In this document: positions 1 through 64,000 of the stretch, piece after piece
Layout: each line of letters starts with the position of its first letter
Position numbering within the stretch: position 1 is the stretch's first letter
Assembly (NCBI RefSeq): GCF_002161215.1
Contig: NZ_NFMB01000003.1
Span: forward strand, 1 to 64,000
Origin: Flavonifractor sp. An10
GTDB lineage: Bacteria > Bacillota > Clostridia > Oscillospirales > Oscillospiraceae
Direction: 5' to 3'
DNA length: 64,000 bases
Translations under genes and position numbers: made by a program
Notes under the pieces: generated by a model
Seen by the model: only the letters and a program-made list of their open reading frames with translations
Databases searched by the model: none
What the model was told of the DNA's origin: nothing

Positions 1-1
1 G

Positions 2-445
2 CTGGAGATCTCCACCGGCAAGGACGGCGGCGTCATTTTTAAGAAGTATTCCCTGATGGGCGGCCTGGGGGATTTCTCCGGGCAGATGTGCGAGACCCTG
101 AACAAGACCACCGGCGAGATCGCCGTGATCACCGACCGGGACGCCTGCATTGCCGTGGCCGGCCTGTCCCGGCGGGAGCTGATGGACAAGCGCATCTCCC
201 CCGAGCTGGAGCAGATCATGGAGGGCCGGCAGATCTACCAGTACCAGGGCGGCTCCGCCCCGGTGCCGGTGTGCGACGGTGAGGACAAGTACCTCATCGC
301 CTGCGCCGCCCCCATCCTGTCCGAGGGGGACGTGCTGGGCTGCGTGCTCTTTGTGGGCACCGAGGGCGCCCTGAGCAGCAGCGAGACCGACTACAAGTTG
401 GCTCAGACCATTGCGGGCTTTTTGGGGCGGCACATGGAATCGTGA
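2..445 (+). CDS. spoVT: Stage V sporulation protein T (SpoVT), C-terminal part
   Basis: SpoVT is an AbrB-family transition-state regulator that, with RNA polymerase carrying sigma-G, tunes forespore gene expression. The reading frame is open from base 2, so the gene starts upstream of the window and its start is not visible. What remains is the end of the AbrB swapped-hairpin domain (LEISTGKDGGVIFKKYS) followed by the GAF-like sensor domain (GLGDFSGQMCETLN through IAGFLGRHMES). The layout and the ending GFLxRxME match Bacillus SpoVT closely. A strong terminator follows within a few bases, so it is the last gene of its transcript. Its presence marks the organism as an endospore former. Identification is confident; only the N-terminal truncation by the window edge limits it. 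Confidence 0.9.
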   Translation: MEISTGKDGGVIFKKYSLMGGLGDFSGQMCETLNKTTGEIAVITDRDACIAVAGLSRRELMDKRISPELEQIMEGRQIYQYQGGSAPVPVCDGEDKYLIACAAPILSEGDVLGCVLFVGTEGALSSSETDYKLAQTIAGFLGRHMES

Positions 446-446
446 T

Positions 447-492
447 TCAAATGGAAGGGGGCATCCTTATCAGGATGCCCCCTTCCATTTGA
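447..492 (+). terminator. Rho-independent terminator of spoVT
   Basis: A perfect 20-bp inverted repeat (447-466 and 473-492) with a 6-nt loop begins two bases after the spoVT stop codon. There is no long T tract; the 3' arm ends CCATTTGA and runs straight into repeat family A. Confidence 0.8.
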
Positions 493-638
493 GAAAAGCT
501 GCACGCAGGGCAGGCCTCGATTTCTGGCGAAAAAGTCGGCCTGCCCTGCGTGAGAAGTGTCATTTCCGAGGCACATGTCCCCGGAAATGACGGATTTTGA
601 TTTTATTCCGCCGCCTGCGGGCGGCGGAACTCTGTGAG
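493..638 (+). repeat. Structured intergenic repeat, family A, copy 1
   Basis: Three consecutive hairpins joined by conserved linkers. Stem 1 is 502-552 (CACGCAGGGCAGGCC pairing with GGCCTGCCCTGCGTG). Stem 2 is 559-591 (GTCATTTCCG with CGGAAATGAC, enclosing GCACATGTCC). A linker reading CGGATTTTGATTTTATTCC follows, then stem 3 at 606-629 (TTCCGCCGCC with GGCGGCGGAA), and the tail GGAACTCTGTGAG. The linkers GAGAAGTG, CACATGTCC, GATTTTGATTTTATTCC and GGAACTCTG are shared with copies at 11911-12060 and 13201-13336 while the stem sequences differ. No coding potential is evident. It could be a REP/MITE-like element or an RNA. Confidence 0.8.
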
Positions 639-643
639 ACAGA

Positions 644-684
644 AGGGGCCCCTGCCGGCTACACGCCGGCAGGGGCCCCTTTTT
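644..684. terminator. Hairpin terminator between repeat copy 1 and the XpaC-like gene
   Basis: GGGGCCCCTGCCGGC is followed by its complement and then TTTTT on the plus strand. The palindromic stem can also end the convergent minus-strand gene, whose stop codon lies at 692, although the minus-strand T tract is weaker. Confidence 0.7.
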
Positions 685-691
685 CGTTTGT

Positions 692-1843
692 CTAGCCGCC
701 CAGGGTCATGCCGCTGCCGCCGGACAGGCCGTCCTTTTCCAGCATCCGCTCCAGCACCTGCACGTCGGTGGCGATGTCCATGGCATCGTCCTGAAACAGG
801 CGGTCCAGCTGCTTTTCGAAGCCCTCCACCACCTTGTCCATCATGCCCTCGATGCGCTCCTTGGCAGAGCGGATGTTCTCACCCTCCACGCCCTGCTCCT
901 CCATGCGGGCATAGGCCTTGAGGATCTTCAGGGTGGTAGGCAGGTAGTAGCTCAAAAAGCTGCGCAGCTGCCCGGCCCGGTTGGGGTTCTGCTTCTGGTA
1001 GGCGAAGATCTTGCCGGTGATCTCCCCGATGCGGTCGATCTTCTGGCTCATCATCTCGTCGTCGATGTCGTCGTTGAGCTGCCGGATGGCGGCGAGCACC
1101 GCGTCGTCGTCGGTCATATCCAGGGTGTCCTCTTCCTTCTCGGACTCCTCCTCCGGCTCGGGCGCGGGGGGCGCCTCCTCCTGGAGGCCCTCGTCGCTGA
1201 GGATCAGCCGGCCGGTGGACATGTCCAGATAGCCCTTCTCCAAAACCCCGCTGTCCAGCATATCCTGGAGATCGTCACAGGCCTTGTGGACGGACACGGG
1301 CATGGCCTGGGCCAGGGTGGTGATGGAGATGCTCTCCCGCTTGCCGATGAGGGCCAGGTACTTGCGGAAGCGCTTGGCCTTTTTGGTGCGCTGGGTGCCC
1401 GCCCAGATCATGGCCAGGCCGCCGCCGAAAAAGCCGATCACCGGGCTCATGACCGCCAGGGCGTTGAGGAAGCCGCTGCCCATGGCCACCGCCGGGAAGC
1501 CGGCGGTGAGGGCGATGCCGAAGACCACCGCCAGCACGATGCCCCAGATGGTCAGGCCCTTGCCCCTGTCCAGGTTCACCGGCTTGCCCTGCCGGGGGCT
1601 GCGGCCGGTGTAGGCCTGGCCCGCCGGGGGCGTCTGCCGGCCCATGCCCTGGGTGCCGGGGGCCGCCCCCTCCCGGCGCATGTCGTATGGATGGCGGGAA
1701 GTCCGGCGGCGGGAATCCCTGGTGAGCTTGCGGAAGAGCAGAATCAGCCCGACGGGCCAAAATGTCATTAAGAAAATAATCGTGATTATCCAAGAAAGAA
1801 GTTCCTTAAAATCAGACCAATTTTCGTCTTGGAAATTCGCCAT
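692..1843 (-). CDS. 5-bromo-4-chloroindolyl phosphate hydrolysis (XpaC-like) protein
   Basis: A 383-residue membrane protein of the XpaC family (PF10112). These proteins often neighbour TelA toxic-anion-resistance proteins, and their biochemical role is unclear. Two hydrophobic stretches near residues 13-37 (LLSWIITIIFLMTFWPVGLILLF) and two more near 98-145 (TIWGIVLAVVFGIAL, SPVIGFFGGGLAMIWAG) anchor it, separated by a basic, disordered segment. A winged-helix-like stretch (KYLALIGKRESISITTLAQAMPVSVHKACDDLQDML) near 160-200 precedes an acidic Glu/Pro linker and the helical XpaC domain (DDEMMSQKIDRIGEITGKIFAYQ through VQVLERMLEKDG). The ATG is preceded by GGGGG at suitable distance. No telA gene is adjacent in this window. 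The family assignment is good; the function is not established. Confidence 0.75.
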   Translation of the reverse strand: MANFQDENWSDFKELLSWIITIIFLMTFWPVGLILLFRKLTRDSRRRTSRHPYDMRREGAAPGTQGMGRQTPPAGQAYTGRSPRQGKPVNLDRGKGLTIWGIVLAVVFGIALTAGFPAVAMGSGFLNALAVMSPVIGFFGGGLAMIWAGTQRTKKAKRFRKYLALIGKRESISITTLAQAMPVSVHKACDDLQDMLDSGVLEKGYLDMSTGRLILSDEGLQEEAPPAPEPEEESEKEEDTLDMTDDDAVLAAIRQLNDDIDDEMMSQKIDRIGEITGKIFAYQKQNPNRAGQLRSFLSYYLPTTLKILKAYARMEEQGVEGENIRSAKERIEGMMDKVVEGFEKQLDRLFQDDAMDIATDVQVLERMLEKDGLSGGSGMTLGG

Positions 1844-2072
1844 GGGCCAGTCCCCCTGTTTCGTGATCGGTTCTCCTGTCTGCTATTCTATCACAGAAGT
1901 GTTAAAGTTTCGCTGGATAAGTCCTTTAAGAAAGATGAAAAATGATTCTGTCCCCTCAGATCCCGGGCCTTTTTATCATACTGCGAATTTGCCCCGGTGT
2001 AAAGCGGTTTCCGCCGGTTTTTCCGGCAAAGGCATCCGGGCCGCGCCGCGCGCGGATGTAACCGTTCTGTAA
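1844..2072. other. Intergenic stretch between divergent XpaC-like and VanW genes
   Basis: No gene or clear RNA is seen. It carries the upstream region of the minus-strand gene and a GC-rich inverted repeat (CATCCG...CGGATG around 2032-2058) just before the VanW promoter. Confidence 0.5.
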
Positions 2073-2101
2073 TTGCTTTTTGCGGATGAAAGACCTATAA
2101 T
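2073..2101 (+). promoter_or_regulatory. Sigma-A-type promoter of the VanW gene
   Basis: TTGCTT (2073-2078), a 17-bp spacer and a perfect TATAAT (2096-2101). It sits inside the longest open frame and therefore supports the internal start at 2145. Confidence 0.75.
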
Positions 2102-2144
2102 GAAACTCGGTTATAAACTTCTCACACAGTTGGAGCTGATTGAT

Positions 2145-4055
2145 ATGGAAAAGCAAGCGGGCCGGCGTGTGGCGGAGCGCCCTCCCAAGCAAAAGCGGAG
2201 CGGGAAGAAGCTCGCTCTGATCGTCCTGTTGGTTGTGGTTCTGGCCCTGGGGGCCGGATATACCGGGCTGTGCGCCGCCGCGGGCGGCGGCACCCTGCTG
2301 CCCAACACCAGCATCGCCGGTGTGGACGTGGGCGGCATGGGCCGGGACGCGGCCTCCGCCGCCCTGGAGGAGGCCCTGCCGGGCCTGCTCTCCGGCAGCA
2401 GCGCCCAGTTTCTCTGCGACGGGAAAACATACACCGTCCAGGGGGATGATCCCACCGTCCAGGCGGACGCCGCCGCCGCGGTGGACGCCGCTCTGGCGGA
2501 GCAGTCCTCCGGCGGCTTCTTCGTCCGGGGCTGGCGGTATCTGTCCGCCCTGCTGGGCGGGCAGCGCCTCCCCCTGACCGTCACCATCACCGGCACGCCG
2601 GCGGCGGTGACCCAGGCGGTGGAGGAGTGCGCCGATCCCGAGGCCCAGACCACCTGGGAGGTGACGGACACCGAGCTGGTGCTCCACAAGGGGGTCACCG
2701 GCCGCACCATCGACACCGCCGCCCTCATCGACGCGCTGGAGGAGCGGCTGGGCCAGTCGGTCTCCGTCACGGACGCCGACGCCGCGCCCATTGAGGCCCA
2801 GGTCACCACCGCGCCCCCCGCCGACCCGGACTTTGACGCCATCCGGGCCGAGATCGCCGTGGAGCCCGCCGACGCCTACTTAGACAAGGAGACCCGGGAG
2901 GTCGTCCCCTCGGTCACCGGCGTGGACTTCGACACCGAGGCCGCCAAGGCCGCCCTGGACGCCTCGGACGAGGGCGGAACCGTGGGCGTGCCCCTCACCC
3001 TTACCGAGCCCAGCATCACCACCGCCAAGCTGGAAGACAACCTGTTCAAGGACGTGCTGGGCACCGGCACCACCTCCTGCGCCGGCCCGTCCAACCGCTG
3101 GTTCAACATCGACCTGGCCGCCGACCGGGTGAACGACACCATCCTCCTGCCCGGGGAGACCTTCTCCTACAACGACACGGCGGGCCCCTACACCCTGGCC
3201 AGCGGCTACAAGGCCGCGGGCACCTACCAGAACGGCCAGAGCGTGGACGCCACCGCCGGCGGCATCTGCCAGCTGTCCTCCACCCTGTACTGGGTGACCC
3301 TGAAGGCCAATCTGGAGACGGTGGAGCGCCACAAGCACCAGTTCAACGGCGGCTATATGCCCGTCATCGGCACCGACGCCACCGTATGGAGCAATCAGCT
3401 GGACTTCCGCTTCAAGAACAGCACTGAGTATCCCATCAAGATCGAGGCCTATCTGGACAGCAGCCACAAGCTCCATGTGACCATCCGGGGCACCGACACC
3501 ACCGGCATCCACGGGGAGCCCTACAGCGTGGTCATCTCCAGCGTACCCTTCAAGAACACCTACAAGCCCAAGGACAGCATCCCCGTGGGCAGCGAGCCCG
3601 TGCGGGACACCAACTACTCCCGGTACAACGGCTACACCGTGGACGTGTACCAGAAGCTGGTGGACGCCAGCGGCAACACCGTGGACACCATCTTCCTCTA
3701 CCGGAACACCTATAAGGCCTCCGACGCGGTGTACTACTACAACCCCGCCGACGCGGCCCGGCTGGGCATCGACACCTCCACCGGCCTGAAAACCCTGACG
3801 CCGGTGACGCCCACGCCGTCCCCCTCCGCCAGCGCGGAGCCGTCGGCCACCCCGTCGGCCACGCCCGGCACATCCCCCTCCGCCCAGCCCACATCCACCC
3901 CGACGCCGGAGGCCACGCCGTCGCCCACCCCGGCCGCCACGCCGGAGCCGGCGCCCATGCCCACCCCGGAGTCCGTGCCCAGCGCCGAACCCACGCCGCC
4001 GGCGGAGACCTCCTCCGAACCCTCCACCGGCCCCGGCATGATCCCCCTGGAGTAA
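2145..4055 (+). CDS. VanW family envelope protein with Pro/Thr-rich C-terminal tail
   Basis: A 636-residue protein of the VanW/YoaR type, probably exported and membrane-anchored; the family is tied to cell-wall functions and glycopeptide resistance clusters, without a proven reaction. Order: basic N-terminus, transmembrane anchor near residues 22-44 (LALIVLLVVVLALGAGYTGL), two peptidoglycan-binding-4-like repeats (about 55-270), then the VanW domain (about 305-440; GTGTTSCAGPSNRWFNIDLAADRVNDTILLPGETFSYN region, GGICQLSSTLYW). After about residue 555 come roughly 80 residues of Ser/Thr/Pro/Ala low complexity typical of a wall-spanning tail. The start at 2145 is chosen because GGAG lies 9 bases upstream and a promoter overlaps the longer frame. 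A terminator follows the stop. Confidence 0.85.
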   Translation: MEKQAGRRVAERPPKQKRSGKKLALIVLLVVVLALGAGYTGLCAAAGGGTLLPNTSIAGVDVGGMGRDAASAALEEALPGLLSGSSAQFLCDGKTYTVQGDDPTVQADAAAAVDAALAEQSSGGFFVRGWRYLSALLGGQRLPLTVTITGTPAAVTQAVEECADPEAQTTWEVTDTELVLHKGVTGRTIDTAALIDALEERLGQSVSVTDADAAPIEAQVTTAPPADPDFDAIRAEIAVEPADAYLDKETREVVPSVTGVDFDTEAAKAALDASDEGGTVGVPLTLTEPSITTAKLEDNLFKDVLGTGTTSCAGPSNRWFNIDLAADRVNDTILLPGETFSYNDTAGPYTLASGYKAAGTYQNGQSVDATAGGICQLSSTLYWVTLKANLETVERHKHQFNGGYMPVIGTDATVWSNQLDFRFKNSTEYPIKIEAYLDSSHKLHVTIRGTDTTGIHGEPYSVVISSVPFKNTYKPKDSIPVGSEPVRDTNYSRYNGYTVDVYQKLVDASGNTVDTIFLYRNTYKASDAVYYYNPADAARLGIDTSTGLKTLTPVTPTPSPSASAEPSATPSATPGTSPSAQPTSTPTPEATPSPTPAATPEPAPMPTPESVPSAEPTPPAETSSEPSTGPGMIPLE

Positions 4056-4063
4056 TTTCCGCA

Positions 4064-4096
4064 GCAGGCCCCCCGTAACCCGGGGGGCCTGCGTTT
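4064..4096 (+). terminator. Terminator of the VanW gene
   Basis: GCAGGCCCCCCG, loop TAAC, CGGGGGGCCTGC, then GTTTG. It starts eight bases after the stop codon. Confidence 0.85.
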
Positions 4097-4126
4097 GACA
4101 TCGCAGAGAGAAAGAAGGTTTTTCCC

Positions 4127-4810
4127 GTGTTCCAAGGCTTTCCCCAGTCCGTTGTGGACTTCATGTGGGGCATCCGCTTCAACAACGAGAAGAGCTGGTT
4201 TGAACAGCACAAGCAGGAGTATCTGGACACCTTTCAGCGCCCCATGAAGGCCCTGTGCGACGAGGTGTACGAGCGCTTTACCGACCGGCACCCCGATCTG
4301 GATCTGATCGCCAAGGTGTCCCGCATCTACCGGGATGCCCGGCGGCTCTTCGGCCGGGGGCCCTACAAGGATCACCTGTGGCTGAGCATCCACCAGCCCC
4401 TGGAGCATCCCGGCTCCCTGCCCACCTTCTGGTTTGAGCTGGAGCCGGAGGGCTACTCCTACGGCATGGGCTTCTGGGAGGCCCCGGCCCTCACCATGGC
4501 CAAGCTGCGGGCCCGGATGGATCGGGAGCCCAAGCCCATGGAGAAGCTGGCCCGCCGCCTCAACCGGCAGGAGGTCTTTGCCCTCACCGGCACGGACTAC
4601 AAGCGGCCCAGGCCCGCCCCCTCCAAGCTGCTGGAGCCCTGGTACCGCAAAAAGAACTTTGTCCTGAGCCACGAGGCCGCCCACGAGGAACTGCTCTGGG
4701 GCCACGGGCTGGCCGACACCCTGGTGGAGGGCTTTGAGTTCCTGCTGCCCTACTACGAGTACATTCTGGCGGTCAGCGCCGACCCCGATCCCCGGTCGCC
4801 GGAGTCCTGA
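4127..4810 (+). CDS. DUF2461 domain protein
   Basis: A 227-residue soluble protein matching the DUF2461/TIGR02453 family, whose function is unknown. The family hallmarks are visible: FxxxIRFNNEKSWFEQHKQEY at residues 14-33, a central RIYRDARRLFGRGPYKDHLWLSI (about 66-88), the FWFELEPEGYSYGMGFW strand region (about 102-118) and the C-terminal KRPRPAPSKLLEPWYRKKNFVLS (about 163-185). Length is normal for the family. The start is GTG at 4127 with AAAGAAGG upstream; no ATG in the same frame fits the conserved N-terminus better. It stands alone between two terminator-like hairpins. No substrate can be inferred. Confidence 0.85.
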   Translation: MFQGFPQSVVDFMWGIRFNNEKSWFEQHKQEYLDTFQRPMKALCDEVYERFTDRHPDLDLIAKVSRIYRDARRLFGRGPYKDHLWLSIHQPLEHPGSLPTFWFELEPEGYSYGMGFWEAPALTMAKLRARMDREPKPMEKLARRLNRQEVFALTGTDYKRPRPAPSKLLEPWYRKKNFVLSHEAAHEELLWGHGLADTLVEGFEFLLPYYEYILAVSADPDPRSPES

Positions 4811-4833
4811 CAGAATTTACAGCGAAAGCAAAT

Positions 4834-4884
4834 CCGCCCACCGCGCATACTAGGGCCGAAGGCTCTGGAAAGGCGGTGGGCGGG
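4834..4884 (+). promoter_or_regulatory. Hairpin whose 3' arm covers the deacetylase ribosome-binding region
   Basis: CCGCCCACCGC (4834-4844) pairs perfectly with GCGGTGGGCGG (4873-4883). The 3' arm ends two bases before the proposed TTG start at 4886, and TTTGTTAT follows. It can act as terminator of the DUF2461 gene or hide the ribosome-binding site of the next gene. Confidence 0.55.
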
Positions 4885-4885
4885 T

Positions 4886-5602
4886 TTGTTATATGGAAAG
4901 CTGCGGCGGCTGGCGGCGGCCGCGCTGGCGCTGGTTCTCCCCCTGTCCGGCTGCGGCCCGGCGGTGGAGACGGACGCGGCCGCGGAGCTGCCGGAGGGGC
5001 AGAAGCTCATCGCCCTCACCTTCGACGACGGGCCCCGCCGCTCCACCACCACCCGCCTGCTGGACGGCCTGGCGGAGCGGGGGGTGAAGGCCACCTTCTT
5101 CCTCATCGGGGCCCAGATTGAACACAACGAGGACGTGGTGCGCCGCATGGATGAGGAGGGCCACCAGATCGGCATCCACACCTTTGACCACGTGAAGCTC
5201 ACCGGTCTGAACCAGACCGACTTCGACAGCCAGGTGGAGGAGTCCCGGGACGTCCTGAAAGCCGTGCTGGGCCACAATGACTTTCTCCTCCGCCCCCCTT
5301 ACGGCATGCTGGACGAGGGGGTCAAGGCCAGGGCCGGCTGCCCCATCATCCTGTGGTCTATCGATCCGGAGGACTGGCGGGATCAGGACACCGACCGGGT
5401 GGCGGCCGAGGTGACCGCCGGGGCCAGGGACGGGGGTATCATCCTCCTGCACGACATCTTCCCCGAGTCGGTGGACGCCGCCCTCCAGATCGTGGACGCC
5501 CTCCACCAGCAGGGCTACCTGTTCTGCACCATTGAAGAGCTCTTTGCCGCCCGGGGCATCCCCCTGGAGGCGGGGGAGAGCTACTGGAACGCCTATCCGT
5601 AG
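4886..5602 (+). CDS. Polysaccharide deacetylase (NodB/CE4) lipoprotein
   Basis: A 238-residue CE4 enzyme predicted to remove N-acetyl groups from an envelope or extracellular polysaccharide, probably peptidoglycan. A signal peptide with lipobox LSGC (about residue 23) places it on the outer face of the membrane. NodB motifs are intact: TFDDGP (catalytic base and metal Asp, about 45-50), HTFDH (metal His, about 96-100), RPPYG (about 134-138), DPEDW (about 157-161) and LLHD (about 187-190). The only start that retains the signal peptide is TTG at 4886 after AAAGGCGG; an ATG nearby is in another frame. The preceding hairpin may reduce translation. Catalytic assignment is strong; the natural polymer is inferred. 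Confidence 0.88.
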   Translation: MLYGKLRRLAAAALALVLPLSGCGPAVETDAAAELPEGQKLIALTFDDGPRRSTTTRLLDGLAERGVKATFFLIGAQIEHNEDVVRRMDEEGHQIGIHTFDHVKLTGLNQTDFDSQVEESRDVLKAVLGHNDFLLRPPYGMLDEGVKARAGCPIILWSIDPEDWRDQDTDRVAAEVTAGARDGGIILLHDIFPESVDAALQIVDALHQQGYLFCTIEELFAARGIPLEAGESYWNAYP

Positions 5603-5614
5603 GGGCGTGCCCCT

Positions 5615-6547
5615 TCACACCAGATAGCTCCCCGCCAGGAGCAGAAAGAGAGCCAGGAAGCAGAGCATGCCCGGGTTGGCCAGAAAGCACCTCCACGCCT
5701 CCCCGGCGGTGAGGCCCTTCCAGCCCGGGGCGGGGGAAAACTCCCGCCTCATGGCCGGCAGGAAGGCCAGCCCCACAAACATGGCCGCCAGCACCAGGAG
5801 GGTGAGCAGCCAGTCCCCCGCCTCCCCCAGGCCGGACAGCAGCGGGATCAGCCCCGTGCCCACGAAGTTGATCAGGGCGTGGAGGAGCATTGCCTGCCGG
5901 AGCCGGCCGGTTTTCAGCACCACCCCGGCAAAGAGCACGCCGATGGCGCAGGCATAGAAAAACTGGCTGAAATTGCCGTGGAACAGGCCGAAGCACAGGG
6001 CGGAGGCCCAGACGGCAAACCGCTCCCCGTAGGGCCGCAGGCGGTTCAGCAGCAGGCCGCGGAACAGGTACTCCTCGCACACCGGGGCGATGACGCACCC
6101 CAGCAGCAGGTTGAGAGCCAGCGGGTAATCCGCCATATTGTCCACCGGGTTTTCCACCGTCTGCCCCCGCAGCAGGCCGACGAGGCCCATCAGGGCCAGG
6201 GTGGCCAGGTTGACCAGGTACATCAGCCCCAGCCCGGCAAGATAGCTCCGGAAAAACCGCCCCGGCCCCAGGGGCGCCCCCGGCTGGGGCGGCGCCTCCT
6301 CGGTGCCCCGGAGCACCAGCCAGGCGGCGGGCACCCCCGCCCCGTAGGCCGAGAGCACCGACACCAGCCACAGGAACACCCCGCTGCCCGCCAGCGCGGG
6401 GGCCAGCGCCTGGGCCGCCAGCAGCAGGGCCGTCTGAACGGCCAGCATGGCGGCCATCTGCGCCGCCAGGGCCCACCCCAGGCGGGAGAACCTCTCCCGG
6501 TGCCCCCGCAGCCGCAGGGCCCGCTCCGCCCGCTCAGATCGCTCCAT
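5615..6547 (-). CDS. CPBP family intramembrane glutamic endopeptidase
   Basis: A 310-residue polytopic membrane protein of the CPBP (CAAX protease/bacteriocin-processing) family. The catalytic signature EEYLFRG followed by LxxxLRxYG (about residues 163-178) is present, as are the second motif GLFHGNFSQFFYACAIG (about 192-208) and third motif LHALINFVG (about 232-240). About eight hydrophobic segments are visible. Start is ATG at 6547 with GGGAGG six bases upstream. It converges on the deacetylase gene and is divergent from nrdJ, with its own promoter. Bacterial CPBP proteins serve in immunity to bacteriocins or in membrane protein processing; nothing nearby names a substrate. Confidence 0.88.
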   Translation of the reverse strand: MERSERAERALRLRGHRERFSRLGWALAAQMAAMLAVQTALLLAAQALAPALAGSGVFLWLVSVLSAYGAGVPAAWLVLRGTEEAPPQPGAPLGPGRFFRSYLAGLGLMYLVNLATLALMGLVGLLRGQTVENPVDNMADYPLALNLLLGCVIAPVCEEYLFRGLLLNRLRPYGERFAVWASALCFGLFHGNFSQFFYACAIGVLFAGVVLKTGRLRQAMLLHALINFVGTGLIPLLSGLGEAGDWLLTLLVLAAMFVGLAFLPAMRREFSPAPGWKGLTAGEAWRCFLANPGMLCFLALFLLLAGSYLV

Positions 6548-6575
6548 TTCGCACCTCCCTAAATTTGTACAAATT

Positions 6576-6604
6576 ATTATACCGATTTTCTATCTCTCCC
6601 ACAA
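6576..6604 (-). promoter_or_regulatory. Promoter of the CPBP protease gene
   Basis: On the minus strand TTGTGG, 17 bp, TATAAT, 29 bases before the start codon. Confidence 0.7.
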
Positions 6605-6615
6605 GCGCCAAAATG

Positions 6616-6653
6616 TTGACAAGCTGTGACAATGCGGATACAATATCTTGTGT
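6616..6653 (+). promoter_or_regulatory. nrdJ promoter overlapped by an NrdR-like box
   Basis: TTGACA (6616-6621), 17-bp spacer, TACAAT (6639-6644). The 16 bases at 6638-6653 (ATACAATATCTTGTGT) agree with about 14 of 16 positions of the NrdR box ACACWATATATWGTGT as I know it. The box covers the -10 element and start point, fitting repression by NrdR-(d)ATP. A second box three helical turns upstream is not convincing. Confidence 0.65.
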
Positions 6654-6682
6654 TCAAATACAACTCGGAGGAGAGATTTCAT

Positions 6683-8872
6683 ATGCCCATTTCGGAAAAC
6701 GCCCGCGCCGTGCTGGAGCGGCGCTACCTGGCCAAGGATGAGGCCGGCCAGCCCACCGAGACGGTGGACGGCCTGTTCCACCGGGTGGCCAACGCCATCG
6801 CCGAGGGGGATCGCCACTTCGACCCCAAGGCCGACGTGGTGGCCACCGCCAGGGAGTTCTACGACCTGATGGTCAACCTGGACTTCCTGCCCAACTCCCC
6901 CACCCTGATGAACGCCGGCCGCCCCCTGGGGCAGCTCTCCGCCTGCTTTGTGCTGCCGGTGGCCGACTCCATGGAGGACATCTTTGATGCCATCAAGAAC
7001 GCCGCCCTGATCCACAAGAGCGGCGGCGGCACCGGCTTCTCCTTCTCCCAGCTCCGCCCCAAGGGCTCCACCGTCAACTCCACCGGCGGCGTGGCCTCCG
7101 GCCCCATCTCCTTCATGAAGGTGTTCAACTCCGCCACCGAGGCGGTGAAGCAGGGCGGCACCCGCCGGGGCGCCAATATGGGCATCCTCCGGGTGGATCA
7201 CCCCGACATCCTGGAGTTCATCACCTGCAAGAACGACACCAGTGAGATCACCAACTTCAACATCTCCGTGGGCATCACCGAGGCCTTTATGGAGGCGGCC
7301 AGCCAGAACAAGCCCTACGACCTGGTGGATCCCGCCACCGGCCGGGTCACCGGCCAGCTCAACGCCAAAGAGGTGTTTGACGCCATCGTCAGCTCCGCCT
7401 GGCAGACCGGCGAGCCGGGCATCATCTTCCTTGACCGTCTGAACCGGGACAACGTGGTGCCCTCCCAGGGGGAGATTGAGTCCACCAACCCCTGCGGGGA
7501 GCAGCCCCTGCTGCCCTATGAGAGCTGCAACCTGGGCTCCATCAACCTGGTCAACCACATCATGAAGACCCCGGCCGGGTGGGTGCTGGATCGCGCCAAG
7601 CTGGAGAAGACCATCCGCACCGCCGTCCACTTCTTGGACAACGTGATCGAGGTCAACCAGTACCCCCTGCCCGAGATCGACCAGATGACCCGCTCCACCC
7701 GCAAGATCGGCCTGGGCGTCATGGGTTTCGCGGACATGCTGCTCTACATGGGTGTGCCCTACAACAGCGACGAGGGCGTGGAGCTGGCCCGGGAGATCAT
7801 GGACACGGTGAACACCATCGGCCACCGGGCCAGTGAGGAGCTGGCCCAGGTCCGGGGCCCCTTCCCCCTGTTCTCCGAGAGCATCTATCAGGACGGCAGG
7901 CCCCTGCGCAACGCCACCGTCACCACCATCGCCCCCACCGGCACCCTGTCCATCATCGCCGGGGTGTCCTCCGGCGTGGAGCCGGTGTTCGCCTACGCCT
8001 ACATCCGCAATGTGATGGACAACACCCACCTCATCGAGACCAACCAGATTTTGAAGGACAAGCTGGTGGAGGCGGGGATCTACTCCGAGGAGCTGATGAA
8101 GCAGATCGTGGAGAAGGGCTCCCTGGCCCACGTGGACGGCATCCCGGAGGAGATCAAGCGGGTGTTCGTCTGCGCCCACGACGTGTCCCCCATCTGGCAC
8201 GTGAAGATGCAGGCCGCCTTCCAGGAGTACACCGACAACGCCGTCAGCAAGACGGTGAACTTCCCCAACTCGGCCACCCGCGAGGAGGTGGCCGAGGTCT
8301 ACCGGCTGGCCTTCACCCTGGGGTGCAAGGGCACCACCATCTACCGGGACGGCAGCCGGAACGAGCAGGTGCTCAACATCGGCAAGGTCAACGACGGCAA
8401 GGAGGCCGCCCCCGCCGGCCGCGTCTGTGAGGAGTGCCAGATCCCCCAGGCCGAGTACGGCCACATCCTGCCCCGGCCCCGCCCGGCGGTGACCAGCGGC
8501 TTCACCGAGAAGGTGCGCATCGGCTGCGGCAACCTGTATATCACCGTCAACTACGACGAGAACGGCATCTGCGAGGTGTTCACCAACACCGGCCGGGCCG
8601 GCGGCTGCCCCAGCCAGAGCGAGGCCACCGCCCGCCTGGTCAGCGTGGGTATCCGCTCCGGCATGGATCCCAAGGAGATCATCCAGCAGCTCAAGGGCAT
8701 CCGCTGCCCCTCCTGCCTGCGGCAGCCCGGCGTGCCCGTCATGTCCTGCCCCGACGCCATCGCCAAGGCCCTGGAGAAGGTGCTCAAGGTCTCCCAGGAC
8801 GGGAATCACCCCGCCGTGCCCCGGCCCCATCAACCCCGCCGCCAGACTTCCGCCCCCATTCCCACCCGGTGA
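6683..8872 (+). CDS. nrdJ: Adenosylcobalamin-dependent ribonucleoside-diphosphate reductase (class II)
   Basis: Class II reductase making deoxyribonucleotides without oxygen, using adenosylcobalamin to generate the thiyl radical. The protein is 729 residues in this frame. Seen: N-terminal ATP-cone-less start, the [24 protein letters not shown] region with first active-site Cys (about 93), [16 protein letters not shown] (about 114-129), NPCGEQPL active-site Cys/Glu (about 270-277), TIAPTGTLS substrate-phosphate loop (about 416-424) and the [25 protein letters not shown] domain typical of this subtype. Start ATG 6683 has GGAGGAG nine bases upstream. The reading frame ends in a nonsense proline/arginine tail; the usual C-terminal Cys-rich tail lies in another frame just downstream (8873-8981). 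This means a frameshift, real or sequencing-derived. Confidence 0.92.
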
Positions 8873-8981
8873 CCCCGCCGAGGCCAAGCTGGCCAAGTTC
8901 TGCCCCGAGTGCGGCGCCAGGCTGGAGCACGAGGGCGGCTGCGTCACCTGCCGGGACTGCGGCTACTCCAAGTGCGGATAA
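8873..8981 (+). pseudogene. Displaced C-terminal zinc-ribbon/redox tail of nrdJ
   Basis: In the frame ending at TAA 8979-8981 the sequence reads [15 protein letters not shown] then [14 protein letters not shown], the normal end of class II NrdJ proteins, where cysteines re-reduce the active-site disulfide. It is out of frame with the upstream coding sequence by one base; frame can be exchanged in the C-rich stretch around 8812-8842, where both frames are open. Deleting one C there restores a continuous protein of about 765 residues. Confidence 0.8.
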
Positions 8982-9006
8982 CCGGCATCATCTGAGATCA
9001 GATCAG

Positions 9007-9043
9007 AACCCCCGCATACGGCGCTCTGCCGTATGCGGGGGTT
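9007..9043. terminator. Hairpin after nrdJ
   Basis: AACCCCCGCATACGGC pairs perfectly with GCCGTATGCGGGGGTT across a 5-nt loop. No T tract follows on either strand, so it may be an mRNA-protecting hairpin as much as a terminator. Confidence 0.6.
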
Positions 9044-9201
9044 CCGATGTTTGGAGAGATGGGGGCAGGCAGCTGCCGCGCCCGTTTTCCCCGGAAGCAC
9101 CGATCCGTGGGGCGCGACGCCCCCGGCGCCTCCGACGCGGCGGGCGCACCGCTTTTGTCACTAAAAGCGGGGCCCCGGCCGGGCAGGCCCGCTCCCCGAC
9201 G
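9044..9201. other. Non-coding stretch with small hairpins
   Basis: No supported gene. Hairpins GGGGCG-CGA-CGCCCC (9109-9123) and CCGCTTTT-GTCACT-AAAAGCGG (9149-9170) are visible, separated by GC-rich sequence. Confidence 0.4.
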
Positions 9202-9230
9202 AAAAAAAGGCGGGGGCAAGCCCCCGCCCT
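9202..9230 (-). terminator. Terminator of the AAA ATPase gene
   Basis: Read on the minus strand: GGCGGGGGC, TT, GCCCCCGCC, then seven T. It begins at the stop codon. Confidence 0.85.
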
Positions 9231-10698
9231 ACGGATTGCTCTCCTCTGTCTGCGGCGCATCCTCCTCCTGGAGATCCGCCGTGGTGAGGGCCATCAGCTC
9301 CTCCTTGCCGGGGTTCTCCAGGGCGGCCACCCGGTCGGACTGGCGGGCCACCGCCCGCTCGAACACGTTGCGCACGTCCCGGGCGTTGCCGAAGTTTTCG
9401 TCCCGCTCCTCGTAGAGCTCTTTGAAATACGTTTTGGCATATTCCGCCGCTTTATCATCCAGCGTATATCCGTTTTTCTCACACATGGACTGGAAGATCT
9501 CCATGAGCTGCTCCCCACTGTAGTCCTCGAAGTAGAAATACTTGTTGAACCGGCTCTCCAGGCCGGGGTTGGCGTGGATGAAGTTGCCCATCAGCTCGGT
9601 GTACCCCGCCACGATGACGATCAGGTTGTCCCGGTGATCCTCCATGCCCTTGAGCAGGGTCTCGATGGCCTCCCGGCCGAAGTCGTTGGGGGCGTCCTGG
9701 TTGGCCAGGGCATAGGCCTCGTCGATGAAGAGCACGCCCCCCAGGGCCTTCTGGATCACCTCATTGGTCTTGATGGCGGTCTGGCCCACGAAGCCGGCCA
9801 CCAAACCGGAGCGATCCACCTCCACCAGCTGGCCCTTGGACAGCACGCCGATGGCGTGGTAGATCCTGGCCAGCAGCCGGGCCACGGTGGTCTTGCCGGT
9901 GCCCGGGTTGCCCATGAACACCAGGTGGAGGGACATGGGGGGCACGGGCAGGCCGTGCTCCTGCCGCAGCCTGCGCACCTTTACCAGGTTGATCAGGCTC
10001 TTCACGTCGGCCTTCACCTTGTCCAGGCCGCACAGGCCGTCCAACTGGGCCAGCAGCTCCTCCAGGCTGGGGGCGGGCTGGGCCTCCTCCTGGGGCTTTT
10101 CCTCCCCCCTGGCCTGCCCCGCCGGGGCGGGAGCCGCCTCCTCCGGCCCGGGGGCGGGGGCTTCCGCCCTGGGCTTTTTGGTGACGAAGTCCTTCACGTC
10201 CAGGGGGGCCTTCTCCCCCTCGAGGCCGTCCCGGTCGCACAGGGCGGAGAGGGTGTCGGCGCAGGTGTTGACAAACCCGGCCTCCTCCTCGCTGACCGCG
10301 TCATCCACGGCGGCGAAGAGGAGCACCATCAGGGTCACCAGATCGATGAACCGCCGGGCCAGGCGGGTGCCCGCCACCTTGTCGCAGGCCCGCATCCGGG
10401 CGAAGAAGTCGGGCACCCGGAAGCCGGGGTACTCGCTGACGGCGGTGGACAGCTCCCAGAACAAAATGGAGGGCACCGGGTTGCCCTTGGTGTAGATGGC
10501 GTTATAGTATTCCACATAGCGGGGGGTGGGGGAGGCCCCGTCCCGCTGCCACACCCCCAGGGCGCAGGCCCGCATGAAGGTGTCCACCTCCTGGGTGAAT
10601 TTCACCCGCAGGGTGGCGTCGGAGATCTGGCGGCGGAAGGCTGTGATCCCGTCGCTGTACTGTTTATGCACCTCGGCGGCGCTGAGAGAACCTTTCAA
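9229..10698 (-). CDS. CbbX/SpoVK-type AAA ATPase
   Basis: A 489-residue AAA+ protein. The N-terminal half (about 1-165) is helical with a TerB-like or SpoVK-partner-like appearance and unknown role; a Pro/Ala/Glu-rich linker (about 165-210) leads to the ATPase core. Core motifs: LDGLCGLDKVKADVKSLINLVKVRRLR entry helix, Walker A GNPGTGKTT (about 262-270), Walker B GGVLFIDEAYAL (about 312-323), sensor region IVIVAGYTELM, arginine finger region NPGLESRFN. CbbX/SpoVK relatives remodel partner enzymes. The start is TTG at 10698 behind CGAGGTG; a promoter with perfect TATAAT lies in the longer open frame upstream and argues for this start. The gene is monocistronic, ending at a strong terminator. 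Client unknown. Confidence 0.82.
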   Translation of the reverse strand: MKGSLSAAEVHKQYSDGITAFRRQISDATLRVKFTQEVDTFMRACALGVWQRDGASPTPRYVEYYNAIYTKGNPVPSILFWELSTAVSEYPGFRVPDFFARMRACDKVAGTRLARRFIDLVTLMVLLFAAVDDAVSEEEAGFVNTCADTLSALCDRDGLEGEKAPLDVKDFVTKKPRAEAPAPGPEEAAPAPAGQARGEEKPQEEAQPAPSLEELLAQLDGLCGLDKVKADVKSLINLVKVRRLRQEHGLPVPPMSLHLVFMGNPGTGKTTVARLLARIYHAIGVLSKGQLVEVDRSGLVAGFVGQTAIKTNEVIQKALGGVLFIDEAYALANQDAPNDFGREAIETLLKGMEDHRDNLIVIVAGYTELMGNFIHANPGLESRFNKYFYFEDYSGEQLMEIFQSMCEKNGYTLDDKAAEYAKTYFKELYEERDENFGNARDVRNVFERAVARQSDRVAALENPGKEELMALTTADLQEEDAPQTEESNP

Positions 10699-10729
10699 AG
10701 CTGCAACACCTCGTTTTTCGGTTAGCCCT

Positions 10730-10758
10730 ATTATATCCGAATCGCCTCCAGGGCGCAA
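10730..10758 (-). promoter_or_regulatory. Promoter of the AAA ATPase gene
   Basis: Minus strand TTGCGC, 17 bp, TATAAT (10735-10730). Confidence 0.7.
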
Positions 10759-10814
10759 GGGCTCCGTTCAGTTGACATAAATATTAAAAAAGCTTTACAT
10801 TTCGCCCTTCGCCG

Positions 10815-10844
10815 TTGACGCAGGGCCGTGGTTCGTTGTAAAAT
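10815..10844 (+). promoter_or_regulatory. Promoter of the zinc-ribbon/Big2 protein gene
   Basis: TTGACG (10815-10820), 18 bp, TAAAAT (10839-10844), 31 bases before the ATG. Confidence 0.65.
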
Positions 10845-10875
10845 AGAGCCAAGAATGTCGACCGGAGGGATTGCC

Positions 10876-11877
10876 ATGGCAAAGCGCGTCCGCAGCAGCC
10901 AGCCCGAAATGATCCACTGCCCCTACTGCGGGGAGGATTATTCTTCCACATATAAGCACTGCCCCTTCTGCGACGAGGTGGAACAGCCCGTCGTGGAGGA
11001 GGATCTTGACGAGTCCGGCGAGGGCTCCCGCTCCAGGGGCGGCAAGCGCCTGGCCACCAACACCCGGGGGGGCGGCTACGGCCGCGGCCCCTCGCCCCTG
11101 AGCATCATCACCCGCGTGATCTCCCTGGGCCTGATCATCGCGGCGGTGATCATCGTGATCACCATCATCATGCCCCTGGTTTCCAAGGGGAACGTGGGCG
11201 GCCCTGGAGAGAACAGCGCTCCGGCCCAGACGGAGAGTGTCAGCCCCGATCCCAATGAGACGGGCACGGTGGACGAGACCACCCCGCCCGCCACGGAGGA
11301 GCCCGGCACCGAGACCATCCCGGCGGAGCAGACGGCCACCGGCTTCTCCCTGAGCCAGACGGAGTTCTCCTTCAGCAACACCTATCCCTACCCGGTGACC
11401 CTCCAGGTCACCTTCACCCCCGCCGGCACCACCGGCACCATCACCTGGACGAGCAGCAATCCGGACATCGCCTCGGTGGATGACAGCGGCGTGGTCTACC
11501 ACGGCACCCAGACCGGCACCGCCACCATCACCGCCTCCATGCCCGGCGCGGCCGACGTGACGGTCACGGTCTACAACTCCGCCACCAGCAGCGAAGGGCT
11601 GGCCCCCTCCGGCACCGGCTCCGGCTCCGGTTCGGGCACCACCTCCGCCTCCCTGTCCCTGAACCACACCGACTTCACCTTCAGCGGCATGGACAATCCG
11701 TCGGTGCAGATGCAGGTCAGCGGAACCTCCTCCACTCCCACGTGGAGCGTCAGCGACACGTCGGTGGCCACCATCTCCGCCGACGGCGTGGTTCGCCCGG
11801 CGGGCCCCGGCACCGCCACCATCACCTGCACCGTGGACGGCCAGGCCCTCACCTGCATCGTGCGCTGCAACTTCTGA
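10876..11877 (+). CDS. Membrane protein with N-terminal zinc ribbon and two Big2 Ig-like domains
   Basis: A 333-residue protein. The cytoplasmic N-terminus holds a zinc-ribbon (HCPYCGEDYSSTYKHCPFC, about 14-32), followed by an acidic then basic linker and one membrane segment (about 78-105, SIITRVISLGLIIAAVIIVITIIMPLV). Outside follow a Ser/Thr/Pro/Glu linker and two bacterial Ig-like group 2 repeats: FSLSQTEFSFSNTYPYPVTLQVTF through TATITASM (about 155-235) and LSLNHTDFTFSGMDNPSVQMQV through TATITCTVDG (about 257-330). Start ATG 10876 has GGAGGG six bases upstream. Big2 domains serve adhesion or spacing at the surface; the intracellular ribbon suggests a sensor or anchor. No family function is known to me. 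Confidence 0.75.
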   Translation: MAKRVRSSQPEMIHCPYCGEDYSSTYKHCPFCDEVEQPVVEEDLDESGEGSRSRGGKRLATNTRGGGYGRGPSPLSIITRVISLGLIIAAVIIVITIIMPLVSKGNVGGPGENSAPAQTESVSPDPNETGTVDETTPPATEEPGTETIPAEQTATGFSLSQTEFSFSNTYPYPVTLQVTFTPAGTTGTITWTSSNPDIASVDDSGVVYHGTQTGTATITASMPGAADVTVTVYNSATSSEGLAPSGTGSGSGSGTTSASLSLNHTDFTFSGMDNPSVQMQVSGTSSTPTWSVSDTSVATISADGVVRPAGPGTATITCTVDGQALTCIVRCNF

Positions 11878-11882
11878 GACTT

Positions 11883-11912
11883 TCAAAAAAGTGGCATAAG
11901 CCACTTTTTTGA
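11883..11912 (+). terminator. Terminator after the Big2 protein gene
   Basis: CAAAAAAGTGGC, loop, GCCACTTTTTTG: a classic hairpin with A/T tails, continuing directly into family A copy 2. Confidence 0.85.
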
Positions 11913-12060
11913 GAAGGACTGCATGGCGGAAGAGGCTCGATTTCTTGCGAAATTGTCGCCCCTTCCGCCATGAGAAGTGTCATTTCCGAGGCGCATGTCC
12001 CCGGAAATGACAGATTTTGATTTTATTCCTGCGGCTGCGGCCGCAGGAACTCTGCGAGGC
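11911..12060 (+). repeat. Structured intergenic repeat, family A, copy 2
   Basis: Same order as copy 1. Stem 1 (11922-11972) is CATGGCGGAAG...CTTCCGCCATG enclosing a small hairpin ATTTC-TTGC-GAAAT. GAGAAGTG precedes stem 2 (GTCATTTCCG...CGGAAATGAC with GCGCATGTCC inside). The linker CAGATTTTGATTTTATTCC follows, then stem 3 (TTCCTGCGGC...GCCGCAGGAA) and GGAACTCTGCGAGGC. Stems 1 and 3 differ in sequence from copy 1 yet pair fully. Confidence 0.82.
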
Positions 12061-12091
12061 CTCCCCTCGGGAAAGGTCTTTTGACAAGCTG

Positions 12092-12133
12092 AGAACCGGC
12101 ATGGCCTTGCGGCCATGCCGGTTCTCTTTTTCT
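12092..12133 (+). terminator. Hairpin terminator between repeat copy 2 and the lipoprotein gene
   Basis: GAGAACCGGCATGGCC, TTGC, GGCCATGCCGGTTCTC, then TTTTTC on the plus strand. It lies against the stop codon of the convergent lipoprotein gene and may serve both directions. Confidence 0.8.
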
Positions 12134-13172
12134 ACCGCTCCTGTTCCGGTTCCACCGGGATCGCCCAGGGCTGGAGCAGGCCGTCCAACTCCTGGTAATC
12201 TAATCCCCATCCGGCGGAATGCTCCTGACTGGGCAGGGTGCCCCGGGGGAAAGTAATGTCCAGTCTGTCGGAATGGAAGGTGATGTACTCAGGCCGGAGG
12301 GCCGCCTGCATCTCCATCCGGAGAACCGAATCCCCGTCTGCCATCCTGTCCACCAGAGCCGCCCGGGCCTCCTCCTCCGGAACCGCGAACAGGAACCAGA
12401 TGTCCAGCTTCTCCCCAGTCTCCCGGTCAAAGGCGGCGTTCTGCTCATACTGCTCGATGGCAGGGCCGCCCTCTTCCCCGCTGAAAAAGGGGATCATGAC
12501 ACTGGTCTGGAAGTACAGCACCCGCGGGCTGGCCGCCGTCAGGTCGGTCTCCTGATTGACCAGATAATGGCGTTCCCCCGCATCGACCCCTTCGGTCGCC
12601 CAGATGCGCTCCAACTCCTCCTCCACGTCGTAGAGCGTCCCCTGCTCCCGGTACCAGACTGCCACCGTTCGACGGACATCATAGGGCAGGCTCTTGAAAA
12701 CCCTCCCGCCGCCATATATGTCCCACGGGCCCACCGTGGGCTCCTCCCGCAGCAACTCCGTGCCGTCGGACAGCCGATAGCTGTTGTCTCCACCGTCTGC
12801 CCAGATCCCCACCTCCGTCCCGTCGGACAGGGTGATGCTCCCCGTCTGACGCATCCTGCCGTAGACGGTAATCCTCTGCGCAGCATAGACACCTGACCGG
12901 ACGGAGTACTCCACATTTACCCGGGTCTCTGATACATCTCCCCCCAGAAAGCCGGCCTCGTCCGGGTCATCTGTCCAGGAGATCACATCGGTGTCCTCCG
13001 TCAGGTAGAAGATGGTGTCCCCGCCCGTCTCATAATCATGGAGCCCGATGCAGACCAGGTTTCCGTCCTCCACCCGGGCCTCCTGCACTCTGCCGGACAT
13101 TTCCCCTTTTTCCCCGCCGCACCCGGCCAGCAGGAGTACCAGCGCCAGCGGCAGCCAAAGCATCCGACTCAC
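12132..13172 (-). CDS. Lipoprotein of unknown function
   Basis: A 346-residue predicted lipoprotein: signal peptide MLWLPLALVLLLAGCGG with lipobox LAGC. The mature part is acidic and beta-rich, with strands such as RITVYGRMRQTGSITLSDGTEVGIWADGGDNSYRLSDGTELL, and no family that I recognise. The start is GTG 13172, with GGGAGG seven bases upstream. A longer open frame runs into repeat family A copy 3 and would put non-native sequence before the signal peptide, so it is rejected. The gene lies between two family A copies, transcribed toward copy 2 and downstream of copy 3. No neighbouring gene suggests a role. Confidence 0.65.
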   Translation of the reverse strand: MSRMLWLPLALVLLLAGCGGEKGEMSGRVQEARVEDGNLVCIGLHDYETGGDTIFYLTEDTDVISWTDDPDEAGFLGGDVSETRVNVEYSVRSGVYAAQRITVYGRMRQTGSITLSDGTEVGIWADGGDNSYRLSDGTELLREEPTVGPWDIYGGGRVFKSLPYDVRRTVAVWYREQGTLYDVEEELERIWATEGVDAGERHYLVNQETDLTAASPRVLYFQTSVMIPFFSGEEGGPAIEQYEQNAAFDRETGEKLDIWFLFAVPEEEARAALVDRMADGDSVLRMEMQAALRPEYITFHSDRLDITFPRGTLPSQEHSAGWGLDYQELDGLLQPWAIPVEPEQER

Positions 13173-13200
13173 AACAATGCCTCCCTTCCGTATCCTAAAG

Positions 13201-13336
13201 CCTCGCAGAGTTCCGTCATCCGCGGATGACGGAATAAAATCAAAATCTGTTTTTCCCAAGGACATGTGCCTTGGGAAAAACACTTCTCAGCCTCCAAGTG
13301 CGGCCCTGTGCCGCGCGCAGGAGGCTGTATCCTTTT
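13201..13336 (-). repeat. Structured intergenic repeat, family A, copy 3 (minus strand)
   Basis: Read on the minus strand it has CAGCCTCC...GGAGGCTG (stem 1, with inner GCGGC-ACAG-GGCCGC), GAGAAGTG, then stem 2 TTTTTCCCAAGG-CACATGT-CCTTGGGAAAAA, the linker CAGATTTTGATTTTATTCC, stem 3 GTCATCCGCGGATGAC and GGAACTCTGCGAGGC. All three stems are new sequences relative to copies 1 and 2, while linkers and the CACATGTCC loop are retained. Confidence 0.82.
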
Positions 13337-13380
13337 CAAAGAGGGCGGAGTATGGCGAAGGCCATACTCCGCCCTCTTTG
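13337..13380 (-). terminator. Terminator of rnj
   Basis: A perfect 20-bp inverted repeat (13337-13356 with 13361-13380) begins three bases after the rnj stop and leads into family A copy 3. Confidence 0.8.
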
Positions 13381-13382
13381 AC

Positions 13383-15041
13383 TCACACTTCCATGATAAC
13401 AGGCAGGATCATGGGATTGCGCTTGGTTTTCTTGTAGAGGAAGTTGGAGATGGCGTTCTTGATCTCCGACTTGATGGCGGCCCAGTCGTTGAGGGTGTCG
13501 GTCTGGCACTCCTCCAGGGCCTTGACGGCAACCTTCCGCAGCTCCTCCATGAGGCCCTCGGACTCCTTGACGTACACGAAGCCCCGGGTGATGATGTCGG
13601 GGCCGGACACCACGGAGCCGTCCTCCCCGGACATGGAGACCACCACCACGATCATGCCGTCCTCGGCCAGGTGCTTCCGATCCCGGAGCACCACGCTGCC
13701 CACGTCGCCCACGCCGTAGCCGTCCACGAACACCCGCCCGGCGGGCACGGTGCCGTTGATCTTGGCGGAGTTGGGGGTGAGCTCGATGACCTTGCCGATG
13801 TCGCTGATGATGATGTTCTTGGGGGGCATGCCCATCTGCTGGGCCAGCTTGGCGTGGGTTTTCAGGTGCCGCTGCTCCCCGTGGACGGGGATAAAGAACT
13901 TGGGCTTGACCAGGGCGTGGATGATCTTCAGCTCCTCCTGGCAGGCGTGGCCCGACACGTGGAGGGCGCCCAGCCGCTCGTTGACCACCTCGGCGTCCTT
14001 GCGGTAGAGCTCGTTGATCACGTTACCGATGGAGTTCTCGTTGCCGGGGATGGCGGAGGCGGAGATGATCACCCGGTCGCCGGCCTGGATGTCCACCTGC
14101 CGGTGGGTGTTGAAGGCCATGCGGGTGAGGGCGGACATGGTCTCGCCCTGGCTTCCGGTGGTGATGATGCAGATCTTGTGCTTGGGCAGGCTCTTGATAT
14201 GGGCCAGATCCACCAGCACCCCGTCGGGTATGCTCATATAGCCCAGCTCGGTGGACACCTTCATGGCATTCTCCATGGAGCGGCCGGTGACCGCCACCTT
14301 GCGGCCGTACCGGGCCGCCACGTCGATGATCTGCTGGATGCGATCCACGTTGGAGGCGAAGGTGGTGACAATGATGCGCTGCTGACAGCCCCGGAACAGG
14401 GCGTCAAAGGAGTCGCCCACGCTGCGCTCGCTCTTGGTGAAGCCGGGGCGTTCCACATTGGTGGAGTCGGCCAGCAGGGCCAGCACGCCCTCCTTGCCCA
14501 GCTGCCCCAGGCGGCCCAGATCCATCATGCCGCCCTGGATGGGGGTGGGGTCGATCTTGAAGTCGCCGGTGTGCACCACCGTGCCCACCCCGCACTTGAT
14601 GGCAAAGCCGCAGGCGTCGGCGATGGAGTGGTTCACGTGGATGAACTCCACGGTGAACTTGCCCGCCTTCACCACCTCGCCGGCCTCGCAGGTGATCAGC
14701 TTGGTCTTGTTCAGCAGGCGGTGCTCCTCCAGCTTCAGCTTCACCAGCCCGGCGGTCATGCGGGTGGCGTAGATGGGCACGTTCACATCCCGCAGCAGAT
14801 AGGGGATGGAGCCGATGTGATCCTCGTGGCCGTGGGTGAGGAAGATGCCCCGGATGCGGTCTTTATTCTTGATGAGATAGGTGAAGTCGGGGATCACCAC
14901 GTCGATGCCGTACATGTCGTCGTCGGGGAAGCCCATGCCCACGTCGATGATGATGATGTCCCCGCCGTACTCGTAGACGGTCAGATTCTTGCCGATCTCG
15001 TTGAGTCCGCCCAGGGAGATGATTTTCAGTTTTTCAGCCAT
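13383..15041 (-). CDS. rnj: Ribonuclease J
   Basis: A 552-residue metallo-beta-lactamase/beta-CASP ribonuclease combining endonuclease and 5'-3' exonuclease activity in mRNA decay and rRNA maturation. Motifs: LGGLNEIGKNLTVYEYG at the N-terminus, THGHEDHIGSIPYL (HxHxDH metal ligands, about 74-87), HSIADACGF and GTVVHTGDFKID (about 143-168), beta-CASP motifs including SGHACQEELK (about 365-374) and HGEQRHL (about 390-396), then the RNase J C-terminal domain. Length matches the family. Start ATG 15041 (MAEKLKIISLGG) is chosen by homology to family N-termini; GGAG lies about 15 bases upstream, longer than usual, and an in-frame ATG at 15077 is the alternative. Confidence 0.93.
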   Translation of the reverse strand: MAEKLKIISLGGLNEIGKNLTVYEYGGDIIIIDVGMGFPDDDMYGIDVVIPDFTYLIKNKDRIRGIFLTHGHEDHIGSIPYLLRDVNVPIYATRMTAGLVKLKLEEHRLLNKTKLITCEAGEVVKAGKFTVEFIHVNHSIADACGFAIKCGVGTVVHTGDFKIDPTPIQGGMMDLGRLGQLGKEGVLALLADSTNVERPGFTKSERSVGDSFDALFRGCQQRIIVTTFASNVDRIQQIIDVAARYGRKVAVTGRSMENAMKVSTELGYMSIPDGVLVDLAHIKSLPKHKICIITTGSQGETMSALTRMAFNTHRQVDIQAGDRVIISASAIPGNENSIGNVINELYRKDAEVVNERLGALHVSGHACQEELKIIHALVKPKFFIPVHGEQRHLKTHAKLAQQMGMPPKNIIISDIGKVIELTPNSAKINGTVPAGRVFVDGYGVGDVGSVVLRDRKHLAEDGMIVVVVSMSGEDGSVVSGPDIITRGFVYVKESEGLMEELRKVAVKALEECQTDTLNDWAAIKSEIKNAISNFLYKKTKRNPMILPVIMEV

Positions 15042-15292
15042 AAATGTCTTGAAACACTCCTTCAGTTCTATATCCATAGGGATAGGTATGTAAGGGCACA
15101 GGAGTGCGGGCGCACAAAACCAAGGCGGCACAGCATCCCACCCGTTCCGGCCCTGCCTCGCCGGAAAAGGGGGACGCCGCTCCACCGCCTCGCCCGTATG
15201 CTCTCTGTGTCCTGCTTATTCAAGCGCGAATCCGCGCATAAAGCCATCATAGGTTTCTACAGTATATCATACTTTTTCCAAAAAGTATACTC
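15042..15292. other. Intergenic stretch upstream of rnj
   Basis: About 250 bases without a supported gene. It must hold the rnj promoter; no convincing -35/-10 pair, terminator or RNA was found. Confidence 0.4.
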
Positions 15293-17623
15293 CTATTTTT
15301 CCGGGCCCGGCCGGGCGGCCTCCTCCGCCTTGCGGGCGCAGAAGTCGCACAGCTCCCGGGCCAGCTCGGCGGTGCGGGCCTCCCCCACCACCCGGAGGGC
15401 GGCGGGACTGGCCCGGAGGGACAGGGTGAGCCACCCCTCCCCCTGGCGCAGGCGCAGGCCCTCCCCGGCGGCCCGGGCCCCGGGCAGCTCCCGGAGCAGC
15501 CGGGCCAGCACCTCCTCCCCGTCCCGGCGGAGGGGCACCTCCCGCCGGCAGATGGCAAAGCGTGGCAGCTTTCCCGTCAGGCCCCGGAGCCGCTCCCCGG
15601 TCATGCCCAGGCGGGCGCAGATGCGACAGGCGGCGAAGATCCCGTCCCGTAACCAGGGCAGCTCCCCGTACCGCGCCTCCGCCTCCGCCCCGTCCCGGCC
15701 CAGCCGGAGGGCGCCCCCGTGGTAGCCGGCGGCCAGGGTGTCGATGGCCGCCGGGGCGGCGGCGGGCACCGCCACCCGCCCCCCGCCGTTCTCGTACTCG
15801 ATGAGGGCCACGGCGGCCAGCAGCTCCTCCGGGGGGAGCACCTCCCCCTCCTCGTCCACGGCGGTGAGGGCAAAGCCGCCCCGGAGGGTCTGGAAGGCGG
15901 GCACGCCGGGACGGCTCTCCCGCCGCACCTGACAGCCCAGGCTCTCCAGGGCCTGGGCCAGCACCCGGTCGGCCGGGGTCTCTCCCGGCACCGACACCTC
16001 CAGACGCCGCAGGGGCGCCCGGGTAAGCCGGGCCCGCCGGGCCCCGTCGGCGGCGTAGGAGGCCCCGACGCCGGAGACCGTCTCCCACCGGCCCACCCCC
16101 AGGGCGGGCATACGGCCCGGCTGGCCCCGGAGGAGGGCCCCCTCCAGCCTGCGCCGGCGCTCCTGCCCCAGGAGCAGGCCGCGCCGGTCAAAGAGGTGGA
16201 GCACCGCCTTCTCCCCCTCCTGCCGGACAAAGAGGACGGCGGGCAGGGCCCACTGCTCCGCCAGCCAGGCGGCGGCGGAGGGGCAGGGGGCGTCGTGGGA
16301 GATCACCCTGGCCCCGGCGGCGGCCGCGCCGCTGCCCGCGGCCTGGGCCAGCATCCGGGCCGACGCTCCGCCGGCCCAGCCCAGCCCCAGGGCGCCCTCT
16401 CGGCCCAGCAGGGAGCCCAACAGGAGCAGCCGCTCCGCCGTCAGCTCTCCGCCCACGGTGCCGGTCAGGGTTCCCCCCGGCCCGAAGACCAGCGGGAGGG
16501 CGCCGCCCCCGTCCCGGAGGGCGGCGGTAAGCCGGGCGCCGTCCGGCACCCGGCGGCGGGGCCACACCGCCACCCCCTCCAGGAGAATGGCGTCCTCCCC
16601 GGCCGCCGCGCCGTGGGAGAGCACCGCCCCCTCGTTGAGCACCGAGCCGGCCCCGGCCTTCGCGCCGGGGGCCAGCACCGCGCCGTACAGGGTGGCGCGG
16701 CTTCCCGCCTCCGCCCCCAGCAGGGCGGAGCGCTGCACCAGCGCCCGGCGGCCCACGGCGGAGCCCTCCTCCAGCACCGCGTGGGGGCCCAGCAGGCTCC
16801 CCTCCCCCACCCGGACATTGGGGCCCAGGTAGCACGGGGGCACCACCTGCACCCCGGCAGGAAGGGGAGAGGCGCTCCACACCCCGGGGGCCGCCCGGGG
16901 GACGTCCCAGCACAGGCGGAGCCTGCCGGACAGGGCGTCGGCCAGCGTGTCCAAATAGGAGGCGGAGTCGGTGATCTCCCGCCAGGCCCCCTCCGCGGCC
17001 GCGCCGCAGAGGGTCTCCCCCTTCTCCAGCAGGGCGGCAAAGAGGCACTCCAGGGGCCAGTCCGCCCCCTCCGGCAGGGCGTCCAGGGCACGGGGCGTGA
17101 GCACGCAGGCACCGGTGTACGCCTGGCTGGACAGCAGCCCGCCGGCCGGGTGGGCCAGCAGCCGCTCCACCCGGCCCTCCTGGTCGGTGAGAACCAGGGG
17201 CCGCCCGGAGGCGGGCGGGCGGTGGGCCAGCAGCAGGGTGGCGGCGGAGGGCCGCACCCGGTGGAGGGCCAGGGCCGCACCCAGATCCCCGTCCCACACC
17301 GCCCCGCCCGGGAGCACCAGCACGTCCTCCTCGCCGGAGAAGTCCCGGCAGCTGCCCGCCAGGGCGGCGGCGCCCAGGGGCTCCCGCCGGGTGAGCCAGG
17401 TGAAGCGCACCCCCAGCTCTCCGCCGTCCCCCAGGGCGTCCGACACCAGCCCGGCCAGCCGGGGCAGCACCACCCCGATCTCCCTCACGCCGCAGCGGCG
17501 GAGATGCTCGGCCTGGCGGGCCAGCAGAGGCTTTCCGAACAGGGGGAGCAGGCACCGGGGCTGCTCCAGGGTCAGGGGGGACAGCCCCTCCTCCCGCTCC
17601 CCGGCCAAGATGATCGCTTTCAA
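15293..17623 (-). CDS. Nucleotidyltransferase/left-handed beta-helix/phosphomannomutase-like fusion, probably degenerate
   Basis: A 776-residue protein laid out like the mannose-1-phosphate guanylyltransferase/phosphomannomutase fusions. Segment 1 (about 1-235) is a nucleotidyltransferase fold, but the signature usually GGxGTRLxPLTxxxPK reads GEREEGLSPLTLEQPR. Segment 2 (about 250-355) is a hexapeptide-type beta-helix (YLGPNVRVGEGSLLGPHAVLEEGSAVG). Segment 3 (about 370-765) follows a phosphohexomutase fold, but neither the catalytic TASHNP-type serine loop nor a DGDADR-type metal loop is seen; FDRRG stands where the latter is expected. Start is TTG 17623 (MKAIILAG) or GTG 17644. It may be a regulatory or scaffold paralogue rather than an enzyme. 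Composition is extreme, about 75% GC. Confidence 0.6.
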   Translation of the reverse strand: MKAIILAGEREEGLSPLTLEQPRCLLPLFGKPLLARQAEHLRRCGVREIGVVLPRLAGLVSDALGDGGELGVRFTWLTRREPLGAAALAGSCRDFSGEEDVLVLPGGAVWDGDLGAALALHRVRPSAATLLLAHRPPASGRPLVLTDQEGRVERLLAHPAGGLLSSQAYTGACVLTPRALDALPEGADWPLECLFAALLEKGETLCGAAAEGAWREITDSASYLDTLADALSGRLRLCWDVPRAAPGVWSASPLPAGVQVVPPCYLGPNVRVGEGSLLGPHAVLEEGSAVGRRALVQRSALLGAEAGSRATLYGAVLAPGAKAGAGSVLNEGAVLSHGAAAGEDAILLEGVAVWPRRRVPDGARLTAALRDGGGALPLVFGPGGTLTGTVGGELTAERLLLLGSLLGREGALGLGWAGGASARMLAQAAGSGAAAAGARVISHDAPCPSAAAWLAEQWALPAVLFVRQEGEKAVLHLFDRRGLLLGQERRRRLEGALLRGQPGRMPALGVGRWETVSGVGASYAADGARRARLTRAPLRRLEVSVPGETPADRVLAQALESLGCQVRRESRPGVPAFQTLRGGFALTAVDEEGEVLPPEELLAAVALIEYENGGGRVAVPAAAPAAIDTLAAGYHGGALRLGRDGAEAEARYGELPWLRDGIFAACRICARLGMTGERLRGLTGKLPRFAICRREVPLRRDGEEVLARLLRELPGARAAGEGLRLRQGEGWLTLSLRASPAALRVVGEARTAELARELCDFCARKAEEAARPGPEK

Positions 17624-17662
17624 GGTTGGGAAACATCCTTTCACACACAGTTTCCCCTATTA

Positions 17663-17691
17663 TTGCCTGAAAGGGCCTTCTGTGATACAAT
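17663..17691 (+). promoter_or_regulatory. Promoter of the ArsC-like gene
   Basis: TTGCCT (17663-17668), 17 bp, TACAAT (17686-17691), 30 bases before the ATG. Confidence 0.65.
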
Positions 17692-17721
17692 GTTGTCCAC
17701 AAAAGCCCGGAGGAATGAGCC

Positions 17722-18054
17722 ATGAACATCCAGATTTTCGGAAAAAGCAAGTGTTTTGACACCAAAAAGGCGGAGCGGTGGTTCAAGGAGCGGCGCATCA
17801 GGTTCCAGTCCATCGACCTGGGGAAGGTGGGCATCAGCCCCGGCGAGCTGAAGAGCGTGCTGAACGCCGTGGGGCTGGAGGCCCTCATCGACCCCAAGCA
17901 CCCCGACGCCGCCCTGCTCAGCTACCTGGCCTACGACGCGGACAAGGCGGAAAAGCTGCTGGAGGAGCCCCGGCTGCTGAAAACCCCCATCGTCCGCAAC
18001 GGCAGACAGGCCACCGTGGGCTACCACCCCGAGGTGTGGCAGAGCTGGTCGTGA
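17722..18054 (+). CDS. ArsC/Spx-family thioredoxin-fold protein
   Basis: A 110-residue member of the arsenate reductase (ArsC)/Spx family. It has the N-terminal strand and active-site helix (IFGKSKCFDTKKAERWFKERRIRFQSIDLGK, residues 4-34), the middle GLEALIDPKHPDA region and the closing LLKTPIVRNGRQATVGYHPEVW, with the conserved cis-Pro (TP). The active-site segment has one Cys (Cys11, CFDT) and lacks the second Cys of the CxxC redox pair of Spx. ATG 17722 has GGAGGAA upstream. It has its own promoter, divergent from the sugar-nucleotide fusion gene. Function could be thiol reduction or a regulatory role; arsenate activity is not implied. Confidence 0.8.
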   Translation: MNIQIFGKSKCFDTKKAERWFKERRIRFQSIDLGKVGISPGELKSVLNAVGLEALIDPKHPDAALLSYLAYDADKAEKLLEEPRLLKTPIVRNGRQATVGYHPEVWQSWS

Positions 18055-18062
18055 CGCGGGGC

Positions 18063-18092
18063 TTGACAAGGGGCCGCGCTCCGTGTTATGGT
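18063..18092 (+). promoter_or_regulatory. Promoter of the RNHCP gene and its leader
   Basis: TTGACA (18063-18068), 18 bp, TATGGT (18087-18092). The expected start point is near 18099, leaving a leader of about 160 nt. Confidence 0.65.
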
Positions 18093-18133
18093 AGGCCCGT
18101 GGCAGATGCCGCCACACCCAATTGACCATAAAG

Positions 18134-18240
18134 GAGCGTTATCTTTTGGAGCTGAGATATGATTCGGTGGTCAGCGCCTAGCCGGGAGGCTGGTGCGCAG
18201 TATAAATGACCACCGCCCTCCCGGAAGTATTTCCATCATT
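18134..18240 (+). ncRNA. Structured 5' leader of the RNHCP gene
   Basis: A 9-bp stem CGGTGGTCA (18165-18173) with TGACCACCG (18207-18215) encloses a nested hairpin GCGCC-T-AGCC-GGGA-GGCT-GGTGCGC (18174-18198) and an unpaired AGTATAAA. A smaller hairpin ATCT-TTTGGAGCTG-AGAT (18141-18158) precedes it. The start codon is at 18261 with AGGAGG. It looks like a regulatory leader; I do not recognise it as a known riboswitch class. Confidence 0.5.
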
Positions 18241-18260
18241 ACTTTCAGGAGGAAATTCCC

Positions 18261-18689
18261 ATGAACCGGATCAACAAGCGCAAGCAATACGAGCGCGGAT
18301 ATTATCAGACCCACCCCTGCACGGACAGCTTTACCTGCAAACACTGCGGCCGCCCGGTGGTCTCCGCCGGCGCGGGGGCGGACCACCGCAACCACTGCCC
18401 CAACTGCCTGACCAGCCTCCACCTGGACGTGGAGCCCGGCGACCGCTCCGCCGACTGCGGCGGATTGATGGACGCCATCGCCGTGTGGGTGCGGAAAAGC
18501 GGCGAGTGGGCCATTGTCCACCGCTGCCGCCGGTGCGGTGCCCTGTCGTCCAACCGGGTGGCGGCGGATGACAACCCCATGAAGCTCATGTCCATCGCCA
18601 TGAAGCCCCTGTCCGCGCCCCCCTTCCCGCTGGAGCGCATTGAGGAGATGACCGCCCTCATGGGCGGCGAGGGCTCCACCGGCCTGTAG
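18261..18689 (+). CDS. RNHCP domain protein
   Basis: A 142-residue small zinc-binding protein with the RNHCP domain (PF12647), named for a conserved Arg-Asn-His-Cys-Pro. Here FTCKHCGRPV (about 24-33), DHRNHCPNCLTSLHLD (about 42-57), a CGG (about 70) and the second zinc-knuckle HRCRRCGALSSNRVAADDN (about 94-112) are visible. The family is found in Gram-positive and actinobacterial genomes and has no proven function; the pattern of CxxC pairs suggests RNA or ribosome association, which is inference. It is preceded by a long structured leader and a clear RBS, and followed by a terminator, so it is an independently regulated single gene. Confidence 0.85.
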   Translation: MNRINKRKQYERGYYQTHPCTDSFTCKHCGRPVVSAGAGADHRNHCPNCLTSLHLDVEPGDRSADCGGLMDAIAVWVRKSGEWAIVHRCRRCGALSSNRVAADDNPMKLMSIAMKPLSAPPFPLERIEEMTALMGGEGSTGL

Positions 18690-18712
18690 GAGCTCGGTTT
18701 GCAAGTCAAATA

Positions 18713-18750
18713 GGGCCCGGAGCGGACGATCCGCTCCGGGCCCCTGTTTT
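18713..18750. terminator. Bidirectional terminator between RNHCP and WYL genes
   Basis: GGGCCCGGAGCGGA, loop CGA, TCCGCTCCGGGCCC, then CTGTTTTATT. It serves the plus-strand RNHCP gene and abuts the stop of the minus-strand WYL gene. Confidence 0.8.
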
Positions 18751-19729
18751 ATTGGTACAGCGCCGCCACCGCGGCCAGCTGCCGTCTCATCTCCTCCGCC
18801 GCCCAGTCGGGCCTGAGGATGCGCACCCCGTCCCCCAGGCCGAAGATCCAGCCCAGGAACTGGGGGCTCACCACCGCCGGCACCGTGACGGTGAAGTGGT
18901 CGGCCCCGTCGGGCACCAGCATGGCCTCCCGGCCGAAGCGATCCAGCACCACCCCCACCAGGCGGTTGGCGCACCGGAGGGTGATCTGCCCCTCCCGGCC
19001 GGAGAACATACCGAAGTGCTTTTGGGCATAGGATGCGATATCCAGCTCCCCGTCCACCCCCTCCAGGGGCAGGCAGGTCACCGCCAGCTCCGCCATCTTG
19101 TCCACCCGGTAGTGGCGCAGCTCCTCCCTGTGGTGGTCGTAGCCCGCCAGATAGTAGTTCTCATTGTCCCAGATGAGGCCCAGGGGGGAGACGATGTACC
19201 GCTTCCCCTCCCGGCGGAAGACCTTTTCCTTCTGAACGTTATACTCAAAGTATTTAAAGGTCACGGCTTTCCGGTTTGCAATCGCGGTGTGGAGCTTGTC
19301 GATGGTGTAGTACACGCTCTCGTTCATGCTCTTCACCCGGCGATCCACATACACCTGCCGCTGGAGCTGCCGGGCCTGGTGGACGCTGGCCTGGGACTCC
19401 AGCTTGCGGATGAGCTCCCGGCTCTTGCGCTGGGTGATGAACTTGGAGGACTGCACCGCGTCCACCAGCAGCTTCAGCTCCGCCAGCTGGAAGGGCCGCT
19501 CCCCCAGGAACCAGCCCGGCGCCTTCCCTTTCCGGTTCTGCACGTCCAGGCCGAAGGTGCGCAGGGCCTCCATGTCGTCGTAGATGCTCTTGCGCTCGGC
19601 CCTGATGTCCCAGGCCTCCAGGGCCTGGATCAGCTCCGGCACCGTCAGCGGGTGCTCCTCGTCGGTGCGCTCCCACAGGATCTTGCAAAGGCAGAGCAGC
19701 TTCAGCTTCTGATTGGCGCTGCGGGGCAT
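18749..19729 (-). CDS. WYL-domain transcriptional regulator
   Basis: A 326-residue regulator with an N-terminal winged helix (about 1-75; LTVPELIQALEAWDIRAERKSIYDDMEALRTFGLDV), a linker helix region, a WYL domain (about 140-215; AIANRKAVTFKYFEYNVQKEKVFRREGKRYIVSPLGLIWDNENYYLAGYD, with HYRVDKM) and a WYL C-terminal extension (VLDRFGREAMLVPDG through WIFGLGDGVRILRP). WYL proteins bind a nucleotide, nucleic acid or other ligand to control transcription, often of defence or metabolism genes. Start ATG 19729 has GGGGAGAGG upstream. It is divergent from the NlpC/P60 gene and shares an intergenic inverted repeat that is a plausible operator. Confidence 0.88.
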   Translation of the reverse strand: MPRSANQKLKLLCLCKILWERTDEEHPLTVPELIQALEAWDIRAERKSIYDDMEALRTFGLDVQNRKGKAPGWFLGERPFQLAELKLLVDAVQSSKFITQRKSRELIRKLESQASVHQARQLQRQVYVDRRVKSMNESVYYTIDKLHTAIANRKAVTFKYFEYNVQKEKVFRREGKRYIVSPLGLIWDNENYYLAGYDHHREELRHYRVDKMAELAVTCLPLEGVDGELDIASYAQKHFGMFSGREGQITLRCANRLVGVVLDRFGREAMLVPDGADHFTVTVPAVVSPQFLGWIFGLGDGVRILRPDWAAEEMRRQLAAVAALYQ

Positions 19730-19771
19730 ACGCCTCTCCCCCTTTCCTGTCCTCAGAATAGCGGATTTTCT

Positions 19772-19787
19772 GTCCGATAAAACGGAC
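19772..19787. promoter_or_regulatory. Inverted repeat between WYL regulator and NlpC/P60 gene
   Basis: GTCCG, six bases, CGGAC, centred in the 104-bp divergent intergenic region and just upstream of a TATAGTATAC stretch. It is a candidate operator for the WYL protein; this is inference from position. Confidence 0.4.
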
Positions 19788-19833
19788 TTTCTTATAGTAT
19801 ACCAGCTTTTGGAACAGATTGCGAGGGTTTTGT

Positions 19834-20646
19834 ATGGAATTTGTGGTATCCGTCCCTTTATGCCCCCTCTACGCCGCCGCCAGCGCCGGGGCGGAGCGGG
19901 TGGACGAGCTGCTGTGCGGCTGGAGCGCGGACATTCTGGAGGAGCTGTCCACCGGCTGGTGCAGGGTGCGCACCGCCTACCGCTATGAGGGCTGGGCCCG
20001 GCGGGAGTGCCTGCGCCCCGCCGGCAGCTGGGCGGGGCGGGAGAAGCTGCTGCTCCGCGCCCCCTTTGCCGACGTGCTCTGCGGCCCGGAGGTGGAGCGC
20101 CCCGCGGCGGACACCCTGCCCCGGGGCTCCCTGGTGATTCCCGCAGGAGCGCCTGCGGACGGCTGGCAGAAAATAGCCCTCCCGGACGGCCGGGAGGGCT
20201 ATACGAAACGCAGCCTTCTGACAGAATATTACGAGACGCCGCCAGACTGGCCGGAGGAACGGCTGCGGGAGCGGGCGGTGGAGGCGGCCCGGGCCTACCT
20301 GGGCACCCAGTACCGCTGGGGCGGCAAGTCCCCCCTGGGGATTGACTGCTCGGGCCTCACCTTCATGGCCTGGTTCTTCTGCGGAGTGTCCCTCTACCGG
20401 GACGCCCGGCTGGTGGAGGGCTTTCCCGCCAAACCCATTCCCTTTGAGGCGCGCAGGCCGGGGGATCTGCTCTACTTCCCCGGCCACATCGCCCTCTGCC
20501 TGGGGGGTGACAGGTATATCCACTCCACCGCAAAGGCGGGCAGCGACGGGGTGGTGATCAACAGCCTCAACCCGGCTGATCCGGATTTCCGGGCGGATCT
20601 GCGGGAGAAGCTGCTGGCCGTGGGCAGCGTGTTCCCCCTCCTGTAG
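19834..20646 (+). CDS. NlpC/P60 (C40) cell-wall hydrolase with N-terminal SH3-like domains
   Basis: A 270-residue protein with the NlpC/P60 fold, cutting gamma-D-Glu-diaminopimelate bonds in peptidoglycan peptides. Catalytic parts: [24 protein letters not shown] (Cys in DCSG, about 171), [16 protein letters not shown] (His, about 218-222) and the third polar residue near [13 protein letters not shown]. The N-terminal 130 residues contain two SH3b-like stretches ([23 protein letters not shown] and [32 protein letters not shown]). No signal peptide is visible. This composition matches YkfC-like endopeptidases, which act in the cytoplasm on recycled muropeptides. Start ATG 19834 has GCGAGGG upstream. 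Confidence 0.85.
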
Positions 20647-20669
20647 GGGCGGACAGCATCCGCCCCTAC
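20643..20669. terminator. Shared hairpin of the convergent NlpC and BlaR1-like genes
   Basis: GTAGGGGCGGA, CAGCA, TCCGCCCCTAC. The arms contain the stop codons of both converging genes, so the intergenic space is entirely this hairpin. Confidence 0.6.
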
Positions 20670-22687
20670 GGCGCGGGCAGGCGGGTCATGGAGGTGACCA
20701 CGCCCAGCTCCACCGTGAGCTGCAGGGTGGGCTGGCGGATGTCGAGGATATCCGGATATGCCTCGTCCATCTCTGCCGTATATTGGTCAAGGAAATCCTT
20801 TACGCTTCCCTCATAGGGGGTGCCGTCCTCGCTGCAGAGGGCGATGTCCTCATATGGGCGGTAGCGGGGCTCCGGCCCGCTGTCATCCAGCCAGGCCAGG
20901 CGGAATTCCGCCTCCTGCGTGGTTCGGGTGAACTGCTGGGTCTCCTGATCCATTTGATACAGGCATGCGTCGAAGGCGGCGATGGAGCCGTCCTCCTCCA
21001 GGGTGGCGGTGACGGTTCCGATCCGGCCGATGTAATAGACCCCGTCGTACAGCGGCCCGGCCTTCAGCCCAACGACCTGTTCGTCCGCCTGCACGAGCAG
21101 GGTGCAGGAAAATCCCCAGCTGCTCAGGGGCGCAACACGGGCCTGGAGCAGTTCCAGATTGACGGCGCTGCTCCGGGGTACGGAGGCGGTGAGCCACTGG
21201 CTGTCCGCCCCCACGTTCCCGTCATCCACGGCATAGGTGAGGGTGCCCGCCTCCGGATCCACCCCGTGCACCACCGCCGCCACCTCCACCGCCGTGACCG
21301 GAGGTGTCCCCTCGGACAGCTTGGCGTCGTGCCAGGTCATGGCGGTGATCTCCCCGCCGGTCACCTCCACCTCCAGCACCATGGGGTAATAGGAGGAGAG
21401 CATCGACCACGTCAAAAAGTTACTGAGTCCGTTGTCCCCGTGATTGCCCAGCTCCACGTCCTCCGCCACCGGGAGGGTCACCGCCTGTCCCCCTTCCAGG
21501 TAGCCGCCGGTGATGGTCATGGTGTCCGGATCCAGCTCCACCAGGATCAAACTCAGCTCCGGGCTGTCCTCGCCAGCCGCCCACCAGTTCATGGCGGGCA
21601 GGGTGGCCCAGTAGGTGCCGTCGGCCAGCTCGTCAGGGTCTGTGACCTCCCCCAGCGGCGTGCCTGTGGACGGGGTGGTCTCCTCCGGGGCCTCCTGGGG
21701 CTGGCAGGCCACCAGAGAGCCCCCCAGCAGGGCGGCGCACAGCACCAGGGCCAGGGCGAGCCGCCCCCGCCGGGCGGGCGCGGCGGTCACCAGGGCCCGG
21801 AACCGCTCCTTCAGCCCCCGGACGCCGCCGGCGAACTGACTGGTCAGCGGCGCCGCAGGCCGGGCGGACACGAAGGACAGCAGGGCAGCGCCGTAGCCCT
21901 GCCGCCAGCCCTCGTCCCTTCCGGCCAGGGCGGCGGCGTCACAGCAGATCTCCACGTCCCGCTCCGCCGAGCGGCGGAGGGCCCACACCAGGGGGTTGAA
22001 CCAGTGCAGGGCGCACACCCACAGCAGCAGGGCCTTGTACCACAGGTCGCGGCGTTTGGCGTGGGCGGCCTCGTGGGCCAAGGCGTAGGCCCGCTTCTCC
22101 CCGGTGAGGCCCTCGGGCAGCAGGATGCGGGGCCGCGCCAGCCCCACCAGCACCGGGGCGGACAGGAGGGCGCAGATCTGCACCGGGATGCCCTCGTACT
22201 CCCCCGCCGGGGCGCTCCACCGGCGGGTATGCCGCCGGAAGGCGGCGTACCGGGCCAGCTGTACCGCCAGCACCCCGGCCGCGCCGGCCAGCCAGACGGC
22301 AAAGGCCGCCTCCGCCAGGGTGAGGGAGAACCCGGTGGCGGCGGGGGACGCACCGGCTCCTTCCGCCTGGGATGTGCCGGTTTGCCTGTCGGCGGGCAAG
22401 TCCTCCGCCGGACGGGCGGCAAACTCCACCCCCTGGAGGCCCTCCGCCCCCTCGTCCACCCAGGCGGCGGACAGCTCCACCGGCGCGGGGGCCTCCAGCG
22501 TCACCGGAGCCTGGGGCAGGGGAATGTTGAGGGGCACCGCCAGCCGCAGGGCCACCAGCAGCCAGGCCCAGTACCGCCACTGGGGCCGGAAGCGGCGCTT
22601 CCACACCGGGGAGAGGGCCAGCAGCAGGGCGGTCACCGCCCCCATGGTGAGGCTCACCTCGAACAGGGAGAACAGAAAGTCACGCAC
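20666..22687 (-). CDS. M56 (BlaR1/MecR1-type) membrane metallopeptidase with a large C-terminal domain
   Basis: A 673-residue sensor-protease of the BlaR1 type. Transmembrane segments occur near 10-30, 38-55, 130-148 and 310-330. The gluzincin motif HEAAH (ALAHEAAHAKRRDLW, about 208-222) and downstream ICCDAAALAGRDE lie in the cytosolic protease loop. After the last membrane segment (ALALVLCAALLGGSLVACQ) comes an extracellular domain of about 340 residues unlike the penicillin-binding domain of BlaR1, so the signal sensed is probably not a beta-lactam. It overlaps the upstream BlaI-type gene by 8 bases; start GTG 22687 has GAGGGG upstream. Proteolysis of the repressor is the known role of the family. 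Confidence 0.82.
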   Translation of the reverse strand: MRDFLFSLFEVSLTMGAVTALLLALSPVWKRRFRPQWRYWAWLLVALRLAVPLNIPLPQAPVTLEAPAPVELSAAWVDEGAEGLQGVEFAARPAEDLPADRQTGTSQAEGAGASPAATGFSLTLAEAAFAVWLAGAAGVLAVQLARYAAFRRHTRRWSAPAGEYEGIPVQICALLSAPVLVGLARPRILLPEGLTGEKRAYALAHEAAHAKRRDLWYKALLLWVCALHWFNPLVWALRRSAERDVEICCDAAALAGRDEGWRQGYGAALLSFVSARPAAPLTSQFAGGVRGLKERFRALVTAAPARRGRLALALVLCAALLGGSLVACQPQEAPEETTPSTGTPLGEVTDPDELADGTYWATLPAMNWWAAGEDSPELSLILVELDPDTMTITGGYLEGGQAVTLPVAEDVELGNHGDNGLSNFLTWSMLSSYYPMVLEVEVTGGEITAMTWHDAKLSEGTPPVTAVEVAAVVHGVDPEAGTLTYAVDDGNVGADSQWLTASVPRSSAVNLELLQARVAPLSSWGFSCTLLVQADEQVVGLKAGPLYDGVYYIGRIGTVTATLEEDGSIAAFDACLYQMDQETQQFTRTTQEAEFRLAWLDDSGPEPRYRPYEDIALCSEDGTPYEGSVKDFLDQYTAEMDEAYPDILDIRQPTLQLTVELGVVTSMTRLPAP

Positions 22688-23063
22688 CGCCGTCCCCTCC
22701 CCTCAGAATGTCCTCCAGCTCCGCCAGATCTTTTTGGGAGATGGCCTTGCTGTCCATCAGCGCGGCCACCAGGCTGGGCAGGGAGCCGCCGTGGAGCTTT
22801 TGGAGAAATGCCCGGCTCTCTGCGGCCAGATAGTCCTCCCGGCGCACCAGCGGCGTGTAGCGGTTGCTCCGCCCGTCCTTGTCCCGGCGGACAAAGCCCC
22901 GCTCCTCCAGCCGGGAGAGGAGCTTGAGCAGGGTGGGCATCCGCCACCGCTTCCCCGCCAGGGCCTCCATCAGCTCCCCGGAGGCGGCAGGATAGGTTTT
23001 CTGCGCCCACAGGGCCTGCATGACCTCCAGCTCCGCGTCGGGCAGCCGCTCCAGCACGTCCAT
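22680..23063 (-). CDS. BlaI/MecI-family repressor
   Basis: A 127-residue winged-helix repressor (PF03965): LPDAELEVMQALWAQ, then the recognition region KRWRMPTLLKLLSRLEERGFVRRDKDGRSNRYTPLVRREDYLAAESRAFLQKLHGGS, and a C-terminal dimer helix region. ATG 23063 is preferred over ATG 23069 because GGGGGG then sits six bases upstream. It heads the BlaI-M56 operon and its own promoter contains BlaI-type half-sites, which implies autorepression relieved when the M56 protease is activated. Confidence 0.88.
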   Translation of the reverse strand: MDVLERLPDAELEVMQALWAQKTYPAASGELMEALAGKRWRMPTLLKLLSRLEERGFVRRDKDGRSNRYTPLVRREDYLAAESRAFLQKLHGGSLPSLVAALMDSKAISQKDLAELEDILRGGDGGA

Positions 23064-23078
23064 GGTCATCCCCCCAAT

Positions 23079-23133
23079 TAGACATCTGTCTTATTCCTGA
23101 TTTTATTTTACAATTGTCTAACCAAATTGTCAA
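23079..23133 (-). promoter_or_regulatory. Promoter and operators of the first BlaI/M56 operon
   Basis: Minus strand TTGACA (23133-23128), 17 bp, TAAAAT (23110-23105). The spacer holds TTAGACAATTGTAA and the leader holds AAGACAGATGTCTAA; both contain the GACA/TGTM half-sites typical of BlaI/MecI operators. Confidence 0.72.
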
Positions 23134-23144
23134 GGGAAATCCGC

Positions 23145-23178
23145 AAAAAGAAGGCCCGCGGCATAGCCGCGGGCCTTC
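23145..23178 (-). terminator. Terminator of the GlmU-like/NYN operon
   Basis: Minus strand GAAGGCCCGCGGC, TAT, GCCGCGGGCCTTC, then TTTTT. It also lies just upstream of the BlaI promoter and insulates it. Confidence 0.85.
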
Positions 23179-23183
23179 CTGTT

Positions 23184-24002
23184 TTATTTCCCCTCTTTGT
23201 CCCGGACGAAGAAGTAGGTGGCGTTGGGCTGGCTGCCCTGGCGCACATCCACCTCAAACCGGGGCAGAGCCTTTACCAGCTTGCTCAGCTTGGAAAAGCC
23301 GAAGTTGCGGGGGTCGAAGTCCCGCTTCTTGCGCACCAGCAGGTTGGCCACCTCCCCCAGCTGGGCGTAGCCGTCCTCGTCGGCCATCATCTCCACCGAG
23401 TCGGCAATGAGGGTGACGATGTCCTGGGGCACCTTGGAGGCGGGCTCCGGCTCGGGCTGGGGGGCGGGGGCCTCGCCCGTCTTCTTCCTGGCGGCGGACT
23501 TTTTAGGCTTGGCGGCCTGGGCCGCCTTGGCGCTCTCCTCCGCCCGGGCCTGCTCGGCGGCGGAGCGGATGACCTCGATATACACAAACTTGTCACAGGC
23601 CACGATGAAGGGGTTGGGGGTCTTTTTCTCCCCCATGCCGTACACCTTCTTCCCCGCCTCCCGCAGGCGGATGGCCAGACGGGTGAAGTCGCTGTCGCTG
23701 GACACCAGCACGAAGCCGTCCACCTGGCCGCCGTAGAGGATGTCCATGGCGTCGATGATCATGGCCGAGTCGGTGGAGTTCTTGCCGGTGGTGTAGCTGT
23801 ACTGCTGCACCGGGGTGATGGCGTTCTCCAGCAGCAGGGGCTTCCAGGAGGCCAGGTTGGGGGTAGTCCAGTCCCCGTAGATGCGCTTGATGGTGGGGGT
23901 GCCGTAGACGGCGATCTCCGCCATCACGTCCCCCAGGGCGGAGCGGGGCGCGTTGTCCGCGTCAATGAGCACCGCCAGGCGCAGATCCATTTCCTCCGAC
24001 AT
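23184..24002 (-). CDS. NYN-domain protein with C-terminal OST-HTH/LOTUS-type domain
   Basis: A 272-residue protein with a PIN-like NYN nuclease fold: LAVLIDADNAPRS (about 8-20), NSTDSAMIIDAMDIL (about 68-82), GFVLVSSDSDFTRLAIRLREAGKKVYGMG (about 90-118), with the acidic residues expected to bind metal. An Ala/Lys/Pro linker (about 150-190) leads to a LOTUS-like winged-helix (QDIVTLIADSVEMMADEDGYAQLGEVANLLVRKKRDFDPRNFGFSKLSKLVKALPRFEV, about 194-252). This NYN-LOTUS architecture is linked to RNA processing or decay. The start codon overlaps the stop of the upstream gene (TAATG), showing translational coupling with the GlmU-like enzyme. Confidence 0.85.
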   Translation of the reverse strand: MSEEMDLRLAVLIDADNAPRSALGDVMAEIAVYGTPTIKRIYGDWTTPNLASWKPLLLENAITPVQQYSYTTGKNSTDSAMIIDAMDILYGGQVDGFVLVSSDSDFTRLAIRLREAGKKVYGMGEKKTPNPFIVACDKFVYIEVIRSAAEQARAEESAKAAQAAKPKKSAARKKTGEAPAPQPEPEPASKVPQDIVTLIADSVEMMADEDGYAQLGEVANLLVRKKRDFDPRNFGFSKLSKLVKALPRFEVDVRQGSQPNATYFFVRDKEGK

Positions 24003-24751
24003 TACCGGCCCTCCCGTCTGCCCACGATTTCCTCCACCTGGCGGAGCTGCTCCACCGTGTTGACCCCCAGCATCTCCTCCGGGGTGCAGGTGGGGCAGGC
24101 CCCCACCTTTCCGCCCCTGGACAGGATGTAGGACGGCGCGTCGGTGAGGTAGTATTCCCCCTGGGCGTTGTTGGGCTGGAGCTGGTCGATGGCCTCCCAC
24201 AGAGGCCCGGCCTCGAACACGTACACGCCCACGTTCAGCTCCCGGATGGCCTTCTCCTCCGGGGTGCAGTCCTTGTCCTCCACGATGTGGGAGAAGGCGC
24301 CGTCGGCCCTGCGCACGATGCGGCCGTAGGGCAGTTCCTCGTCGGACACGGCGGACAGGAGGGTGCAGTCGTTGCCCTCTTTTCTGTGGGTGGCGATCAG
24401 GGACTCATAGGTCTCCCGCCGCAGCAGGGGCATGTCGCCGTAGCACACCAGGACGCTGCCGGCAAAGCCGGCCAGGGCCTCCCGGGCGCACTGGACGGCG
24501 TGGCCGGTGCCCCGCTGGGGCTCCTGCACGGCGTGGAGATAGTCGGGGTAGGCGGCCGTCACCTTCTCCCGCTCGTAGCCCACCACCAGCACGATGTCCT
24601 CCCGGGGCAGGAAGGACAGCTCGGAGAGCACATAGTCCAGCAGGGCCCTCCCCCTCGCCTGCCGCAGCACCTTGGGGAGATCCACCCCCTCCGTGCGCAG
24701 GCGGGTGCCCTTCCCCGCCGCCAGAACCACCGCTTTGATGCCTGTCTCCAT
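24002..24751 (-). CDS. GlmU-like sugar-1-phosphate nucleotidyltransferase (single domain)
   Basis: A 249-residue nucleotidyltransferase: VVLAAGKGTRLRTEGVDLPKVL (about 7-28, the GxGTRM/L and PKVL phosphate and base loops), QEPQRGTGHAVQCA (about 77-90), VCYGDMPLLRRETY (about 102-115; GDxPL metal Asp), GRIVR, IVEDKDCTPEEKAIRELNVGVYVF (about 153-176) and PNNAQGEYYLTD (about 190-201). This is the uridyltransferase half of GlmU; the acetyltransferase beta-helix is absent, and the protein ends where it would begin. It likely forms UDP-GlcNAc from GlcNAc-1-phosphate, but another hexosamine is possible. It has a sigma-A promoter and heads a two-gene operon with the NYN gene. Confidence 0.8.
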   Translation of the reverse strand: METGIKAVVLAAGKGTRLRTEGVDLPKVLRQARGRALLDYVLSELSFLPREDIVLVVGYEREKVTAAYPDYLHAVQEPQRGTGHAVQCAREALAGFAGSVLVCYGDMPLLRRETYESLIATHRKEGNDCTLLSAVSDEELPYGRIVRRADGAFSHIVEDKDCTPEEKAIRELNVGVYVFEAGPLWEAIDQLQPNNAQGEYYLTDAPSYILSRGGKVGACPTCTPEEMLGVNTVEQLRQVEEIVGRREGR

Positions 24752-24799
24752 GGATGTCAGCCTCGCTTCCTCGATTTTTCACAGATTTCTGTTACAATG

Positions 24800-24829
24800 A
24801 GTATACCATAATTCCCGGGGCCGTGACAA
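24800..24829 (-). promoter_or_regulatory. Promoter of the GlmU-like/NYN operon
   Basis: Minus strand TTGTCA, 18 bp, TATACT. Confidence 0.65.
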
Positions 24830-24908
24830 TGCGGCCGGATATTTTTTCTCCGGCGGCGCAGCATTTGGCCCCGCCAAAGCGTTTATAGGGGTGAAAGGGG
24901 GCGGAGAG

Positions 24909-25379
24909 ATGACAGACCCCGACCGGCTGGAAGAAGTGATCACCGCATATGAAACCACCCTGTACCGCGCCGCCCTGGCCGTCCTGGGGGACGCCCACGA
25001 GGCGGAGGACGCGGTGCAGGACGCCTTCCTGCGCTATTGGGAAAAGGCCCCGGACTTCCCGGACGCCGCCCATGAGCGGGCCTGGCTGCTGGCGGTGACG
25101 GTGAACGGCTGCAAAAGCCGCCTGCGGTCTCCCTGGCGGCGGCGCACCGCCCCCCTGCTGGACACCTACCCCGCCGCCGACCGGGAGGAGCGGGAACTGC
25201 TGGAGGCCGTCCAGGCCCTGCCGCCCAGGGATCGGGCAGTGATCCACCTGTACTACTACGAGGGCTATCAGACCGCCGAGATCGCCGCCATGACCGGCCA
25301 GCGGGAGGGCACCGTCCGCTCCCGCCTGTCCCGGGCCAGGGACAAGCTGCGCAGGCTGCTGAAAGGAGAACCGGAATGA
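24909..25379 (+). CDS. ECF sigma factor (sigma-70 family)
   Basis: A 156-residue ECF-type sigma factor: region 2 (ETTLYRAALAVLGDAHEAEDAVQDAFLRYWEKAPDF, about 14-49), a short linker and region 4 (LLEAVQALPPRDRAVIHLYYYEGYQTAEIAAMTGQREGTVRSRLSRARDKLRRLL, about 96-151). ATG 24909 is chosen since the ribosome-binding GGGGGCGGAG precedes it; an in-frame start at 24891 would consume that RBS. It overlaps the next gene by ATGA, the usual arrangement with an anti-sigma factor. Its target promoters are not evident from the window. Confidence 0.88.
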   Translation: MTDPDRLEEVITAYETTLYRAALAVLGDAHEAEDAVQDAFLRYWEKAPDFPDAAHERAWLLAVTVNGCKSRLRSPWRRRTAPLLDTYPAADREERELLEAVQALPPRDRAVIHLYYYEGYQTAEIAAMTGQREGTVRSRLSRARDKLRRLLKGEPE

Positions 25380-26761
25380 ACCGCTATCGTTCCTATATGA
25401 ACCGCATCCACGCCCCGTCCGGCCTGCGGTACCGGGTGCTGGAGGCGGCGGAGCGGGGCCAGCGCCCCCGCCGCCCCGCCCGCCGCTGGATCGGGGCCGG
25501 GGCCCTGGCCGCCTGCTTCGCTCTGGCCTTCTTCGGCGGCTGGCAGGCGTGGCGGTACGCCGCACATTATCAGCCCGACCCCACCGCCGGGGTGGCCGAC
25601 CCGCCCGCTGTGATCACCCCCGCCCCGGCGGAGACGGAGCACACTCTGGTGGTGGAGGATCCCTTCGACGGCCAGCCCCACGGCTTTTTTGACGTGCCGG
25701 CGCTGGAGTTTGCCGACGTCACCGACTGTTCTCCTTACCTGATCGACTGGGACTGGAAAGGGGATGCCTCCGTTTTGCCCCTGACACCCCAGGAGATCAT
25801 CACCGTCCTGGGGGGCACGGACGAGGTGCCCTGGTCTCTGCTCTGGTCGGGCTTCGGCCTGGACGGCACGGCCTGGTACAGCGGCGAGTCCCTCGACGGG
25901 GGACAAAGCCTCATGGTCTCCATCACCGGCGAAAATGGGGATACCTCCTTCACCCTGGAGCTCTCCCCCGGGCAGCTCCCACCCGGCGGCGAGTCCTATC
26001 CCGACGCCGCCGTCCAGGACTATGACGGCGTGGCCGTCACCGCCTGGTACACCCGTCCTGACGGGGACGGCGGGCCGAACTACACCTACTGCGTGGAACT
26101 CCTGAGCGGGGACATGGGCGTGCGCTTTACCTGCGACAGCCCCGACCAGGAGACCGTCAGCTGGCTGTCCTGTGTGCTGGTGCGGTATGCCGCCCAGGCG
26201 GACGGCGGCTTCACCACGGAGCACCTGACTCCCGGCGAGATTCCAGCGGCTGGCGAAGAGCTGACTTTGGCGGATGTCCGGGACAATGATCTGAATTCCT
26301 GGCTGCCGCCGGCGGACGCCCTGCCGGCTGGGTTTACCTTTGAGGGCGGACGAGCGGAGCAGAACTGGGGGGAGCAGTCCCTTTTATCCGCCATTTGGAA
26401 CCGGGGGGAGGACAGCATTGCCGTCACTGTCTGTCGATCCGCCGGAGACGGTGATTACCCAGAGGCCGATCTGGCTCTGGAGGACGTGACAGCGAGTGCC
26501 CTGCAAGGGCTGGGGCGGCAGTATGCGGGGGACGACGCTCTCTGGCAATGGAGTTCCCTGGCAGTGGATTGGGGAGACGGCGTGCTGGTGGAGTACAGCC
26601 TTCGCGGCCTCACGCTGGAGGAGGCGTTGGGGCTGATTTTGGGCACGCCGGGGCGCGCCTCCACATCCGTTGTTGAGTTCCCCGCGACGGAAAAAGATCC
26701 CTGGACAGTGCCCAACCCCATGCCCGATCCTTCCCCCTGGCAGGTGCTCCCCCTCCAGTGA
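25376..26761 (+). CDS. Membrane-anchored putative anti-sigma factor with large extracellular domain
   Basis: A 461-residue protein with a short cytoplasmic N-terminus (about 1-38, MNRYRSYMNRIHAPSGLRYRVLEAAERG), one membrane helix (about 39-58, WIGAGALAACFALAFFGGWQAW) and an extracellular region of about 400 residues, acidic and beta-rich with two parts separated near 300. The 4-base overlap with the ECF gene and this topology are what anti-sigma factors of this class look like; no ZAS zinc motif is present in the short N-terminus. I do not recognise the extracellular domain. A terminator follows. Confidence 0.65.
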   Translation: MNRYRSYMNRIHAPSGLRYRVLEAAERGQRPRRPARRWIGAGALAACFALAFFGGWQAWRYAAHYQPDPTAGVADPPAVITPAPAETEHTLVVEDPFDGQPHGFFDVPALEFADVTDCSPYLIDWDWKGDASVLPLTPQEIITVLGGTDEVPWSLLWSGFGLDGTAWYSGESLDGGQSLMVSITGENGDTSFTLELSPGQLPPGGESYPDAAVQDYDGVAVTAWYTRPDGDGGPNYTYCVELLSGDMGVRFTCDSPDQETVSWLSCVLVRYAAQADGGFTTEHLTPGEIPAAGEELTLADVRDNDLNSWLPPADALPAGFTFEGGRAEQNWGEQSLLSAIWNRGEDSIAVTVCRSAGDGDYPEADLALEDVTASALQGLGRQYAGDDALWQWSSLAVDWGDGVLVEYSLRGLTLEEALGLILGTPGRASTSVVEFPATEKDPWTVPNPMPDPSPWQVLPLQ

Positions 26762-26789
26762 GGGCGGCCCCGCCCGAAAGAAAACACAC

Positions 26790-26831
26790 GGCCCCCGCGC
26801 TTTTCAGCGCGGGGGCCTCTCTGTTCTTTTT
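26790..26831. terminator. Terminator of the first ECF operon
   Basis: GGCCCCCGCGC, TTTTCA, GCGCGGGGGCC, then TCTCTGTTCTTTTT. It lies at the 3' end of the convergent dipeptidase gene as well. Confidence 0.8.
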
Positions 26832-28011
26832 ACGCGGGCGGCCTGCTGTAACAGCGGCTGATCTCAAACTTGCCGGTGCTCAGGTTGTCCTTTGCCAGAT
26901 TCCTGGCGTTCCAGTCGTTGAAGTGCCACCACTCCGACTCCAGCGGGCTCATGCCCGCGCCGGTGAAGTAGCCCCGCAGGGCGATGGCCGGGTCGTTCAT
27001 GGTGTCGGTAAGGGTGTCGCTCCCCGGCGCCAGGGTGGAGGCGGCGGCCATGCTCAGCTCGTGAATGGCGGTGGGCATGTCGTACTCGATGTAGTCGGTG
27101 ACCGCCAGGTACTCCCGGCCGCCGGTGGTGCGCACCTGGGTCTGCTTCACCTTCACCAGGCCCACGTCCACGGCGAAGCCCCGCTGGTGGTTGGAGTAGC
27201 CGGTGTTGATGAAGTAGGTCATGCTCCAGGGCGGGGTGGTGATCCCCGCCTTCACCTCCGGATCCTCCTCCGCCAGGGCGGTGAGGCCGTCAATCACCGC
27301 CAGCTGGGTGGAGCGGGGGCGGAAGGCCTCATAGAGCTTGAGGCAGTTGCCTTGGGCCAGGGCGGCGTGCTGGGCGGCGCACACCTTTTTGGCGGCGGCG
27401 TACAGTATGGGCATCATGAACTCCTCCCGATCCAGCCGGGGATTGTAGGAGGCCCCGGGGTAGAAGCTCTCCCCGGTGACGCCGGGGATCTCCTTCCCCG
27501 AGCTGACGTAGACCGCCCCGTAGGAATTCACCGCGTCGTAGAGCATGGACGGGATCACGTCGGGCAGGTTGATCAGGCAGTAGCGGTGATCCACCCACCC
27601 CACGCCTGCGGCGGCCTCCACCTTCCACCAGTGGCCCTGCTCGGAGAGGATGGTGAAGCCCTCCCCCGGCTCCAGCACGTCCAGGGCCCCTGCAAAGGGA
27701 TCCGGGGTGGGCGTGGGCTCCGGCGTCGGTGTGGGCGCTGGCGTTGGAGTTGGGGTTGGCGAAGGGGTGGGGCTCGGTGTGGGCGGCGGCGTGAGGGCGG
27801 GCGAAGCCGCCGGGGCGGCGCTCTCCGGGTTTCCGCTCTCCGGGGGGAGGGGCTCCGTCTCCCCAGCCGGGGCGCTCTCCGCCGGCAGGGTTGTCCGCCG
27901 CCGGGGGCGGACAGGGCACAGGCGCCGGCGTGGGCACGGCGGGGACGGGCGTGGGCTTGGGGTAGCCGCGGGCGTCGCCGCAGGGTGGGGGTCGGGCTGG
28001 GCTCCGGCCAC
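26830..28011 (-). CDS. M15-family VanX-like D,D-dipeptidase with SH3-like and Pro/Thr-rich regions (frame-disrupted N-terminus)
   Basis: The catalytic C-terminus (about 230 residues) is a zinc D,D-dipeptidase: LYEAFRPRSTQLAVIDGL, SNHQRGFAVDVGLV (SxHxxGxAxD zinc ligands) and PLESEWWHFND (catalytic Glu and third His). Such enzymes cleave D-Ala-D-Ala or related wall peptides. A SH3-like segment (GEGFTILSEQGHWWKVEAAAGVGWVDHRYCLINL) precedes it, and before that a long Pro/Thr linker. The start given is formal: the frame enters at 28011 without a signal peptide, whereas a perfect lipoprotein signal lies upstream at 28293 in the same phase but behind stop codons. Two or more compensating indels in the GC-rich linker, real or artefactual, would explain it. 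Confidence 0.72.
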   Translation of the reverse strand: MAGAQPDPHPAATPAATPSPRPSPPCPRRRLCPVRPRRRTTLPAESAPAGETEPLPPESGNPESAAPAASPALTPPPTPSPTPSPTPTPTPAPTPTPEPTPTPDPFAGALDVLEPGEGFTILSEQGHWWKVEAAAGVGWVDHRYCLINLPDVIPSMLYDAVNSYGAVYVSSGKEIPGVTGESFYPGASYNPRLDREEFMMPILYAAAKKVCAAQHAALAQGNCLKLYEAFRPRSTQLAVIDGLTALAEEDPEVKAGITTPPWSMTYFINTGYSNHQRGFAVDVGLVKVKQTQVRTTGGREYLAVTDYIEYDMPTAIHELSMAAASTLAPGSDTLTDTMNDPAIALRGYFTGAGMSPLESEWWHFNDWNARNLAKDNLSTGKFEISRCYSRPPA

Positions 28012-28293
28012 AGGCCCAGTTCCACCGAGGCGTAGCCGGTGGCCCGTTCACCGGCAGCTCCAGCCCCGCCGCCGTCAGCCCGGCGGCCCCGATCCAGCGT
28101 GATCCTCGTCCCACCGCCGTCTCCGGGGTGGGCGACGGGTTGGGGTCGGTCAGGGTGGGGCTGCTCTCCGGCGTGGGGGTGACGGCGGAGGTGGGCTCCG
28201 GCGCGGGGAGCCGAGGGCTCCGGCCCGGCTGCCGCAGGAAGCCAGGGCCAGCAGCAGCGCCAGGGCGCAGCACAGGGACAGCACTCGTTTCAT
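28012..28293 (-). pseudogene. Detached lipoprotein signal and linker of the D,D-dipeptidase
   Basis: ATG 28293 opens MKRVLSLCCALALLLALASCGS, an evident lipoprotein signal. Its frame stops at 28150. The PEPTSAVTPTPESSPTLTDPNPSPTPET linker is open in a second frame, and ATGYASVELGLWPEPSPTPT in a third, before the original frame resumes at 28011. This looks like one gene with several phase changes. Confidence 0.65.
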
Positions 28294-28334
28294 GGCGGGC
28301 GGATTCTCCTCCTCAAAGTGTCGGCGCGGTGTCT

Positions 28335-29807
28335 CTATGCCAGCTCCAGCACCCGGCTCACCACCTGGGCGGCCTCGGCCCGGGTGGCGGAGGCGCTGGG
28401 GAACAGGCGGCCGCCGCTGCCGCCGAACAGGCCGGCGGCGGTGGTGCGGGCGGCGGCCTCCAGGGCCCAGAGGGCGATGTCGCCGTCGTCGTCAAAGCCC
28501 AGGCCGTTGGCCTCGGGCAGCTCCACAAAGTTGTCCACCAGCACCATCATGTCCTGGCGGGTGAGGGCGGAGTCGGGGTTGAAGCGGCCGTACTGGTCGC
28601 CCTCCACCAGTCCCAGGGCGGCGGCCTCCTCGATGTACGCCTGGGCCCAGTGGCCGTCGATATCGGCGAACGGGGGCTCCGGCTCGGGGGCAGGCTGCTC
28701 CGGCTCCCCGGCGGTATCCTCCGGCGGGGCGGTCTCCGCGGGCTGGGTGCTCTCCTCCGGCCCGGGCAGCGGGGGCAGCTGGCCGTCCGCCGCCAGGGCG
28801 CTGTACAGCATGGCGGTGAACTCCGCCCGGGTGACGGCCTGCTCGGGGCGGAACTGCTCCCCGCTGGGGTGGAGCTCCGCCCCCAGCGCGTCCAGCTCCT
28901 CCACCGCCTGCCACGACCAGTGGAAGGCGGTGTCGGTGTAGGGGGCGTCGGCGGCCAGCCTGGCAAAGCCGTAGTCCAGCAGGGCGGTGCTGTCGGTGTG
29001 GCGGGTGGTGTTGTTGTCCGAGTGCATCACCACGCTGATGATCCGCCGCCCGTCCCGCTTGGCGGTGGCGCTGAGGCAGTAGCCGGCGGCGTTGATGGTG
29101 CCGGTCTTGAAGCCGTCGGCCCCCTCATACTCGAAGGCCAGGCCGGGCAGCAGCTGGTTGGTGTTGGGGTAGGTCGTCCCGTTGAAGGTGGCAGAGGTGG
29201 CGGAGGTGTAGTCCAGGATCTGGGGGAAGCGGCGGATAAACTCCCGCACCAGAATGGCCTGGGAACGGGCGGTGAGGTAGTGGACGTGGGCCCCGTGGCA
29301 GTTCTGGTACTGGGCGGTCATGCCCAGGCGCTGGGCGGTGGCGTTCATCCGCTGGACAAAGGCCGCCTCGGTGCCGGAGATGTACTCGGCCATGGCCACG
29401 CAGCTGGCGGAGGCCGACGGGATCAGGATCAGCCTGAGCAGGGTGTCCACCGTCAGGCTGCCGCCGTAGGGCAGGGGCACGGCGGTGGGGTAGCGGGCCT
29501 GGTTGCGGGAGATCTGGGCGGCAAAATCGCTGATGGGCACCAGGGTGTCCAGGGTCAGGTTGCCGGCCTCCAGCTCCTCAAAGATGATGTAGGCGGTCAT
29601 CACCTTGGTCATGGAGGCGGGGACGCGCATGGTGTCCGCGTCCTTTTCATACAGGGTCTCGCCGGTGTCGTAGTCGATGACGATGGCGCTGTCGGCGGCG
29701 ATACGGGGCTCAGCGGGCTGGGGCGCGGCGGCGGAGGCCGCGGGCAGCAGACCCGCCAGGAGTGCCAGGGTCAGCAGCAGGGCGGTGAGGCGAGGGGCGT
29801 GCTTCAT
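28335..29807 (-). CDS. DacF-like D-alanyl-D-alanine carboxypeptidase (S11) with SLH repeats
   Basis: A 490-residue exported low-molecular-weight PBP fold. Signal peptide (about 1-28, LTALLLTLALLAGLLPAASAAA), then the S11 domain (about 30-280) with SMTK (nucleophile Ser, about 64) and DGFKTGTINAAGYCL (KTG, about 235). The middle SxN motif, normally SAND or SGND, reads SASASC, so the catalytic Asn is missing. The C-terminus carries at least two S-layer-homology repeats (ELHPSGEQFRPEQAVTRAEFTAMLYSAL about 310-340; FADIDGHWAQAYIEEAAALGLVEGDQYGRFNPDSALTRQDMMVLV about 395-440) that hold it to secondary wall polymers. Start ATG 29807 has AAGGAG nine bases upstream. Activity in the classic sense is uncertain. 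Confidence 0.82.
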   Translation of the reverse strand: MKHAPRLTALLLTLALLAGLLPAASAAAPQPAEPRIAADSAIVIDYDTGETLYEKDADTMRVPASMTKVMTAYIIFEELEAGNLTLDTLVPISDFAAQISRNQARYPTAVPLPYGGSLTVDTLLRLILIPSASASCVAMAEYISGTEAAFVQRMNATAQRLGMTAQYQNCHGAHVHYLTARSQAILVREFIRRFPQILDYTSATSATFNGTTYPNTNQLLPGLAFEYEGADGFKTGTINAAGYCLSATAKRDGRRIISVVMHSDNNTTRHTDSTALLDYGFARLAADAPYTDTAFHWSWQAVEELDALGAELHPSGEQFRPEQAVTRAEFTAMLYSALAADGQLPPLPGPEESTQPAETAPPEDTAGEPEQPAPEPEPPFADIDGHWAQAYIEEAAALGLVEGDQYGRFNPDSALTRQDMMVLVDNFVELPEANGLGFDDDGDIALWALEAAARTTAAGLFGGSGGRLFPSASATRAEAAQVVSRVLELA

Positions 29808-29844
29808 ACGGGACAACTCCTTCTCTCAAAAAATATCTCCCTGT

Positions 29845-29873
29845 ATTATGCCACATCCGCCCTTCCTTGTCAA
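29845..29873 (-). promoter_or_regulatory. Promoter of the DacF-like gene
   Basis: Minus strand TTGACA, 17 bp, CATAAT. Confidence 0.7.
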
Positions 29874-30005
29874 TTTTTAACAGGCCCGTCCGGGTTTTCA
29901 AAAAATTTTTTGTCTTTTTCTCCTCTGCCGGTGACAGATGCCGCCGCCGGGGCGTATTCTTAGCAGGAAGGGCCCATTCCAAACGGGAAAAAGGGGGGAT
30001 CGCCC

Positions 30006-30506
30006 ATGAACGCCCGGGAGACCCGGGGTGAGGAGATGGTGGACAGGTACGCCAACCTGGTCTACCGCCTGGCCTTCGCCCGCACCCGCAGCCGGGACGC
30101 GGCGGACGAGATTTTTCAGGAGGTATTCCTCCGCTATGTGAGCCGGCAGCCCGCCTTTGACAGTGAGGCGCACGCAAAGGCCTGGTTCTGCCGGGTAACC
30201 GTCAACTGCGCCAACTCATACTGGCGCAATCCGTTCCGCCGGAGAACCGAGCCTCTGGACGCGGCGGCGGAGCTGGCCGCGCCGGAGCCGGAGGAGGCCC
30301 GGCTGGACGGGTATCTGGACAAGCTGCCCCCGGAGCTGCGGGCGGCCGTCCACCTCTACTATTATGAGGGCTACTCCACCCTGGAGATCGCTGAACTGGT
30401 TGGAAAAAGCGAGTCCGCCGTGCGCATGCGCCTCATGCGGGCCCGGCGGCTGCTGCGGGGCTATCTGGAGGACGAAGAAGGAGGGACAAGCCATGTTTCA
30501 AGATGA
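30006..30506 (+). CDS. ECF sigma factor (sigma-70 family), second
   Basis: A 166-residue sigma factor: region 2 (VDRYANLVYRLAFARTRSRDAADEIFQEVFLRYVSRQPAFDSEAHAKAWFCRVTVNCANSYWR, about 11-73) and region 4 (YLDKLPPELRAAVHLYYYEGYSTLEIAELVGKSESAVRMRLMRARRLLRGYL, about 101-152). ATG 30006 follows GGGGGG. Its 3' end overlaps the next gene by 14 bases, the typical sigma/anti-sigma layout. It resembles the first ECF factor in this window in architecture but the two differ in sequence throughout. Confidence 0.88.
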   Translation: MNARETRGEEMVDRYANLVYRLAFARTRSRDAADEIFQEVFLRYVSRQPAFDSEAHAKAWFCRVTVNCANSYWRNPFRRRTEPLDAAAELAAPEPEEARLDGYLDKLPPELRAAVHLYYYEGYSTLEIAELVGKSESAVRMRLMRARRLLRGYLEDEEGGTSHVSR

Positions 30507-31920
30507 CTACCGGCGCCGCATGGACGCCGTCATCCCCGACCCGGAACTGCTGGCGCGCACCAAGAGCCGGATGGAGGCCGTCGGGAGCGGGGCGCGGCCG
30601 CCCCGCCGCCTGACCCGCCGGGGCGCGGCCGCTCTGGTTGTGTGCGCGGCCCTGGTGGTCTCCGCCGCCGCGGCGGGGCCCACCATCTGGCAGGCCATCC
30701 GGAGCGACCTGGGGGGCCGCGCCCCCTACGCCGTGGAGGTGGAGGCCGTCTGTGAGGATCAGGGCATCCGCATCGAGGCCCAGGTCGCCCTGGCGGACAG
30801 CCGGCTGGTGCGCATCTACTTCACCGCCCGGGATCTGGAGGGGAACCGGCTGGACGAAAACACCGAGGTGACCTATTCCCTGTCCCTGGCGGACAGGGGT
30901 ACGTGGCCCTATCGAAATTATCGTGTGACGCAGCTCTCCTACGACCCGGAAACAGGAAGGGCCCTGTTTGTGATCACCGCCACCGGGCGGGAGGGGGTGT
31001 CGGACGGCGATACGTTCCGTCTGAATATAGAGAAGCTGCTGGGCGGGCACCGTCCGGTGCTCCACTGGAGCGCCGCCCCGTCCTCCAATACGGACACCAT
31101 CACTCGGATACCGGTGGGCATCGGCGAGGACGGCACCCTTGACTGGGCGGCCAGCGGGGAGGCGCTGACCACTCCGGCCGAGGGGTTCCCGATCACCGGG
31201 GAACTTCTGCCCAGCACCTGGACGGAGGACGGCGCCGCCGTCCTGCTGCCCCAGCCGGAGCGGGAGCAGGCCATCGACTCCGGCGGGGACTACTCCATCG
31301 TGGCGGCGGGGTTCGCCGCCGACGGGAATCTCCACGTGCGGGTGCGGCCCGCCCCAGATGCGGTGTGGGAGGATGTGGAGGTCAGCGCCATGATCCTCAA
31401 GGACGACGGCGCGGCGGTGGGCCGCCCTCTGGAAAAGGTCACCCCTGTGGACGGAGATCTGGACTACTGCCTGGAGGGCTTCGGGCCGGCGGAGCTGCCT
31501 CTGCTGACAGAGATCACGGTCATGGGCGACTACTCCACCCTGACTGACCCGGTCGAAGGGGACTGGACGCTGGAGATCCCTCTCCAGGCCGTGGAGGGAA
31601 AGACCATCCCCCTCTCTCTGGAGCTGCCCGCCGCTCAGGCATCGGACGGCTTCATCACGGCGGAGCGGCTGGAGCTCTCCCCCCTGAGCCTCACCCTGGT
31701 CTGCGACCAGGACTCCATGTATCCGGAGGACGGAAAGACCCTCCGCTCCACCGCGCTGGAGGAGCTCACCCCCTCCGTCACCCTCACCGACGGCACCGTT
31801 CTCACCCCCTCCTATGCCGACTCGGACAGCTGGTGGGCCTGCTGGATCTTTGACCGGCCCATCGACCCGGAGGACGTGGAATTGGTGTCCATCAACGGGG
31901 AGACCGTGCCCCTCTCCTGA
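30493..31920 (+). CDS. Membrane-anchored anti-sigma-like protein (DUF4179-type)
   Basis: A 475-residue protein with a short cytoplasmic N-terminus (about 1-38), membrane helix (about 40-60, GAAALVVCAALVVSAAAAGPTIW) and an extracellular region of about 410 residues. The segment after the helix (DLGGRAPYAVEVEAVCEDQGIRIEAQVALADSRLVRIYFTARDLEGNRLDE) looks like DUF4179, which is found in proteins encoded next to ECF sigma factors. Start ATG 30493 has GAAGGAGG upstream; a longer open frame starting inside the sigma gene is rejected. It is likely the membrane regulator of the overlapping sigma factor. Confidence 0.75.
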   Translation: MFQDDYRRRMDAVIPDPELLARTKSRMEAVGSGARPPRRLTRRGAAALVVCAALVVSAAAAGPTIWQAIRSDLGGRAPYAVEVEAVCEDQGIRIEAQVALADSRLVRIYFTARDLEGNRLDENTEVTYSLSLADRGTWPYRNYRVTQLSYDPETGRALFVITATGREGVSDGDTFRLNIEKLLGGHRPVLHWSAAPSSNTDTITRIPVGIGEDGTLDWAASGEALTTPAEGFPITGELLPSTWTEDGAAVLLPQPEREQAIDSGGDYSIVAAGFAADGNLHVRVRPAPDAVWEDVEVSAMILKDDGAAVGRPLEKVTPVDGDLDYCLEGFGPAELPLLTEITVMGDYSTLTDPVEGDWTLEIPLQAVEGKTIPLSLELPAAQASDGFITAERLELSPLSLTLVCDQDSMYPEDGKTLRSTALEELTPSVTLTDGTVLTPSYADSDSWWACWIFDRPIDPEDVELVSINGETVPLS

Positions 31921-31937
31921 CCGTCCGGACATTCCAA

Positions 31938-31968
31938 ATGCCCCGCCGCTGACGCGGCGGGGCATTTT
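31938..31968 (+). terminator. Terminator of the second ECF operon
   Basis: AATGCCCCGCCGC, TGAC, GCGGCGGGGCATT, then TTGCG. Confidence 0.8.
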
Positions 31969-31991
31969 GCGCGGTTTTTCTAAAATTTCAG

Positions 31992-32020
31992 TTGTAAGTC
32001 GCTTCGATTTAATGTATAAT
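31992..32020 (+). promoter_or_regulatory. Promoter of the EF-G-like gene
   Basis: TTGTAA (31992-31997), 17 bp, TATAAT (32015-32020). Confidence 0.75.
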
Positions 32021-32093
32021 GAACAACAGCAGTGCTGTTGATCGTTTTGGGCCGCTGCTGACGATCTCAAATGTAAGGAGAGGAAACAAAGTT

Positions 32094-34172
32094 ATGAGCT
32101 ATTCCGTACAAAATATCCGCAACGTCTGCCTGCTGGGCCACGGCGGGAACGGCAAGACCTCCCTGGCCGAGAGCATGCTGTATTTGACCGGTGGCACCGT
32201 CCGGCTGGGCAACCCCGTGGACGGCAACACCGTTTGTGATTACGACCCCGAGGAGACCCGCCGTCAGATTTCCATCTCCACCGCGGTGGCCCCCATTGAG
32301 TATAACGGCTGTAAGATCAACGTGCTGGACACCCCGGGCTACTTCGACTTCGTGGGCGAGGTGATCGAGGCCCTCCAGGTGTCTGATGCGGCCATCATCG
32401 TCTGCTCCGCCAAGGCGGGCATGAGCGTGGGCGCCGAGAAGGCGTGGAAGCTGTGCGAGCAGCGCAAGCTGCCCCGGCTGCTCTATATCTCCAAGACCGA
32501 CGAGGACAACTCCGACTACAACGCCGCCTTTGAGACCCTGCGGGAGCGGTTCGGCAAGAACATCGCCCCTGTGGTGGCCCCCATCTGGGACGCGGACAAG
32601 AAGGTCATCGGCTTCATCGATGTGCTCCACAAGCGGGCCTTCGAGGCCGGCCCCAAGGGCGAGCGCATTGAGATCGACGTGCCCGACGACAAGAAGCCCG
32701 TGCTGGACGAGCTGTACGACGCCCTGAAGGAGTCCGTGGCCGAGACCAGCGAGGAGCTGATGGACAAGTACTTCTCCGGCGAGGACTTCACCTACGCCGA
32801 GATGATCCAGGGCCTGCGGGCCGGCGTGAAGGATCTGTCCCTGTTCCCCGTGGTGTGCGGCTCCGCCGTCACCGGCCTGGGCACCCGCATGCTGCTGGAC
32901 ATCATTGTGGAGCTGCTCCCCTCCCCCCTGGAGGGCCGGCCCCTCATGGGCGAGAACGAGAAGGGCGAGCTGGACGAGTTCGTGCCCTCCCCCGGCGCCC
33001 TGCCCGTGGCCTACGTGTGGAAGACCGTCTCCGACCAGTACGGCAAGTACTCCTATGTGAAGGTCATGTCGGGCAACATCAAGCCGGATATGCAGATGAT
33101 CAACGCCCGCACCGGCGCCACCGAGAAGCTGGGCCGCCTGTACGTCATGAAGGGCAAGAAGGCCGAGGAGGTCAAGGAGCTGGAGTGCGGCGACATCGGC
33201 GCCATCGGCAAGATGGACAAGGTGAAGACCGGCGACTCCCTGTCCGACCCCCGCAAGGTGGTCAAGCTGGAGGCCATCCCCTTCCCCGAGCCCTGCTACT
33301 CCGTTGCCATCACCCCCAAGACCAAGGGCCAGGAGGACAAGATCGCCGCCGGCCTCACCCGCCTGAATGAGGAGGATCTGACCTTCAACTGGGTCAACAA
33401 CGCTGAGACCCACCAGATGGTGGTCTCCGGCACCGGCGACATGCAGATGGACGTGATCCTCTCCCGCCTGAAGAGCCGCTTCGGCGTGGACGCGGAGCTC
33501 TCCGAGCCCCGTGTGGCCTACCGGGAGAAGATCCGCAAGAAGGTGGAGGTGCAGGGCCGCCACAAGAAGCAGACCGGCGGCCACGGCCAGTTCGGCGACG
33601 TATGGATGCGCTTCGAGCCCGGCGACACCGAGGAGCTCCAGTTCTGCGAGGAGGTCGTGGGCGGCGCCGTGCCCAAGAACTACTTCCCCGCCGTGGAGAA
33701 GGGCATGCGGGAGGCCGTGCAGCACGGCGTGCTGGCCGGCTACCCGGTAGTGTACCTGAAGGCCACCCTGTTCGACGGCTCCTACCACCCGGTGGACTCC
33801 TCCGAAATGGCGTTCAAGACCGCCGTGCAGCTGGCCTACAAGGCCGGTATGCCCCAGGCCAGCCCCGTGCTGCTGGAGCCCATTGGCGAGCTGAAGGTCA
33901 CCATCCCCGACAGCTACATGGGCGACGTCATCGGCGATCTGAACAAGCGCCGGGGCCGTGTCATGGGTATGAACCCAGACGGCGAGGGCAACCAGATCGT
34001 GGAGGCCGAGGTGCCCATGGCCGAGATGGGCCGCTACGCCATCGACCTGCGCTCCATGACCCAGGGCCGCGGCTCCTTCACCTTCCACTTCGTCCGCTAC
34101 GAGGACGCGCCGCCCGCCGCCCAGGAGAAGGCCATCGAGGCCGCCAAGGCGATGCAGGAGGAAGCTGACTAA
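32094..34172 (+). CDS. EF-G-like translational GTPase
   Basis: A 692-residue translation GTPase with the full EF-G domain order. G1 is GHGGNGKT (about 18-25), G3 DTPGYFDF (about 80-87), G4 SKTD in place of the usual NKxD (about 133-136); then domain II (ALPVAYVWKTVSDQYGKYSYVKVMSG), domains III-V (ITPKTKGQEDKIAAGLTRLNEEDLTFNW; GQFGDVWMRFEP; MGDVIGDLNKRRGRVMGM). The P-loop GHGGxGKT, the G4 change and the context away from rpsL/rpsG/tuf suggest the FusA2-type paralogue common in Clostridia rather than the housekeeping elongation factor. Start ATG 32094 has AAGGAGAGG upstream. A copy of its 3' end is repeated downstream. Confidence 0.85.
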   Translation: MSYSVQNIRNVCLLGHGGNGKTSLAESMLYLTGGTVRLGNPVDGNTVCDYDPEETRRQISISTAVAPIEYNGCKINVLDTPGYFDFVGEVIEALQVSDAAIIVCSAKAGMSVGAEKAWKLCEQRKLPRLLYISKTDEDNSDYNAAFETLRERFGKNIAPVVAPIWDADKKVIGFIDVLHKRAFEAGPKGERIEIDVPDDKKPVLDELYDALKESVAETSEELMDKYFSGEDFTYAEMIQGLRAGVKDLSLFPVVCGSAVTGLGTRMLLDIIVELLPSPLEGRPLMGENEKGELDEFVPSPGALPVAYVWKTVSDQYGKYSYVKVMSGNIKPDMQMINARTGATEKLGRLYVMKGKKAEEVKELECGDIGAIGKMDKVKTGDSLSDPRKVVKLEAIPFPEPCYSVAITPKTKGQEDKIAAGLTRLNEEDLTFNWVNNAETHQMVVSGTGDMQMDVILSRLKSRFGVDAELSEPRVAYREKIRKKVEVQGRHKKQTGGHGQFGDVWMRFEPGDTEELQFCEEVVGGAVPKNYFPAVEKGMREAVQHGVLAGYPVVYLKATLFDGSYHPVDSSEMAFKTAVQLAYKAGMPQASPVLLEPIGELKVTIPDSYMGDVIGDLNKRRGRVMGMNPDGEGNQIVEAEVPMAEMGRYAIDLRSMTQGRGSFTFHFVRYEDAPPAAQEKAIEAAKAMQEEAD

Positions 34173-34183
34173 CCCAATATGCA

Positions 34184-34220
34184 CACGGGCCGGGCTGTTT
34201 TCAGCCCGGCCCGTGCTTTC
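34184..34220 (+). terminator. Terminator of the EF-G-like gene
   Basis: CACGGGCCGGGCTG, TTTT, CAGCCCGGCCCGTG, then CTTTC. Confidence 0.85.
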
Positions 34221-34504
34221 CCGGCGGCAGTCGGCGTGTCCTCGGGGGCCCATTCAATGGGGCCCCCACACAAGCCCAGCACAGCGGGTTGTGTGGGGAG
34301 AGGAGGAGCAAGGAAGCGTGTTTCATTTCCACCCGTCGGCGGAAATGAAACAAAGCGGACTTTGCGACGACGATGGGGCGGCGCTTCGCGCCGTACAAGC
34401 GATTTGGGCCTCTGGCCCAAATCCTTGATGCCGGGGCAATTCATTTGCCCCGAGCAGATAAAATCCCGCCTGGAGGGCTCCCGGCGCGGCCCGCCGCGCC
34501 GGGA
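34221..34504. other. Structured non-coding block after the EF-G-like gene
   Basis: It holds family B copy 1 (34259-34372) followed by more hairpins: CGGCGC-TTC-GCGCCG (34379-34393), GATTTGGGCC-TCT-GGCCCAAATC (34400-34422), GGGGCAA-TTCAT-TTGCCCC (34434-34452) and CCCGGCGCGG-CC-CGCCGCGCCGGG. No gene is supported. Confidence 0.55.
34259..34372 (+). repeat. Structured repeat, family B, copy 1
   Basis: Stem 1: CCCCACACAA (34264-34273) with TTGTGTGGGG (34289-34298) around GCCCAGCACAGCGGG. Then GAGGAGCAAGGAAGCG, stem 2 GTTTCATTTCC (34320-34330) with GGAAATGAAAC (34341-34351), and the tail AAAGCGGACTTTGCGACGAC. The unpaired blocks are identical to copy 2, the stems are not. Confidence 0.78.
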
Positions 34505-34551
34505 ACTGGACGCGCCGCCTGCCGCCCAGGAGAAGGCCATCGGGTATACGG

Positions 34552-34660
34552 GGCCCCCAACCGAGCCCAGCACAGCGGGTCGGTTGGGGAGCGGAGGAGC
34601 AAGGAAGCGTTTGAGGAATGGCCGCCAGGCCGTTCCGAAAACAGCGGACTTTGCGACGAC
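34552..34660 (+). repeat. Structured repeat, family B, copy 2
   Basis: Stem 1: CCCCAACCGA (34555-34564) with TCGGTTGGGG (34580-34589), three compensated pair changes relative to copy 1, around the same GCCCAGCACAGCGGG. Then GGAGGAGCAAGGAAGCG, stem 2 GGAATGGCC-GCCA-GGCCGTTCC, and CAGCGGACTTTGCGACGAC. Confidence 0.78.
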
Positions 34661-34698
34661 GCGGCGGTGCAGGACGAGGCCGACTAACCCAATACGCA

Positions 34699-34733
34699 CA
34701 AGGGCCGGGCTGTTTTCAGCCCGGCCCTTGCAT
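34699..34733. terminator. Terminator of pyrG (within duplicated EF-G tail)
   Basis: CAAGGGCCGGGCTG, TTTT, CAGCCCGGCCCTTG. It lies 15 bases after the pyrG stop on the minus strand and probably ends pyrG as well as any plus-strand transcript. Confidence 0.7.
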
Positions 34734-34747
34734 GTGCCCGTATCTGT

Positions 34748-36346
34748 TTACTTATTGTGCTCCTTGGCCGCGCGGACAAAGTCCCGGAAGAGGGGGTGGG
34801 CCCGGTTGGGCCTGCTCTTGAACTCCGGGTGGAACTGGACGCCCACGAACCAGGGGTGCTCCGGCAGATCCACAATCTCCACCAGCCGGCCGTCGGGGGA
34901 CAGGCCCGCCAGGCGGAGGCCCGCGGCCTCCAGGGTCTCCCGGTACTGGTTGTTGAACTCGTAGCGGTGGCGGTGGCGCTCGGAGATCTCCGGCCCGCCG
35001 TAGGCGGCGGCCACCGGGCCCTCGGCCTCGGTGATGCGGCAGGGATAGGCACCCAGGCGCATGGTGCCCCCCTTGGCGGTGACATCCCGCTGGTCGGGCA
35101 TCAGGTCGATCACCGGATAGGGGGTGTCGGCCAGCTCACTGGAGTGGGCGCCGGCCAGCCCCGCCCCGTGGCGGGCGAACTCCACCACCGCCATCTGCAT
35201 GCCCAGGCAGACGCCGAAGAAGGGCACCCGGTTCTCCCGGGCCCAGCGGATGGCGGAAATCATGCCCTCCACCCCCCGGCCGCCGAAGCCGCCGGGGACG
35301 ATCACGCCGCCGCAGCCGGACAGGATCTCCCCGGCGTTGTCGTCGGTGAGCTGCTCCGAGTCCACCCAGCGGATGTCCACCTGCACCCGGTTGGCGATGC
35401 CGCCGTGGGTCAGGGCCTCCACCACCGACAGGTAGGCGTCGTGGAGCCCCACGTACTTGCCCACCAGGGCGATCTCCACCCGCCCCTCCGGGTGCTTGGC
35501 CCGGTGAACCATGGTGGCCCATTCCGTCAGGTCGGGGGCGTGGCAGATCAGCCCCAGCCGCCGCACCACCGCGTCGGCCAGGCCCGCCTTCTCCAGCAGA
35601 AGGGGCACCTCATAGAGGATAGAGGCGGTGAGGTTGGGGATGGCGCACTCCCGGGGGATGTTGCAGAACAGGGAAATCTTGTCCAGGATCTCGCCGGGCA
35701 CGGGGGCGTCGGAGCGGCAGAGGATCACGTCGGGCTGGATGCCCAGGCTCAAAAGCTCCTTGGCCGAGTGCTGGGTGGGCTTGCTCTTCAGCTCCCCGGA
35801 GCCGGGGATGGCTACGATGAGGGACACGTGGACGAACATGACGTTGTGACGGCCCCGCTCGGCGGCCACCTGGCGGATGGCCTCCAGGAAGGGCTGGGAC
35901 TCGATGTCGCCCACGGTGCCGCCGATCTCCACAATGGCCACGTCGGTGTCCTCGGTATCCAGCTGGTAGATGTTCCGCTTGATCTCGCCGGTGATGTGGG
36001 GAATGATCTGCACCGTGCCCCCCAGGTAGTCCCCCGCCCGCTCCTGGTTGAGCACGTTCCAGTACACCCGGCCGGAGGACACGGAGGAGTGGACGGTGAG
36101 ATTCTCGTCAATGAACCGCTCGTAGTGGCCCAGATCCAGGTCGGTCTCCGCCCCGTCGTCGGTGACGAACACCTCCCCGTGCTGGTAGGGGTTCATGGTG
36201 CCCGGATCCACGTTCAGATAGGGATCCAGCTTCTGTACCTTCACCTTCAGGCCCCGCTGCTTGAGCAGGCGGCCCAGGGACGCCGCCGCGATGCCCTTGC
36301 CCAGGCCGGACACCACGCCGCCGGTGACGAAAATAAACTTTGCCAT
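34748..36346 (-). CDS. pyrG: CTP synthase
   Basis: A 532-residue CTP synthase converting UTP, ATP and glutamine to CTP in pyrimidine synthesis. N-terminal amidoligase domain: [32 protein letters not shown] (P-loop, 1-32), [38 protein letters not shown] (about 42-79), [22 protein letters not shown] (about 137-158). C-terminal class I glutamine amidotransferase: [17 protein letters not shown] (oxyanion region), [18 protein letters not shown] (nucleophile Cys, about 380) and FHPEFKSRP (His/Glu pair, about 508-514). Length is normal. Start ATG 36346 has GGGAGG seven bases upstream. Single gene with a good promoter. Confidence 0.97.
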
Positions 36347-36420
36347 ACGGATACCTCCCATTTTCGGACGCCCTTGTCCCGGAGCCCCCTTGCCCCGTTT
36401 CCTAAAATCAAATCCGATTT

Positions 36421-36449
36421 ATTGTACCCCTCTGTCCCCGCCCCGTCAA
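36421..36449 (-). promoter_or_regulatory. Promoter of pyrG
   Basis: Minus strand TTGACG, 17 bp, TACAAT. The leader after it starts close to the -10; no GGGC-type reiterative initiation tract as in Bacillus pyrG was recognised with confidence. Confidence 0.65.
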
Positions 36450-36491
36450 GGCATTTTGCAAGCAGTACGCTCAATTCCTGCATATTGCACA

Positions 36492-36523
36492 AAAGGCCCG
36501 TCCGCAGACGCGGACGGGCCTTT
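36492..36523 (-). terminator. Terminator of the DUF1846 gene
   Basis: AAAGGCCCGTCCGC, loop of four, GCGGACGGGCCTTTT on the minus strand, four bases after the stop. Confidence 0.85.
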
Positions 36524-36526
36524 GGG

Positions 36527-38011
36527 TCACTTGTGGTAGAGCTTGTTGGTCTCATACTGGGGCTCGCAGGTGAGGCGGAGCCCCAGGCGGCTGTAGGTGC
36601 CGGTATCCGCCGGGGAGAGGATCACGGTGGAGTGGGCCTCACACCCCCGCAGGGTGGAGAGCTGCTCCAGGGCCCGGCGTGCCAGGGGGTTGGTGGTGGC
36701 GGAGATGGCCAGGGCGATGAGAATCTCGTCGGAGTGGAGCCGGGGGTTGACGGAGCCCAGGTGGTTGACCTTCACGGCCTGGATGGGCTCAATGGCCTCC
36801 CGGGAGATGAGATGGTGCTCATGGTCGATGCCCGCCAGGCGCTTGAGGGCGTTGAGCAGGGTGGAGGAGGAGGCGCCCATGAGATCGGTGGTCTTGCCGG
36901 TGACCACCTCCCCGTCGGGCAGCTCGATGGCCCCGGCGGGCTTGCCGGTGGCCTCGGCCACCTGGGCGGCGGCGGCCACCACCGGGCGGATGGACACGTC
37001 CACGTGGGCCTGCTGCATCACCAGCTCCAGCTTGTTCACCAGCTCGTCCCCGGCGGCGCCCATGCGGCGGTCGCACAGGGCGGTGTAGTACCGGCGGACG
37101 ATCTCCTGCCGGGCGGCGGCGCACACCGCCTCGTCGTCCACGATGCAGTTGCCCGCCATGTTCACCCCCATGTCGGTGGGGGACTTATAGGGACACTCCC
37201 CCATGATCTTCTCAAACATGGCGGAGAGCACCGGGAAGATCTCCACGTCCCGGTTGTAGTTCACCGTGGTCTCCCCGTAGGCGGCCAGGTGGAAGGGGTC
37301 GATCATGTTCACGTCCCCCAGATCGGCGGTGGCGGCCTCGTAGGCCAGGTTCACCGGGTGCTGGAGGGGCAGGTTCCAGATGGGGAAGGTCTCAAACTTG
37401 GCGTAGCCCGCCTTCACCCCCCGCTTGTACTCGTGGTAGAGCTGGGACAGGCAGACGGCCATCTTGCCGCTGCCCGGGCCGGGGGCGGTGACCACCACCA
37501 GGGGGCGGCTGGTCTCGATATAGTCGTTTTTGCCGTAGCCCTCGTCGCTGACGATGAGGCTTGTATTGTGGGGATAGCCGGCGATGGGGTAATGCCGGCA
37601 GGTTTTGACTCCCAGGCTCTCCATCCGGCGCTGGAAGGCGTCGGCGGCGGGCTGGCCGGCGTACTGGGTGACCACCACGCCGCCCACCAGCAGGCCCTCC
37701 CCCCGGAAGGCGTCGATCAGGCGGAGCACATCCACATCGTAGGTGATGCCCAGGTCGCCCCGGATCTTGTTCTTCTCGATGTCGCTGGCACAGATGGCGA
37801 TGACGATCTCCACCGAGTCCCGCAGCTCCTTGAGCATGCGGATCTTGCTGTCCGGCTCGAACCCGGGCAGCACCCGGGAGGCGTGGTAGTCGTCAAAGAG
37901 CTTGCCGCCGAATTCCAGATAGAGCTTGTTGCCGAACTGGCCGATGCGCTCCCGGATATGGGCGGACTGGAGCTCCAGGTATTTCTGATTGTCAAAGCCG
38001 ATCCTGTCCAT
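36527..38011 (-). CDS. DUF1846 family protein
   Basis: A 494-residue soluble protein of the DUF1846 family (PF08903), common in Firmicutes and of unknown reaction. Recognisable segments are RIGFDNQKYLELQSAHIRERIGQFGNKLYLEFGGKLFDDYHASRVLPGF (2-50), CASDIEKNKIRGDLGITYDVDVLRLID, VVVTAPGPGSGKMAVCLSQLYHE (a GxGSGK P-loop-like turn, about 175-200), DMGVNMAGNCIVDDEAVCAAARQEI and EVVTGKTTDLMGASSSTLLNALKRLAGI. Start ATG 38011 has GAGGAAGGA upstream, and the protein start agrees with the family. It forms a single-gene unit between pyrG and a BlaI gene. The P-loop-like stretch hints at nucleotide binding; this is inference. Confidence 0.88.
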   Translation of the reverse strand: MDRIGFDNQKYLELQSAHIRERIGQFGNKLYLEFGGKLFDDYHASRVLPGFEPDSKIRMLKELRDSVEIVIAICASDIEKNKIRGDLGITYDVDVLRLIDAFRGEGLLVGGVVVTQYAGQPAADAFQRRMESLGVKTCRHYPIAGYPHNTSLIVSDEGYGKNDYIETSRPLVVVTAPGPGSGKMAVCLSQLYHEYKRGVKAGYAKFETFPIWNLPLQHPVNLAYEAATADLGDVNMIDPFHLAAYGETTVNYNRDVEIFPVLSAMFEKIMGECPYKSPTDMGVNMAGNCIVDDEAVCAAARQEIVRRYYTALCDRRMGAAGDELVNKLELVMQQAHVDVSIRPVVAAAAQVAEATGKPAGAIELPDGEVVTGKTTDLMGASSSTLLNALKRLAGIDHEHHLISREAIEPIQAVKVNHLGSVNPRLHSDEILIALAISATTNPLARRALEQLSTLRGCEAHSTVILSPADTGTYSRLGLRLTCEPQYETNKLYHK

Positions 38012-38116
38012 GCTTTCCTTCCTCTCCTGTGGCAAATTCACTCAACGGATATTCTACCACATTCCGGCCCGCCCTCAAAGGCTTTTTTCCCATTTTGGCA
38101 AATTTCACGGCGTCCC

Positions 38117-38165
38117 TTGACAGAAATGTCCTACAGGTGTAGGATCTTCTTGTAGATGCGACAAC
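38117..38165 (+). promoter_or_regulatory. Promoter and BlaI-type operators of the second BlaI/M56 operon
   Basis: TTGACA (38117-38122), 17 bp, TAGGAT (38140-38145). The perfect palindrome CCTACAGGTGTAGG (38130-38143) fills the spacer and reaches the -10; a second half-site set TTGTAG...ACTGTAGG follows at 38150-38169. TACA/TGTA half-sites are the BlaI/MecI signature. Confidence 0.75.
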
Positions 38166-38181
38166 TGTAGGAGTGGTTCTC

Positions 38182-38550
38182 ATGAAGCTGAGCGACAAGG
38201 AGTGGCGGGTGCTGGACGCCCTGTGGGCGGCCGGGGACGACGGGCTGTCCCTGGGGGCGGCGGTGGACGCCCTGCGGCCGTCCACCGGCTGGAGCCGCAG
38301 CACCGTGCTCACCTACCTCACCCGTATGGAGGCCAAGGGCCTGGTCACCATCGACAAAGGCGCCTCCCCCCACCGCTACCGCCCGGCGGTGCGCCGGGAG
38401 GACTGGGCCGCCGCCGAGCGGCAGGGCCTGCTGGATCGGGTGTATCAGGGCTCGGCGGGCAAGCTGGTGGCCGCCTTTGTGCGGGACGGCGCCCTCACCG
38501 CCCAGGAGCGGGAGGAGCTGCGCCGCCTGCTGGACGAGATGGAGGTGTGA
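38182..38550 (+). CDS. BlaI/MecI-family repressor, second
   Basis: A 122-residue winged-helix repressor: LSDKEWRVLDALWAAGDDGLSLGAAVDALRPSTGWSRSTVLTYLTRMEAKGLVTIDKGASPHRYRPAVRREDWAAAERQGLLDRVYQGS, then the C-terminal dimer helix. ATG 38182 has AGGAG eight bases upstream; GTG 38173 lies inside that RBS. Its recognition helix (WSRSTVLTYLTRMEAKG) differs from the first BlaI paralogue at 22.7 kb (WRMPTLLKLLSRLEERG), and so do the operators, suggesting two separate circuits. Confidence 0.88.
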   Translation: MKLSDKEWRVLDALWAAGDDGLSLGAAVDALRPSTGWSRSTVLTYLTRMEAKGLVTIDKGASPHRYRPAVRREDWAAAERQGLLDRVYQGSAGKLVAAFVRDGALTAQEREELRRLLDEMEV

Positions 38551-38553
38551 GGC

Positions 38554-40494
38554 GTGGACAACCTCTGGTCGTTCCTCTACCAGACCCTGGCCGTGTCGGT
38601 GGCGGCGGCGGTGCTGCTGATTGCCAAGCGGCTCTTTCTGGACAAGCTCTCCCCCCGGTGGCAGTATGGGGTGTGGGCCATTCTGGCCCTGCGGGCCCTG
38701 CTCCCCGCCGGTCTGCTGGGCCGCACCCTGGTACCCGGCGGGCAGGTGGTTCTGGAGGCGGCCCGGATGGCCGCGGAGGGGCGCCTCTCCTCCGCCCTCA
38801 CCGATCTTTACACCCCGGCGGCAGTGACGGCCCCGGTGCCCCTCTTTCCCCATGGCCTGCCCGCGCCGGGGGGCGTCACCGATGTGCTTTTTTATCTCTA
38901 CGCCGTCGGGGTGCTTCTGCTGGCCCTGTGGTTTTTCCTGTCCTATCTGCGCCTGCGCGCCGCCCTCCGGCGGGGCGCGGCCCCCGCGCCGGAGACGCTG
39001 GGGCAAGTGGAGGGGGTGGCGGCCCGGTACGGGCTGAAGGCTCCCCGGCGGGTGGTGGTGCTGCCCGGGCTGGAAAGCGCCTTCGTCTGCGGCCCCCTGG
39101 CTCCGGTGCTGGTGCTCCCCGACCGGGAGGTGGACGACAAGGTGCTCCTCCACGAGCTGCTCCACCTCCACCACGGCGACGTGTGGGCCGGGGTGGGTGT
39201 GTGTGCCCTCCGGTGCCTGCACTGGTGCAACCCCCTGGTGTGGATCTGCTGCGACCGGATGCAGAACGACTGTGAAGCCCTGTGTGACCAGCGGGTGCTG
39301 GAGCGGCTGGAGGGGGAGGAGCGGCGGGCCTACGGCGTGATCCTCCTGTCCATGGCCGACGACCGGCACGCCCGCGCCCCCGGCACCTCCTCCATGGCCA
39401 ACGGCGGGCAGAACATCAAGCGGCGGATCGCCGCCATCGCCCGGTTCAAGCGCTACCCCTCCGGCATGGCCCTGGCCTCCGTGGGGGTGGCGGTGGTGCT
39501 GGCCGTCACCTGCCTGGGGGGCGTCAGCGGCGCGGTGGAGGTGCCCGGCGGAACCGACCGGGGCGCGCTCGCCCTGGCCCGGGCCCAGCTCAACCGGCCC
39601 ACCACCGCGGCCGGAGCCCTGGACACCTACGCCAAGGCCATTTTGTGCGGCAGCCCGGTCTACCTCTCCATGGTGCTGCCGGAGGGGGCGCGGGAGGACG
39701 CCTGGCAGGCCGGACTGGCCCCCCACGATGAGGCAGAGCTGGAGGATGCGCTGGACGCGTCTCCCTTCAACGAGCTGGGCTACCGCTGGCACCGTCCCGC
39801 CTGGCAGGCGGAGTGGTCGGTAATGAACCTCCTGCCTGACGGGGCGGGGGGCTATACCGGGACGCTGTTCTTCTCCCCCCTGTCGGAGGACGACACCTAT
39901 GGCATCGTGTACCAGCAGGTGGCGGTACAGCCCGACGGGGACTTCTGGACGGTGGAGCCGCTGGGGGAGCTGAGCGTACGGCCGGATCCCAACCAGGAGG
40001 GAATCTGGCTCTGCCCCAGCTCGGAGGCGCCCTACACCACCTATGTGACGGAGACCGCAAACCTCCGGCTCGAGGTGGACGTCCAGTGCCGCCTGGGGGT
40101 GGACAGCACCGCATCCCCAACCACTTCCGGCTTGTTCTCCTGGGCTGCCTCCAACACGCTGGATCCTGTGCCCCGGCCCCACACCGGCTTTACCTGGATG
40201 CGGGATGGGTACGGCCTGCGGCTGCGCTCCGTTGACACTGGGGAGTCCTTCGCCCTGGATGTGAGCATCGCCCCCATGGACGCGGACAGTGACCCCGCCC
40301 AAGCTCTGGCCGAGGGCTATCGTGTCACCCTGGAGCCCGGCGGCCTGGATGATGACCCAGTCAAGTTCAGCACAGGAACGTATCACGGAGAGGCGCTCAG
40401 CCTGACCGCCATGCCCGCCGCCCTGGCGGTCTCCTTCAACGACGGCGGCCAGGTCTATACCTGCACCGCCTATCCCACGGAGGTGACGCCGTGA
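38554..40494 (+). CDS. M56 (BlaR1-type) membrane metallopeptidase, second
   Basis: A 646-residue sensor-protease. Membrane segments near 8-26, 36-54, 110-130 and 305-325. The protease loop carries HELLH (LLHELLHLHHGDVW, about 199-203 for HELLH) and ICCDRMQNDCEALCDQRVLERLEGEERRAYGVILLSMA. Beyond the last membrane helix (GMALASVGVAVVLAVTCLGG) is an extracellular domain of about 320 residues with no penicillin-binding motifs, and with no clear similarity by eye to that of the first M56 protein. Start is GTG 38554, three bases after the repressor stop. It is presumed to cut the adjacent BlaI repressor. Confidence 0.82.
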   Translation: MDNLWSFLYQTLAVSVAAAVLLIAKRLFLDKLSPRWQYGVWAILALRALLPAGLLGRTLVPGGQVVLEAARMAAEGRLSSALTDLYTPAAVTAPVPLFPHGLPAPGGVTDVLFYLYAVGVLLLALWFFLSYLRLRAALRRGAAPAPETLGQVEGVAARYGLKAPRRVVVLPGLESAFVCGPLAPVLVLPDREVDDKVLLHELLHLHHGDVWAGVGVCALRCLHWCNPLVWICCDRMQNDCEALCDQRVLERLEGEERRAYGVILLSMADDRHARAPGTSSMANGGQNIKRRIAAIARFKRYPSGMALASVGVAVVLAVTCLGGVSGAVEVPGGTDRGALALARAQLNRPTTAAGALDTYAKAILCGSPVYLSMVLPEGAREDAWQAGLAPHDEAELEDALDASPFNELGYRWHRPAWQAEWSVMNLLPDGAGGYTGTLFFSPLSEDDTYGIVYQQVAVQPDGDFWTVEPLGELSVRPDPNQEGIWLCPSSEAPYTTYVTETANLRLEVDVQCRLGVDSTASPTTSGLFSWAASNTLDPVPRPHTGFTWMRDGYGLRLRSVDTGESFALDVSIAPMDADSDPAQALAEGYRVTLEPGGLDDDPVKFSTGTYHGEALSLTAMPAALAVSFNDGGQVYTCTAYPTEVTP

Positions 40495-41069
40495 ATAACC
40501 AAAATATCCGCCATGCCCTGAGCAAGATCGCCTGGGCCTATCTGCTCATCCTGCTGAATTTCCGCATCAACGACCTGGATCTGCTGCCCAACTGGGCGGG
40601 CTATCTGCTGATTTTCCTCGCCATCGGGCAGCTCTCCGGGGAGCTGCGGAACCTGCCCCTGCTCAAGCCCTTCTGCATCCTGCTGGGGATTGCGGCCGGG
40701 GTGGACTGGCTGGCCCTCCCCCTCTCCGGCGCCGAGCTCACCGGGCGGTTCTTCCTGCTCTCCGCCCTGGTCGCCTGCGTGGCACTCTACTTCCACTTCC
40801 AGCTGCTCACCGACCTGGCCCTGCTGGCCGACGGGCCGGGGAATGCCCCGGTGCTGGCCCGCCGCCTGCGGGTGTGCCGCAACATTGACGCGGTGCTGCA
40901 GATTGCGGTCACCCTGCTGTCCATTCTCCCCCTGCCGGCGGAGGAGGCATGGGTGCAGCTGCCGGCCGTCCTGCTGCTCCTGTTCTGGCTGGGGGCGCGG
41001 GTGGTGATCGCCGTCAGCCTCTTTGTCCTGCGGGGCTTCTTCCCCCCGGAGGGGGCGGAGGACGCGTGA
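40491..41069 (+). CDS. Multi-pass membrane protein of unknown function
   Basis: A 192-residue hydrophobic protein with about six membrane helices (near 12-30, 36-55, 62-80, 88-108, 135-150, 158-182). It overlaps the M56 gene by GTGA (start GTG 40491) and so belongs to the BlaI/M56 operon. The N-terminal pattern SKIAWAYLLILLNFRINDLDLLPNWAGYLLIFLAIGQLS resembles small Clostridial integral membrane proteins that I cannot assign to a named family. It is the most likely output gene of the circuit. Confidence 0.65.
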   Translation: MNNQNIRHALSKIAWAYLLILLNFRINDLDLLPNWAGYLLIFLAIGQLSGELRNLPLLKPFCILLGIAAGVDWLALPLSGAELTGRFFLLSALVACVALYFHFQLLTDLALLADGPGNAPVLARRLRVCRNIDAVLQIAVTLLSILPLPAEEAWVQLPAVLLLLFWLGARVVIAVSLFVLRGFFPPEGAEDA

Positions 41070-41096
41070 GGCCGCATGGGGGCGGCGAGATTCCCC

Positions 41097-41125
41097 TTGA
41101 CAACCGGCGGGATCCTGGTTATGAT
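41097..41125 (+). promoter_or_regulatory. Promoter of the polyphosphate/exopolymer operon
   Basis: TTGACA (41097-41102), 17 bp, TATGAT (41120-41125). Predicted start near 41132, giving a leader of about 380 nt before the first gene. Confidence 0.75.
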
Positions 41126-41510
41126 AGATTCAGCAATTCTTTTTCCTATCCAAATGCAAAAAATGCAGAATAGGGACAGAAAATAGAATGCACTGATGTG
41201 ATATATTATTTGGGCGCTTTTATATCACGGAGCAAGTAGCGCAACCGGTCTATTGAGGATGGCAGCACATGGCTGCCGTCCGGCAATAGGCCGGTTTTTG
41301 CTATGCAAAAGCATAGCAAAATCGGCCATGTGCCGCTTTCAGCGGCACGGACATGAAATCAAAAGCGCGTGGGCCGGGACGGCCCACATGCGCAAAAACT
41401 TCATGCACTCCGACTTTTGCCTGTGTCCCTGGTGCGCCCCAAGCGCATGACGTTTTATCTCCTGCCCGATGAGGGCCCGCACGGCGGGCGGGCAGAAAAG
41501 GGAGGCTGCA
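41126..41510 (+). ncRNA. Long structured 5' leader of the polyphosphate/exopolymer operon
   Basis: No gene in 441 bases. Seen in order: GTGATATA...TATATCAC (41198-41228) which competes with GCGC...GCGC pairing (41214-41242); a terminator-like hairpin (41244-41299); GCTATGC-AAAA-GCATAGC (41300-41317); a GCCGC-TTTCA-GCGGC hairpin (about 41332-41346); GCGCGTGGGCC-GGGAC-GGCCCACATGCGC (41366-41394); and further short hairpins to the RBS (AAAGGGAGG). The layout suggests a riboswitch-like or protein-binding leader; it does not match the cyclic-di-GMP I or II riboswitch consensus as I know them. Confidence 0.55.
41244..41299 (+). terminator. Attenuator-like terminator in the leader
   Basis: ACCGG-T-CTATTG...GGCAGC-ACAT-GGCTGCC...CAATAG-G-CCGGT followed by TTTTT. 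It is a three-part stem ending in a T tract, upstream of the first gene. Confidence 0.65.
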
Positions 41511-42206
41511 ATGAACGAGGTTCTGCGCCAGGAGAAAAAATATGCCATCAATCTTTCGGACGGCGCGGTTCTGCGCAGGCGCCTGGGGGCCGTCATGCAC
41601 GGGGACGCCCACAACGGGCCCCAGGGCTATACGATCCGCTCCCTGTACTTCGACACGCCGGATGACCAGGATTTTCACGACAAGCTGGACGGACTGGAGC
41701 TGCGGCGGAAGCTCCGGCTGCGCACCTACAGCCCCCGGTCGGACTTCGCCATGCTGGAGATGAAGCAGAAGGAGGGGCCGTATCAGCGCAAGCGGTCTCT
41801 GCGCCTGGGGCGGGAGGAGGCGCAGCGGCTCTGCCTGGGGGACTACCGGCCCCTGCTGGCCCACGATGACCCCTTTGCGGCGGAGTGCTACGGCCTGATG
41901 CACTGCCGGTGCTACCAGCCCCGGGCGGTGGTGGAATACCACCGGCAGGCGTACGTGGCCCGGGAGAACCACATCCGCATCACGCTGGACAGCCGGATCA
42001 TCGCCACGGAATCCAGCTTCAGCCTGTTTTCCGGGCAGCTGCCCATGTATCCCGTCCTGGATCCCTTTCATATGGTATTGGAGGTCAAGTACAACGGCTT
42101 CCTGCTCAGTTACATCAAAGACCTGCTCAATCTCGTGGAGCGCTCCGAGCTTTCGGTCAGCAAATACTGCCTGGCCCGCAGCGTCTCCCTGAGCATGCAG
42201 GACTAG
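41511..42206 (+). CDS. VTC-domain polyphosphate polymerase
   Basis: A 231-residue protein built of the VTC catalytic domain (PF09359), the tunnel-shaped polymerase that makes polyphosphate from ATP. Seen: LRQEKKYAINLSDGAVLRRRL (about 4-24), GYTIRSLYFDTPDDQDFHDKLDGLELRRKLRLRTYS (about 39-74, with the K/R set lining the tunnel), MLEMKQKEGPYQRKRSLRL (about 82-100), PRAVVEYHRQAYVARENHIRITLDSRI (about 140-166) and FHMVLEVKYNGFLLSYIKDLL (about 185-205). ATG 41511 has GGGAGG upstream. In other bacteria the gene is often found with DUF4956 and CotH genes, as here. Confidence 0.88.
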   Translation: MNEVLRQEKKYAINLSDGAVLRRRLGAVMHGDAHNGPQGYTIRSLYFDTPDDQDFHDKLDGLELRRKLRLRTYSPRSDFAMLEMKQKEGPYQRKRSLRLGREEAQRLCLGDYRPLLAHDDPFAAECYGLMHCRCYQPRAVVEYHRQAYVARENHIRITLDSRIIATESSFSLFSGQLPMYPVLDPFHMVLEVKYNGFLLSYIKDLLNLVERSELSVSKYCLARSVSLSMQD

Positions 42207-42399
42207 CCGGGGCTCGCTTGAGACATGTCACCATGGCCCCATCGACGGGCCTTTTGCCCCCTGGACGGCGCAATTTTGAATTGCAAATCCGCCGGGATTC
42301 CCGCGAAAAAATTGCTTGCCAGCGGCCCAAAATCCCTCGCCGCCGGGCACATCGCCCAGTTTCACACAAGCCCTAAGAGGAAAAGGAGAAGAGCAAAGC
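42207..42399. other. Intergenic stretch inside the operon
   Basis: A 193-base gap with pairing potential (GGCG...GCAATT-TTG-AATTGC...CGCC around 42267-42292) and no T-tract terminator. The RBS AAAAGGAGAAG of the next gene closes it. Confidence 0.45.
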
Positions 42400-43089
42400 A
42401 TGAGAGAGTATCTGTTTCAGCTGCTGGAGAGCGGCGGGGGCGAGCTGACCGGGGAGGTCATCCTGCTCCGGCTGGCGGTGTCCGCGGTGATTGCGGGCTT
42501 TCTGTTCCTGTCCTACCGCCTGAGCCACAGCGGCAGCATCTACAGCGCCAAATTCAACGTGTCCCTGGTGGCCCTGACAGTGATTACCACCACGGTCATG
42601 ATCGTCATCGGCAACAACCTGGCCCTGTCCCTCGGCATGGTGGGCGCGCTGTCCATCGTCCGCTTCCGCACGGCCATCAAGGACTCCCGGGATACCATCT
42701 ACATCTTCTGGGCCATCGTGGTGGGCATCTGCTGCGGCGCGGGGGACTACCTGGTGGCCGCGGCGGGCAGCGCCGTGGTGTTCCTGCTCCTGCTCCTCTT
42801 CGGCCGTATCCGGACGGACAACCGGGCCCTGCTGATCCTGCGCACCGCACGGGTGAACGAGTCCCGGGTGGAGTCGCTGTTCTTCCAGTACTACAACCGG
42901 AAGGCGGTTCTGCGGGCCAAGAACACCACGGACGAGAGCACGGAGTACATCTATGAGCTCAACGGGAAATACCTGCGCAAGCCGGCCGGGGAAAAGGCGG
43001 CGGGCCGGAGCATCACCGACGCCGTCTACGAGATCGGCGGCATCGAATATTTCAACATTGTGATGCAGAACGACGAGATCAGCGGCTGA
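42400..43089 (+). CDS. DUF4956 membrane protein
   Basis: A 229-residue protein of the DUF4956 family: about four membrane helices within residues 20-128 (LLRLAVSAVIAGFLFLSYRL, SLVALTVITTTVMIVIGNNL, IYIFWAIVVGICCGAGDYL, AAGSAVVFLLLLLFGRI), with the conserved ALSLGMVGALSIVRFRTAIKDSRDTIYIFWAI between them, and a soluble C-terminal domain (about 140-229). The family is regularly encoded beside VTC polyphosphate polymerases and CotH proteins. It may form the membrane partner of the polymerase; this is inference from neighbourhood. ATG 42400 is chosen for its RBS. Confidence 0.85.
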   Translation: MREYLFQLLESGGGELTGEVILLRLAVSAVIAGFLFLSYRLSHSGSIYSAKFNVSLVALTVITTTVMIVIGNNLALSLGMVGALSIVRFRTAIKDSRDTIYIFWAIVVGICCGAGDYLVAAAGSAVVFLLLLLFGRIRTDNRALLILRTARVNESRVESLFFQYYNRKAVLRAKNTTDESTEYIYELNGKYLRKPAGEKAAGRSITDAVYEIGGIEYFNIVMQNDEISG

Positions 43090-43120
43090 CGGGCCGGACG
43101 GCGGAAAGGGGCTGAAATGG

Positions 43121-44620
43121 GTGAAATACAAGGTGTTCGGCATAGCCATGGCGGTGCTGATGCTCGTCTGCGCGCTGGCGGCCACCGCCGCCGAGGCCAA
43201 GGAGGGCCCCTACCGGGTTCACCAGCACCTGACCGCCCGCCAGCCCGATGCCGGCTGTGACTGCGGCGGCACGGAGCTGTGCACCCACCTGCCCCTGGTC
43301 ATCATCGACACCGGCGGGGAGGAGATTCCGGGGATACCGCTGGGGGAAGACGGAGTGCCTTTGGGGCAGAATGACACAAAGTACGAATATACGGATGTAA
43401 GTCTGGCAGAAGACGGGAGTAAAACCATCTCCTGTCAGGTTACTGTAATCGATAATACAGAGCGCAACAACCACCCCAGTGACGGAGCCACTGTTGAAAG
43501 CGCCGCCCAGATCCGCATCCGTGGGAATACCTCCAGGATGTTTGATAAGAAGGGATACCTGCTTCGGACAACCAAGGACGATGGGATTACCAACCGGGAT
43601 GTGGAAATGCTCGGAATGGATGCCCATCACGAATGGGCACTCCACGGTCCTTATCTGGACAAGACGCTGATTCGCAACTACATGTGGTACAATATCGCCG
43701 GGGAGATCATGGACTACGCCCCCAACGCGCGGTTCTGCGAGGTCATCATCAATGGGGAATACCAAGGACTGTACTTGATGGTAGAGACCATTACCAGCGG
43801 AGAGGGAGCCCGCCTAGACTTGACGGAGCCAGAGAGCGACTACCAGACGGAGATCAGCTATGTCGTTCGTCTGGACCGCGGCAGCAGTACAGAGATCAAA
43901 AATATCGAAACATTTACCCAATACGCTCTGCGTAATCTGCAGATCATTGATATCGTGTACCCCGGTCTGGGCAATTTAACCAGAGAACGGGTGGAGTGGA
44001 TCGAACAGGATCTCTCTGACTTTGAGAAAAGCCTGTATTCCTACGACTATAATACCGAGCCGTATGCATGGTGGAATGATGCAGATGTGGACTCTTTTGC
44101 GGAATATTTTATCATCAACGAGTTCACCTGCAATTACGATGTGGGCGCTCGGTCCACCTATCTCTACAAGGATATCCGCGGCAAATACAAGATGTGTATC
44201 TGGGACATGAACTCTTGCTGCAACAACTTCCATGATTCCCAGATTATGCCCCAGCACTTCCAGATGCAGAATATCACCTGGTTCTATATGATGATGAAAG
44301 ATGAAAATTTTGTGGAACGGATTATCGAGCGTTACTGGGAGCTTCGGGAGACCTTTCTGAGTGAGGAATACCTGTCACAGTATATTGATCAGACAATAGA
44401 ATATCTTGGCCCAGCGATTGGCCGCAACTTCGAGGTATGGGGCTATTCCTTTGAGGAATACCGTCCCCTTGCCCCGGACAGCCGCAACCCGGATGACTAT
44501 GCAGATGCGGTTGACCAGCTGAAGGACTTTTGCAGGGACCGCGGATACTGGATGGATGAAAATATTGATACCCTGCTCCAATTCTGCCATCCGTCCAAAA
44601 ACAAGCGTTTTAATCACTAA
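43121..44620 (+). CDS. CotH-like kinase family protein, exported
   Basis: A 499-residue protein with N-terminal signal (about 1-28, VFGIAMAVLMLVCALAATAAEA) and a CotH domain. CotH of Bacillus is an atypical kinase that phosphorylates spore coat proteins. Seen: SAAQIRIRGNTSRMFDKKGYLLRT (about 127-150), LHGPYLDKTLIRNYMWYNIAGEIMDYAPNARFCEVIINGEYQGLYLMVETI (about 174-224), SFAEYFIINEFTCNYDVGARSTYLYKD (about 324-350) and MCIWDMNSCCNN (about 359-370). The last motif usually reads WDxD in the family as I know it, so the second acidic residue is Asn here. Start is GTG 43121. From about 43,330 the base composition is clearly lower in GC than upstream genes. Confidence 0.85.
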   Translation: MKYKVFGIAMAVLMLVCALAATAAEAKEGPYRVHQHLTARQPDAGCDCGGTELCTHLPLVIIDTGGEEIPGIPLGEDGVPLGQNDTKYEYTDVSLAEDGSKTISCQVTVIDNTERNNHPSDGATVESAAQIRIRGNTSRMFDKKGYLLRTTKDDGITNRDVEMLGMDAHHEWALHGPYLDKTLIRNYMWYNIAGEIMDYAPNARFCEVIINGEYQGLYLMVETITSGEGARLDLTEPESDYQTEISYVVRLDRGSSTEIKNIETFTQYALRNLQIIDIVYPGLGNLTRERVEWIEQDLSDFEKSLYSYDYNTEPYAWWNDADVDSFAEYFIINEFTCNYDVGARSTYLYKDIRGKYKMCIWDMNSCCNNFHDSQIMPQHFQMQNITWFYMMMKDENFVERIIERYWELRETFLSEEYLSQYIDQTIEYLGPAIGRNFEVWGYSFEEYRPLAPDSRNPDDYADAVDQLKDFCRDRGYWMDENIDTLLQFCHPSKNKRFNH

Positions 44621-44643
44621 ACAGGTTTGCTGGGAGGGGCGCG

Positions 44644-46899
44644 ATGAAAAAATTTATTTTGGCGGTCTCTATTGCGGTCGTGATCCTCTTTGCCGGCTAT
44701 TATGCATACTACCACATGGGCGTCTATGTCAATGTCCACTCCGACGCGCCGGTGACCACTTTCATGAAGACCGACGAGGATACCATTTACATGGAGCGGG
44801 ACGGGGTGTATGAGCCCTTTGAAATTCGGGGAGTCAACATGGGCGTGGGTATCCCTGGAAAGTGGGCCACCGACTACGCCATCGACAAGGAGACCTACCT
44901 CCGCTGGTTCCAATGGATTCAGGAGTTGGGCGCCAACACCATCCGGGTCTATACCATCCTGCACGATGATTTCTACAATGCCTTCTATGAGTATAATTCC
45001 GCCCGGGAGGAGGCAGGGCTGGAGCCGCTGTGGCTCATCCATGGGGTATGGGTGAACGACTATGTGCAGAACTCCCACCGGGACGCCTACGACGACGATT
45101 TTCTTCAGGCTCTGCTGGACGACAGCAAAACACTGGTGGACATCCTCCATGGAAACCGGAGCCTTTCCCTGGGCCGCGGACTGGGTTCCGGCAGCTACCG
45201 CAAGGATGTGTCCCGATGGGTGATCGGCTATATCCTGGGCGTGGAATGGGAAGACGTAACGGTGGCCTATACGGACAACAAGTACCCGGAACGGAACAGC
45301 TACTCCGGCACTTACATGTACACCACCGAGGACGCCACCCCCTTCGAGGCCATGCTGGCCCAGGCCGGGGACAGCATCATTGAGTATGAGACCCAGAGGT
45401 ACCGGCAGCAGCGGCTGGTGGCCTTCTCCAATTGGCCTACCACTGATCCATTTACTTATCCCAACGCTATCCGCTACTTTTTCCTAAAGTGCGCCGCAGT
45501 GAATGTGGAGCATATCAAGACCACCGATGCGTTTCTCTCCGGCTCCTTCGCCTCCTATCACGTCTATCCCTACTATCCGGATTATTTAAATTATGTGCTC
45601 AATCCAGTTGAATTTGAGGATGAGGAGCCGCTTTGGCAGAAGGTCATAGACGGGTTCGAGCATACGGAGGACGATGTTCTTATTGAGGATGTGCTGACCG
45701 GGAACCAGAACACAGACTTTTACGACGAAAGCGGCCAGCCTAACACCTATTACGCCTATATCAAGATGCTCAACAATTACCACACCATCCCTGTGGTAAT
45801 CTCCGAGTATGGGGTCTCCACCGGTCGGGGCATGGCCCAGCGGGATATCAACACCGGGCGCAATCAGGGACATATGACCGAGCAGGAACAGGGCCAGGCC
45901 ATCATCGACTGTTATGAGGATATCATGGCTGCCGGAAGTGCGGGCAGCTGCGTGTTCACCTGGCAGGACGAGTGGTTCAAGCGCACCTGGAACACCATGG
46001 CAAACGTGGATCTGGACAATACCCCCTATTGGAGCGATTACCAGACCAACGAGCAATACTTTGGCCTCCTGGCCTTTGACCCCGGCGTGGAGGAAAGCAT
46101 TTCCTATGTGGACGGAGATACCTCTGAGTGGACAGAGGATGATGTAATCCTCTCCACAGAAGAGGGCAGCCTGTCCATGAAGTATGACGAAAAGTTCCTC
46201 TATTTTTACGCTCAGTGGGAGAATTTTGACCCAGAGCACGACGTGCTCTATATCCCGATTGACACCACACCCAAATCCGGCAGCACTTATTGCAGGAATT
46301 ACGACATCTCCTTTGAGCGGGCGTGCGACTTTGTGATCTGTATTGATGGGACGGACAACAGCAGGGTGATGGTGCAGGAGCGGTATGAGGTGCTGAGGGC
46401 CATGTTTCTCCGGGAGACGGCGGACATGGATGCATTTGTAGATCCGCCTGAGCTGGACTCGCCGCGTTTCAAAATTATTAGCCTGATGCTCCAGACTGCA
46501 ACTCCGCTGCTGACCGGGAACTGGTCGGCCAGCGCGGAGACCTACGAGACCGGAGTGCTCCGCCATGGCAACGCCAATCCGGATTCGGAGGACTTTGACT
46601 CCCTGGCCGACTTCATGTTCACAGAGGACGGCGTGGAGATCCGTATCCCCTGGCAGCTGCTGAACTTCGCCAACCCGTCGGAGATGATGATCCACGACGA
46701 CTACTACGAGAACTTCGGCGTGGAGTACATCCACATCGACGAGATGTATGTGGGTATGGCAGCGGGGAACGCCACAGAATACCGCATCCCCATGGCGTCC
46801 CTCCCTCTGGAGGGCTGGGGCAAGACGGTGACCTATCACGAACGGCTGAAGGAATCCTATTACATTCTGCAGGAGTACTGGGCCGGCCTGGACAGTTGA
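44644..46899 (+). CDS. Membrane-anchored glycoside-hydrolase-like protein
   Basis: A 751-residue protein with an N-terminal anchor (about 2-25, KFILAVSIAVVILFAGYYAYY). Residues about 50-440 look like a TIM-barrel glycosidase of the GH2/GH5 type: EPFEIRGVNMGVGIPGKWATDYAIDKETYLRWFQWIQELGANTIRVYTILHDDFYNAF, VIGYILGVEWEDVTV (possible acid/base Glu) and IPVVISEYGVSTGRG (possible nucleophile Glu), then AGSCVFTWQDEWFKRTWNT. The C-terminal 270 residues are beta-rich (SLSMKYDEKFLYFYAQWENFDPEHDVLYIPIDTTP), carbohydrate-binding in appearance. It may trim or process the polymer made by the operon. ATG 44644 follows GGGAGGGGCGCG. The family assignment is by eye and tentative. Confidence 0.6.
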   Translation: MKKFILAVSIAVVILFAGYYAYYHMGVYVNVHSDAPVTTFMKTDEDTIYMERDGVYEPFEIRGVNMGVGIPGKWATDYAIDKETYLRWFQWIQELGANTIRVYTILHDDFYNAFYEYNSAREEAGLEPLWLIHGVWVNDYVQNSHRDAYDDDFLQALLDDSKTLVDILHGNRSLSLGRGLGSGSYRKDVSRWVIGYILGVEWEDVTVAYTDNKYPERNSYSGTYMYTTEDATPFEAMLAQAGDSIIEYETQRYRQQRLVAFSNWPTTDPFTYPNAIRYFFLKCAAVNVEHIKTTDAFLSGSFASYHVYPYYPDYLNYVLNPVEFEDEEPLWQKVIDGFEHTEDDVLIEDVLTGNQNTDFYDESGQPNTYYAYIKMLNNYHTIPVVISEYGVSTGRGMAQRDINTGRNQGHMTEQEQGQAIIDCYEDIMAAGSAGSCVFTWQDEWFKRTWNTMANVDLDNTPYWSDYQTNEQYFGLLAFDPGVEESISYVDGDTSEWTEDDVILSTEEGSLSMKYDEKFLYFYAQWENFDPEHDVLYIPIDTTPKSGSTYCRNYDISFERACDFVICIDGTDNSRVMVQERYEVLRAMFLRETADMDAFVDPPELDSPRFKIISLMLQTATPLLTGNWSASAETYETGVLRHGNANPDSEDFDSLADFMFTEDGVEIRIPWQLLNFANPSEMMIHDDYYENFGVEYIHIDEMYVGMAAGNATEYRIPMASLPLEGWGKTVTYHERLKESYYILQEYWAGLDS

Positions 46900-46936
46900 G
46901 TCGGTACGACTGAACTGAAGAGAGGAGGTGCCGCCG

Positions 46937-48100
46937 GTGGGCGCTGAAATTCTGCTATACGGCTATGGGCTGGTGTGCCTGAGCATGCTGGTGTTCAATC
47001 TGCTCTACAGCCTGCACCTGCGCTCCGGCGACCGTCGGCTCACCCTGCGGGCGGACGCGCTCCGCCGCCAGGTGACGGAGCAGTTGCGCCGGATAGGGGA
47101 GCACCCGGACGGGCTCTCCCGGCCGGTGCAGGCCGGCCACCTGCGCTGGATGCGCCGCCGCCTCTCCCGTGTCAGCTATCTGGTGGCCTTCGACCGGCTG
47201 CTGGACGAGCTGGAGGGGCAGGATGCGGCCTATCCGGCCTACATCCAGCAGCTGCAGCCCGTGTCCCTCTACCTGTCCCTCGTCTACCGGAAGCGGGAGA
47301 ACACGCAGGCCGCCTACTACTGCCACTTTCTGGCCAAGCACAAGCTGCGCCGGTATATGGAGATGGATCAGACCCAGCAGGTCATCCTCTCCTATCTGCG
47401 CAAGGACAGCCTGTACTGCAAAATCAACGCCCTCAAGGCGCTGTGCAGCTTCGGCAGCCCCTCGGTGCTGGTGGATGCGCTGCGGGTGCTGGGGGACGGG
47501 CCGGAGAGCCAGCTGCACGAAAAGGTGGTCACGGAGGCGCTGCTCTCCTATACGGGGGACACCCGGGCCCTGATCCAGCTGCTCTGGTCTCGCCTGGATG
47601 ACTTCTCCCTGCAGATCCAGCGGGCCGTGCTGGATTACATACGCTTCCAGGGCGGGGATTCCTGCGCCCCCATGCTGGAAATCCTGCGGGACGACGGTCG
47701 GGACAGGGAGCTGCGGTTTGCGGCAATCCGGTATTTCGGCCGCTACCCCTATCCGCCCGCCCGGCCGCTGCTGCTGGATTTTCTCCGGGACAGCGAGCCG
47801 ACGCACTGGGAGTTTTCCGCCATCAGCGCCTCCGCCCTGGCCGGATATCCCGGACAGGATGTGGTGGACGCGCTGCTGCGGGCCATGAACAGCGCCAACT
47901 GGTATATCCGCAGCAACGCCTCCGCCAGCCTGGAGGCCCACGGCCTCACCTATGAGGAGATGTTCCGGGTGCTGGACGGGGAGGATCGCTACGCCCGGGA
48001 GATGCTGACCTACCGGCTGGAGCTCCGGCGGCTGACGGGAGAAGCCGCAGCGGAGCCGGATGCAAAACCCGTTCAGGAGGAGGTGCCCGCAGGCGTATGA
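46937..48100 (+). CDS. HEAT-repeat protein with N-terminal membrane helix
   Basis: A 387-residue protein: one N-terminal membrane helix (about 3-22, EILLYGYGLVCLSMLVFNLLY), a basic coiled region (about 25-110) and then helical HEAT-like repeats (about 130-370; SLYCKINALKALCSFGSPSVLVDALRVL, LHEKVVTEALLSYTGDTRALIQLL, SLQIQRAVLDYIRFQGGDSCAPMLEIL, ELRFAAIRYFGRYPYPPARPLLLDFL, WEFSAISASALAGYPGQDVVDALLRAM, WYIRSNASASLEAHGLTYEEMF). GTG 46937 has GAGGAGG eight bases upstream. Its stop overlaps the glycosyltransferase start (ATGA), so the two are translationally coupled and may act as scaffold and enzyme. Confidence 0.78.
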   Translation: MGAEILLYGYGLVCLSMLVFNLLYSLHLRSGDRRLTLRADALRRQVTEQLRRIGEHPDGLSRPVQAGHLRWMRRRLSRVSYLVAFDRLLDELEGQDAAYPAYIQQLQPVSLYLSLVYRKRENTQAAYYCHFLAKHKLRRYMEMDQTQQVILSYLRKDSLYCKINALKALCSFGSPSVLVDALRVLGDGPESQLHEKVVTEALLSYTGDTRALIQLLWSRLDDFSLQIQRAVLDYIRFQGGDSCAPMLEILRDDGRDRELRFAAIRYFGRYPYPPARPLLLDFLRDSEPTHWEFSAISASALAGYPGQDVVDALLRAMNSANWYIRSNASASLEAHGLTYEEMFRVLDGEDRYAREMLTYRLELRRLTGEAAAEPDAKPVQEEVPAGV

Positions 48101-49500
48101 GAGATTTTATCCAGACCTTCCTGCTCTGCGTGGAGGCCTTTTTCCTGCTCTATATGGTTCTCTACTCCAGCTTCCTCTTCCTGTCCGTCACCGTAGGCTC
48201 CTCCGACCTCTACGCGGCCAGAAGGCGCAACCGGCTGAAAAACGAGCTGTCCAACGACTACTATCTCCCCGTCTCGATTCTGGTGCCCGCGTACAATGAG
48301 GAGGTCACCATAGAGGCCACGATCCGCTCCCTGCTGGCGCTGGAGTACAAGCTCTACGAGATCATCATCGTGGACGACGGCTCCACAGACCGCACCGCCC
48401 AGGTGCTGAAGGACGCCTTCCACATGTGGAAAATCGAGCGCCCTATCCAGCGGCGGATTCCCTGCCAGCCGGAGGAGGAGATCTACGAGACCCGGGCCTA
48501 CAAGGTTCCCATCACCCTGGTGCGGAAGAAGAACGGCGGCAAGGCGGACGCGCTCAACATGGGCATCAATGTCTCCACATACCCCTATTTTCTCTGCATG
48601 GACGCCGACTCCGTCCTCCAGTACGACTCCCTGGAAAAAATCGTGCGCCCGGTGCTGGAGGACTCCAGCGTGGTGGCGGTGGGCGGCACGGTACGCCCCT
48701 GCAACGGCGCGGAAATTTCAAACGGCCGGGTGGTGCGCTACCGGATGCCCAGAAAGCTGCTGCCCTGCATGCAGGTGCTGGAGTACGACCGCTCCTTCCT
48801 GGCCTCCCGCATCCTGTTTGACCGGTTCAACGGCAACATCATCATCTCGGGCGCCTTCGGCCTGTTCCTCAAGAGTGTTGTCATCGCCGCCGGCGGCTAT
48901 GACAACACCACGGTGGGCGAGGATATGGAGCTGGCGGTCAAGCTCCACGTCTACTGCCGGGAAAACGGCCGGCGCTACCGCATCCGCTATGCCGCGGACG
49001 CGGTGTGCTGGACTCAGGTGCCGGAGCGGCTGGGGGATCTGTGCCGGCAGCGCCGGCGGTGGCACATCGGCCTGTTTCAGAGCATGATGAAGTACAGATC
49101 CATCCTGGCCAATCCCAAGTACGGCGCGGTGAGCTTTGTCTCCTACTTCTATTTCCTGCTGTATGAGCTGTTCTCCCCCTATATCGAGATCTTCGGGGTG
49201 CTCACCACCCTGCTGGCCTTCGCGGTGAGGCTCATCAACGTGCCGTTTATGGTGCTCTTCTTCGGCATCTATGTGGTCTATACCGCCGTCCTGTCCCTGA
49301 CGGCGTTTTTCGCCCGGATCCACACCATTGATCTGAAGCTGTACCCGTCGGATCTTCTCAAGGCGGTGGGCCTGTGCGCGGTGGAGGTGTCCTGCCTGCG
49401 GTTCGTCATGGCCTGGGTGCGGATGACCGCCCTGGTGGGATACCGCAGCAAAAAGCATACCTGGGGCAAGATTGAGCGCCAGAAAATTTCGATTGATTGA
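48097..49500 (+). CDS. Processive family 2 glycosyltransferase
   Basis: A 467-residue membrane glycosyltransferase of the cellulose/hyaluronan/poly-GlcNAc synthase type. N-terminal helix (about 5-34), GT-A core with LPVSILVPAYNEEVTIEATIRSLLALEYKLYEIIIVDDGSTDRT (about 57-100), GGKADALNMGI (about 148-158), MDADSVLQ (DxD, about 168-175), GEDMELAVK (about 275-283, base region) and QRRRWHIG (QxxRW, about 316-323), the mark of processive enzymes. C-terminal membrane helices lie at about 345-385 and 390-410. It would polymerise a nucleotide sugar and export the chain. It is the probable core of the operon; the sugar cannot be told from the sequence. Confidence 0.88.
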   Translation: MRDFIQTFLLCVEAFFLLYMVLYSSFLFLSVTVGSSDLYAARRRNRLKNELSNDYYLPVSILVPAYNEEVTIEATIRSLLALEYKLYEIIIVDDGSTDRTAQVLKDAFHMWKIERPIQRRIPCQPEEEIYETRAYKVPITLVRKKNGGKADALNMGINVSTYPYFLCMDADSVLQYDSLEKIVRPVLEDSSVVAVGGTVRPCNGAEISNGRVVRYRMPRKLLPCMQVLEYDRSFLASRILFDRFNGNIIISGAFGLFLKSVVIAAGGYDNTTVGEDMELAVKLHVYCRENGRRYRIRYAADAVCWTQVPERLGDLCRQRRRWHIGLFQSMMKYRSILANPKYGAVSFVSYFYFLLYELFSPYIEIFGVLTTLLAFAVRLINVPFMVLFFGIYVVYTAVLSLTAFFARIHTIDLKLYPSDLLKAVGLCAVEVSCLRFVMAWVRMTALVGYRSKKHTWGKIERQKISID

Positions 49501-49518
49501 CATGGAGGTGCGGTAGAG

Positions 49519-50010
49519 ATGCGTCTGGAATCACTGAAAAAGGGCTTTTGGGGCTATAAACGGGACGCGGTGTTTCAATACATCACCGAGCAGGAGGAGC
49601 TGTTCTCGCAGAAAATGGCGGAAAAGGATGCCCAGCTGGATCGGGCCGGCCAGCAGGCCCAGACCCGCATCCAGGAGCTGGAGCAGGAAAACCGCAGCCT
49701 GCGGGAGGAGCTGACCCGCCTGCGGGCGCAGCAGGATCAGATCTCCCAGGCCATCCTGGACGCCCGCTCCAGCGCGGAGGCGCTGAAGGCGGAGAGCCGG
49801 GCCAGGGAGGAGGCCGCCAGGGAGACGATTCGGCAGGCGCTGGATCGGGAGCTGCTGGAGCTGGCCCGCTACCGGGAGAAGGTGGCCGCGCTGCGGGAGA
49901 CGATCCAGGCCACCCTGACCGGGCTGGAGCAGCACGCCGAGGAGCTGGAGCAGCAGGCGGAGGAGTTGTATGAGGCGGCGCCCACGGGAAACCTGACGCT
50001 GTTTCAATAG
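49519..50010 (+). CDS. DivIVA-like coiled-coil protein
   Basis: A 163-residue protein. The N-terminus SLKKGFWGYKRDAVFQYITEQEELFSQKM (4-32) resembles the DivIVA/GpsB membrane-curvature-binding start (GYxxxxVxxYI), followed by a continuous coiled coil (about 25-150) rich in Glu, Gln, Arg and Ala. ATG 49519 has GGAGGTG upstream. Within a glycosyltransferase and cyclic-di-GMP operon it may place the synthase at pole or septum; this is inference. Confidence 0.65.
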   Translation: MRLESLKKGFWGYKRDAVFQYITEQEELFSQKMAEKDAQLDRAGQQAQTRIQELEQENRSLREELTRLRAQQDQISQAILDARSSAEALKAESRAREEAARETIRQALDRELLELARYREKVAALRETIQATLTGLEQHAEELEQQAEELYEAAPTGNLTLFQ

Positions 50011-50027
50011 GAAAAGAGGGGCGCGGT

Positions 50028-51878
50028 TTGCAGGCAGACGGAGCGAGCATCTATGTGGCCGGGAATCCGGAACTCTATCCAATGGAATACTACGACCCGG
50101 AGAGCGGAACCTATCAGGGCGCCATCCCCGATTTTCTCCGCGCATTCGCCCGGGACTGCGGCTATGAGCTGCGCTATCTGCAGCCCGGCCCGGCCGACCG
50201 CAGGGCGGAGCTGGCGGAGCGCCAGCAGGTGGATCTCATCTCCGGCTGCGCGGACGGCAGCCGCTATGCCCATACCGACGGGGAGCCGGTGATCCTTTTT
50301 GTCAGCGGGGCCGAAGGGGAGGAGACCGCCGTTCAGCTCTGGTTCACCCAGGTATCCCCGGGCCGGTTTCAGGCCGATCTCCGCGGGTATGCCGCCCGGA
50401 TCTCCCAGGAGGAGTGGATCGGCTCCATCCTGCGCTCCGCCGGGGATGTGCCGCCCCGGCAGCTGCCCATGGGGCTCCTGTGGGGCGGGGGGCTGCTTCT
50501 CCTCGCGCTGGCGGCGGCGGTGGCGGTCTGTCTGTACCGGCTCCGGCGGGCGCGGCGGCGGCGCATCCAGGCCGTGCAGGCCGATCCGGAGACCGGACTG
50601 GGCACCGAAGAGGTGCTCCGGCAGGCCTTTCACAGCCTGGGGCGGAACCCGGGGCGGAGCGCCCTCTGTTTGATCTGCTTCCGCCTGGATCTGGATCGGG
50701 CGGGCTACCTGTGGGGCCGGGAGCAGGCCCATGCCCTGCTCCTCCACGGCGCCCGTGTGCTCCGGGAGGCGGCGGGGCAGGCCGACGTGCTCATCCGCAC
50801 CGGACGGGATGATCTGATTGTCCTGAAGCGGTTCCCGAACCGGCAGGATGCGGAGGAGTGGACACGCTCCGCCGTGGAGAAGCTCCGGGGCTTCACCGCC
50901 AACGGGGCCACCCTGCGGCGGCGGGACGCGTCCGCAGGCATCTGCCCTCTGGGCCCGGAGTATCATGAGCTGGGACAGGCCCTGTTCCACGCCCGGCAGT
51001 GCGCCCTGGCGGCCGGCCTGGAGGAGTCCGACTTCCGCCTGTGCGGGACGGCGCAGTGCGGCAGCTGCCAGGAGCGCTGGAGGCTGCTGTCCGACTTCAG
51101 CGGCAGCCTTCAGCAGGGCGATTTCCTGCTCTATATCCAGTTTTTTGTGGATGCCCATTCTTTCCGGATCGTGGGCGGCGAGGCCCTGTCCCGGTGGCGC
51201 CACCCCCGCCTGGGCTTCCTCAGCCCGAACCGCTACATCCCCCTTCTGGAGGGGGACGGCCGCATCCGGGAGCTGGACTGCTGCGGCCTGGAGCAGGCCT
51301 GCGGCTTTCTGGAGGCGCTGTGCCGTCACCCGGTGCAGGATTTCTTCCTGTCCTGCAACTTCTCCCGGTCGACCTTCGCCGCACCCGGCTTTGTGGAGCG
51401 GTGCACCCGGATCATGGATCGCTACGCCTTTCCCCGCAAGCTGCTGATCCTGGAGGTGACGGAGACCCCCCACCTCGATCCGGAGGGGGCGCGGCAGATG
51501 CTCCGGAACATCGTGGCCCTCCGGGAATACGGTGTGCGGGTGATCTTTGACGACTTCGGCATGGGCTTCTCCTCCTTCCACGATCTTCAGGACTACCCCA
51601 TGGACGGGCTGAAGCTGGACAAGGAGCTGGTGGACAACATGCAGACAGAGCGGGGCCGGATCCTGCTCAACGCGCTGGTGGAGACAGGACACCGCCTGGG
51701 GCTGACCATCCTCGCGGAGGGGGTGGAGGAGGACTACCAGATCGAGACGCTGCAGCGGCTCCACTGCGATGTGCTGCAGGGCTTCCGCTTCTGCGTCCCC
51801 CTCCCGGCCGCGGAGGCCGGGCGGCGGATTCTGGAGCAGGCGCAGCCCGGCGCCTGCTCGGACAGTCAGGAGGGGTGA
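50028..51878 (+). CDS. EAL-domain cyclic-di-GMP phosphodiesterase with substrate-binding-like N-terminus
   Basis: A 616-residue protein. Residues 1-145 look like one lobe of a type 3 periplasmic-binding domain (IYVAGNPELYPMEYYDPESGTYQGAIPDFLRAFARDCGYELRYLQ), one membrane helix is at about 147-168, then a degenerate GGDEF-like domain (about 185-345) without the GGDEF active site, and an EAL domain (about 360-600). EAL motifs: EALSRWRHP, LEVTETPHLD, VIFDDFGMGFSS, ILAEGVEEDYQIETL, LQGFRFCVPLP; the catalytic Glu and metal ligands appear intact, so it should hydrolyse cyclic-di-GMP. The only start is TTG 50028 after AGAGGGG, and no signal peptide precedes the sensor lobe. Confidence 0.8.
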   Translation: MQADGASIYVAGNPELYPMEYYDPESGTYQGAIPDFLRAFARDCGYELRYLQPGPADRRAELAERQQVDLISGCADGSRYAHTDGEPVILFVSGAEGEETAVQLWFTQVSPGRFQADLRGYAARISQEEWIGSILRSAGDVPPRQLPMGLLWGGGLLLLALAAAVAVCLYRLRRARRRRIQAVQADPETGLGTEEVLRQAFHSLGRNPGRSALCLICFRLDLDRAGYLWGREQAHALLLHGARVLREAAGQADVLIRTGRDDLIVLKRFPNRQDAEEWTRSAVEKLRGFTANGATLRRRDASAGICPLGPEYHELGQALFHARQCALAAGLEESDFRLCGTAQCGSCQERWRLLSDFSGSLQQGDFLLYIQFFVDAHSFRIVGGEALSRWRHPRLGFLSPNRYIPLLEGDGRIRELDCCGLEQACGFLEALCRHPVQDFFLSCNFSRSTFAAPGFVERCTRIMDRYAFPRKLLILEVTETPHLDPEGARQMLRNIVALREYGVRVIFDDFGMGFSSFHDLQDYPMDGLKLDKELVDNMQTERGRILLNALVETGHRLGLTILAEGVEEDYQIETLQRLHCDVLQGFRFCVPLPAAEAGRRILEQAQPGACSDSQEG

Positions 51879-51883
51879 AGACA

Positions 51884-52978
51884 ATGATGCATCCGAACGG
51901 GGATCAGGGCCCGCTGCGCGAGACGCTGCTGATCGTGGATGACGACGCGATCAACCGGGCGATCCTGGAACAGATTTTTTCCCCCGACTACCACATTCAG
52001 GAGGCGGAGAACGGGCGTGACGGCCTCCAGGCGATCCTCAGCGGGCCGGAGCGGTTCTGCGCCGTGCTCCTGGATGTGGTCATGCCGGAGATGGACGGCC
52101 TGGAGGTTCTGCGCCGTCTGAGCCAGGCCGGCCTGCCGGGCCGCCTGCCCATCTTCCTGATCACCGCCGAGGCCAACGACCGCGTCCTCCACGAGGCATA
52201 TGGCCTGGGGGTCATGGATGTGATCAGCAAGCCGGTGGTGCCCTATATTGTGCAGCGGCGGGTGCAGTCGGTGATCGAGCTGTACCAGGCCCGCCGGAGC
52301 CTGAGCTGCAAGGTGGAGAGCCAGCAGGCGCGGCTCCTCCGCCAGGCCCAGGAGATCATCCGGCTCAACCAGGGCATGGTGGAGGCGCTGGCCACCGCCA
52401 TCGAGTTCCGCAGCGAGGAGTCCGGGGCGCATGTCCAGCGCATCCACGACATCACCCGGCACCTGCTCTCCCGGACGGAGCTGGGGCAGGGGCTGTCCCC
52501 CGGGGAGATTGAGGAGATCGCCCTGGCCTCCATTCTCCACGATGTGGGCAAAATCGCGGTGCCGGACGCCATTCTCAACAAGCCGGGCCGCCTGACGCCC
52601 GAGGAGTTCGCGGTGATGAAGACCCACACCGTCCAGGGGGCCCGGCTTCTGGGGCAAATCCCCCAGCTGCGCCGGTACGGGGCGTACCGCTACGCCGCGG
52701 ACATTGCCCGGCACCACCATGAGCGGTGGGACGGCCGCGGCTACCCGGACGGGCTGAAGGGGGACGAGATCTCCGTTTGGGCCCAGGTGGTGTCCCTGGC
52801 GGACGTCTACGACGCCCTCAGCTGCAAGCGGGTCTATAAGGACGCCTTCCCCCGGGAGCGGGTGCTGGAGATGATCCGGGAGGGGGAGTGCGGGGTGTTC
52901 AGCCCCAGGCTGCTGGCGTGCTTCTTCTCCGTGGAGGAGGAGCTGTCCCGGCTGTATCGAAAGGAGGAGCAGGCATGA
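51884..52978 (+). CDS. Response regulator with HD-GYP output domain
   Basis: A 364-residue protein: receiver domain (about 12-130; LLIVDDDAINRAIL, phospho-acceptor Asp in AVLLDVVMPEMDGLEVL at about 64, conserved Lys in ISKPVVP), a coiled linker (about 135-165) and an HD-GYP domain (about 170-345; EESGAHVQRIHDITRHL, ILHDVGKIAVPDAILNKPG with the HD pair, RHHHERWDGRGYPDGLKGDEI with GYP, VVSLADVYDAL). HD-GYP enzymes hydrolyse cyclic-di-GMP. ATG 51884 has AGGAGG eight bases upstream. It is the presumed partner of the hybrid kinase two genes on. Confidence 0.9.
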   Translation: MMHPNGDQGPLRETLLIVDDDAINRAILEQIFSPDYHIQEAENGRDGLQAILSGPERFCAVLLDVVMPEMDGLEVLRRLSQAGLPGRLPIFLITAEANDRVLHEAYGLGVMDVISKPVVPYIVQRRVQSVIELYQARRSLSCKVESQQARLLRQAQEIIRLNQGMVEALATAIEFRSEESGAHVQRIHDITRHLLSRTELGQGLSPGEIEEIALASILHDVGKIAVPDAILNKPGRLTPEEFAVMKTHTVQGARLLGQIPQLRRYGAYRYAADIARHHHERWDGRGYPDGLKGDEISVWAQVVSLADVYDALSCKRVYKDAFPRERVLEMIREGECGVFSPRLLACFFSVEEELSRLYRKEEQA

Positions 52979-53343
52979 ATTTGGAGCAGAGGGCACAGCT
53001 GGAGGCCGCCGGCGTGGATGTCGGCCAGGCCCTGGCGCGGATGATGGGCAGCGAGGCGCTGCTGGAGCGGCTTCTGGGCAAGTTCCTGGAGGAGCCGAAC
53101 TACGCCGCCCTGTGCGCCGCCCTGGAGCGCGGCGAGCCGGAGGCGGCGGCCGCCGCCGCCCACGGGCTGAAGGGGGCCTGCGGGAACCTCTCCATGACCG
53201 CGCTGTACGGGCTGTTCACCCGGCAGGTGGACGCCCTGCGGGCGGGGGAGCTGGCGGAGGCGGAGCGGCTCATGGAGGAGATCGCCCCGGCCTACGCCGC
53301 CGTGACCGCGGCCATCCGGGGAGGGGCAGATGGAGCGCGCTGA
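52975..53343 (+). CDS. HPt domain phosphotransfer protein
   Basis: A 122-residue four-helix histidine phosphotransfer protein: GVDVGQALARMMGSEALLERLLGKFLEEPNY, then AAAAAHGLKGACGNLSMTALYGLFTRQVDALRAG with the phospho-His in AHxLKG (about residue 62). It starts in the stop of the HD-GYP gene (ATGA) and overlaps the kinase gene by 14 bases. It completes a phosphorelay: hybrid kinase, receiver, HPt, HD-GYP regulator. Confidence 0.88.
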   Translation: MNLEQRAQLEAAGVDVGQALARMMGSEALLERLLGKFLEEPNYAALCAALERGEPEAAAAAAHGLKGACGNLSMTALYGLFTRQVDALRAGELAEAERLMEEIAPAYAAVTAAIRGGADGAR

Positions 53344-55864
53344 ACGCCGGCGCGGCGGTGACTGGCGGTGGCTGCTGCGGCACATGCGCCTTCCGCTGTG
53401 CGCCTTTGCGGCCCTGGCCCTGCTGGTTGCGCTGGGGCTGCTGATGCTCCGCGCGGCCCTGCTGAAAAACGCCTATGAGACGGGAACCGCGCTGGCGCGG
53501 AGCTACGCCGCCGAGGCGAGCGGGGATCTGAACGTGTACGAGACCCTCCTGGACTTTGGCACCTCGGCTCTGGACAGCCGCCTGATGGGCGGGGAGAGCC
53601 GGGAGTCCGTCCTGGACTTTCTGGACATGTATTTCCAGCGGCTGGACACGGTGCTGGGCGAGGGGGCGGTGGATCCCTACGTGGTGCTGGACGGGGAGAT
53701 CCTGGCGGCCAACCCCTGGGAGGGGGACGCGGATTACGACTACGCCGCGGCCCTCTGGTACCAGCAGGCCGTGGAGGCGGGCGGCCAGGTGGTGTTCACG
53801 CCCCTGTATACGGATGCCGTCTACCAGCGCCCGGTGATCACCATCGCCCAGCAGTGCCCCGGCAGCGGCGCCGTGATGGCCTTTGACATCCTCCCGGAGC
53901 ACCTGCACTTCGAGGCGTCGGAGCTGGCGGAGGGGGACTCCTTCTTCCTCTGCGACAGCACCGGCTCCGCCATTTATCACAAGAGCGGCCTGGAGTTGTC
54001 CCGGGAGGAGCTGCAGCACTATCTCACCGGCCTGGTCGCCCGCATCCGCTCCGGCGCCCTGGCGGAGGAGCCCGTGATCCGGGATCTGGACGGGCAGCGC
54101 CGGGGGATCTACTACGCCCGGATGTCAAATGGGTGGTACTCCATCATCACCGTGCCCTATCACAACATCCTGGGGGAGCTGCAGGGGGTGGCGTGGGCCC
54201 TGTTCCTCATGTTCGGAGTCTCCCTGCTGACGCTGGCCGCGCTGTCCTGGCGGGAGCTGCGCCTGGATCAGCGGGCCCGCCGGGCCAACGAGACCGCCCA
54301 GGTGCTCGGCAACACCTACTACGCCCTGTACCGGGTGGACTACGAACGGGAGACCTATGAGATGATCAAGGGCTCCGCCTATGTGCGGGATCGCATCCCC
54401 GCCATGGGCCCCTATGACGAACTGCTCCGCACCGCCAGCGAGGTCATTGAGGCGGAGGCCTTCCGGGACTTTACCAAGAGCTTCTCCTGCGGGAACATCA
54501 GGGAGCTGGTTCACCAGCAGGTTCGGGACTTCGGCGGCGAGTTTCTCCGCCGCTTCGGCGGGGAATACCGCTGGGTCAGCGTGCGGGTTCTCTTCGACGC
54601 GGCCCTGGCCCCGGGAGAGGTGGTTCTCTCCTTCCGGGAAGTGGAGCAGGAAAAGCAGCGCCAGCTGCGGGAGCACCGGCTGCTGGAGGAGTCCCTCCAG
54701 CTTGCGCGGCAGAATGAGGAGGCCAAGCAGACCTTCTTCCGGAACATGTCCCACGATATGCGCACCCCCCTCAACGGGATCCTGGGCTCCAGCGAACTCG
54801 CCCGGCAGCACCTGGATCAGCGGGAGCGGGTGGCCGACTGCCTGGACAAGATCAACTCCTCCGGCCGTTATCTCCTGGGGCTGATCAACGACATTCTGGA
54901 GATGGGCCGCATGGAGCACGGCCAGATCCAGCTCACCTGTCAGCAGTTTGATCTGAACAGCTGCGTGGAGGAATGTCTGGGCGTGTTCCGCATGCAGGCG
55001 GAGCGCGAGCGGAAGCACCTCCGGGAGACGCTCCAGATCCAGCGCCCGCTGCTGGTGGGGGACGCCTTCCGCATCCAGCAGATCCTGAACAACCTGCTCT
55101 CCAATGCCTTCAAGTTCACGCCGGAGGGGGGAACCATCTCCCTCACCGTGCAGCAGCTGGACGGCGGAGAGCACCCGAAATACAAATTTGTCATCTCCGA
55201 CACCGGCATCGGCATGTCCCCGGAATTTCTGGAGCGGATTTTTGAGCCCTACGCCCGGGAGATGCGGTTCAGCGACCGGCAGGCGTCGGGGACGGGCCTG
55301 GGGATGTCCATCACCAAGAACCTGGTCTCCCAGATGGGCGGCGAAATCCAGGTGGAGAGCACCCCGGGTTCCGGCAGCACCTTCACGGTGATCCTCCCCC
55401 TGGCCCCGGCAGAGGAGGCACTGCCCGGGGCAGCGGCCCCGGACGGGCAGGGCAGCCCGTTCTCCCTGTCCGGCCTCCGCCTGCTTCTGGCCGAGGACAA
55501 TGAGATCAATATGGAGCTCACCACGGAGCTGCTGCGCATGCAGGGCGTCCAGGTGACGCAGGCCTGGAACGGGGCCGAAGCGGCAGCATGCTTCCGGGAC
55601 TCGGAGCCCTTCTCGCTGGACGCCGTGCTGATGGATATGCAGATGCCGGAGATGGACGGCTGCGAGGCGGCAAGGCGGATCCGCGCCATGAACCGGCCGG
55701 ACGCCGGTGTCGTCCCCATCATTGCCGTTACCGCCAACGCCTTTGCCGAGGATATTGCCGTCACCACCGCCGCGGGCATGAATGCCCATATCTCCAAGCC
55801 GATCGACTTCGACGTGCTCCGGGATACCCTGGCGCGGCTGATCACCCCGGCAGACAGCACCTGA
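53330..55864 (+). CDS. Hybrid sensor histidine kinase
   Basis: An 844-residue membrane kinase. Membrane helices at about 20-42 and 283-305 bracket an extracellular sensor of about 235 residues of Cache type (SRLMGGESRESVLDFLDMYFQRLDTVLGEGAVDPYVVLDGEILAANPW). A PAS-like domain follows (about 325-450), then HisKA (QTFFRNMSHDMRTPLNGILGSSELARQH, phospho-His about 476), HATPase (FRIQQILNNLLSNAFKFTPEGG N box; VISDTGIGMSPEFLERIFEPY; ASGTGLGMSITKNLVSQMGG) and a C-terminal receiver (LRLLLAEDNEINMELTTELL; Asp in AVLMDMQMPEMDG; KPIDFDVLRDTL). It should sense an external small molecule and feed the HPt/HD-GYP branch. It is the last gene of the operon. Confidence 0.9.
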   Translation: MERAERRRGGDWRWLLRHMRLPLCAFAALALLVALGLLMLRAALLKNAYETGTALARSYAAEASGDLNVYETLLDFGTSALDSRLMGGESRESVLDFLDMYFQRLDTVLGEGAVDPYVVLDGEILAANPWEGDADYDYAAALWYQQAVEAGGQVVFTPLYTDAVYQRPVITIAQQCPGSGAVMAFDILPEHLHFEASELAEGDSFFLCDSTGSAIYHKSGLELSREELQHYLTGLVARIRSGALAEEPVIRDLDGQRRGIYYARMSNGWYSIITVPYHNILGELQGVAWALFLMFGVSLLTLAALSWRELRLDQRARRANETAQVLGNTYYALYRVDYERETYEMIKGSAYVRDRIPAMGPYDELLRTASEVIEAEAFRDFTKSFSCGNIRELVHQQVRDFGGEFLRRFGGEYRWVSVRVLFDAALAPGEVVLSFREVEQEKQRQLREHRLLEESLQLARQNEEAKQTFFRNMSHDMRTPLNGILGSSELARQHLDQRERVADCLDKINSSGRYLLGLINDILEMGRMEHGQIQLTCQQFDLNSCVEECLGVFRMQAERERKHLRETLQIQRPLLVGDAFRIQQILNNLLSNAFKFTPEGGTISLTVQQLDGGEHPKYKFVISDTGIGMSPEFLERIFEPYAREMRFSDRQASGTGLGMSITKNLVSQMGGEIQVESTPGSGSTFTVILPLAPAEEALPGAAAPDGQGSPFSLSGLRLLLAEDNEINMELTTELLRMQGVQVTQAWNGAEAAACFRDSEPFSLDAVLMDMQMPEMDGCEAARRIRAMNRPDAGVVPIIAVTANAFAEDIAVTTAAGMNAHISKPIDFDVLRDTLARLITPADST

Positions 55865-56508
55865 CAGCTGCAGAGGACGCAAAAGGCGGCAAAGCTGCGG
55901 GCCTTCTCAGCGTGTCGAAAAAGTCTTTTCGACACGCTGACGAACTTTTTGAAACTTCAAAAAAGTTTCAAAAAGTTATTTGATCCAACGCAAAAGGGAA
56001 CCCTGACGGTTCCCTTTCACACTATCCCTCCCTCCGAATCCTTCGGCTGAAAGGTTTATCGACAGCCCGGGAATTGCCCCATCTCCGCGCCAGGAGCCGC
56101 CGCAAGCGGCGGTTGGCCTCGAAACGCGCCTGCGGGCGCAGTGCGCCGCCCCATCTGCGATGGGGCCCTGAAGGAGCGCAAGCAAAATGCCGCCCATATG
56201 GGCGGCATTTTGATAAATCCGGCAGATAAATCAGCGCTTGCTGAACTTCAAGAGCTTGGTGTTGCCCCTGCCAAACATCCGGTGATTCCTTCGCTTTCCT
56301 CCTGATTTTTGGCTTAATACTGCGGTTTTTCCGCACATCATGTTCTAATTTTTATCCTCGTGCATGACGCACGAAAAGCAAGTTTTGCTCCTTATGTGTG
56401 CCTTGCGTATTGCTGCCCAGGGCGACGCAGGACAACAGTAGGGAAAGAAACTTGGTTGCTGTTCTCGTCATCACCTCAAAATCAAATTCACACACGGAGG
56501 ACAGCATA
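55865..56508. other. Non-coding junction between the chromosomal operon and the mobile element
   Basis: It starts with the operon terminators, then AAAGGGAACC-CTGAC-GGTTCCCTTT (55993-56017), GCCGCCGC-AA-GCGGCGG (56096-56113), GCGCC-TGCG-GGCGC (56126-56140), CCCCATC-TGC-GATGGGG (56149-56165), and the palindrome AAAATGCCGCCC-AT-ATGGGCGGCATTTT (56185-56212). From about 56,215 composition becomes AT-richer and leads into tnpV, so the left end of the mobile element lies near 56.2-56.4 kb. No attachment repeat can be fixed without the right end. Confidence 0.45.
55909..55938 (+). terminator. Terminator of the exopolymer operon
   Basis: AGCGTGTCGAAAA, AGTC, TTTTCGACACGCT, followed by a second hairpin AACTTTTTGAAACTT...AAGTTTCAAAAAGTT (55944-55978). 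Confidence 0.75.
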
Positions 56509-56793
56509 ATGGAAAAATACATTTTCGATCAAACCAACGGCCTTTGGTATGAACTCCAAGGCGACTACTATATCCCCTGCTTAGTGCTGGATGAAGCGGG
56601 GACATCTCCTATTGGTATGTGGGGCAGAAAGCACCAGCAATACCTTAAAGAGCATCATCCTATGCTCTATTCCGACCTTGTTCTCAGCGGAAAGTTGTAC
56701 AGCTATCTGGCTGGCATTGACACTCAGGCACGAAACAAACTCCATCTGCTCATAACACAGCTGGCAGAGAAGGGGGTATCAATGAGCAGCTGA
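56509..56793 (+). pseudogene. tnpV: TnpV transposon-encoded protein, frameshifted
   Basis: The frame reads MEKYIFDQTNGLWYELQGDYYIPCLVLDEAG through QLAEKG, the typical TnpV start found in Clostridial integrative elements; TnpV function is unknown. After residue 91 it ends in VSMSS. The normal C-terminus (GINEQLKAQDQMAWVGAMNNIRNRAEEIINMEIVLA) is open in the next frame to TAA 56885. Adding one G to the GGGGG run at 56772-56776 joins both into a 125-residue protein. ATG 56509 has GGAGG eight bases upstream. Confidence 0.82.
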
Positions 56794-56885
56794 AAGCGCA
56801 GGATCAGATGGCATGGGTGGGAGCTATGAATAACATCCGAAACCGGGCAGAGGAAATTATCAATATGGAAATAGTTTTAGCGTAA

Positions 56886-57068
56886 TCCATTATCAGCCGG
56901 ATAGTAGTTAGCTATCCGGCTGGTTCTCTGGTTGTAAGAAATGTCGTAACACTATATGTCATAATACTATTTGCCACTGAAAAGTAAAAATATTTTTACT
57001 TTTAGTTAATATATATTGACTATCCGCGGGTTAGTATGTTATATTAGTCAAGCAAGGAGGATTTGCTT
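56886..57068. promoter_or_regulatory. Control region of the restriction-modification operon
   Basis: A perfect 24-base palindrome (half AAAAGTAAAAAT, 56980-57003) is followed by TTGACT (57016-57021), 18 bp, TATATT (57040-57045). Inverted TTGACTA (57016-57022) and TAGTCAA (57045-57051) bracket the promoter, and CTAT-CCGCGG-GTTAG lies between. These resemble operators for the small HTH protein encoded in the operon, like control boxes of other restriction-modification systems. Confidence 0.6.
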
Positions 57069-57926
57069 ATGAATACATTACCTATTAATACTATCATCAA
57101 TGGTGAGTGCGTATCCGAAATGAAGAAATTGCCGGACTCTTGCATTGATTTAATTATTGCAGATCCGCCTTATAATCTTTCTAAGGGCGGAGAATGGAAG
57201 TGGGATAATAGTGTAGAGTTACAGGGTATGGGTGGTAACTGGAACAAAGTCATGCAAGAATGGGACAACTTTACACTGGAATCCTACATGACATTTACTA
57301 AAGCATGGCTTACTGAAGCCAAGAGAATACTTAAGCCGACTGGCTCTATGTGGATTTTCGGTACATATCATAATATGGGTGTTATTAATGTCACCTGTCA
57401 AATGCTTGGTATTGAAATCATCAACGAGGTTATCTGGTATAAAAGAAACGCCTTTCCTAACTTGGCTGGGAGAAGATTAACCGCAAGCCATGAAACAATT
57501 CTATGGTGTAACAAAGGAGGAAAGAAAAGAGAATATTTTTTTGATTATGAATATTCGAAAGATGGCGATTTCTCTTATGATAGCTTAAAGTCTTCCGGGA
57601 AGCAAATGCGAACGGTATGGGATATATCTAATAACAAAGAAAAAAGCGAACTCATGTACGGTAAACACCCGACACAGAAGCCCGTCAGAATCCTTAAGAG
57701 AATGATTAAATTAGCTTCAAGAGAGAATGATATTATACTCACTCCTTTTTCGGGCTCCGGAAGCGAGTGCGTTGCCGCAAAAATGACCGGAAGGAATTTT
57801 ATTGGTATTGAACTTGATAACTCATATTGTGAGATTGCAAGAATCCGCTTAGCTCACATCGAGGAAAACGAGGATCAATTAGGTCAGCTCAGTTTGAATC
57901 TATATCAAGGTGGGATAGCCAAATGA
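57069..57926 (+). CDS. DNA methyltransferase, beta class (N6-adenine or N4-cytosine)
   Basis: A 285-residue methyltransferase with motif order DPPY, target-recognition region, FxGxG, i.e. beta class. Seen: INTIINGECVSEMKKLPDSCIDLIIADPPYNLSKGG (motif IV ADPPYNL, about 32-38), GSMWIFGTYHNMG, the recognition stretch with KRNAFPNLAGRRLTASHETILWCNKGGKKREYFFDYEYSKDGDF (about 126-170), GKHPTQKPVRILKRMIKLASRENDIILTPFSGSGSECVAAKMTGRNFIGIEL (motifs X and I, about 200-250). ATG 57069 has AAGGAGG upstream. GC is about 38%, far below the chromosome. It should protect one strand of an asymmetric site together with the Dam-like enzyme; the site is not deducible. Confidence 0.9.
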   Translation: MNTLPINTIINGECVSEMKKLPDSCIDLIIADPPYNLSKGGEWKWDNSVELQGMGGNWNKVMQEWDNFTLESYMTFTKAWLTEAKRILKPTGSMWIFGTYHNMGVINVTCQMLGIEIINEVIWYKRNAFPNLAGRRLTASHETILWCNKGGKKREYFFDYEYSKDGDFSYDSLKSSGKQMRTVWDISNNKEKSELMYGKHPTQKPVRILKRMIKLASRENDIILTPFSGSGSECVAAKMTGRNFIGIELDNSYCEIARIRLAHIEENEDQLGQLSLNLYQGGIAK

Positions 57927-58153
57927 AAAGTATGATTCTCAATGAGAAAGAGCTTCGAAAAAAAATGATTGATTTGGATATCAAAACTATTAATGAGTTG
58001 GCCACGAAGTCTGGCGTATCCAAACCTACAATATATGAATACATAAATGGGAAATCTCCGCTTTCTGCGGCATTTATCCGTTTATGCGATTATCTAAATG
58101 TTAATCCACATGAAATTTTAGTAGAATCCGAAACAACATCCACGGAGGAATAA
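57923..58153 (+). CDS. XRE-family HTH regulator (possible controller protein)
   Basis: A 76-residue helix-turn-helix protein: IKTINELATKSGVSKPTIYEYINGKSPLSAAFIRLCDYLNVNPHEILV. It starts in the stop of the first methyltransferase gene (ATGA) and is followed after one base by the second. Size and place match controller proteins that time restriction versus methylation; the inverted repeats around the operon promoter are its likely binding sites. Confidence 0.8.
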   Translation: MKSMILNEKELRKKMIDLDIKTINELATKSGVSKPTIYEYINGKSPLSAAFIRLCDYLNVNPHEILVESETTSTEE

Positions 58154-58154
58154 A

Positions 58155-58958
58155 ATGCTCAAGCCCGTTATCAAGTGGAGTGGCAGCAAGCGTAGCCAAT
58201 CCGCAATAATAAAAGAATACTTACCTGCTCAATTTAATAGATACTATGAACCATTTGTTGGTGGCGGATCTATGTTATATGCTATCGATCCCTCGGATGC
58301 TGTTTGTGGGGATATTTGCATCCCATTAATCGGCTTGTGGAATGAAATTAAGAACAATCCAATCGAATTGTCTGAATCATATCGACTTCGCTGGACGAGA
58401 TTACAAACAGAAGGATACCAGGCATATTATTCTATTAGAGATGACTTTAATAGAAGCCGCTCTCCTCAAGACCTGCTGTTTCTATCCAGAACGTGTGTTA
58501 ATGGCTTAATTCGTTTTAATGCAAATGGCGATTTTAACAATTCGTTACATCATACTCGCCCTGGCATATCTCCTGACAGCTTGAAAAAGATAATTCTGGA
58601 TTGGTCAAAACATATTCAAGGCACGGAATTTGTTGCTGCCGACTATACTATTACGACTGAAAGTGCCAAAACGGGCGATCTAATATATTTAGACCCTCCG
58701 TATTTTCATACGAAGGGTCGTTATTATGGTACTATAAATTTTGACACTTTTCTTACTTACCTGGAACAGTTGAACCGTAAAGGTATTAAATATATGCTCT
58801 CTTTTGATGGCATCAGAGGAGAAGATGATTTTACGGTTGAGTTACCAAAAGAATTATATAAACGACATGAGTTTATTCCATCGGGCAATTCCAGTTTCAA
58901 AAAAGTTATGGACAAAGAAAGTATCCAAGTTTTAGAATCACTGTATCTCAATTGGTAG
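58155..58958 (+). CDS. Dam-like DNA adenine methyltransferase (alpha class)
   Basis: A 267-residue enzyme of the Dam/DpnM (MT-A70-unrelated, PF02086) type with motif order FxGxG first, DPPY later: LKPVIKWSGSKRSQSAIIKEYLP, YYEPFVGGGSMLYAI (motif I, about 29-43), SRTCVNGLIRFNANGDFNNSLHH (target region, about 114-138), GDLIYLDPPYFHTKGRYYG (motif IV DPPY, about 174-192). ATG 58155 has GGAGG six bases upstream. It ends one base before the end of the convergent large gene. It may methylate GATC or the second strand of the system's own site. Confidence 0.9.
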   Translation: MLKPVIKWSGSKRSQSAIIKEYLPAQFNRYYEPFVGGGSMLYAIDPSDAVCGDICIPLIGLWNEIKNNPIELSESYRLRWTRLQTEGYQAYYSIRDDFNRSRSPQDLLFLSRTCVNGLIRFNANGDFNNSLHHTRPGISPDSLKKIILDWSKHIQGTEFVAADYTITTESAKTGDLIYLDPPYFHTKGRYYGTINFDTFLTYLEQLNRKGIKYMLSFDGIRGEDDFTVELPKELYKRHEFIPSGNSSFKKVMDKESIQVLESLYLNW

Positions 58959-58959
58959 C

Positions 58960-60999
58960 TTAGAAAACAGTTATATCGGGGAATCCACTTTCTTCAATTT
59001 TTTCACAAATAAACTCTTTTAAAACTTCTGCCCTATGGGTAGCGGTAACAATTTCGATTTCCCACCCGTGTTCAACAGGCTCCATGATAAACAGCATATC
59101 ACAATGGCTCCGTTCGAAAACAATGCGGTCTTCCTGTGCAGATCCTCGTAGGTAGGCCGCAGCAGAAACTATTTTAAACGCATCAAAGTCAACGAAACTT
59201 TCCGATCGAACCCATTCCTGAGTACGAGGATAAAACCGTCTTTCCACGTTAGGAATATAATCCATCAGATTGCGGATATAGTTTACAAGTCCTTCCCCAA
59301 CATTTTCTTCCAAATCAAAAGAACGTTCTTTTGATTCAATAGAAAGCAGAACGGGACGTTTAAATACCCCAAACAGTTCCAAAACATGGTCAGGGCGTTT
59401 ACCCTCAACCTCTTCACTCACACGAGGCAAGGACAACCAGCGCACTTCATAGTCTCCATAAAGAACAGAAAGTCCACTCCAATCGCCACCAGGAGGATTG
59501 CACATCCCTTCGAAACAATATCTGCGAAGAAGGTGCGAAAAGAGAAAATGAATTCCTGTATCAACATCATCCTCGTGGAAAGATTGTGGGATGCTTGAAA
59601 AAACATTTTGTGTTAAGCCATCTTCATCAGGCCATTGTATATAGCGCTCTTTCAACTCAGAAGTGTCTAAAAGGATTTCCTCATCATAAGGACATCTGGC
59701 AAGTACGGGAACATCAAGCGCGACGAAATTACTCAAGGCGAGGATGGATCGCCAAAAGCCACTGGAAGCTGCAAGGCGTCCTGGATTTTCAACAAGTGCA
59801 TTAAAACTGCGTTCAATAACCGGTCCGTAAATATAAGTCATCACTTCTGTATCAGCAGAAGTGAGCATAGCAGCTAATGGAAGGATTCCTCTATCAGGTC
59901 GATTGTCATCACCTCTCGGCTTAAACCCTTTAATCATACATAGGATTAAGTCAGAATGGTTGGAAGCAATTCTATCAAGTACTGCATTATCATAATTTGG
60001 GTAGAGACGGTATATCCCATCCGCCAATCTTCGCCTATTTTCAGCGGGAATAATTCCAAAAGGAAGATCTCTGGACGCCAATCCAACACTAAGACTTTCT
60101 ACCAAATCAAGAAATTCAGCAGAGCAACCGTGGTGCCCTTTTGCGGTAATGGTTTTTCGGAAATTGAAGCCCGAATTCTCCAACGAAAATTGCACTATTC
60201 CTTGCTGAGATTCGTACAATTGCCTCCACTGTGCTGGTGTGAAATTTGTAGCTGGACGAGAGCTGCTTGCGAGAAATAGAACCACATTTAAATTTTTTTG
60301 AAGAATTGTTTCTTCCTCATTCTGGGTATCGAAGCCACACATCCGCTTAACAATGTAGCGGGAAAGTTCTTTGTCCGCAAAATTATTCTCATCGAAATTT
60401 CTTAAGGAACGATCAAAGTGTTTGTCAAATTCTTCTGAACGGACATAAACTTGGGCAACAAAATTGTTAGTTTCTCGTGAAAAGCTGATATAACTGTATG
60501 GAACAGCAGGATTTGGAAAACGAAGAGCCTTCCTTTCTCGAGTGCGACTGTTCAATTCATATTTTACAAAGTCTACAATGTACAAATACGGACATCCTGT
60601 ACGACCTGTAGAGAAAGCACGTCCACTTCGCTGCCATGCTTGATTGCCAGCTTGTAGCGCACTGCAAAATTCAATCGCATAAAGAATAGTTTCCAGTCCA
60701 TCTTCTACATAAGTGACAACCGCATCCGGCGTTTCATCAAGAAAGCTACCGCTTTTTTTGAGACCTGCAAAAATATTGCCTTCCCATCTTCTACGACCTG
60801 CTTTGTTAAAACCCGGAAGCAATTCCAACTGCCATTCGAAATGTCGACCCAAATAATCAAATCTTATGTTGTAAACAATGGTAGACGGTGATTTCAAGGA
60901 AATTTCAATTGATGTCGGGTTCGTTTCATCTAAAATCAGATTGGTGATTCGCTCACACTCTACAATGTTATCTCCGTGTATTCTAAATATTCTTGGCAT
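58960..60999 (-). CDS. Large putative restriction endonuclease with PD-ExK motif
   Basis: A 679-residue protein that I cannot place in a named family. Near the C-terminus KRPDHVLELFGVFKRPVLLSIESKERS (about 533-560) fits PD-(x)n-ExK, the nuclease core, followed by a Gly/Asn-containing helix (ENVGEGLVNYIRNLM). The rest is mixed alpha/beta; the middle part (about 200-460) contains SSSRPATNFTPAQWRQLYESQQGIVQFSLENSGFNFRKT. Start ATG 60999 has GCAGGAGG seven bases upstream; a longer frame has no RBS. It is convergent to the two methyltransferases with a 1-bp gap and shares their low GC, which makes it their cognate endonuclease by context. Confidence 0.65.
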   Translation of the reverse strand: MPRIFRIHGDNIVECERITNLILDETNPTSIEISLKSPSTIVYNIRFDYLGRHFEWQLELLPGFNKAGRRRWEGNIFAGLKKSGSFLDETPDAVVTYVEDGLETILYAIEFCSALQAGNQAWQRSGRAFSTGRTGCPYLYIVDFVKYELNSRTRERKALRFPNPAVPYSYISFSRETNNFVAQVYVRSEEFDKHFDRSLRNFDENNFADKELSRYIVKRMCGFDTQNEEETILQKNLNVVLFLASSSRPATNFTPAQWRQLYESQQGIVQFSLENSGFNFRKTITAKGHHGCSAEFLDLVESLSVGLASRDLPFGIIPAENRRRLADGIYRLYPNYDNAVLDRIASNHSDLILCMIKGFKPRGDDNRPDRGILPLAAMLTSADTEVMTYIYGPVIERSFNALVENPGRLAASSGFWRSILALSNFVALDVPVLARCPYDEEILLDTSELKERYIQWPDEDGLTQNVFSSIPQSFHEDDVDTGIHFLFSHLLRRYCFEGMCNPPGGDWSGLSVLYGDYEVRWLSLPRVSEEVEGKRPDHVLELFGVFKRPVLLSIESKERSFDLEENVGEGLVNYIRNLMDYIPNVERRFYPRTQEWVRSESFVDFDAFKIVSAAAYLRGSAQEDRIVFERSHCDMLFIMEPVEHGWEIEIVTATHRAEVLKEFICEKIEESGFPDITVF

Positions 61000-61098
61000 A
61001 AAGCAACCTCCTGCCGAAATATACTTCGTAAGGTTATACAAAGATAATTATAGCATACTTCGACAAGAATTGAGAAAAAATCTTCACTAATAGAAGCA

Positions 61099-61121
61099 GC
61101 CCTCCGTTGTATGGAGGGCTA
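61099..61121. terminator. Terminator after the MobV gene
   Basis: AGCCCTCC, GTTGTAT, GGAGGGCT, with TACTTT on the plus strand. It sits between the relaxase stop (61143) and the endonuclease start region (60999). Confidence 0.6.
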
Positions 61122-61142
61122 CTTTAGTTATGGAACTATATT

Positions 61143-62423
61143 TTAAATATCAAATTGCTTTGTGCTTTGAGGATTTTTATCCCGGAGCGTTTCTTTATTC
61201 ATGGTGAAATACGACCACAAATTATTCCGAGAAATTTCAACTTCATATCTACGGAGTGCACCGCGAAGCTCTCTATTTTCTTTTTCCAGTTCTGCGGTGC
61301 GAAGCTGACCACGAACGGACTTATACTCTGCCAGTTCTGTGGTCAGTGCGGCGACCTTTGCTTTCAACTCGGTTATCATTTTCATCGCTGCATCCAGAGC
61401 CTTTTGCAGCTTGGATTCCTTGCGCTCCCGGACATAAAACTTCTTTGCCGCAGCTGCCAGGTTTTCATATTCAGAACGATCCAGCATGACTTTAGAGGAA
61501 AATGGAACCGTATGGGGTTCTATTTGCTCCACTTCCTGAACAGCAACCTGCTGCTTTTGAATCTTCTCAATCTTCTTTTCCAGAGAAGCTGCCTGTTGCT
61601 CTTTTTGCTGCGTCTGTGCTGTAAGTTGTTCCAATCGCTCCTGTTCCCGTTCTACCTTGAACTGCGTCACGGTCAAATGCTCTTCGGAACTGCCCCGTTC
61701 TCCACGCTCCACATCAGAATATCCGGCGTTGCGCATGGCTTGGAAGAAATCATCCTGGAGGACACTGTAAGACTTCCGCAGTACCGGCTTGCCATTCTTC
61801 TGGAGAATAGGGACTCCCTGTTCGTCCAATGCCGGTTTAGACAGCCATTTTTTACTACTGCTCACCTGCATAATCGTTTCCTTGACAGTTCCCACAAGTG
61901 ACTTGTCTTTGCACCTCTTGGACCAGAGGATCTGCTTCTCCACAACCGGAACATAGACCACATGGAGATGATAATGGAATACATTCTGCCCCAGTGCTTC
62001 GGACATGGCCCGGTTACGCTCATCGGCGTGCATGACAGCGGAGAGAATATACTGTTCGCCGCCCACGATCTCTACGGCAGCCCTGTAAGCGTCCTCATAA
62101 AATCGCTTGGCAAACTCATACCCACCATGGTTATAGAAGTAGGCGGAGTTGACATCAAAAATCAGTTCCCCGTAAAGGTTGGCATCCGTTTTCAGGCCAC
62201 GAGTGGAGATTACACCATCCTTTTCCATCTGTGCAAACATCTCTGCATATCCGGCAGTAGGCTTCTTAAAATGGATGTTCTGAGGGGTGCGTTCTGGTAT
62301 AATATCTGGGTTGGTATAGGATTCTTTTTCTCGTTCATTGTGTCGCTGGGCATTTCCAATTTTAGCGGCAGTCAGATTTACATTTCTTGCGCTGGTACGG
62401 TCAATCCCGTCGTTTCTCGCCAT
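61143..62423 (-). CDS. MobV-family relaxase (plasmid recombination/mobilisation protein)
   Basis: A 426-residue relaxase of the MobV/Pre family, which nicks oriT and covalently leads single-strand transfer using a host conjugative apparatus. N-terminus ARNDGIDRTSARNVNLTAAKIGNAQRHNERE; PTAGYAEMFAQMEKDGVISTRGLK; the metal triad region YILSAVMHADERNRAMSEALGQNVFHYHLHVVYVPV (about 126-162) with HxDE and HxHxH. From about residue 260 a long coiled coil (REQERLEQLTAQTQQKEQQAASLEKKIEKIQKQQVAVQEVE and later helices) continues to the end. GC about 48%. oriT-like sequence lies 55-110 bases upstream. Start ATG 62423 follows GAAAGGAGA. Confidence 0.9.
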   Translation of the reverse strand: MARNDGIDRTSARNVNLTAAKIGNAQRHNEREKESYTNPDIIPERTPQNIHFKKPTAGYAEMFAQMEKDGVISTRGLKTDANLYGELIFDVNSAYFYNHGGYEFAKRFYEDAYRAAVEIVGGEQYILSAVMHADERNRAMSEALGQNVFHYHLHVVYVPVVEKQILWSKRCKDKSLVGTVKETIMQVSSSKKWLSKPALDEQGVPILQKNGKPVLRKSYSVLQDDFFQAMRNAGYSDVERGERGSSEEHLTVTQFKVEREQERLEQLTAQTQQKEQQAASLEKKIEKIQKQQVAVQEVEQIEPHTVPFSSKVMLDRSEYENLAAAAKKFYVRERKESKLQKALDAAMKMITELKAKVAALTTELAEYKSVRGQLRTAELEKENRELRGALRRYEVEISRNNLWSYFTMNKETLRDKNPQSTKQFDI

Positions 62424-62475
62424 AGATCTCCTTTCACGTTTGTACGGCCTGCGGGCCGGGGCGCACTTCCTGCGG

Positions 62476-62530
62476 AAGTGTAATAACCCACTATGATACT
62501 TTCATCCTGCGGCTGCAAAGTATCGTGGGC
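62476..62530 (-). promoter_or_regulatory. Predicted oriT of the mobilisable element
   Basis: On the minus strand the sequence contains TAGTGGGTTA, close to the pMV158/MobV nick consensus TAGTGTG/TTA, inside an imperfect repeat (AAAGTATCATAGTGGG...TACACTT). A second arm pairs CCCAC-x-ATGATACTTT (62487-62502) with AAAGTATCGTGGG (62516-62528). The nick is predicted between 62487 and 62486, directly upstream of the relaxase gene as in other MobV elements. Confidence 0.65.
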
Positions 62531-62776
62531 TCTCCGAGGGGGATGCGGCTTCTGCGGGAGCCTCCCTGGCTTGCGTGTGCTATCCACACAGCAAACCAGG
62601 TGTGTCCGGCATCCTTGCTTCTGCAAGCAATCCTGCCGCCCACAGTTCGGGAAAATCCACCGGATTCTCCCGAACTTATCCATCTCCAAATCTGCGGATT
62701 TTTCGATGGGGACGGTGGTGCGATACCAGAGTGCAACTCTGTGCAGGAAATGCAATAAATGCAGAAAATTCCGGTT
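62531..62776. other. Non-coding stretch between oriT and the DUF3987 gene
   Basis: No supported gene. Short inverted repeats are visible (GCTTCTGC...GCAAGCA around 62628; TCCACCGGATTCTCCCG region), as expected near a transfer or replication origin. Confidence 0.4.
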
Positions 62777-64000
62777 TCATGCTGCGGGGTTCACGATGAT
62801 TTTCACATCGGCTGGTCTGCCTACCGACTGGCGTTCCGGTTCTTCCAGCCGGATGTATCCATGCCCCTCCAGTAATTCCAAAGTCGGAAAAATCTCCTCC
62901 GTTTTCTTGAAAAACTTTCCCCGGCACATCTGAAAAAGCTCAGAACGCTTGATCACCGATATGTTCTTCTTTTTCAGCTTTGCCAAGACAAATTTGGCTT
63001 TCTGGATGCTCAAGTCAGTACCCATCATAGAATAGGCGTAGGTGGAATGAGCCAGAAAATATTTGCCGATCTGAATTGCCCTGCTCATCGTAGAAGCTGT
63101 CACTTCTGTTTTGTCATCTTCCATATCAGCACAGTGCAACAATCCCGCAATCCGGAGTACGGCACCGATATATTTGCTTGCCCAATCGGAAATTGCCTGT
63201 CCCTCGCCAACCAGAAACTTCTCATGTTCCTGAAAGTAATCGGCCATCAGGTCAAAGGCTTTTTCGGAAACGTGTACTGTCTGGGCATCCCCACCAATCG
63301 GCAGAGCCATCAGGCGAAAAATCAAGCTACGGTAAGCGGCGGTTGCTTCGGGCGGAATCGGCTGGGCACGAAAGACTCGGCTGCCAATTCTGGACGGTGG
63401 GGACGCATACAGGAAGCGGGCAATCAAGCCCCGCCCGGTCATGGTGGTATTGGACATGATTTCGTCCAGCACACTGGGCTGAATTGAGAGGATAGCCGAC
63501 AGTGCCGGGTGCATGATGCACTCTGCTTCACGGGTCATTCGATCCACATAAATGGCATCTCCACAATGACCTTTCAGCCAGACATCAATGTTGGATTTGT
63601 TAGAATACCGTCCTGCCATGATGTCAAAGATGCCGCCCTCAGTGGAGATCACGGAGAACACTCCGTTGTTGGCTGCCATTAAGCTGGTCAGCGCTTCACT
63701 GGAACAATCGTCCGCAAAAAAGCGAACCGGCTTTAGTTCTGGAGTTTCTTCCAGCTGCTCCTGAAGCTGCCGCAGCTCCAACTCCATTTCCCGGCTTTCC
63801 TTGCGCTCCAGCTTCTTTTGCAGACCAGAGATCTGGCGCTCCAGAGATTCCCGATGCAAATGGTTTTCCCGTATTTCCATGCTGTGCGCCTTGTTATATT
63901 CCTGCTCATACTCATAGAGGAATGTGGTCATATCCCGCATGACGCTGGACTTTCGCTCCCCCGGTGCGGCGATTACCACTGTGTACAAGCTCAAAGGCTC
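62777..64000 (-). CDS. DUF3987 (YfjI-like) helicase/replication protein, C-terminal part
   Basis: The frame is open to the window edge, so the N-terminus (often a primase-like part) lies outside. Visible: Walker A variant IAAPGERKSSVMRDM at the very start, a coiled insertion (REMELELRQLQEQLEE), Walker B-like FSVISTEGGIFDIMAGRYSN, GHCGDAIYVDRM, ALSAILSIQPSVLDEIMSNTTMTGRGLIARFLYASP (arginine-finger region) and a helical C-terminus with DWASKYIGAVLRIAGLLHC. DUF3987 proteins are typical of integrative and phage-like elements and are taken to act in replication. The last 75 residues look like a winged helix (ISVIKRSELFQMCRGKFFKKTEEIFPTLELLEGHGYIRLEEPE). Confidence 0.85.
   Translation of the reverse strand, partial: EPLSLYTVVIAAPGERKSSVMRDMTTFLYEYEQEYNKAHSMEIRENHLHRESLERQISGLQKKLERKESREMELELRQLQEQLEETPELKPVRFFADDCSSEALTSLMAANNGVFSVISTEGGIFDIMAGRYSNKSNIDVWLKGHCGDAIYVDRMTREAECIMHPALSAILSIQPSVLDEIMSNTTMTGRGLIARFLYASPPSRIGSRVFRAQPIPPEATAAYRSLIFRLMALPIGGDAQTVHVSEKAFDLMADYFQEHEKFLVGEGQAISDWASKYIGAVLRIAGLLHCADMEDDKTEVTASTMSRAIQIGKYFLAHSTYAYSMMGTDLSIQKAKFVLAKLKKKNISVIKRSELFQMCRGKFFKKTEEIFPTLELLEGHGYIRLEEPERQSVGRPADVKIIVNPAA

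Follow-up and report, generated by a model that had tools for sequence, protein, structure and literature searches.

A high-copy intergenic hairpin repeat of Flavonifractor sp. An10, probably a MITE-like element with IS1182-type ends

The window, meaning the whole stretch of DNA that was analysed, comprises the first 64,000 nucleotides of contig NZ_NFMB01000003.1 of Flavonifractor sp. An10 (GCF_002161215.1). It holds three copies of an intergenic repeat, here called family A, at 493-638 (+), 11911-12060 (+) and 13201-13336 (-), and the positions and strands given for them in a preliminary description of this DNA were all borne out on the sequence. That description counted three stems. All three are present, and a fourth hairpin (stem 0) precedes them in each copy, starting no more than about 10 bases from a stop codon, so that the repeat has four hairpins. 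The parts of the copies, together with one copy of a second family treated further below, are as follows; R1 denotes a covariance model of the family A 3' half, and the end scan used the 11-base core TGTCGAAAAAG.

446-493 (+): copy 1 stem 0, a terminator-like hairpin after the TGA stop at 443-445 (sequence, fold)
502-552 (+): copy 1 stem 1, internal loop TCGATTTC..GTC (sequence, fold)
552-640 (+): copy 1 3' module, consisting of GAGAAGTG, stem 2 (560-590), linker, stem 3 (606-629) and tail CTCTGTGAGAC (R1, 105.5 bits)
11883-11912 (+): copy 2 stem 0 and 5' end core with 2 mismatches (sequence, end scan)
11922-11971 (+): copy 2 stem 1, CATGGCGGAAG..CTTCCGCCAT (sequence)
11972-12060 (+): copy 2 3' module, with stem 2, linker, stem 3 and tail (R1, 110.1 bits)
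12078-12088 (+): copy 2 3' end core with 2 mismatches, then a terminator-like hairpin (sequence, end scan)
13336-13381 (-): copy 3 stem 0, after the TGA stop at 13383-13385 (sequence)
13289-13327 (-): copy 3 stem 1, GCGCGC..ACTTG subtype (sequence)
13200-13288 (-): copy 3 3' module, with a same-strand gene next (R1, 105.5 bits; contexts)
55907-56067 (+): copy of the second family (ends, left-end hairpins)

As had been reported, the three copies share GAGAAGTG, the linker GATTTTGATTTTATTCC, the tail GGAACTCTG and the loop CACATGTCC, which varies by one base in copy 2 (CGCATGTCC). The arms of stems 1-3 pair yet differ among the copies, which agrees with the unrelated but complementary arms first described, except that copies 1 and 2 have the same stem 2. 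Taken together with its stem 0 (446-642), copy 1 has a folding z of -11.9. It is A1-like, although a loose pattern had mistyped it as subtype B; no end core was found in it at up to 2 mismatches. Its stem 0 matches the native terminator in position, and a terminator-like hairpin also takes the place of this stem in genomes G019 and G014. Copy 2 is placed between a stop codon and a terminator and keeps both ends, with 2 mismatches each. Copy 3 is located between co-directional genes, and the end scan found no core in it at up to 3 mismatches. Stem 0, ends resembling terminal inverted repeats, inserts in the hairpin loops of certain other copies and roughly 85 additional copies all go beyond the preliminary description, which had proposed the genome searches, Rfam comparison and covariation test reported next.

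The R1 search of the genome identified 87 places at E <= 0.01, and a further search added one, giving 88, far beyond chance. BLAST returned 44 rows at more than 35 distinct places, while a search for the tail motif that allowed 2 mismatches found 93 places versus 9 for a reversed control. Ends and contexts were analysed for 81 of the 88 places, 7 being left out. Across 60 genomes, the own genome among them, R1 matched in 23. Of the 19 genus relatives, 4 had no match, and one of these 4 is 99% complete. Under stricter filters, copy number in the genus was 73 in the own genome and 0 to 41 in relatives, and 71 copies were counted in one genome of another family. The exact tail motif, a 15-base pattern with many chance records, occurs among the matches listed in Pseudoflavonifractor, Flavonifractor, Intestinimonas and Evtepia. 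R1 matched 31 of 42 loci drawn from the tail-motif matches listed, and 0 of the 9 among them that came from unrelated phyla. No Rfam family covers the repeat at the gathering score: a scan of the window placed only a c-di-GMP-II riboswitch, elsewhere (41177-41259, +, 66 bits), and the region of copy 1 gave 29 matches at E <= 5, none at the gathering score, the best (E 0.0006) lying over the downstream terminator.

Family A elements are about 200-275 bp long and form four hairpins, a number that differs in subtype B. Conserved in them are GAGAAGTG, the loop CRCATGT, an AT-rich linker and CTCTGCGAGGC. Stem 1 comes in two subtypes; in a third group (CTAGATAC) the 3' module is the same and the part 5' of it differs. 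Covariation was evaluated across stems 2 and 3, which covary strongly, other genomes and genera included. In a structure-free alignment of 39 own copies, 91.4% of 759 cells pair, compared with 69.8% after shuffling; double changes occur in 16 of 21 pairs, and covariation is 0.435 versus 0.136. The two larger alignments were fitted to the model, and in these the paired fraction is 97.2% for 76 distinct rows (among 80 rows aligned, 3 were weak or antisense matches) and 97.8% for 50 distinct rows from other genomes. G-U pairs make up less than 1% of standard pairs in family A stems and are equally rare, at 1.1%, in 29 terminator hairpins; their rarity was tried as a discriminator between RNA and DNA explanations and fails to separate them.

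Retained pairing with changed sequence had been taken as the mark of selection on structure, a step that is unsafe here, given cassette swaps at several orthologous sites. At such sites, with flanks 79-97% identical, entire hairpins differ beside unchanged neighbours. L169 and L181 have one stem-1 subtype in the own genome and the other subtype in G019; L166 differs from G019 in stems 1 and 2 and agrees in stem 3; and at L198 and L180 the inner hairpins are swapped and the first hairpin is conserved, L198 retaining stem 3 too. L027 and L343 are near-identical but for an insert in the stem 2 loop, a clean insertion, and other inserts were observed in stem 2 and stem 3 loops, some of them inverted. 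Inside the element the alignment of L183, L222 and L009 is poor, and the sites compared have only position and a model match (32-48 bits) in common. Since whole hairpins are swapped and linkers kept, changed but complementary stems would arise partly by cassette exchange, and covariation is possible without a chain of compensatory mutations.

A hairpin cassette of about 46 bases (CCCCCCAGGGGGCCCTCTCTTGCCCCTTCGGGGCAATTCACCTTG) occupies the stem 2 loop of L174, L179, L182, L187, L190 and L192, and lies in reverse in L171. At L184 (G000 C13:251080), stem 3 and the tail directly follow a T-box-like leader (by eye), before a gene start.

An explanation of the stem covariation by hairpin replacement, gene conversion between copies or template-switch correction of palindromes, with no selection on structure, is quite plausible, though we lean slightly against it. 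It is consistent with the whole hairpins that differ at orthologous sites beside the same neighbours, with the near absence of G-U pairs, and with the terminators of the same gene, which also turn over as complete palindromes (by eye). Against it, single pairs also change with compensation inside stem-2 classes, and some constraint seems needed because linkers, loop and tail are conserved across families and the stems are not.

The ends of the element point to a named family of insertion sequences. Many family A copies start with CAGSSTGTCGAAAAAG and finish in its complement. The core TGTCGAAAAAG was found on both sides of 37 of the 81 copies at up to 2 mismatches and of 50 at up to 3, compared with 0 and 1.0 for shuffled flanks. 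At up to 3 mismatches, the 5' core is present in 64/81 copies and the 3' core in 55/81; with shuffled flanks, about 10 of 81 copies come to this level on the 5' side and 9 on the 3' side. The reversed pattern, as a control, matched the 5' side of 25/81 copies, and both sides of 2/81 at up to 2 mismatches and of 23 at up to 3, figures that are inflated because the reversed pattern resembles the linker after stem 0. One ORF-bearing insertion sequence (IS) with family A ends was found among the end-motif matches listed. It lies at C10:285162-286729, with ends CAGCCTGTCGAGAAAG and CTTTTTCGACAGCCTG (the 16-base end with 1 and 0 mismatches), and a 36-bp hairpin abuts both of its sides as a direct repeat with 2 differences (by eye). 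Its ORF matches NF033551 IS1182 (NCBIfam) at 370 bits against a cut-off of 270, and also PF13751 and PF05598. Of the four PF13751 loci of the genome, one of them a fragment, two further ORFs were compared and have no such ends at up to 2 mismatches.

Family A copies also carry duplicated flanks. The outer flanks are direct repeats above the control (99.5th percentile of 2450 swapped pairs) in 22 of the 50 two-ended copies; this percentile was 11 and the control maximum 15, which 19 of the 22 exceed. A hairpin arm of at least 9 bp is present in 19 of the 22 duplicated flanks; the repeats of these 19 are 23-35 bp long and no more than 5 bases away from the trimmed ends. In some pairs (L197, L030, L185, L028 and L025, by eye) the loop is inverted between the two hairpin copies. 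A duplicated hairpin was not found in the other 28 of the 50. Separately, L280 (C2:113231-113273) is a solo palindrome made up of both ends and the stem 0 core only, and a terminator-like hairpin adjoins it.

The upstream flanks of the 22 flank-repeat copies were searched in four relatives, orthology being presumed from the upstream gene. None of the 20 presumed orthologous sites (18 in G019, 2 in G014) had an R1 match. Where flanks align well and lie close together (L037, L197, L190, L023 and L195), one matching or single terminator hairpin stands between them, with a second, smaller hairpin also present at the L037 site. By eye, a single terminator-like hairpin was observed at about 12 of the 20 sites, the remainder being less clear. 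For L190 and its counterpart L376, a 26-bp hairpin is double in the own genome and single in G019. At the copy 2 site, the loci of G019, G008 and G015 have no R1 match. The copy 3 site, inspected by eye in 15 relatives, has the terminator only in 14 and a truncated remnant in G014, where stem 0 is diverged but paired; R1 was silent there in relatives but for L260, at 14.5 bits (E 0.05), taken as chance. Copy 1 had been considered a clean empty site in G019, a reading since dropped: by the alignment, part of the stem 1 5' arm seems to persist in G019 and G014, and deletion after an older insertion is therefore likelier at that site.

A second family, which occupies at least 37 places of the genome, has the same IS1182-type ends, and its left end is a double hairpin like CAGCCTGTCGAAAAAGTCTTTTCGACAGGCTG. 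Flank repeats exceeded the control (maximum 12) in 26 of its 31 two-ended copies, among 34 places analysed. These repeats are 22-38 bp long, and nearly all are hairpins by eye. The contexts of the 34 places include 18 convergent, 4 tandem sense and 2 antisense. A third short palindromic repeat (ATCTCCGCGCC or ATCTCGGCC..GCCGCCGC..GCGGCGG..) was seen by eye in hairpins of both MITE families, at these loci:

L042, L278, L279, L283, L284 (either orientation): third-repeat loci (by eye)

We consider it likely that family A is a non-autonomous MITE-like repeat, with the ends of the resident IS1182-family IS, inserted at hairpins and ageing by decay of its ends. Sequence comparison demonstrates the shared ends, hairpin duplications, element-free sites in relatives, context bias, covariation and swaps, and mobility by way of IS1182-type ends with terminator duplication is well supported at this level. 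A transposase of the IS1182 type would move the elements in trans, aiming insertion at DNA hairpins, chiefly intrinsic terminators. Cutting at both feet of the target hairpin would leave a terminator copy on each side of the element, and the host gene would therefore keep a terminator. The ends would then decay with age, and the longest survivors would be cotranscribed, mostly sense copies that follow a stop codon and precede the next gene or terminator. Hairpins may be replaced by whole-element or cassette exchange between copies, with other repeats inserted into loops, the linkers and tail passing unchanged through the replacement. We infer the role of the IS at C10:285162-286729 as transposase supplier, and likewise the cutting mechanism, the ageing of copies and the mechanism of exchange. 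The preliminary description's reading of a REP/MITE-like element with structural constraint was thus largely right, in that two-ended copies behave as IS1182-type MITEs and covariation is strong in the 50 outside rows.

Several observations weigh against this reading. Among the end-motif matches listed, only one IS has the family A ends, and 28 of the 50 two-ended copies lack a duplicated hairpin. PF13751 does not track copy number: it matches in 7 of 20 genus genomes and is absent from G002, G014 and G004 (each 99% complete; 17, 12 and 7 copies) and from G008, G013 and G005 (41, 37 and 33 copies; 79-89% complete), and G015 has 4 PF13751 matches and zero family A copies. Tracking of the transposase across genomes is expected of a MITE without strictly defining one, and past activity would do. 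The internal module is conserved across families and is unneeded for DDE transposition, which weighs against the IS1182-MITE reading.

Copies with and without ends differ in their surroundings. Gene strand calls were correct for 92/92 held-out pieces, taken from genes picked by the same GC-phase rule. Copies without clear ends are those with no end core at up to 2 mismatches (n = 27), 12 of which have none at up to 3. Among these, 17 are tandem sense and 0 antisense (binomial 1.5e-5) and 2 are convergent, the rest having no call; the tandem test omitted flanks that could not be called (17 left; 16 right and 3 too short). Copies with both ends (n = 37) include 14 convergent, 4 tandem sense, 2 tandem antisense and 1 divergent, and those with one end (n = 17) include 4 sense and 6 convergent, again with no call for the rest. 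The upstream gene is in sense for 22 end-less copies, and in every one of them an in-frame stop precedes the R1 start by 75-130 bases. A position is common with G019 for 6/27 end-less, 3/17 one-ended and 0/37 two-ended copies (9/44 versus 0/37, P = 0.003), in a genome that is 81% complete and with flank presence checked for only some copies. Upstream genes are also shared between end-less copies and loci of other MAGs (L059 with L222, L077 with L183).

These differences bear on an explanation that we regard as rather doubtful, in which family A is a functional structured RNA of 3'-UTRs or intercistronic regions whose core is the 3' module, the IS1182 ends having been captured later by some lineages. 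Stem 0 would be a terminator or attenuator, and the rest would set read-through, processing or stability. The 17:0 sense orientation of end-less tandem copies and the concentration of shared G019 positions among end-less and one-ended copies speak for it, as do the different 5' parts found before the 3' module and the recurrence of that module in other families with conserved linkers. However, compared directly with two-ended copies (4:2), the orientation bias reaches only P = 0.06, or 0.02 with the second family pooled into the two-ended class (8:4), and at the L183 site, one of the nine shared positions, the G019 element (L359) lies in the opposite orientation. The genus relatives that have no match, and the rarity of G-U pairs, as in terminator hairpins, also count against it, and end-less copies may be merely old MITEs in tolerant places. 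For sense-oriented end-less copies, the "undescribed RNA" of the preliminary description is possible, although no test showed RNA function.

An alternative that joins the two ideas, which we offer only tentatively and think unlikely, is a structured intercistronic RNA module, recognised via its linkers, loop and tail, that has spread in Oscillospiraceae as cargo of an IS1182-type MITE, with hairpins exchanged as cassettes at fixed positions. If so, RNA can evolve by wholesale replacement of its sequence under a preserved structure, a course that standard covariation tests would misread. The proposal that the outer inverted repeats act as an antiterminator was rejected, as duplicated terminators and element-free sites fit better.

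Returning to family A as a MITE-like repeat with IS1182-type ends, our best guess for its internal module is a cotranscribed 3'-UTR or intercistronic RNA, and we infer a role in the transcript for the conserved linkers. Should the module act in RNA, many genes have received similar 3' structures from a transposon. Family A and the second family would provide a natural high-copy record of hairpin-directed insertion with the terminator duplicated, for which element-free sites are known; because of this duplication, insertion may spare the terminator of the host gene. They also carry a warning that strong covariation in bacterial intergenic repeats can stem from hairpin swapping.

A literature search turned up neither a description of the family A repeat, though a survey of structured RNAs of human microbiomes (PMC8040213) might contain the motif, nor any account of terminator-associated IS1182 MITEs. 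Among IS1182 members, long duplications can occur. Passages of Wan et al. 2017 (PMC5678879) and Furi et al. 2016 (PMC4923244) report hairpin or terminator targeting by IS1272 and TnSha1, with the hairpin lost in the case of IS1272; duplication of the whole stem-loop is, in the part of Wan et al. that treats it (PMC5678879), only one possible pathway of a model. Family A thus resembles IS1182-family MITEs in its ends, common to the resident IS1182 IS, and in its hairpin or terminator targeting. In contrast, IS1272, the best-studied relative, deletes its target hairpin as far as those passages go, whereas in family A the target hairpin is duplicated on both sides, a difference that weighs against the IS1182-MITE reading. 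BOX, RUP and SPRITE of Streptococcus pneumoniae are described, in parts of two reports (PMC3049150, PMC10969869), as small modular intergenic repeats with predicted stem-loops and mutual insertion, over-represented between convergent genes and transcribed as 3' extensions. By those partial descriptions, and not by sequence, family A is alike in its modular stem-loop intergenic make-up; what sets it apart is that a named IS family is indicated by its ends and its target duplication. The comparison with REP and BIME elements is again by description. These elements, with their RAYT transposases, are mobile extragenic palindromes in mosaics (PMC2817692), as family A would be, but the ends of family A match those of a DDE IS.
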